From a virus, in IMG/VR virus record IMGVR_UViG_3300032291_000229, positions 1-21,024 of that record: DNA of 21,024 nucleotides; one strand, written 5' to 3'. The notes beneath the pieces were generated by a model that was not told where the DNA came from, made no database searches, and saw only the letters and a program-made list of their open reading frames with translations. The position numbers and the translations under genes are program-made. Positions 1 through 21,024 of the stretch are shown here, in pieces. The stretch's first letter is position 1. Every line of letters begins with the position of its first letter.

Positions 1-59
1 AAATGTTCTCAGACCGTATTGAGGACAACGCCGATAAACTAGAAAAGGAAGTTAAATAA
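1..59 (+). CDS. 3' end of an unidentified plus-strand gene (partial)
   Basis: The frame with codons in register at position 3 is open from the window edge to a TAA at 57-59. It encodes a short acidic, helix-prone tail that includes MFSDRIEDNADKLEKEVK. The stop lies two bases before the reductase ATG at 62. An AAGGAA at 45-50 inside this frame is placed to act as the reductase ribosome-binding site. This tight spacing suggests that the two genes are co-transcribed and coupled. Too little is visible to assign a function. The ATG at 3 could be internal or could start a tiny ORF, so the assignment as the end of a longer gene is an inference. Confidence 0.45.
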   Translation, partial: MFSDRIEDNADKLEKEVK

Positions 60-61
60 TA

Positions 62-1969
62 ATGACAGCATACAACATGACCCCGTACAACACATTCATC
101 GCCAAGAGCCGCTACAGCCGTTACTTGGATGATAAAGGTCGTCGTGAACACTGGGATGAAACAGTAGCAAGGTACTTTGACTTTATGGAACACCATTTAG
201 CAACAAAACAGAACTACCATCTACCTTTTGAATTGCGTGATGAATTAGAGCAAGCAGTAATCAATTTAGAAGTAGTACCATCTATGCGTGCAGTTATGAC
301 AGCAGGACCTGCGCTAGAGCGTCAGAATGTCGCAGCATTTAACTGTTCTTATTTACCAATCGACGACCCCAAAGCCTTTGACGAAGCAATGTACATCCTT
401 CTCTGTGGCACTGGTGTCGGTTTCTCTGTGGAGCAACAATATGTTTCTAAGTTACCTGAAGTGCCGACTCAGTTGTTTGATAGTAAGACTTCTATTGTTG
501 TGTCGGATTCTAAAGAAGGATGGGCAAAATCACTTCGCCAACTCATCGCTCTTTTGTATGCTGGCGAGATTCCAAAATTTGACGTATCTCGAGTTAGACC
601 AGCAGGAGCAAGACTCAAAACTTTCGGAGGACGTGCTTCTGGACCCGGACCTTTGGAAGAACTTTATCGCTTCTGTGTCGCCAAGTTCAAAGGGGCAGTT
701 GGTCGGCGTCTCAGTTCCCTTGAGTGCCATGATATTCTGTGCAAAATCGGGGAAGTTGTTGTTGTGGGCGGAGTCCGACGGTCAGCAATGATTAGTCTGT
801 CTGATTTGTCAGACGACAAGATGGCTCACGCTAAAGCAGGTAACTGGTGGGATGGTCAAGGACAGCGTGCCTTAGCTAACAATTCAGCAACATACACAGA
901 AACACCGTCTATCGGTCAGTTCATGCGGGAATGGAGTTCGATTTATGAATCACACAGCGGAGAGCGTGGAATCTTCAACAGAGAAGCAAGCCAACATCAA
1001 GCAGCTAAGAATGGACGACGTGATGCTTCTTATGCTTTTGGTACAAATCCTTGCAGTGAGATTATTCTCCGTCCTTATCAATTCTGTAATCTGTCTTCTT
1101 GTATTATTCGCAGTACCGATACTATCGATGATATTAGTCGGAAGATTCGTCTTGCAACCATTCTTGGTACATTCCAAGCATCGTTAACAGACTTCCCATA
1201 CTTGCGTAAGATTTGGCAAAAGAACACAGAAGAAGAAGCACTCTTAGGTGTGTCGATGACTGGTATTTGCGACAATACACTGCTCAATAACCCTGATGAT
1301 GAATCATTACCTGCTCGATTGGAGGCTCTCCGTGACCTTGCTGTTTCTACAAACGCTGAATATGCTGACAGTATTGGCATTAACCGTTCTGTTGCTGTTA
1401 CTGCCGTTAAACCTGAAGGAACTGTTTCTCAGCTCTGCTCTACTGCAAGCGGTATTCATCCTCAACATAGTAAGTATTATATTAGACGTGTTCGTGCTGA
1501 TAATAAAGACCCGCTAACTCAGTTCATGATTCAAGCTGGTTTCGTTGCAGAGCCTTGCGTAATGAAGCCTGATTCAACAACAGTATTTAGTTTCCCTGTT
1601 GCTGTGGCGGACGGCGCATTACTGCGTGAAGACTTGACAGCGATTCAGCATCTGCGCTTATGGTTAATCTTCCAGCGTCACTACTGTGAGCATAAGCCGT
1701 CTGTAACTATCTCTGTATTAGAGAACGAATGGATGGATGTTGGTGCATGGACATTTAAGCACTTCGATGAAGTTACTGGTGTGTCGTTCCTGCCGATGGA
1801 TGGTGGCACTTACAAGCAAGCGCCTTATGAGGAGTGTGACGAGGAGACTTACAACAAGTTAAAGTCGTTAGTTCCTGAGACGGTAGACTGGGAGAACTTC
1901 AAAGAGTATGACGATAATGTCGAAGGCGCTCAAACCTTGAGCTGTACAGCAGGAGGTTGTGAAATCTAA
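62..1969 (+). CDS. nrdJ: Adenosylcobalamin-dependent (class II) ribonucleoside-triphosphate reductase
   Basis: The 635-residue protein reduces ribonucleotides to deoxyribonucleotides using a B12-generated thiyl radical, feeding phage DNA synthesis in the cytoplasm. The active-site signature NPCSE is at 329-333, giving the likely radical cysteine C331 with N329 and E333. C342 lies 11 residues further on and C95 (in FNCSYL) is upstream. These are the expected redox pair, with the same spacing as Lactobacillus leichmannii C408/C419 and C119. The C-terminus carries C628 and C633 (C-x4-C), the shuttle pair that reloads the active site. At 635 residues it is about 100 shorter than the 739-residue Lactobacillus enzyme. 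The ATG is preceded by AAGGAA, 11 bases upstream. It is the last gene of the plus-strand block and is followed by a strong terminator. No cobalamin riboswitch is visible. Family assignment is secure; substrate level (tri- versus diphosphate) is inferred from similarity to the monomeric enzymes. Confidence 0.93.
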   Translation: MTAYNMTPYNTFIAKSRYSRYLDDKGRREHWDETVARYFDFMEHHLATKQNYHLPFELRDELEQAVINLEVVPSMRAVMTAGPALERQNVAAFNCSYLPIDDPKAFDEAMYILLCGTGVGFSVEQQYVSKLPEVPTQLFDSKTSIVVSDSKEGWAKSLRQLIALLYAGEIPKFDVSRVRPAGARLKTFGGRASGPGPLEELYRFCVAKFKGAVGRRLSSLECHDILCKIGEVVVVGGVRRSAMISLSDLSDDKMAHAKAGNWWDGQGQRALANNSATYTETPSIGQFMREWSSIYESHSGERGIFNREASQHQAAKNGRRDASYAFGTNPCSEIILRPYQFCNLSSCIIRSTDTIDDISRKIRLATILGTFQASLTDFPYLRKIWQKNTEEEALLGVSMTGICDNTLLNNPDDESLPARLEALRDLAVSTNAEYADSIGINRSVAVTAVKPEGTVSQLCSTASGIHPQHSKYYIRRVRADNKDPLTQFMIQAGFVAEPCVMKPDSTTVFSFPVAVADGALLREDLTAIQHLRLWLIFQRHYCEHKPSVTISVLENEWMDVGAWTFKHFDEVTGVSFLPMDGGTYKQAPYEECDEETYNKLKSLVPETVDWENFKEYDDNVEGAQTLSCTAGGCEI

Positions 1970-1994
1970 TTCCTTGTGTGTTGTAGTGCTTGAT

Positions 1995-2019
1995 GGCAGC
2001 CCTTCGGGGCTGTCTTTTT
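1995..2019 (+). terminator. Rho-independent terminator with UUCG tetraloop
   Basis: GGCAGCCC (1995-2002) pairs with GGGCTGTC (2007-2014), giving eight base pairs with one G-U wobble. The loop TTCG is closed by a C-G pair, the extra-stable cUUCGg arrangement, and five T residues follow at 2015-2019. It sits 25 bases after the reductase stop codon and ends the plus-strand transcription unit before the convergent late genes. Confidence 0.9.
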
Positions 2020-2090
2020 ATTTCCCGTTCGGGTTATTGTGCTTAATATTTGTGCAGAAACAGAGAAACTTTACCGATAGGGAAATGTGA

Positions 2091-2180
2091 TTTTTAATGC
2101 ACATTTTGTTACACTTCACACACAAATGTTACTTTTCTTACACATTTCGCACAAAATTGTCATTTTTAACGCTTATTCTG
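2091..2180. repeat. Degenerate direct repeats rich in TTACAC and CACAAA
   Basis: Two adjacent units of 29 and 30 bases (2109-2137 and 2138-2167) both begin TTACAC, continue with a TTC/TTTC-then-CACA segment, and end in a TGTTAC/TGTCAT-like stretch before a T run. Flanking them, TTTTTAATGCACATTTTG (2091-2108) and TTTTTAACGCTTATTCTG (2163-2180) match at 14 of 18 positions. The repeats are imperfect and not palindromic as units. Function is unknown; iteron-like binding sites or decayed duplication are both possible. Confidence 0.45.
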
Positions 2181-2222
2181 CACTTTATCTTACAATCCGT
2201 TATTGTGTAAAATGTATCTCAT

Positions 2223-2261
2223 TGTGTACAATACACACGATTATGTATCATATAAGATACA
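2223..2261 (-). other. Two tandem short hairpins just after the endolysin stop
   Basis: TGTATC (2244-2249) and GATACA (2256-2261) form a six-pair stem with a six-base loop, beginning three bases after the endolysin stop in the minus-strand transcript. Next to it TGTGT (2223-2227) and ACACA (2233-2237) form a five-pair stem. Neither is followed by a T-tract on the minus strand, so a classical intrinsic terminator is not supported. They may instead cap and stabilise the 3' end of the late mRNA. Confidence 0.3.
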
Positions 2262-2263
2262 AT

Positions 2264-2698
2264 TTACTTGAACGGACGAGTGCCTTGGCGGTCAATAATC
2301 AGAGCCTGTCTACGAGGTGCTGTAGAATCCGTATTAGGAACGCTTATATGCGTCCATGAGCCGAATTCTTCAATGATTTGGTCATACCCTATGTTGGCTT
2401 TAATGCACGCCTCTACAACCTCTTTAGGGGTCATTCCGGGGACTCTAATATCTGCTGCGCATCCGATACGGTGTTGACTGGTATCTTTAGAGCCAACTGA
2501 GTCATTGACTGCCTTAGACCTAAAGCCAGAGTTTAAAAGAATGGGTTTGTTAAGCAAAGCTCTAACTTCTTCGAGTAGACCAGCTAAACGAACTAGATTA
2601 GCAATCTCTGAAGCATTGGGTGTATTGTCTAATCCTTTACGCTCCGCTACTTCTGAGCGAGTTAATTCTTCAAGTGTAAAGTGTTCACTTAGTTGCAT
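2264..2698 (-). CDS. Endolysin, M15-family peptidase (D-Ala-D-Ala carboxypeptidase-like)
   Basis: The 144-residue protein most resembles the Peptidase_M15_3 family, zinc peptidases that cut peptide cross-links of peptidoglycan. Zinc-binding signatures are visible: H76-x6-D83 in SQHRIGCAADI, and H117 in SWTHISV, with E110/E111 as candidates for the catalytic glutamate. The N-terminus (HFTLEELTRSE) and the NSGFRS segment at 56-61 are also typical. There is no signal peptide or cell-wall-binding domain, so export should depend on the holin. The ATG lies inside the end of the holin gene (14-base overlap), giving a holin-endolysin cassette at the very end of the late block. The exact bond cleaved cannot be read from sequence. 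Confidence 0.88.
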   Translation of the reverse strand: MQLSEHFTLEELTRSEVAERKGLDNTPNASEIANLVRLAGLLEEVRALLNKPILLNSGFRSKAVNDSVGSKDTSQHRIGCAADIRVPGMTPKEVVEACIKANIGYDQIIEEFGSWTHISVPNTDSTAPRRQALIIDRQGTRPFK

Positions 2699-3098
2699 CT
2701 TTTTCTTTCGCTTTCATATCCATTATCTTCTCAAGAGTACGTCCGCCAAAATAGAAAGACATAATCAACATACCCCATTGACCTAACAGTTCAACATAGG
2801 CTTTGTTTGTATCCAAGTCAAACGCAGACATCATGGCAAAGATGAAGTAACCGCCTAGGATGAACAATAAAGTCATTGGGCGAATGTTCTTAGATAGCCA
2901 TGAATCACTAGCCATGTCAGCTTGGAGCCTTGCAGTCAGTTCATGCTGTTCTGCAGCATCAGCATTTATCTTTGCCAACTCACCATTCTGTTGCATCTCT
3001 AAGAGTTTTAGCTTAGCCTGTTCCGCCTGAGCTGGGTCAGGAAAGACTTTATCTAAAATCTTGCCACCAATATCAAGTAACGCACCTAATGGAAACAT
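2685..3098 (-). CDS. Holin, GTA_holin_3TM-like
   Basis: The 137-residue membrane protein has the organisation of the holin family first linked to gene-transfer-agent release. It has an amphipathic N-terminal segment (1-19), a charged helical region (22-65), then SWLSKNIRPMT followed by a hydrophobic segment at about 73-92 and another at about 103-118, and a basic tail. The W-x4-N-x-RP entry into the first membrane segment and the GGRTLEK after the last one are family-typical as I recall them. It would permeabilise the inner membrane at the end of infection and release or activate the endolysin, whose gene overlaps its 3' end. AAAGGA precedes the ATG. Family assignment is good; the number of true membrane passes is uncertain. 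Confidence 0.82.
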   Translation of the reverse strand: MFPLGALLDIGGKILDKVFPDPAQAEQAKLKLLEMQQNGELAKINADAAEQHELTARLQADMASDSWLSKNIRPMTLLFILGGYFIFAMMSAFDLDTNKAYVELLGQWGMLIMSFYFGGRTLEKIMDMKAKEKDATK

Positions 3099-3123
3099 TG
3101 TTTTATTCCTTTCTTCTTAATTT

Positions 3124-3564
3124 TTACTTGTCGCCCCAGACAATGAGATAAGACACTACTGCGGCAACTAAAAAGCAATACATCTGTACTCGACGAACTG
3201 CTTTCATGTCGCTGTCAAACATCTTTTTGTTTTGTGCTTCTTGTTTGATTATTCTTTGTTTAATGACTAGAACATCGTCCCATGCTTTGGGACCATATTT
3301 GTTCACTACTTCTGCTTTCATACGAAGTTCCATCTTCTTTACTTCTTGGACTAATTCGTATTCTTTAAGAGCCTTCACAACGGTAGTGTCAGGGACAAAC
3401 TGTTGTGCTTTACGCCTCTCAGCAGCTTTCTGTTGTGCTACCTCAGCCCCGTCCTTCTGGACGTTTTCAATACTTTTGGTTAATGATTTAGCACTCTCAC
3501 GAGCAACATCTAAGCTACCTGTAAGAGTCTTGACTCCTTCGTTTATTCCGTATTGGTCTGACAT
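3124..3564 (-). CDS. Coiled-coil protein with C-terminal membrane anchor, lysis-cassette neighbour
   Basis: The 146-residue protein has a long, charged, Ala/Lys/Glu/Gln-rich helical region (about 15-120) and one hydrophobic segment at 127-143 (QMYCFLVAAVVSYLIVW) followed by a short polar end. A GPKAWDD motif at 91-97 interrupts the helices. It is encoded directly upstream of the holin and endolysin. The anchor is at the C-terminus, unlike classical inner-membrane spanins, which are anchored at the N-terminus. I recall related proteins of unknown function next to lysis genes in aquatic podophages. It could be a lysis accessory protein or an internal virion/membrane component. I see no lipoprotein partner gene that would complete a spanin pair. 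Confidence 0.7.
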   Translation of the reverse strand: MSDQYGINEGVKTLTGSLDVARESAKSLTKSIENVQKDGAEVAQQKAAERRKAQQFVPDTTVVKALKEYELVQEVKKMELRMKAEVVNKYGPKAWDDVLVIKQRIIKQEAQNKKMFDSDMKAVRRVQMYCFLVAAVVSYLIVWGDK

Positions 3565-3591
3565 AGTTCTTCATTGTGTGTATAGTGTGTA

Positions 3592-5625
3592 TTATTGTTG
3601 TGTTTGTAGTTGTCTTAACCGTTGTTCAATTTGCTCACGAGTAACGGATGTTGGAGCAGTTGGTGCAGCTTGCAGTGCTTGACCGCTTTCACGTCCTTGT
3701 TGAGCTGACGTAATGCTGACAGTGCCACCAATCAGCGCATCAGAAGCAAGGTAATCTGTGGCAGACTTCATCTGAGTTGACAGTTTCTGTCCTGCTTTGA
3801 GACGAGCCGCATCCCGAATAAAAGACTGTCCTTGTGGATTAGTCATCATCCATGCTAACTTCTCTGGTCTATTCACAGCCCCGGAGATGGTGTCCCAAGC
3901 ATCTTGTGCAAAGTTAGTTACCATTCTTGCCTTATAGCCACCAGCAACACCAGCAGCTTCGCCAGTGTTCCGACCTAAAACAGAAGCATTGTCTTGTGGA
4001 ACAGCTACTTTACGAGTTACCGTATCTAAGTCACGAATCAGAGTATTGACTTTAGCTTTTTCTGCTGGAGTTTGGAACAAGAAATCATTGGTATTGATTG
4101 CACCTGCCTCTGGTTTCTGTTTAGCAATATCTTTTAGATTTGTTAACAGTTTTGTCAAATCACCCCCAGATTGCTCAATTACAGTACCCATCGCACGACT
4201 GCGCAAGCTGTCAAGAATCTCAGGACGGCTATTTTCTAACGCTTTAAACATAGTTATACGTTCAGTCGGTGTGGCGGTTTGTAAGCGAGAAACGACATCG
4301 GTAGGGTCATTTGGATTAGCAAAGAAACGAACAAGAGTTTGTTCTTGAAAATCCTTAACCGTCTGCAATCCTGTTTTAAAGTTTTCACGAGCTGCAATAA
4401 GTTTATCTGCTCCTTTTATTCCTTGTAGATTAGCTGCATCTAAGTCAGCTCGAAACGCATTTAATACATCACGAGATAGTTTTTTCATTGAACCGCTTGT
4501 GACATTACCTACCTGTACACCGCCATCAGAATATGAACCTGTTTTAGCTGCCTTACCCCAAGACTCTAAGTTTTTTTGTAGTTCGTTAATTGTAAGTTTA
4601 ACTGTTTCAGGCTGTCCTTTTACAGCAATTTGATTCCCTTGTGCATCTACCAGTAACGATGGTTCAGCCTCTTTACTAAGATTAGACTTAACTTTTTTAA
4701 GGTTGTTTGCATATGCTTGTAAGTCAAGAGGCATACCTTCTGCACTGTATGTCTGTATTTCTTCATCAAGTACTCTATTTACATTAGCCGTGTCAAAAAT
4801 ACGCTCGTCGCCAGCTTCTGCTTTAGCAGCATTAAAATTACGACGATTATCAACACGAAATTTATTTAATACCCGATTATTTTGATACGCAAACGCATCT
4901 TCGGCGCCTTTAGCGATTTGAGTCACAGTTAGGTTTGGATTCTTGGAGAACTGCTGAATCTTGTTTGCAAAGTCTTCTGCCGAGGCGACATTGGCTAAAC
5001 CAGCTTGTTTAAAGATTGGTTGTCCTTCTGCAGTTGCGGCGACATTGGCTTCTTCACGCAATAAACTTTGTGAGCCTGTCCGTTGACCAGCAGTAGCTGT
5101 CATACCTGTCTCTGGTAGTTCTGTGGCTTTAGGTACTTGCGGTACACGGGTACGGGCGACATTGGCTAAACCAGCTACACCAGCAGGTAATAGACCAAAC
5201 AATGTCTGAGCAACAGGGCTTTCAGGGGCATAGAACTTAGCCGCTACGTTAGTGACACCACCTAGCAAACCACCACCAAGAGCAAGTGCTGGGTTTAATG
5301 TAGCAGCGCCAGTGACAGCAGCCGATGGAGTAAAACCTTCCATGAAGTTGTAGGCAAACTGCCCTGCGCCACTACGAGGCTCTGCAGGAACACCCAGTTC
5401 TTGACGCATTACCTGAGTTGGAGACGGTTCTGCTTGTCCACCAAGATAGTTTAAAATTGCGTTAGGTAAGTTTGCAACTTCTAAAGGAAGACCGACTAAT
5501 CCAGCACTTCCTGACGCAGCACCACCAGCCGCTGATTTTAGAGTCGAAGCAATCGAAGACTCTGACTTTTGTGCTTGAAGTTCTTGAAGCCTTGCTATAA
5601 TTGCATCACGAGTATATTCAGCCAT
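3592..5625 (-). CDS. Putative internal virion / DNA ejection protein (677 aa)
   Basis: This large protein is encoded between the other internal-virion-like genes and the lysis cassette, where short-tailed phages commonly encode ejection proteins. The N-terminal third is Ala/Gly/Leu-rich, with hydrophobic Gly-rich stretches around residues 30-170 that could insert into membranes. The rest is long, charged and helical. The motif at 5-19 (TRDAIIARLQELQAQ) recurs at 662-676 (TREQIEQRLRQLQTQ), so both ends carry a similar amphipathic helix. No catalytic motif, such as a lytic transglycosylase signature, was recognised. AGGAT precedes the ATG. The ejection role rests on position and composition; another virion-associated role is possible. 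Confidence 0.6.
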   Translation of the reverse strand: MAEYTRDAIIARLQELQAQKSESSIASTLKSAAGGAASGSAGLVGLPLEVANLPNAILNYLGGQAEPSPTQVMRQELGVPAEPRSGAGQFAYNFMEGFTPSAAVTGAATLNPALALGGGLLGGVTNVAAKFYAPESPVAQTLFGLLPAGVAGLANVARTRVPQVPKATELPETGMTATAGQRTGSQSLLREEANVAATAEGQPIFKQAGLANVASAEDFANKIQQFSKNPNLTVTQIAKGAEDAFAYQNNRVLNKFRVDNRRNFNAAKAEAGDERIFDTANVNRVLDEEIQTYSAEGMPLDLQAYANNLKKVKSNLSKEAEPSLLVDAQGNQIAVKGQPETVKLTINELQKNLESWGKAAKTGSYSDGGVQVGNVTSGSMKKLSRDVLNAFRADLDAANLQGIKGADKLIAARENFKTGLQTVKDFQEQTLVRFFANPNDPTDVVSRLQTATPTERITMFKALENSRPEILDSLRSRAMGTVIEQSGGDLTKLLTNLKDIAKQKPEAGAINTNDFLFQTPAEKAKVNTLIRDLDTVTRKVAVPQDNASVLGRNTGEAAGVAGGYKARMVTNFAQDAWDTISGAVNRPEKLAWMMTNPQGQSFIRDAARLKAGQKLSTQMKSATDYLASDALIGGTVSITSAQQGRESGQALQAAPTAPTSVTREQIEQRLRQLQTQQ

Positions 5626-5635
5626 TTTAATCCTA

Positions 5636-6754
5636 TTATTGTAGTGCAGCCTGTAATTCTTCTGCTGTCATTTGGTCAAGAGGTTTGCTTAATTTAATCT
5701 TAGGCTGCTCAACTAGACCTAACGGAACTTTTGGTGTATAACCAGCAAACGAACCTTGATTTTGACGGAAGTAATCTAACCCAGTCTTTGCTTCATTATA
5801 AATATCACGGTTAACCTTAGTCAAGGTTGTTAATACTTGCTGTACACCTTCAGGTGATTTTACCAGATTTGGCAGACCTTCGAGGGCTGTTTTTACGTCA
5901 ATGTTCGATGGGTTCGTGCCGTACTGCTTAATAACACCTTGTAACAAGTTAATCAACTCTTTGTTGTAGGCTTCTGTGTTTGCCAATACTTTTGTAGCAT
6001 TAGATGTATTTACACCCAGTCCCTGTAATAGACCCAATGTTGCTGTTCGTGCTTCCGCAACACTACCACTAATCACGCCTCTGTCGAGCAAAGACTGCAT
6101 ACGCTCTAATGTTGGCAATGTCTTAGCAGCCATGTTTAATGAAGTGGCATAGTCTTTAGCTTGCGAAGCATCCAGTTCTAAGACATTCTTAGGACCTTGA
6201 TTAGTAATCGATAGGTTTTGCTTAGATGTAAAGCGGCTATAAGGAGCACCTAATTGCTGGATGATGTTTCCATCTTTATCAACCAATACTTTTTGTACCA
6301 TTTCCGGAGAGCCGGGAACACCAACTTCAATCTCTTTACGACCTAATTGACGAGTTTCTTCTAGTGTCTTGCCTAAAGTAGCGGTTTTCTGCATTTGACC
6401 TTGAGCCAACATAACCATCTGACGAGCACCTGCGGCATCGCCTTGCTGGTTTAGAAACTGTGCTGCTTGAGCCAACCCTTGTGGAGTATTAGTATCAAAC
6501 TGTTGCTGTGCTTGCTGACGCAAACCAATTAATCGTTCTTGCGGGTCTTGTTGTCCTAAGACACCACGCAGCGCTTGTGCGCCACGTTCAGCGAAAACAT
6601 TGGTTTGTCCTAAGATGCCTCCAAGAAGATTAACACCAGCGGATTGTCCTGCTTTGGCTACAGCTTGTTCACGAGCAATAGCTAATCCTTCAGGACTTGT
6701 CCCAAATAGTGAATTAACAACTCCGAGTTCTTCTTTGTCAAATAAATCTGCCAT
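5636..6754 (-). CDS. Putative internal virion / DNA ejection protein (372 aa)
   Basis: The 372-residue protein is Gln/Ala/Leu-rich and mostly helical, with no signal peptide or clear membrane segment. The N-terminal part (1-130) contains Gly-rich hydrophobic stretches and repeated Gln-Ala runs. A short beta-like section follows (VPGSPEMVQKVLVDKDGNII, about 145-165), then a long helical C-terminal half. It ends in the helix QMTAEELQAALQ. The ribosome-binding site AAGGA overlaps the stop codon of the upstream 645-residue gene (TAAGGA), so the two are coupled. Its place as the middle of three large Ala/Gln-rich late genes parallels the ejection-protein trio of P22-like and T7-like phages. The role is inferred from context. 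Confidence 0.55.
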   Translation of the reverse strand: MADLFDKEELGVVNSLFGTSPEGLAIAREQAVAKAGQSAGVNLLGGILGQTNVFAERGAQALRGVLGQQDPQERLIGLRQQAQQQFDTNTPQGLAQAAQFLNQQGDAAGARQMVMLAQGQMQKTATLGKTLEETRQLGRKEIEVGVPGSPEMVQKVLVDKDGNIIQQLGAPYSRFTSKQNLSITNQGPKNVLELDASQAKDYATSLNMAAKTLPTLERMQSLLDRGVISGSVAEARTATLGLLQGLGVNTSNATKVLANTEAYNKELINLLQGVIKQYGTNPSNIDVKTALEGLPNLVKSPEGVQQVLTTLTKVNRDIYNEAKTGLDYFRQNQGSFAGYTPKVPLGLVEQPKIKLSKPLDQMTAEELQAALQ

Positions 6755-6763
6755 AATCGTTCC

Positions 6764-8701
6764 TTATGATAACCAGTTACCAACAACTGCGCCTACACCT
6801 TGTCCAACCGCTGTTGCAAGCGGATTGACGACAGAGCCTAAAGCAGCGCCTTGTCCATAAATATTAGCTAGTTGTCCTTGGAGTTGCGTTGCTTGTGCGC
6901 CTTGACTGCCTAACAATCCGTAGTAACCTGCTTTAGCGCCAGCACCTGCACTAGCAGCGCCTAGCGAACTAGACAATGCTAAAGGCTGCTGTGCGTAGCC
7001 TTCTAATGTGTTTGCTGCTCCAAATAAACCAGTTCCTGTTGCAATCTGAGCGTTTAACAGATTCTGAGCATATGTAGGTGCGTTAGCAGCTAATTGTGCG
7101 TTCTGTTGTGCTTGAGCATTATAGAAAGCAGCCATCTCAGGATTGGTAGCCATCAAACCTTGTGCGTTAGGAGCATAGCCAGCCATTGTACCACCAGTAG
7201 CTAAACCAGTTGTACCACGCTGGAATTGACGGTTACGCAACTGAGCTAACTGCTGCTCACGACCCGGAGCCAACAAACCTTGCTGCTGTGCAATATAGTT
7301 CTGCTGTACAGCTTGTGTGTCTGCTGTTGTAGGCAACGCTTGTGTACCCAGACCAAACAGATTCTGAACCTGTCCTGCAACCTGAGCTGTTGGGGTGTAA
7401 CCTGCGGAAGTTAGTTGTCCAGTGACTGGGTTAAACTGGAAGTTAGACTGACCAAAGGCAGTTGTCATTCCGACAGGAGTAAAGGAAGCCTGTTGCTGTG
7501 CTTGCTGAGTAGCAGCTTGTTGTGCTGCAACATTCTGACCGTATGCGCTTTGTAATTGGCTTCTTTGGTTTTGATTTAGGAGATAGTTTGCACCAGCCCC
7601 TAATAACCCTGTCCCCATTTCCATCGCATTAATCTGAGCATCAGTATAGCCTTGTGCTCTTAACTGAGCACGACGGGCTGCATTGTTGGCTGATGTAGTA
7701 CCGCCACCAATTAATGATTTAACTGCTTGTGTACCGTATTGTTTAACTAAGTTTGTTAACGTGCCAGTATCAAAGCCTGTAGTGTTGGAGGATAATCCTA
7801 ACGATGCCAACAACGAAGAACCCTGATTACCAGACAAATCAGTTAACCCACTAGACGAGCCAGCTAAGCCAATGTCTTCCATAAATCCGGGATAAGCACC
7901 AAAGTCGGTAAACCCACCCGGAGTATATCCTAGCTCTTGGTAGGTTGGTCCCATTTGGGGACTATAACCTAACTCGTCATATGTTGGTCCAAAGAATTCA
8001 TCCATAGTTGTACTTCCCGTATTCGTTTGATTAAATAATCCAGTCCCTGCATCAACTGCTGCGCCAACACCAGCACCAATCGCTGTATTAGCAGCTCCTG
8101 ATAAAAAACCTGTACCGATGTCGCCGCCCATTAAACCAGAGCCGACAGCACCGCCTACACCGCCACCAGCGATTTGTCCTGCTGTAGTAGAAATTGCACC
8201 GCCTGTACCAATACCTGCATTTTGAGCAGCTAACATCGCTGTTTGTTGTGAACCAATTTCAGTCCCAAACTCAGCCAGTGTTCCAACATAGTCAGCGACA
8301 CTAACACCAGCATAAGTAGCTGCGGCAGAAATTGCAGCCATCTTAGCTACGTCTTCAATAGGCACACCTGCGGCAATCGCCTTAGTTGCTGTGTAAGCTG
8401 GAATAGCATATAAAGATGCGCCTCCAGTGGCTGGGGCAGCAGCAATAGCGCCAATCTTAACAGCAGTGCCTACAGGGTCTTGAACTGCTGGTTGTGTGAC
8501 GTTCTCGTCAATAAATACACCGACATCGCTAACAGCTCCGCCAATCGCTTCACCAACATCAGAAACAGCATCTACTACATCGGAGATAATTGGAATACCA
8601 CCACCGCCACCTTCCAGTGTCATACCTAAAGCAAAAGGACCACGACCCCCACGAGGGGAGAACGCATTAATTGGTAAGGTACTATCTAGTCCGTATCTCA
8701 T
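6764..8701 (-). CDS. Putative internal virion / DNA ejection protein, Gly/Ala/Gln-rich (645 aa)
   Basis: The N-terminal half (about 30-220) is extremely Gly/Ala/Val-rich with small-residue patterns such as GAGVGAAVDAG, typical of proteins that insert into membranes or pack loosely. A short duplication occurs at 238-248 (GPTYDELGYSP) and 251-261 (GPTYQELGYTP). The C-terminal half is Gln/Ala-rich, with FQFNPVTGQ-like and long AQQ runs. No enzyme motif was seen. The start overlaps the stop of the upstream 132-residue gene in an ATGA junction. Large, low-complexity, virion-module proteins between tail and lysis genes are commonly pilot or ejection proteins that leave the head with the DNA. That role is inferred. 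Confidence 0.6.
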   Translation of the reverse strand: MRYGLDSTLPINAFSPRGGRGPFALGMTLEGGGGGIPIISDVVDAVSDVGEAIGGAVSDVGVFIDENVTQPAVQDPVGTAVKIGAIAAAPATGGASLYAIPAYTATKAIAAGVPIEDVAKMAAISAAATYAGVSVADYVGTLAEFGTEIGSQQTAMLAAQNAGIGTGGAISTTAGQIAGGGVGGAVGSGLMGGDIGTGFLSGAANTAIGAGVGAAVDAGTGLFNQTNTGSTTMDEFFGPTYDELGYSPQMGPTYQELGYTPGGFTDFGAYPGFMEDIGLAGSSSGLTDLSGNQGSSLLASLGLSSNTTGFDTGTLTNLVKQYGTQAVKSLIGGGTTSANNAARRAQLRAQGYTDAQINAMEMGTGLLGAGANYLLNQNQRSQLQSAYGQNVAAQQAATQQAQQQASFTPVGMTTAFGQSNFQFNPVTGQLTSAGYTPTAQVAGQVQNLFGLGTQALPTTADTQAVQQNYIAQQQGLLAPGREQQLAQLRNRQFQRGTTGLATGGTMAGYAPNAQGLMATNPEMAAFYNAQAQQNAQLAANAPTYAQNLLNAQIATGTGLFGAANTLEGYAQQPLALSSSLGAASAGAGAKAGYYGLLGSQGAQATQLQGQLANIYGQGAALGSVVNPLATAVGQGVGAVVGNWLS

Positions 8702-9096
8702 TTAGAAATATCCATTGTCCATGCAATCTTATTGCCTTTTTTGATAGTCTTCACTGGTCCCAATGTTTGCAACATTTTAACCAATCTAGGATTAGTAGTT
8801 TCAGACTCAAGCCTTGTTACACCAGATTGTTTAACCGCATCAAAAGCAATTTTCATTGCTTCAGGCAATGTCGATAATGGGTCCAAAGTGTACATATGCA
8901 CTTCAAGGACACCCGGCTCTTTACGAATACCGACAAAGATGGTGTTATTGTGTCGTACTAAAACAGCTTTCTCTTGCTTAATTAGAATTGCTAAACCTTT
9001 AAGAAACTTGTCTTCTTCTTTGGTAAATCCACCACGCTCTAAGTCTTGCCGAATAATCTCGGTAGCTGTATACTCTTTATCGACAATATTAGCCAT
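8698..9096 (-). CDS. Small virion-module protein, possibly GNAT-fold-like
   Basis: The 132-residue protein is mixed alpha/beta. The segment at about 43-110, with alternating strands (AVLVRHNNTIFVGI, VLEVHMYTLDP), then a helix and TRLESETTNPRLVKMLQTLG, resembles degenerate GNAT acetyltransferase-like proteins found beside internal virion genes in T7-like and aquatic podophages. The acetyl-CoA-binding R/Q-x-x-G-x-G/A loop is not evident, so catalysis is doubtful. GGAGG upstream of its ATG lies inside the last codons of the preceding gene. Its own stop overlaps the start of the 645-residue gene (ATGA). It may chaperone or join the internal virion proteins. Function unconfirmed. Confidence 0.5.
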   Translation of the reverse strand: MANIVDKEYTATEIIRQDLERGGFTKEEDKFLKGLAILIKQEKAVLVRHNNTIFVGIRKEPGVLEVHMYTLDPLSTLPEAMKIAFDAVKQSGVTRLESETTNPRLVKMLQTLGPVKTIKKGNKIAWTMDISK

Positions 9097-9098
9097 GA

Positions 9099-9368
9099 TT
9101 AGAAACTACCTCCGTCCATTGAAGCAGCTTCTAGTGCGCCTGTGACAGTCATAGTACCGCCTACAGTTGCGTTACCTGTTACAGCTAATACTGCAATGGT
9201 TGCTGTTCCAGAGATGGTTGGACTTGCTGCATCGGCTTTACTGTTAACAGCTACTTGAATTGCTGCGAACTCAGTATCAAGCTCTGCACCACGAACTAAC
9301 TTCTGTGGATTACCTGTTGAAAGAGCATCTTTAGATGTAAAATTTGTAGCCTTTGTATAATTGCTCAT
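9099..9368 (-). CDS. Short tail-fibre-adaptor-like protein (89 aa) ending in DGGSF
   Basis: The N-terminus (MSNYTKATNFTSKDALSTGN, then a LVRGAELDTEFAAI segment and a short helix) matches the pattern I know from the N-termini of long tail-fibre proteins in aquatic podophages, which dock the fibre to the tail. Here it is followed only by a short, Thr/Gly-rich beta-repeat region (about 48-80) and stops after MDGGSF. It has the look of a stand-alone adaptor or a fibre reduced to its attachment domain. The start overlaps the upstream hub gene in an ATGA junction. The codons for DGG also supply GGAGG for the next gene. The virion role is inferred. Confidence 0.6.
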   Translation of the reverse strand: MSNYTKATNFTSKDALSTGNPQKLVRGAELDTEFAAIQVAVNSKADAASPTISGTATIAVLAVTGNATVGGTMTVTGALEAASMDGGSF

Positions 9369-10966
9369 AGTGTCTTACCGCCTTTAACGAAAACGTCTAC
9401 TTTCTGCAAAGAGACGGAGTTGTTGTCAATATCTGTTTCAAAGCCAAGCTGAAGTGTTTTACCTGTGCCACCAGCGTTGATGTTATTATTAAAGATAATA
9501 ATTCCACCAGAATATTCACCAATTCCGTATTCACCAATACCGTATTCAGCAATCGCCGATGGTGAAATAACAGTAGTGGCTGACTGATATGCTTTCTTAA
9601 AATCAAAGTCCCATTTAACCGAGATGTCTTGATTCTGAGCACCAATTAACAACATTTCAATCTTCTTGAGAATCTTTGATGTTGTAGGTTGTTGGAAGTC
9701 AAAATAACTTGAATAGTAAGACATCCGATACGGAGCCGTGTTGTCGGTATATCCGTTGTATAATCCAATGTATCCGTTTTTACCTAATAAGAACTCACGA
9801 TTAAATGTAGTGCAAAAAGCAGTTGGTGTAATTGTGTCCCAAGTCGTTGCTCTTGCTGAACCGTCTGGCAGTAGTGTTCTTGAATCAAAACAATATACCG
9901 TGTCTACATCTGAAAACGATAAGACATAAAATGCTTCTTGTGCTGAGTATCCAGACTTAATGGACTTCATGTCTGTTGTCAACTGCAATGTGCTTAACAG
10001 TTCATCTCGGACATTCTTAGAGATGTCACGCATAGGCATCGACTTCTCTTGAATTGTTCTGGAGAAGCTACGCACACCTGTAGACGACAGAAACACAACA
10101 TCTGTACCTGTGGGCTGAATTGAATCTCTTGCAATGCAGCCAATACCAGTAACTAAATCAGCTAAAGCCAGCGATGACGGGTCTTGCGCTCCGCTGTAAA
10201 CAACCGTATGGTTTTCACAGAAAATGATAAGAAACCCATTATGCGAAGCTAACCCAATAATCGGGTCTCCGTCTGATACCACTTCAGAAATGTTTAACGC
10301 TCCTGCAGTACCTGTCTGAAAGTTTAAAGGGTCTAACAAATCACTGAAATACACAGTTTGTTTATCGTTGACAATATCTGCTACCCAGATTCGTCCATAA
10401 GCAGATAAAGCACAATTTGGTAAAAAGGTGCTAGAAGTATGCGATACAGGAACAGCAGGTAATGTAGCTACATCGGCTAAGACCTTAAACACATAATTGC
10501 TTGTTACGCTAGAGTAAGAGAACAACAGTGGCTTATGTCCAGCTTGTACTAAAACAGCTCTGCCACGAGCATTGGTAGCATCTGGTAGCGATGCAACTTG
10601 CCAATGACTGTCTGTTATCGTGTATGTTGCGTCTGCTGTGTCTCCGCTGTTGCGTACATTCTTTTTAACTAACGCAGTGCCGTTAGAAACAAACAACTTT
10701 GCATTTCCAGCAGCAATTAACTTATCGTCGCTTGCAGCAGGAGACAACACTTCAAAAATCATGTCAACCGATGCAGTGCTTAAATCTGCATTAGACGGTA
10801 AATAAGGTGTCCATCCTTTACGAGCACCGATACGACCAAACTTGTCAATAACGCAGTTATTCGCTTCTAAAGCAAAACCAGCCTCTAGCGAAGTAGGAGC
10901 ATCCTGTAGGTTTAAACCAGCAAACCCCGGTGCTGCAATAGACGAAGTTACAAGTTGTTTGCTCAA
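9365..10966 (-). CDS. Tail hub / stabilisation protein (tail tubular B or P22 gp10-like)
   Basis: The 533-residue protein is dominated by beta-strand-like segments with repeated aromatic/Asp turns (RIWVADI, QTVYFSD, FLIIFCENHTVVYSGA, FYVLSFSDVDTVYCFD). These suggest a propeller-like body, as in tail hub or stabilisation proteins that close the portal in short-tailed phages. The N-terminal NLQDAPTSLEAGFALEANNC segment, describing an arm before the body, is common in this group. An EYGIGEYGIGEYSGG insertion at about 470-485 comes from a 15-base tandem repeat. Translation starts at TTG, overlapping the TGA of the upstream adaptor gene (TTGA). No ATG near the start fits the conserved N-terminus, so coupling is likely. 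The fold and P22 gp10 analogy are inferred. Confidence 0.68.
   Translation of the reverse strand: MSKQLVTSSIAAPGFAGLNLQDAPTSLEAGFALEANNCVIDKFGRIGARKGWTPYLPSNADLSTASVDMIFEVLSPAASDDKLIAAGNAKLFVSNGTALVKKNVRNSGDTADATYTITDSHWQVASLPDATNARGRAVLVQAGHKPLLFSYSSVTSNYVFKVLADVATLPAVPVSHTSSTFLPNCALSAYGRIWVADIVNDKQTVYFSDLLDPLNFQTGTAGALNISEVVSDGDPIIGLASHNGFLIIFCENHTVVYSGAQDPSSLALADLVTGIGCIARDSIQPTGTDVVFLSSTGVRSFSRTIQEKSMPMRDISKNVRDELLSTLQLTTDMKSIKSGYSAQEAFYVLSFSDVDTVYCFDSRTLLPDGSARATTWDTITPTAFCTTFNREFLLGKNGYIGLYNGYTDNTAPYRMSYYSSYFDFQQPTTSKILKKIEMLLIGAQNQDISVKWDFDFKKAYQSATTVISPSAIAEYGIGEYGIGEYSGGIIIFNNNINAGGTGKTLQLGFETDIDNNSVSLQKVDVFVKGGKTL
9513..9557 (-). repeat. 15-base tandem repeat inside the hub gene
   Basis: Three consecutive 15-base units (9513-9527, 9528-9542, 9543-9557) encode the peptide series EYGIG-EYGIG with a degenerate third copy (AIAEY). 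On the plus strand the units read TATTCACCAATTCCG, TATTCACCAATACCG and TATTCAGCAATCGCC. The repeat keeps the frame, so gain or loss of a unit would change a loop by five residues without breaking the protein. Confidence 0.8.
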
Positions 10967-11619
10967 TTCGCTACCCAGTTGGTATCTTCAATGTAACGAT
11001 TAGACTCAAGCGAGATATAGTCAGCAAGTAAGTTACGGGCTAAGGCATAGGCTTCAGAGGACTGTAAACCGCCATCTTCACCACGCTCTACAATCGCACG
11101 AGCAAAGGCATTAAGAACAACAACATCACCCGGTACTTTGATTAAATCAGTGTCTGCAACAAGTGGGTCTTGTGGCAACATGACGTTAAACCGTAATGTA
11201 TACGCTGCGTCAGGAATAGGGAAGATGTCGACTAATGTATCGCCATTAGCGTCTTGACCGTTAAAGTTAAAGTAACGAGGTGCTCCACGAGTGGGACTGT
11301 CCTGCATAAACTGCTGCGTCATCCACGATGTAGGTGCAACATCCATAAAGAAGTTCTGCGAATCGTTGATTGCGTCAATTACTCTAAACCGTACACCAGA
11401 GCCTTCTAAGACATAACTAAAAATGTTTGCAGTCGTAGTTGCTGTCAGTGTATCAGACAAAGCGTTCCAGCCGTAAGCGGCTTCTACCGACGATTTAGCA
11501 TCATTCACTAATTCGCCAATCATTTTGCTGTAGGCGTTCTCGTTTACGGTAGAAACTTCTGTTTCCCGTAGTCTGCGAAGTACGCTATTAACAGCTTGTA
11601 GATAAGTCGTAGTTGCCAT
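10963..11619 (-). CDS. Tail tubular protein A / head-tail adaptor-like protein
   Basis: The 218-residue protein begins with a helical bundle (TYLQAVNSVLRRLRETEV, then KMIGELVNDAKSSVEAAYGWNAL). A beta-rich middle follows (VRFRVIDAI, RYFNFNGQDANGDTLVDIFPIPDAAYTLRFNVMLPQ), then C-terminal helices (NAFARAIVERGEDGG, AYALARNLLADYI). This architecture and the DxFPxPD-xxYTLRF block are characteristic of the tail tubular A/T7 gp11-type proteins that sit below the portal. It directly precedes the hub-like gene, the same order as gp11-gp12 in T7. The gene starts a putative transcription unit: a sigma70-like promoter lies in the 46-base gap upstream. The start ATG has AGAGGA nearby. Confidence 0.75.
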   Translation of the reverse strand: MATTTYLQAVNSVLRRLRETEVSTVNENAYSKMIGELVNDAKSSVEAAYGWNALSDTLTATTTANIFSYVLEGSGVRFRVIDAINDSQNFFMDVAPTSWMTQQFMQDSPTRGAPRYFNFNGQDANGDTLVDIFPIPDAAYTLRFNVMLPQDPLVADTDLIKVPGDVVVLNAFARAIVERGEDGGLQSSEAYALARNLLADYISLESNRYIEDTNWVAN

Positions 11620-11629
11620 ATATTCCTCT

Positions 11630-11658
11630 AGTGTAACACAGTTTTAATAATGTGTCAA
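11630..11658 (-). promoter_or_regulatory. Putative sigma70-type promoter upstream of tail tubular gene
   Basis: On the minus strand TTGACA (11658-11653) is a perfect -35 box, followed by exactly 17 bases and TACACT (11635-11630), a four-of-six match to the -10 consensus. It lies in one of the few real intergenic gaps of the late block. The -10 box ends only about 10 bases before the ATG at 11619, so a transcript would start almost at or within the AGAGGA ribosome-binding sequence and be nearly leaderless. Confidence 0.5.
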
Positions 11659-11665
11659 CAATTAT

Positions 11666-11914
11666 TTAGTTGCAATCCCATTTTTTTAATGCTAATGCCT
11701 TGCGTGTTGGTCTGCCCTTTTCGTCCTTCATTGGACCAGCGACACCGCCCATCCGAGCACAAAAACTCTTACGTCGTGCAGCCGCTTTAGGCGACTTTGC
11801 AGCCTCTTTAGCTGACACAGGAGGCTTTAGCTTAGAACCAGTCTTTTTATTGTAGTAGTCTCTACCTTTTTGGTTAAGACCGCCTTCGGGGTTCTGAAAC
11901 GCTTTCTTAGGCAT
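11666..11914 (-). CDS. Small basic conserved phage protein, DUF6321-like
   Basis: The 82-residue protein is strongly basic (Lys/Arg-rich), with a recognisable core: NPEGGLNQKGRDYYNKKTGS at 8-27, a Lys/Ala linker, then SFCARMGGVAGPMKDEKGRP at 50-69 and a KALALKKWDC end. I recall this block arrangement from the DUF6321 family of phages and large viruses, function unknown. Two cysteines (C52, C81) are the only ones. Its ATG shares one base with the stop of the 47-residue gene before it (TAATG). It is the third of three consecutive tiny Lys-rich genes. Binding to DNA or to the virion interior is plausible from charge but unproven. Confidence 0.75.
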   Translation of the reverse strand: MPKKAFQNPEGGLNQKGRDYYNKKTGSKLKPPVSAKEAAKSPKAAARRKSFCARMGGVAGPMKDEKGRPTRKALALKKWDCN

Positions 11915-12057
11915 TATTTCTTCTTCTTAGCTGTCTTAGCAGCATCTTTAAAGTCTTTAGCCGAAGGAGCGCCTTTAGAGCCAACCTTACGCATCTTCTC
12001 ACCTGAACCAGCCTTGATACGGTTTCTCTTGGCTGCGATATTGGCATACAAGCCCAT
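11914..12057 (-). CDS. Tiny Lys-rich conserved phage protein (47 aa)
   Basis: The minus-strand frame encodes MGLYANIAAKRNRIKAGSGE, then KMRKVGSKGAPSAKDFKDAA and a KTAKKKK end: 47 residues with about a third basic. I recall close relatives of this MGLYANI-x-AKRxRIxAGSGEKMRKPG pattern in aquatic podophages, annotated only as hypothetical. Its ATG begins two bases after the TAA of the 53-residue gene, and its own TAA overlaps the ATG of the 82-residue gene, so translation is probably coupled through all three. It has no membrane segment, cysteine or recognisable domain. It is too short for typical gene-calling cut-offs; the conserved context supports it as real. Confidence 0.7.
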   Translation of the reverse strand: MGLYANIAAKRNRIKAGSGEKMRKVGSKGAPSAKDFKDAAKTAKKKK

Positions 12058-12058
12058 T

Positions 12059-12220
12059 TTAGTAGCCACGTTTAGCGCCCATCTTCTTAGCTGGTTTCTT
12101 AGACATACCTGCTTTGCTCATGGCAATCGCAATGGCTTGTTTCTGAGGCTTTCCAGACTTCATCTCAGTACGAATGTTAGAGGAGATAGTCTTTTGTGAT
12201 TTACCTGATTTTAATGGCAT
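12059..12220 (-). CDS. Tiny Lys-rich conserved phage protein, DUF6496-like (53 aa)
   Basis: The frame encodes [20 protein letters not shown], then [20 protein letters not shown] and a [13 protein letters not shown] tail. The G-K-P-x-K-Q-A-x-A-I-A core is a pattern I know from widespread small phage proteins (DUF6496-like), function unknown. Two ATGs are adjacent (12223-12221 and 12220-12218). I chose the second because AGGAG, which overlaps the stop of the upstream 117-residue gene (TAAGGAG), is five bases from it but only two from the first. The central [12 protein letters not shown] would form a short amphipathic helix between basic arms. It is the first of three tiny basic genes in a row. 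Confidence 0.7.
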
Positions 12221-12229
12221 CATTGCTCC

Positions 12230-12583
12230 TTAGTATTGGTTATATTGAACGGCAGAAGTTGGTTCTAGTTCAAAGGTACAAATAACGGATGACGTAGCGC
12301 CAGACTCAACCTCGACCCTGACTTCATCGCCTTCTTCTAGTGCAATATATGCACCGCCATCAAACCGCAAGAATGTCTTAGCAGCTAATGGGTAGGCACT
12401 GACGATAGACACTTCAGTATTCGTGCTTTTGTCATACCACCACGCAGTAAAGTTTTTTGCAGAGGAGGTATTATTAATAGCCCACAGTAAAGTCCATTTT
12501 GCTGTTTGTCTTGCAGGAACAACAAACAATGTTGTCTTAGTTGCTGCGACAAGATTCTTACCTACGGATACTGGTCTTATCAT
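12230..12583 (-). CDS. Conserved small beta-rich virion-module protein (117 aa)
   Basis: The 117 residues alternate beta-like segments (KTTLFVVPARQTAKWTLLWA, FTAWWYDKS, VSIVSAYPLAAKTFLRF, AYIALEEGDEVRVEVE, SVICTFELEP). They suggest a compact beta-sandwich like those of small head decoration or tail-tip proteins. There is no signal peptide or cysteine pair. The GDEVRVEVESG turn resembles carbohydrate- or capsid-binding jelly-roll modules, but this is only an impression. It sits between the coiled-coil membrane protein and the tiny basic cluster, and its stop codon overlaps the ribosome-binding site of the next gene. A structural role is inferred; I do not recognise a named family. Confidence 0.6.
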   Translation of the reverse strand: MIRPVSVGKNLVAATKTTLFVVPARQTAKWTLLWAINNTSSAKNFTAWWYDKSTNTEVSIVSAYPLAAKTFLRFDGGAYIALEEGDEVRVEVESGATSSVICTFELEPTSAVQYNQY

Positions 12584-12586
12584 GGT

Positions 12587-12793
12587 TTACTTTTTGAATA
12601 CCAATTCAGTCATGTAGCTAATAAAAGCGCCAGCAACAGAAGCAACGCCCATCAAAGCCCATAGAGAACCTTTACTACGCTCTGCCATAGCGACTAAACG
12701 TTTAATGTCATTATCCATTGAGTTTACTTTATGTTCCAAGTTCTCAACGGCATTAACAAGTTTACCGTACTCTACGGGATTGATGTCGTTCAT
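12587..12793 (-). CDS. Small coiled-coil protein with C-terminal membrane segment, XhlA/holin-like
   Basis: The 68-residue protein has a heptad-like N-terminal part (about 9-38: LVNAVENLEHKVNSMDNDIK) and one hydrophobic segment at about 43-61 (SLWALMGVASVAGAFISYM), then a short tail ending FKK. This is the layout of XhlA-type haemolysin/holin accessory proteins and of other small phage membrane proteins. It is located about 9.5 kb upstream of the holin-endolysin pair, among tail-fibre and small structural genes. It could be an accessory holin, an anti-holin, or a protein recruiting something to the membrane. Only the coiled-coil-plus-anchor layout is seen; lysis function is an inference. Confidence 0.55.
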   Translation of the reverse strand: MNDINPVEYGKLVNAVENLEHKVNSMDNDIKRLVAMAERSKGSLWALMGVASVAGAFISYMTELVFKK

Positions 12794-12796
12794 TTA

Positions 12797-13003
12797 TTAC
12801 TCTTTCGGTTTAAGCGATTCTTCTAGCAACTTAACAAAAGCCTGCTTGCCAACATTAAGCTGGTCAAGGTTAAATTGGCTAGACTCAATCTTGCGAGTTA
12901 AATCAAGGCAATGATTAACCAAAGCCTGTTGCTCTGGCGTCATATCCTCGTATACATACTCTACATCGTTTACTGTGATTGGGGTCTTTTTATCTTTTCC
13001 CAT
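12797..13003 (-). CDS. Conserved hypothetical protein (68 aa)
   Basis: The 68 residues begin with a basic start (MGKDKKT), then ITVNDVEYVYEDMTPEQQAL with an I-x-V-N-x-x-E-Y strand and acidic turn. A long helix follows (VNHCLDLTRKIESSQFNLDQLNVGKQAFVKLLEESL). I recall similar small proteins with the QFNxDQLNxGKQAF core near tail-fibre genes of cyanophages and other aquatic phages, without function. CTAGGAG precedes the ATG. The spacing to the next gene is three bases. It is helical and possibly oligomeric, with no catalytic motif. Confidence 0.65.
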   Translation of the reverse strand: MGKDKKTPITVNDVEYVYEDMTPEQQALVNHCLDLTRKIESSQFNLDQLNVGKQAFVKLLEESLKPKE

Positions 13004-13036
13004 ATCATTCTCCTAGTTGTACTGCGGTTAAAAAAC

Positions 13037-13348
13037 TTATTCTGCGGCAGTTGCTACAGGCTTATTGGCTTCTTCTTGTGCAATACGCTGGGTTTCTTGT
13101 TCAGCAGCTATACGGGCTTGTTCAGCGTTCCATGCAGCAACTAATTCGGGTGTCCATGCTGCATTGCAGATAGCAACGACGTTGGCTGGCTGACCTGTTA
13201 AGTCTTGGGCTGGCGTAAGGCTTGTGCGGTGGTAAGTTTGGCTAATTTGGTTGCCATCTTCCATAATGCGTGTAGCTTCACGATACAGCACAATGCCGTT
13301 TTCGGTTACTGTAATTTGGTCTATTACTGTTTCTTTAGTTAATGCCAT
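13037..13348 (-). CDS. Conserved phage protein next to tail fibres (103 aa)
   Basis: The N-terminal half (MALTKETVIDQITVTENGIV, then LYREATRIMEDGNQISQTYHR) forms beta-like strands describing a typical pattern of small phage proteins encoded beside fibres. The centre has PANVVAICNAAWTPELVAAW, and the C-terminus is an Ala/Glu/Gln-rich helix (about 75-103). AAAGGAG precedes the ATG. It may be a fibre-associated or tail-assembly protein, but nothing in the sequence proves this. A hairpin lies in the 46-base gap just upstream. Confidence 0.65.
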   Translation of the reverse strand: MALTKETVIDQITVTENGIVLYREATRIMEDGNQISQTYHRTSLTPAQDLTGQPANVVAICNAAWTPELVAAWNAEQARIAAEQETQRIAQEEANKPVATAAE

Positions 13349-13371
13349 TTTAAATCTCCTTTAAGTGTCCG

Positions 13372-13391
13372 ACTAACGAATCCACGCTAGT
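13372..13391 (-). other. Small hairpin between fibre gene and 103-aa gene
   Basis: ACTAACG (13372-13378) and CGCTAGT (13385-13391) form a seven-pair stem with one G-U in the minus-strand transcript and a six-base loop. It starts shortly after the fibre stop codon. No T-tract follows, so it is more likely an mRNA processing or stability element than a terminator. It may also be chance. Confidence 0.3.
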
Positions 13392-13394
13392 TAA

Positions 13395-14663
13395 TTAAGT
13401 TAAATAAGTCAAGCAAATTGCAAATGCATATCCATTGCCACCTGGATAAGTATGGTTATAGTTTTGAATATAAAGAGATGTTGAACTATTTGCACTTATT
13501 CCAAAAGTATCGCCTAAAGCAGCATCTTCTCTACCAGCACCTGATAAATGCACCGCTGGATTAGCCGCAAAAGGAAGCCCAGCAATTCTTAATGCAGAAC
13601 TTCCAGTACCATTTACTGTAATGACTGGTCTGCAAGTTACTGTTACAACATTACCTACTTTTGTGTAATAACCCGTTCCATTTGTTACCGCTGTAAGAGT
13701 TCCACCAGCAGAAGTTAATACAGGACTCCAAGTACCTTCTTCATAATCATCTAGTGTGTTTGCGTCAGATGAAGCGGATTGGGTTGCTGGAAATGTGATT
13801 CCTGTGCCACTACTTGTTTGTGTAGCGCCTTTTAAAGTCACCGCACCGTTTTGCTGAAAAGTAACAGTCCTTGCAGCATTTGTAAAAAACGACATTGGTG
13901 CATCAGTAGAACTATAAACAAAAGGTGCGTATGCGCTATTTGTAATAGCAGAACCCGTACTATTATCTAAGCCAACATACATTGTTCCAGCGTTAGATAT
14001 TGTTATATAAGACTGAGTTGTTGTGGTAGTTGCTCTAAACCTAGCAATTTGTTCTCCACTAGATGATTGCACATCAATTCTGTATTGTGGGTTGTTAGTG
14101 CCTACGCCTAAATCACCATCAGCATCAATACGCATCCGTTCTGTGCCACCCTGTTGCCATTTAAATATATTGTATGGTGATGCTTGTGTGGCATTAAATA
14201 AAAATTCACCAGTAGCGTTTTCACGACCAAACACATAACCTGAGCCAGTTGCCCCGATTTGAATGTAATCATCTGCTGAACTTGAACCAATTTGTAGCTT
14301 TTGTGCTGCGCTAGTAGTGCCAATACCTAAATTACCTGCGCTTGTAATACGCATACTTTCAGCACCACCTTCTGTAAAGGCAATAGTGTCGGCTGCTGGA
14401 AAAAAGATACCTGTGTTGGTATCGCCTGTAGTAGTAATAGCTGGGGCTGATACTGTGCCAGCAGAGAATGTAGCTACACCGCTAAAGGCTGCAGTAGTGC
14501 CAGCAATCGTGGCTCCAGCACCAAGGATTTGTACGGGGCTAGAAGCAGCATTACCGACCCAGACTTTCTTGTCGGTGACGTTTACCGCAGCTTCGCCCTG
14601 TACCAGCGTAGCGGGTGCAGCAGCAGAAGTAACACTATTTTTTAATTTAATTGTAGTAGCCAT
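13395..14663 (-). CDS. Tail fibre / receptor-binding protein (422 aa)
   Basis: The N-terminus (KLKNSVTSAAAPATLVQGEAA, then VNVTDKKVWVG) is a common fibre-attachment pattern. Two copies of a fibre repeat follow, EGGAESMRITSAGNLGIGTT at 98-117 and QGGTERMRIDADGDLGVGTN at 171-190. Each is a GG-x-E-x-MRI-x-x-x-G-x-LG-x-GT motif typical of trimeric beta-stalk fibres. The C-terminal part begins with DDYEEGTWSPVL at 305-316 and is predicted beta-rich, ending in LTYLT. That C-terminal region is the likely receptor-binding head. No S74 chaperone domain is seen. The ATG follows the upstream fibre's stop by one base, with GGAGG inside the upstream coding end. Confidence 0.8.
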   Translation of the reverse strand: MATTIKLKNSVTSAAAPATLVQGEAAVNVTDKKVWVGNAASSPVQILGAGATIAGTTAAFSGVATFSAGTVSAPAITTTGDTNTGIFFPAADTIAFTEGGAESMRITSAGNLGIGTTSAAQKLQIGSSSADDYIQIGATGSGYVFGRENATGEFLFNATQASPYNIFKWQQGGTERMRIDADGDLGVGTNNPQYRIDVQSSSGEQIARFRATTTTTQSYITISNAGTMYVGLDNSTGSAITNSAYAPFVYSSTDAPMSFFTNAARTVTFQQNGAVTLKGATQTSSGTGITFPATQSASSDANTLDDYEEGTWSPVLTSAGGTLTAVTNGTGYYTKVGNVVTVTCRPVITVNGTGSSALRIAGLPFAANPAVHLSGAGREDAALGDTFGISANSSTSLYIQNYNHTYPGGNGYAFAICLTYLT

Positions 14664-14664
14664 A

Positions 14665-15912
14665 TTAGAATGAGCCTCCGTCGATTGTTCCAGTTATTTT
14701 TGACCCTGCTAATGAAGTAATCCATGCCGGGTCAGCATAGCTACCAGTTGTGACAACACCATTAGTGACTGTTCCTGCATTGCCACTAATAGAGCCTGTA
14801 ATCGTTGAATTAAACGTCTTTGTACCAGCAACGGTTTGGTCGCCAGTTAGTTTAACAACAGCGTTATCCGCAGCATAACCCGCTAAAGCATGATTACCCC
14901 AACCAAACGCTGTATCTGCTTTCGTGCCTTGCGCTGCGGTAGCATAGTCGGTAGCTGCTGTTGTGGCTGCAGTTCCTAAACCTAAGTTCGTTCTTGCTGT
15001 ACTTGCTGATGCTAAATCCGATAAGTTGTTTGCCTTTAGCAATGAGCTAGAAAGCGTAGCTGTTGCAGCGGCTGCAGAGGCAGCGGCGGATGTTGCTGAG
15101 TTTGCAGCATTGGTTTCAGACGTTGCCGCAGCAGTAGCTGAGTTCGCAGCATTGGTAGCGGATGTAGCTGCGCTTGTGGCGGAGTTGCTTGCAGCAGTGG
15201 CGCTAGTGGCTGCCTCACCTGCTTTAGTAGTCGCTATTCCTGCTTGCGTTGTTGCTGTTGACGCTGAATTTGTTGCGCTCGTTGCGCTGGTAGCTGCATT
15301 GCTTGCTGAAGTGCTTGCGCTAGAGGCTGAAGAAGTGGCTGAAGCAGCACTTGCTGTAGCGGATGTAGCGGAGCTTGCTGCAGCGGTAGCAGAATTGGCA
15401 GCGTTTGTTGCACTTGTTGAAGCGTTGCTTGCTGAAGTAGATGCTGCACTTGCTGAGTTACTTGCATTGGTTGCCTGTGTAGTCGCTGTAGACGCTGAAG
15501 AAGACGCACTAGAGGCGCTAGACGCAGCGTTTGAGGCTGAGGTACTAGCGTTACTTGCGGACGTGCTTGCAGCGCTTGCAGAGGCTGCTGCGGCTGTTTC
15601 TGAGTCAGCAGCATTTTCTTCAGATACTAAGGCAGCGGCTGCGGAGGCAGCGGCGGCAGTAGCGTCACCAACAATACTAGCTGCAGAAGCGGCTGCAGCA
15701 GTAGCAGACGATGTTGCGCTAGAAGCAGAGTTCGCAGCGTTCGTAGCCGATGTTGCAGCAGCAGAAGCAGAACTAGCGGCAGCATTAGCCGACGCTTGTG
15801 ATTGATTTTTAGAGACTTCAGCAGCTTGTGCAGCAGCGGTAGCTAAAGCAGCTTGGCTGTTTGCATCGTTTGTGGCATCACCAGCACCGCCCGGACCTCG
15901 GTAGAAACTCAA
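14665..15912 (-). CDS. Tail fibre with long Ala/Ser coiled-coil stalk (415 aa)
   Basis: Residues about 20-288 are almost pure Ala/Ser/Thr/Asn in heptad-like steps (SATNAANSAT pattern), a trimeric coiled-coil stalk. The end has ANNLSDLASASTARTNLGLG at 294-313, TAFGWGNHALAGYA, then KLTGDQTVAGTKTF and a beta-rich tip ending TIDGGSF. These are standard phage fibre C-terminal elements. It starts at TTG (15912-15910): an AGGAG lies six bases upstream and no ATG fits the MSFYRGPGG N-terminus, so TTG is well supported. It follows the coat-gene terminator and an unusual hairpin leader. The final DGG codons provide the Shine-Dalgarno sequence for the next fibre gene. The biased codons make long false frames on both strands. 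Confidence 0.8.
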   Translation of the reverse strand: MSFYRGPGGAGDATNDANSQAALATAAAQAAEVSKNQSQASANAAASSASAAATSATNAANSASSATSSATAAAASAASIVGDATAAAASAAAALVSEENAADSETAAAASASAASTSASNASTSASNAASSASSASSSASTATTQATNASNSASAASTSASNASTSATNAANSATAAASSATSATASAASATSSASSASTSASNAATSATSATNSASTATTQAGIATTKAGEAATSATAASNSATSAATSATNAANSATAAATSETNAANSATSAAASAAAATATLSSSLLKANNLSDLASASTARTNLGLGTAATTAATDYATAAQGTKADTAFGWGNHALAGYAADNAVVKLTGDQTVAGTKTFNSTITGSISGNAGTVTNGVVTTGSYADPAWITSLAGSKITGTIDGGSF

Positions 15913-15918
15913 ATTATT

Positions 15919-15964
15919 CTCCTAGACTTGTTTAAAGACTCTTGTTAAAGAACCCTTAAACAAG
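15919..15964 (-). promoter_or_regulatory. Hairpin leader of the tail-fibre gene with duplicated 3' arm
   Basis: In the minus-strand RNA CTTGTTTAA (15964-15956) pairs perfectly with TTAAACAAG (15935-15927), nine pairs with a 20-base loop. The loop contains a second partial partner, AACAAG (15946-15941), that can pair with CTTGTT instead. The distal arm ends three bases before the AGGAG of the TTG-started fibre gene. The 5' arm also forms the T-rich tail of the upstream terminator, so the two structures compete for the same bases. Confidence 0.5.
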
Positions 15965-15987
15965 ACAGCCCTAATTAAAGGGCTATC
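15964..15987 (-). terminator. Intrinsic terminator after the major capsid gene
   Basis: In the minus-strand transcript GATAGCCCT (15987-15979) pairs with AGGGCTGTC (15972-15964), nine pairs with one G-U, loop of six bases, followed by TTGTTT. It lies 15 bases past the capsid stop. It would limit read-through from the highly expressed scaffold-capsid unit into the fibre genes. Confidence 0.75.
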
Positions 15988-16002
15988 CTGAGTTTTTACT
16001 AC

Positions 16003-16959
16003 TTAGGCGTTTACAGCCAATACGAAACCAGCTTCTGGACGTACAACTTTAGTGCCGAACAATGTGTCAGCAGTGTAAAGTGTCGACAAGTAATCTTGCT
16101 TGTACTGAGTCTGTGAACGAACACCTAACTGCTCTGCCAATACCATTGTGTCGGTATGGAACAAGAGTGCGGCTTTGATTGCATCACCAGCGGTGTTGTC
16201 ACCAGCGGTCTCGATAACAGGCATATTGCTCGACACATAAATGTCGATTCCATACAACTTACCGATTTGACCATTGTTTACGCCACGACCATCAACGAAG
16301 TCAGAGCTGTTGTAACGGTCAATACCCATGATTGCATTGCGGAGTGAAGGAGGAATCGCAAACTTACGACCATCCATTGGTACGTCAGCGTCGTCCATCA
16401 ACTGGATGAGCTTACGGAAGCCAGCGTCAGTGAACAAGTCAGAGGTGGTTACAGTGTCGAGAGCATAAGCTGTCAAACCTGTCGAAGCGTCGATGAAGTA
16501 CGCATTGCTGTGTACCCAATCAGAAGCGTCGCCGTCGCCGAAAGACTTACCCAAAGCGATGAGGTCGTCATCAACTTGTTTAGCCAAAGCGTAACCTGCG
16601 TCTTCCGTGTAGAAAGAACGGAGCGATGCCAAAGCCTGAACTTCAACGATGTCCTCGATGAAACGTGAGTACTCGAAGTGGCGGTTGATTAGAACCTGTA
16701 CTTCTGTCTCGGTATCAGCTTGGATGGTGACGGCAGTGTTTGCAGCCTTGAGGGTTGCAGAACCACGAGTTGGCTTAGGAATGTGCAGCGTGTCGCCTTT
16801 TTTGCCTTTGAAAGACATTTTGCGAACGAGGTTTGCCAATACTAAGTTTTTCTGATAGGCAGCGATGACTTCATCAGACCAAATTTCTGGTACGAATGTT
16901 GCTGCGTTTGTGCTGTTGACGATAGATGAACTACCGCCGGGGTATGCTACTTTTGCCAT
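16003..16959 (-). CDS. Major capsid protein
   Basis: The 318-residue protein has the size and order expected of the coat protein, directly after scaffold. The N-terminal section (NAATFVPEIWSDEVIAAYQK at 18-37, then VLANLVRKMSFKGKKGDTLHIP) is a hallmark of HK97-fold coats in aquatic podophages: an N-terminal arm helix, then the strand entering the E-loop. The RHFEYSRFIEDIVEVQ segment is the spine helix region. The C-terminus (LGVRSQTQYKQDYLSTLYTA, then DTLFGTKVVRPEAGFVLAV) forms the P-domain strands found at the ends of such coats. GGAAA precedes the ATG, and a strong terminator follows. Coat assignment is firm; exact lineage is not determined here. Confidence 0.9.
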   Translation of the reverse strand: MAKVAYPGGSSSIVNSTNAATFVPEIWSDEVIAAYQKNLVLANLVRKMSFKGKKGDTLHIPKPTRGSATLKAANTAVTIQADTETEVQVLINRHFEYSRFIEDIVEVQALASLRSFYTEDAGYALAKQVDDDLIALGKSFGDGDASDWVHSNAYFIDASTGLTAYALDTVTTSDLFTDAGFRKLIQLMDDADVPMDGRKFAIPPSLRNAIMGIDRYNSSDFVDGRGVNNGQIGKLYGIDIYVSSNMPVIETAGDNTAGDAIKAALLFHTDTMVLAEQLGVRSQTQYKQDYLSTLYTADTLFGTKVVRPEAGFVLAVNA

Positions 16960-16990
16960 GATGTATTTCCTTTAATTAGAAAGTCTAAAA

Positions 16991-17818
16991 TTACTTAACT
17001 CTCCCTGTTGCATATGCGTCCATAATTTCATCGGACAACTGCATATACCTATCAGGGTCGGTTATTCTCAGTTTAATAAGGTCTGCTCTACGATATACTT
17101 TTCTGCTGGTTTCGCCACCACTACCAACATCCACTGTAGCTGCCCTTAATGCTGCATCTTGAGCTTTGCTATCGACTGCTTCTGGTCTGCTGCTCTGAAC
17201 TTGCTGTTTGATTTGTTTGAGTTCCTTGTAGGTGCTCAACAACTCATCAGCGGATTCAAAGTCATACTGGGAATCAGCTTTAGCAAACAAGTTTAATCGG
17301 ATTTGAGAAGATTTAACCCAATCTTGGAAACCAGCATCTTGTGCGATGGTTGCAAAATCAGGATGTTTAGCCGACAGTTGTTGTGCCGTCTTCATCTTCT
17401 TCATTTCTAATGCTGCTTGTCTTGCTTCAATTACTGCAGGGTGCTTCTCAACTTGTCTGTTAACTGCTTTAGCGGGGTCTACAAAAAAGTCTTCTTCGAG
17501 CGATTCTTCAATCGGCGTATTTACTTTAGCGTTTGACTCGAGTTGTTGTTTTAACAGTTGGTCTGCAAGACTTCGTACTTCGTGAACCTCATTTGCTTGG
17601 CGACCTATGAGCTTTTCAGCTTCTTGGTGCATCCTTGCAATCTCAATAGCAGACTTACCACGATACTTCTCTGGTAATTCTTCTACTGGTTCTTTGACAC
17701 CAACCGCTTCAGTAGTATCTGCCGATGTAGAATCAGGTACTGGGGTTGTAATATCTTGTACTACTTCTTGCTCACTACTATTAAACAGTTCTTGTTCTTC
17801 AATAAAGTTTGCTGCCAT
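16991..17818 (-). CDS. Capsid scaffolding protein
   Basis: The 275-residue protein is acidic at the N-terminus, highly helical and Gln/Glu/Ala-rich, with PEKYRGKSAIEIARMHQEAE at 49-68 as the start of a coiled-coil core. The C-terminus SRKVYRRADLIKLRITDPDR at 238-257, followed by a helix ending AYATGRVK, is the basic coat-binding helical hook characteristic of scaffolds in aquatic and T7/P22-type podophages. It is encoded immediately before the coat gene, the normal order. An AGGAG lies seven bases before the ATG. It should guide procapsid assembly and leave before or during packaging. No protease motif is fused to it. Confidence 0.85.
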   Translation of the reverse strand: MAANFIEEQELFNSSEQEVVQDITTPVPDSTSADTTEAVGVKEPVEELPEKYRGKSAIEIARMHQEAEKLIGRQANEVHEVRSLADQLLKQQLESNAKVNTPIEESLEEDFFVDPAKAVNRQVEKHPAVIEARQAALEMKKMKTAQQLSAKHPDFATIAQDAGFQDWVKSSQIRLNLFAKADSQYDFESADELLSTYKELKQIKQQVQSSRPEAVDSKAQDAALRAATVDVGSGGETSRKVYRRADLIKLRITDPDRYMQLSDEIMDAYATGRVK

Positions 17819-17884
17819 TTAAAGTCTCCTGTCACCGAATCAAGTGATTTTAGGATTTATAATCTAAGGCTCTTTCGAGGTGTC

Positions 17885-18115
17885 TTAGGCGTTTTTCTTT
17901 GCTTCTTGCTTCTGTTTATCTTCGTGCCTTTTCGCCCATCTATCGTAGGCAGCCACAAAGTTTGGGTCTGTACCGTCTAAACTAATTCTCACTGGTGAGA
18001 TAATTCGGTTCGCTACACTCCCACAATCACAGGAGATTGTTGTTGTCTCATAACCAACATAACCTTCTGTAATATGTCCTGCATCGCACTTGAAGTCATA
18101 CAGTCTACGACCCAT
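17885..18115 (-). CDS. Small zinc-ribbon protein, FmdB-like
   Basis: The 76-residue protein has C10 and H14 in FKCDAGHITEG and C29/C31 in ISCDCGS, a single metal-binding ribbon with a C-x3-H and C-x-C arrangement similar to FmdB-type zinc ribbons (usually C-x2-C pairs). The later ANRIISPVRISLDG segment and a basic Lys-rich tail are consistent with nucleic-acid binding. It is encoded between portal and scaffold genes, and its start overlaps the end of the 87-residue gene by 11 bases. I recall similar ribbons at this position in aquatic podophages. It could be a late regulator, a packaging accessory or a virion protein; the sequence does not decide. Confidence 0.65.
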   Translation of the reverse strand: MGRRLYDFKCDAGHITEGYVGYETTTISCDCGSVANRIISPVRISLDGTDPNFVAAYDRWAKRHEDKQKQEAKKNA

Positions 18116-18368
18116 TCTGAGCCTCTCCCGAGGAGTCGTTAATGAGTTGTTCGTAGGATTGTTCTGAAACTTGTTTTAAGTTTAGAACCCACTGGAGTAA
18201 ATCCAGTTGACCTCGTTTTAAGTGCAAATCCTTCTCGTCTTGGATAGCAAGAACATGATTAATTGCATCAAACATATTCTGTGCATCTTCGATTAAATCT
18301 TGCCAACCTTGAGTCGCCATCATTGCAAAGCGATTCTCGTAGTATTCTTGTAGTTTCTTGTCAATCAT
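18105..18368 (-). CDS. Conserved hypothetical protein after portal (87 aa)
   Basis: I chose the ATG at 18368 (MIDKKLQEYY) because AAAGGA lies six bases upstream and the protein pattern I recall begins there. The frame could be extended to an upstream GTG at 18431, but that start would lie within the promoter spacer, has no good ribosome-binding site and is rejected. The protein is helical: MIDKKLQEYYENRFAMMATQ, a Trp-containing helix, then HLKRGQLDLLQWVLNLKQVS and an acidic end. I recall close relatives downstream of portals in aquatic podophages, function unknown. It is the first gene of the scaffold-capsid transcription unit and overlaps the zinc-ribbon gene by 11 bases. Confidence 0.75.
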   Translation of the reverse strand: MIDKKLQEYYENRFAMMATQGWQDLIEDAQNMFDAINHVLAIQDEKDLHLKRGQLDLLQWVLNLKQVSEQSYEQLINDSSGEAQNGS

Positions 18369-18392
18369 TCTTTGTCCTTTGGGAGAATGTGT

Positions 18393-18404
18393 GTAAGCGC
18401 TTAC
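18393..18404. promoter_or_regulatory. Perfect 12-base palindrome in a late-operon leader
   Basis: GTAAGCGCTTAC is its own reverse complement. It lies about 11-22 bases after the expected start of transcription from the promoter at 18422-18450 and about 25 bases before the ATG of the 87-residue gene. This is a typical operator position, and its compact dyad is too short-looped to form a stable RNA hairpin. The binding protein is unknown. Confidence 0.45.
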
Positions 18405-18421
18405 TAACTTACTTTGTTGCA

Positions 18422-18450
18422 ATAATACCACACTTTTAAGAAAAAGTCAA
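18422..18450 (-). promoter_or_regulatory. Sigma70-type promoter for the scaffold-capsid unit
   Basis: On the minus strand TTGACT (18450-18445) is a five-of-six -35 box, followed by exactly 17 bases and TATTAT (18427-18422), a five-of-six -10 box. It lies in the 91-base gap between portal and the 87-residue gene, the largest gap of the late block upstream of the coat. Transcription would begin near 18415 and run to the terminator at 15964-15987, covering the 87-residue protein, zinc ribbon, scaffold and capsid. Confidence 0.65.
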
Positions 18451-18459
18451 TACTTTTCT

Positions 18460-20448
18460 TTACTTTTTCATCTGTAGTTCAACAATTTTTCCACGATTAA
18501 CAATGTCTTGCTCTTTTAAGGCAAGTTCACCTACTTTTAATCGTTTCTCAAAGTCGCTGAGTTGTTTTTCAGGCTTATTTACCTTAGCTAATGTCTCTGC
18601 TGCCTTTAATTGCATCTCTTGCGGAGCCATTTGTGCCTCAATCATGGTCTTTTGAGCCTCTGCAGCATCTTTTTGTGCTCTAGCTTGGTATGATGCGGTC
18701 TGTGCTTGACTCTGTTGCATCTGTAACTGGGCTACCATCTGCTGCATTTCAGCCTGTTGTGGGTCTGGTTGGCTCATTTGGGCTAATGCTTGCTCCATTT
18801 CAGCCCTGTTAGACAGGCTAGAGTTCGCAATAATGCCCTTGAGGATGACAGGCAATACAGGAGTATTAGGTCCAAGCGTCTGCAGCAAGCCAATAAGCTG
18901 TTGCTGTTCGTATTCACGAGCCATGATACCCAATGTAGCGGTAGGCATAAACTTCATGTCGACAGAAGGATAACGCTCAGGGTCAAATTGCATATAACGG
19001 AACGCAACCTTCTTAATCAATGGAATCATAAAGTCTTCTTGGAAGTTGGTTAACGTCCGTTTGTACTTCTTAATGATTCCAGCCATCGCCATCGACATAC
19101 CGGCACCAGAAGCATCTCTGGAAGCCTGAGACACAACACCTTGGCTGTCTAAAGTGCCAGTTGCCATGAGCAGCATACGCTCAAACTCTTTAGAGGTGTT
19201 AAAGCTCTCAGGGCTGGTTTGACCGAATTTGAATGGGAATAGTATTTCAGCAGGATTACCGTTGGTAAGGATTGCTTTACCGGGTTTGACTTCAAACTTA
19301 GAGCCACGAGGAAGGCGAGTAGCGTCCATTGCAATCATTGGAGCAGTGGTCAATGCCAAGCTGTCTAAATGGCTACGGAGCTGTGCATCAATCGCTTTTT
19401 GCATATTGTATGCTTTTTCGACTGTACCACGACCCCAGAAACGTCCGGGAACCGTATCGTCTTGGTAAGCGACTACAGGACGGTCTTTCATCATGTAAGG
19501 CGACTTCTCTGCCTTGAGTAGAATACCGTCATTACCGATGACCACAATAGCCTCTACAAGGTCGCTGTAAGCGTCTGCAGTGCTTGACTCAGGGAACAGG
19601 TTAACCACTTCTTCTTCGTCGTTCTCAAGCTGTTCTAGGTACTCTCTAGGGACTAATCCGTAATAGGTTAGAACCTTAACCTTGTCATCTTGATACTGGA
19701 CTACTTCTTGGGTTACTTCTAAGTCGTCGTCGTTACCAGCAGGACCGATGTCTACCTTGCGATAGATACCCTTTTCCATGTTCTCAATCACTTTGTGGAT
19801 AGAGACAAACTTCTCAATCGCTACACCCATTGCATCGTCAATCGAGGTAGCGTTGGGGTCAATTAAGAAGTTCTTTGGGTTTACAGGAACGGTAGGAACG
19901 CAGAAGTATTCTTTCTCGCTCACACCATACGCAGCTTGCGTACTGCCCGGAACAGGCATTGTGGTAGGAATATACTCTGTTTTCTTGGTAACAATAATCT
20001 CACCGATACCAGTACCGTAAATCTCTGCCATTAGTTCAATCTGGTCTACGGACTTACGAATCTTCTCTTTTTCTAAGTCTTCACGCAACAGAGTGCGGAT
20101 AGCTTCCACATCCATTGGATTGTTGTTGTAATCCTTTACATCGTCTTTGATGTCGAAGAACTCTCCGTTACCGAAGATAGCTTCCATAATCTCAGCGTGG
20201 CGAGTCTCAACTGCTTGCTGCGTTGCGGGACTGATTAAGCGACTGCGCTCGGACTCACGAGTACGGTCTTCAGAAGCCCAAACACCACGGAAGATACGCT
20301 CGTATTCTTTCCAGTCTTCTAAGTAGTTCTCGTCACGATGGTCACGCCAGCGGTCACAGTGTTGTACAACGAACGCTGCTAACTCTTTGTCAGCTTCAGA
20401 AGGTTGTTCCCACTGCACGCCTTCGTTATTATCTTTCATTTCAGCCAT
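18460..20448 (-). CDS. Portal protein
   Basis: The 662-residue protein would form the dodecameric ring through which DNA enters and leaves the head. The core contains SRLISPATQQAVETRHAEIM (about 89-108), the acidic wing regions, and VVAYQDDTVPGRFWGRGTVE followed by KAYNMQKAIDAQLRSHLDSL. These are portal-typical segments in podophages. Residues about 549-662 are Gln/Ala/Met-rich and helical, a long C-terminal barrel or crown like that of P22 portal. The gene lies between the terminase (with one small gene in between) and the scaffold-capsid unit. The stop precedes a clear intergenic promoter. No ATPase or nuclease motifs, as expected. Confidence 0.88.
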   Translation of the reverse strand: MAEMKDNNEGVQWEQPSEADKELAAFVVQHCDRWRDHRDENYLEDWKEYERIFRGVWASEDRTRESERSRLISPATQQAVETRHAEIMEAIFGNGEFFDIKDDVKDYNNNPMDVEAIRTLLREDLEKEKIRKSVDQIELMAEIYGTGIGEIIVTKKTEYIPTTMPVPGSTQAAYGVSEKEYFCVPTVPVNPKNFLIDPNATSIDDAMGVAIEKFVSIHKVIENMEKGIYRKVDIGPAGNDDDLEVTQEVVQYQDDKVKVLTYYGLVPREYLEQLENDEEEVVNLFPESSTADAYSDLVEAIVVIGNDGILLKAEKSPYMMKDRPVVAYQDDTVPGRFWGRGTVEKAYNMQKAIDAQLRSHLDSLALTTAPMIAMDATRLPRGSKFEVKPGKAILTNGNPAEILFPFKFGQTSPESFNTSKEFERMLLMATGTLDSQGVVSQASRDASGAGMSMAMAGIIKKYKRTLTNFQEDFMIPLIKKVAFRYMQFDPERYPSVDMKFMPTATLGIMAREYEQQQLIGLLQTLGPNTPVLPVILKGIIANSSLSNRAEMEQALAQMSQPDPQQAEMQQMVAQLQMQQSQAQTASYQARAQKDAAEAQKTMIEAQMAPQEMQLKAAETLAKVNKPEKQLSDFEKRLKVGELALKEQDIVNRGKIVELQMKK

Positions 20449-20450
20449 GA

Positions 20451-20684
20451 TTAGTCTTCCATTTCGTCGTTGAATGGGTCGACAAACTCAACTTCAACCA
20501 CTTCTTCGGTGGGCATAAAGATTTGTTTGTCTTTTAAACCTTGCTCTTTAGCGGCTGTGATAATTTTCATTAAACACTCACCGCTGAGGTAATTCATTTC
20601 TTCCTTCATAACTTCCCACACTGCAGCGTTTTTGCTGAGTTGTTCAAAGTTTAAAGGTACAAATTCATTTTCTTTGTCGTACAT
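20451..20684 (-). CDS. Small acidic hypothetical protein between terminase and portal (77 aa)
   Basis: The 77 residues are acidic, with a helical middle (FEQLSKNAAVWEVMKEEMNY at 18-37, then GECLMKIITAAKEQGL) and a very acidic tail (EEVVEVEFVDPFNDEMED). The ribosome-binding AGGAA overlaps the terminase stop codon (TAGGAA), and the gene ends just before the portal ATG, so the three are coupled. No cysteine cluster, membrane segment or known domain is visible. A role in packaging or portal assembly is suggested only by position. Confidence 0.65.
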   Translation of the reverse strand: MYDKENEFVPLNFEQLSKNAAVWEVMKEEMNYLSGECLMKIITAAKEQGLKDKQIFMPTEEVVEVEFVDPFNDEMED

Positions 20685-20691
20685 AGGTTTC

Positions 20692-21024
20692 CTAATAGCC
20701 AGAAATTACATCTAAAGTTTCCCACTCATCACCACCATCATCAGCATCGAAGTTGGGGCGGACTAACTGCTCGATGTACGCTAACGCATCCACCGTGTCA
20801 TCGTGTACTCCCTGTGTGGGGAACATTAAGAGTTCATCGACAAATAAATCAAAATCACCTTCAGCGTTTAGGACAATCCTGCCATGCTCTAAATTACCCT
20901 GCAAAGCCCAAGTTACCCTATCTACTTTTTTCTTGTTGCCGTGCGTCAATTCTTCAATGTGAGCGTAACAGTTCATTCTTCGCATAGCGTCCATCAGTGG
21001 ACTCATAATCGCTTGCTTTGCGAT
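20692..21024 (-). CDS. terL: Terminase large subunit, C-terminal end of nuclease domain (partial)
   Basis: The frame stays open to the right window edge (six codons precede the internal ATG at 21006), so this is the last 110 residues of a longer protein. The GRIVLNAEGDFDLFVDELLM segment followed by FPTQGVHDDTVDALAYIEQL is the hallmark end of the RNase H-like nuclease domain of large terminases: the HDD-x-x-DALAY motif supplies a metal-binding aspartate. The upstream IMSPLMDAMRRM and the RVTWALQGNLE segment agree. The full enzyme translocates DNA into the head and cuts concatemers. The ATPase domain lies outside the window. The stop codon TAG forms part of the next gene's ribosome-binding site. 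Confidence 0.88.
   Translation of the reverse strand: MAKQAIMSPLMDAMRRMNCYAHIEELTHGNKKKVDRVTWALQGNLEHGRIVLNAEGDFDLFVDELLMFPTQGVHDDTVDALAYIEQLVRPNFDADDGGDEWETLDVISGY

Follow-up and report, generated by a model that had tools for sequence, protein, structure and literature searches.

The trio and its setting in the virion module

The window analysed here is the whole of a virus record of 21,024 bases, a 21-kb fragment. Its virion module lies on the minus strand and runs from a portal protein (18460..20448; phrog_1216) through a probable scaffold (16991..17818; a weak match to phrog_19777, 2.6e-4), the major head protein (16003..16959; phrog_267), two tail-fibre-like genes and further small genes to three consecutive small open reading frames at 11666-12220, which we term A, B and C, with a tail protein (10963..11619; phrog_10775) directly downstream. 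The original prediction, which had singled out this trio and placed it in the virion module, agrees with this gene order; likewise, the 53 residues of A (12059..12220) and the 82 of C (11666..11914; coordinates include the stop codon) are read from the sequence as predicted, as is the coupling of B to C through a TAATG junction. A probable ribosome-binding site of A, AAGGAG, is found at 12226..12231 on the same strand. Between C and the tail gene we also observed a sigma-70-like promoter (window positions 11658-11630, minus strand; TTGACA-17-TACACT, 10/12), a consensus match in a region with 5 such sites against 2.8 expected, which raises the possibility that the tail genes have separate expression. 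Further along the module, a 280-aa open frame on the plus strand (14963-15805), opposite an Ala/Ser-rich tail-fibre-like gene, is probably an artefact of composition.

The predicted start of B had to be revised. It had been placed at an ATG at 12057, giving 47 residues and a TAA-A-ATG junction with A. In many relatives, the string GTG-GCT-ACT-AA precedes a conserved Gly-Leu-Tyr, and in most of these the position of the ATG is occupied by a Pro codon, so that the GTG string is kept where the ATG is not (e.g., loci L009, L018, L019, and L023). Hence, B most likely begins at the GTG at 12069 and comprises 51 aa (11914..12069, minus strand, stop codon included). Its overlap with A is then 11 nt, and the working A/B junction is very probably not TAA-A-ATG. 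Other relatives begin B with an ATG two residues before the Gly; thus, the start position varies within the B family.

All three proteins belong to recognizable families. C matches Pfam DUF6321 (PF19846) at 2.4e-28 (99 bits against a cut-off of 28.5; positions 2-72 of the 72-residue profile), in line with the 'DUF6321-like' label originally given, A matches phrog_2423 at 3.1e-18 (profile positions 1-47 of 52), and B matches phrog_16028 at 2.5e-24 (positions 5-49 of 50). The accompanying label 'DUF6496-like' does not hold for A, which returned nothing from Pfam, DUF6496 (PF20106) included, at E<=1; a DUF6496 match was seen in just 1 of 41 aligned members of the A family. The ratios of non-synonymous to synonymous change (dN/dS) between the window and its relatives are low: 0.056 for A in the single usable comparison, 0.06-0.18 for B in the 14 comparisons listed of 67, and 0.03-0.17 for C in 13 of 17 comparisons (14 listed, one of which is without a value as dS is saturated). 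Together with the family matches, these values rule out chance open reading frames and establish A, B, and C as real, conserved genes. Their basic character, part of the original description, is confirmed by net charges at pH 7.5 of about +12 (A), +12 (B), and +15 (C) and pI values of 10.4-11.0; with masses of 5.4-9.0 kDa, they display the 'small, strongly basic' trait of the T4 internal proteins.

The further claim that the trio lacks a hydrophobic core is contradicted for two of its members, which cannot be regarded as structureless given their helical models. Single-chain AlphaFold2 predictions gave a helical domain for C (mean pLDDT 87.1, pTM 0.67; 30 aligned sequences as input) and a helical hairpin for A (residues 9-21/26-36, mean pLDDT 82.5; 41 aligned sequences). 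Profile searches of PDB sequences with A, B, and C recovered 0 matches each at E<=1; Foldseek with the C and A models gave none at E<=0.001, and VIA-align with the C model none at Z>=2. With a DUF6321 query taken from ACG-2014f, matches were obtained in 542 of 50,697 phage records, most of them from marine cyanophages, and a scan of 84,980 cellular genomes for close relatives of C yielded 12 loci. The names DUF6321 and DUF6496 are absent from the literature searched, a corpus that excludes subscription papers and preprints and in which the name DUF5872 is present.

A cassette of changing order and varied neighbourhoods

To describe the company these genes keep, we used the best 80 IMG/VR loci listed per protein, a sample that favours close relatives of the window. 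When the resulting 231 loci are chained in 1 kb steps, all three families are present in 87, A+B in 14, A+C in 10, and B+C in 23, with A, B, and C as the single family in 55, 18, and 24, respectively; contig ends shorten some of these loci. Neighbours were counted in those loci that extend for 1.2 kb or more in both directions. Within 1 kb of C, A is found in 39/54 loci and B in 36/54; within 1 kb of B, A is found in 29/55 and C in 34/55. These counts far exceed the 0.0 to 0.5 neighbours expected from how densely hits occur at greater distances, and five orders occur (ABC 62, CBA 20, ACB 2, BCA 2, and BAC 2, again among the best 80 loci per protein). Thus, the trio stays together while its internal order changes: the co-occurrence originally expected is observed, and the fixed order expected with it is refuted. 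In one locus (L129), A and B form a single protein. A also has a wide existence apart from its partners, as B lies within 1 kb of it in 13/56 loci and C in 10/56, against the same expectation of 0.0 to 0.5. Independent occurrence of the three genes, which the original prediction had named as the outcome that would speak against it, is therefore half borne out: A is often without B or C, and these two are also found alone.

The larger genes flanking loci with at least two of the families were surveyed, with the nearest plus-strand frame of 150 aa or more within 3.5 kb being taken on either side and near-duplicates removed (one protein may match several families, and 25 families are listed of 166 upstream and 28 downstream). 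Upstream (n=77), the large terminase phrog_2 is found in 14, along with tail-fibre families; downstream (n=66), the tail protein phrog_10775 is found in 28 and the portal phrog_156 in 12. Isolate genomes give a finer picture. HTVC168P has the arrangement scaffold-gp29-B-C-capsid, S-CBP4 has scaffold-x-C-B-...-capsid, with S-RIP2 being similar, P-SCSP1d has capsid-C-B-tail tubular, and in MEP301 C immediately precedes the connector gene. The gp29 of HTVC168P (L001:5745-5852) is a Lys-rich protein of 35 aa that lies directly before B, in the place that A has in the window. In CRP-5, B is part of a cluster of small genes adjoining the phoH and ribonucleotide reductase genes. In PB1 and KBS-S-2A, A adjoins genes with a head-protein annotation; in phiEap-2, it lies between the genes for head morphogenesis and the major capsid protein, and in Bcep43 it is next to the virion structural gene gp03. 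In Acinetobacter phage AP22, it constitutes residues 1-44 of the head maturation protease (gp28), the protease itself being of the DUF2213/phrog_2229 family. A further adjoins tRNAs and the terminase in Cronobacter phage A24 and lies inside a tRNA array in phiCbK (a weak match, 2e-3). The cyanomyovirus version of C, T4-GC 119, is located between gp16 and gp17 in Syn1, P-HM1, and S-SM1; ACG-2014f and S-RIM8 have C in the same position without the T4-GC 119 label, and in P-SSM4 and P-SSM7 it lies near gp61 and nrdA, outside the head block.

Beyond the trio, we observed a further small module, phrog_17747 (L203:1439-1855, L210:3038-3397, and L073:439-1356), that is joined to A at two of these loci and to C at the third, which suggests a larger shuffled set of such modules. 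We had assumed it to be DUF5872; no such Pfam match was obtained for L073, L203, or L210, and the name was dropped. A protein of 212 aa at another locus (L232:14-730) begins with the A module and has a second module, phrog_36547, that contains Cys.

Multi-module proteins, leader-like N-termini, and proteases on the T4-like side

Loci L239-L326, comprising isolate records and contigs fetched with the P-SSM7 protein, constitute the T4-like side of our sample. Their open reading frames have C alone in 62 cases, B fused to C in 25, and B alone in 4, such that C is also present in 25/29 of the frames bearing B; A was not found in these loci. The typical B+C protein consists of a short leader ending in E, followed by B, another E, and C. 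The pattern M-x-[TSDNE]-[FY]-x-[EQD]-[FLIY] fits 16/17 distinct B+C N-termini, against 10/579 of the remaining plus-strand frames with 60 aa or more in these loci and 4/41 of the C-only proteins; ipII and ipIII in the T4 record fit it too. The start was taken mechanically as the first ATG, and as the pattern was composed after examples had been viewed and the sequences are akin, the leader and motif counts are not independent. A capsid-targeting leader ending in L/I-x-E is absent from all three window genes.

Glutamates also mark the module boundaries. In 16/16 distinct contexts an E precedes B, with V/I/L at the P3 position in 14 by script; the remaining two (L282 and L265) have [LIV]-x-E just upstream, as judged by eye, and the strict T4 preference for L/I at P3 is seen in 10/16 as scripted. 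Before C, an E lies within five residues of the conserved Trp in 56/61 distinct contexts and is followed by G/A/S in 49 of these 56; in three of the remaining five, the E is six residues away, which in one case places it upstream of the protein's start Met, and the last two have no nearby E. V/I/L/F/M occupies P3 in 35/56 of these, versus 24/140 at other glutamates, and the strict L/I is found in 17/56. From these features, B and C are probably made as parts of a precursor and released by cleavage in T4-like phages. A related observation is PHM1_163 of P-HM1 (L246:35191-36498; T4-GC 534), annotated as a "possible cytitidyltransferase", in which E|G and E|S border a B module; its gene adjoins that of T4-GC 190.

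The candidate enzyme for such cleavage was sought in 22 records. The T4-type prohead protease (S77) is found in 5/22, namely P-SSM7, Syn1, and the contigs of L271, L272, and L304 (the last hit lying at a contig end), and a match to the T4 major capsid protein gp23 in four: P-SSM7, Syn1, and the contigs of L271 and L272. S77 is thus present in 4/4 of the records with gp23, three of which (P-SSM7, L271, and L272) have the B+C fusion, and in 5/9 of the T4-like-side records overall, where L273, L291, L278, L261, and L304 are without gp23, may be missing that region, and are called T4-like from the kinship of their C proteins. None of the 13 podovirus-size records has S77; S78 and CLP proteases were found in 0/22 records, and a DUF2213 search of the 22 gave no match even in the control records, so that it carries no weight.

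A further, indirect line of evidence comes from virion composition. Sullivan et al. (2010; PMC3037559) report 41 proteins in S-SM1 virions, with gp14, gp21, and T4-GC 190 among them. T4-GC 119, the C protein, is annotated as 'similar to Synechococcus phage S-SM1 protein' in all four records examined (P-SSM4, Syn1, P-HM1, and P-SSM7). In the stretches read from these records, together with a further 49 kb of P-HM1, the same note is carried by gp3, 13, 14, 15, 18, 19, 20, 21, and 23 and T4-GC 190, 425, and 426, and not by gp16, gp17, gp22, or the replication or repair genes. We read it as an indirect mark of virion detection; in the S-SM1 and Syn9 records (Syn9 gp114), the C protein is without a structural label.

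Probable small basic internal head proteins in two proposed formats

Taken together, we favour, with moderate confidence, the interpretation that the trio encodes small basic internal head proteins, which are separate genes in this phage and are probably cleaved from a precursor in T4-like phages. In this podovirus, A, B, and C would be translated directly in mature form from the three coupled genes, built into the procapsid together with the scaffold, and kept among the packaged DNA, possibly to be ejected along with it. In T4-like phages, a precursor containing B and C would enter the head core via its N-terminal targeting leader, whereupon a gp21-type prohead protease would cut it apart. 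A is predicted to be the partner of B and C that is elsewhere joined to a prohead protease. The sequences themselves establish the starting points of this proposal, namely the reality, co-location, and permuted order of the genes, the B+C fusions with leader-like N-termini, the glutamate motifs at module boundaries, the protease in several such genomes, and the fusion of A to a prohead protease; from them we infer that the precursor is cleaved and that the proteins reside inside the podovirus head, bind DNA, and are ejected, and the extension from T4-like phages to this podovirus draws on homology and gene context. The original interpretation is partly supported: its core idea, that these are small basic virion-module proteins with a role inside the head, gains support from the B+C fusions with T4-type leaders and protease-like sites and from A on the AP22 protease. 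Against the internal-head reading stand A beside tRNAs or the terminase (A24 and phiCbK), B of CRP-5 by phoH, and C of P-SSM4 and P-SSM7 by gp61/nrdA, as well as the presence of the leader in just 4/41 C-only proteins and of the strict L/I at P3 in 17/56 contexts before C and 10/16 before B, the two contexts before C with no nearby E, the T4-like-side loci in which A was not found, and the S-SM1 and Syn9 records in which the C protein has no structural label.

Part of this evidence could also be read in terms of transient cofactors of head assembly, which, like T4 gp67/gp68, would work alongside the scaffold or prohead core and leave before DNA filling. The genes adjoin those for the scaffold, capsid, or portal in HTVC168P, S-CBP4, P-SCSP1d, and MEP301, A is fused in AP22 to an enzyme that must enter the prohead, and a passage of PMC2984593 describes cyanomyoviruses as being without gp67 and gp68. 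However, T4-GC 119 bears the note common to virion-detected proteins and the scaffold gp22 does not, and the strong positive charge is better suited to DNA; accordingly, we regard such a role as unlikely. The large terminase among the upstream neighbours (14/77), the portal phrog_156 downstream (12/66), and the fact that several cyanomyoviruses have C between gp16 and gp17 would fit cofactors of DNA packaging that act with the terminase or portal outside the head, but the protease-like sites and the resemblance of the N-termini to leaders argue for a location inside the prohead and the genes elsewhere adjoin capsid and tail genes, making this very improbable.

Rather improbable, too, is that the trio encodes ejected effectors of host takeover or anti-defence, packaged like T4 IPI and with their target in the host cell, a proposal that is compatible with their being internal head proteins. 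IPI, a restriction inhibitor, is delivered in this manner (PMC9026906), and the shuffled module order, the varied partners, and the proximity of the CRP-5 B gene to those for phoH and ribonucleotide reductase would be in keeping with such a function. Yet, the low dN/dS is unlike that of fast-evolving counter-defence genes, and B and C are highly conserved across cyanophages, pelagiphages, and other phages.

More generally, the internal-head interpretation raises the prospect, to which we give about even chances, that small basic modules of the head interior form a widespread toolkit deployed in two formats: cassettes of mature peptides in podoviruses that are without a T4-type prohead protease, which shift in position and order while staying together, and the cleavable, leader-bearing multi-module precursors of T4-like phages. 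Such a toolkit would provide a function for DUF6321 and PHROGs 2423 and 16028. If A, B, and C are internal head proteins, they would show how peptides that a protease matures elsewhere can take the form of separate, ready-made genes where that protease is lacking, and many unassigned genes of common ocean phages would become testable by virion proteomics.

The closest functional precedents are the internal proteins of T4. As reviewed by Black (PMC9026906), these are basic, abundant, and bind DNA at low salt, and have targeting leaders of 10-19 residues that are removed after L/I-X-E; IPI is an anti-restriction protein and IPIII affects head assembly. In the literature searched, again excluding subscription papers and preprints, this review is the only source to combine "capsid targeting sequence" with "cyanophage". 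The trio resembles IPI, IPII, and IPIII in being small and basic, and the B+C proteins of T4-like genomes share with them the type of leader and the [LIV]-x-E before B. In contrast, the window genes are leaderless and separate, several modules are combined per precursor in T4-like phages, and no common sequence family was seen in an unsystematic comparison. T4-GC 119 of marine cyanomyoviruses has the C module in common with the window, the P-SSM7 protein also having a B-like module; its length in the translated records is between 91 and 880 aa and it is often multi-module, whereas C of the window is a stand-alone protein of 82 aa. Similarly, the AP22 head maturation protease has at its N-terminus the same module as A of the window, which is joined there to a DUF2213/phrog_2229 protease and is free here.
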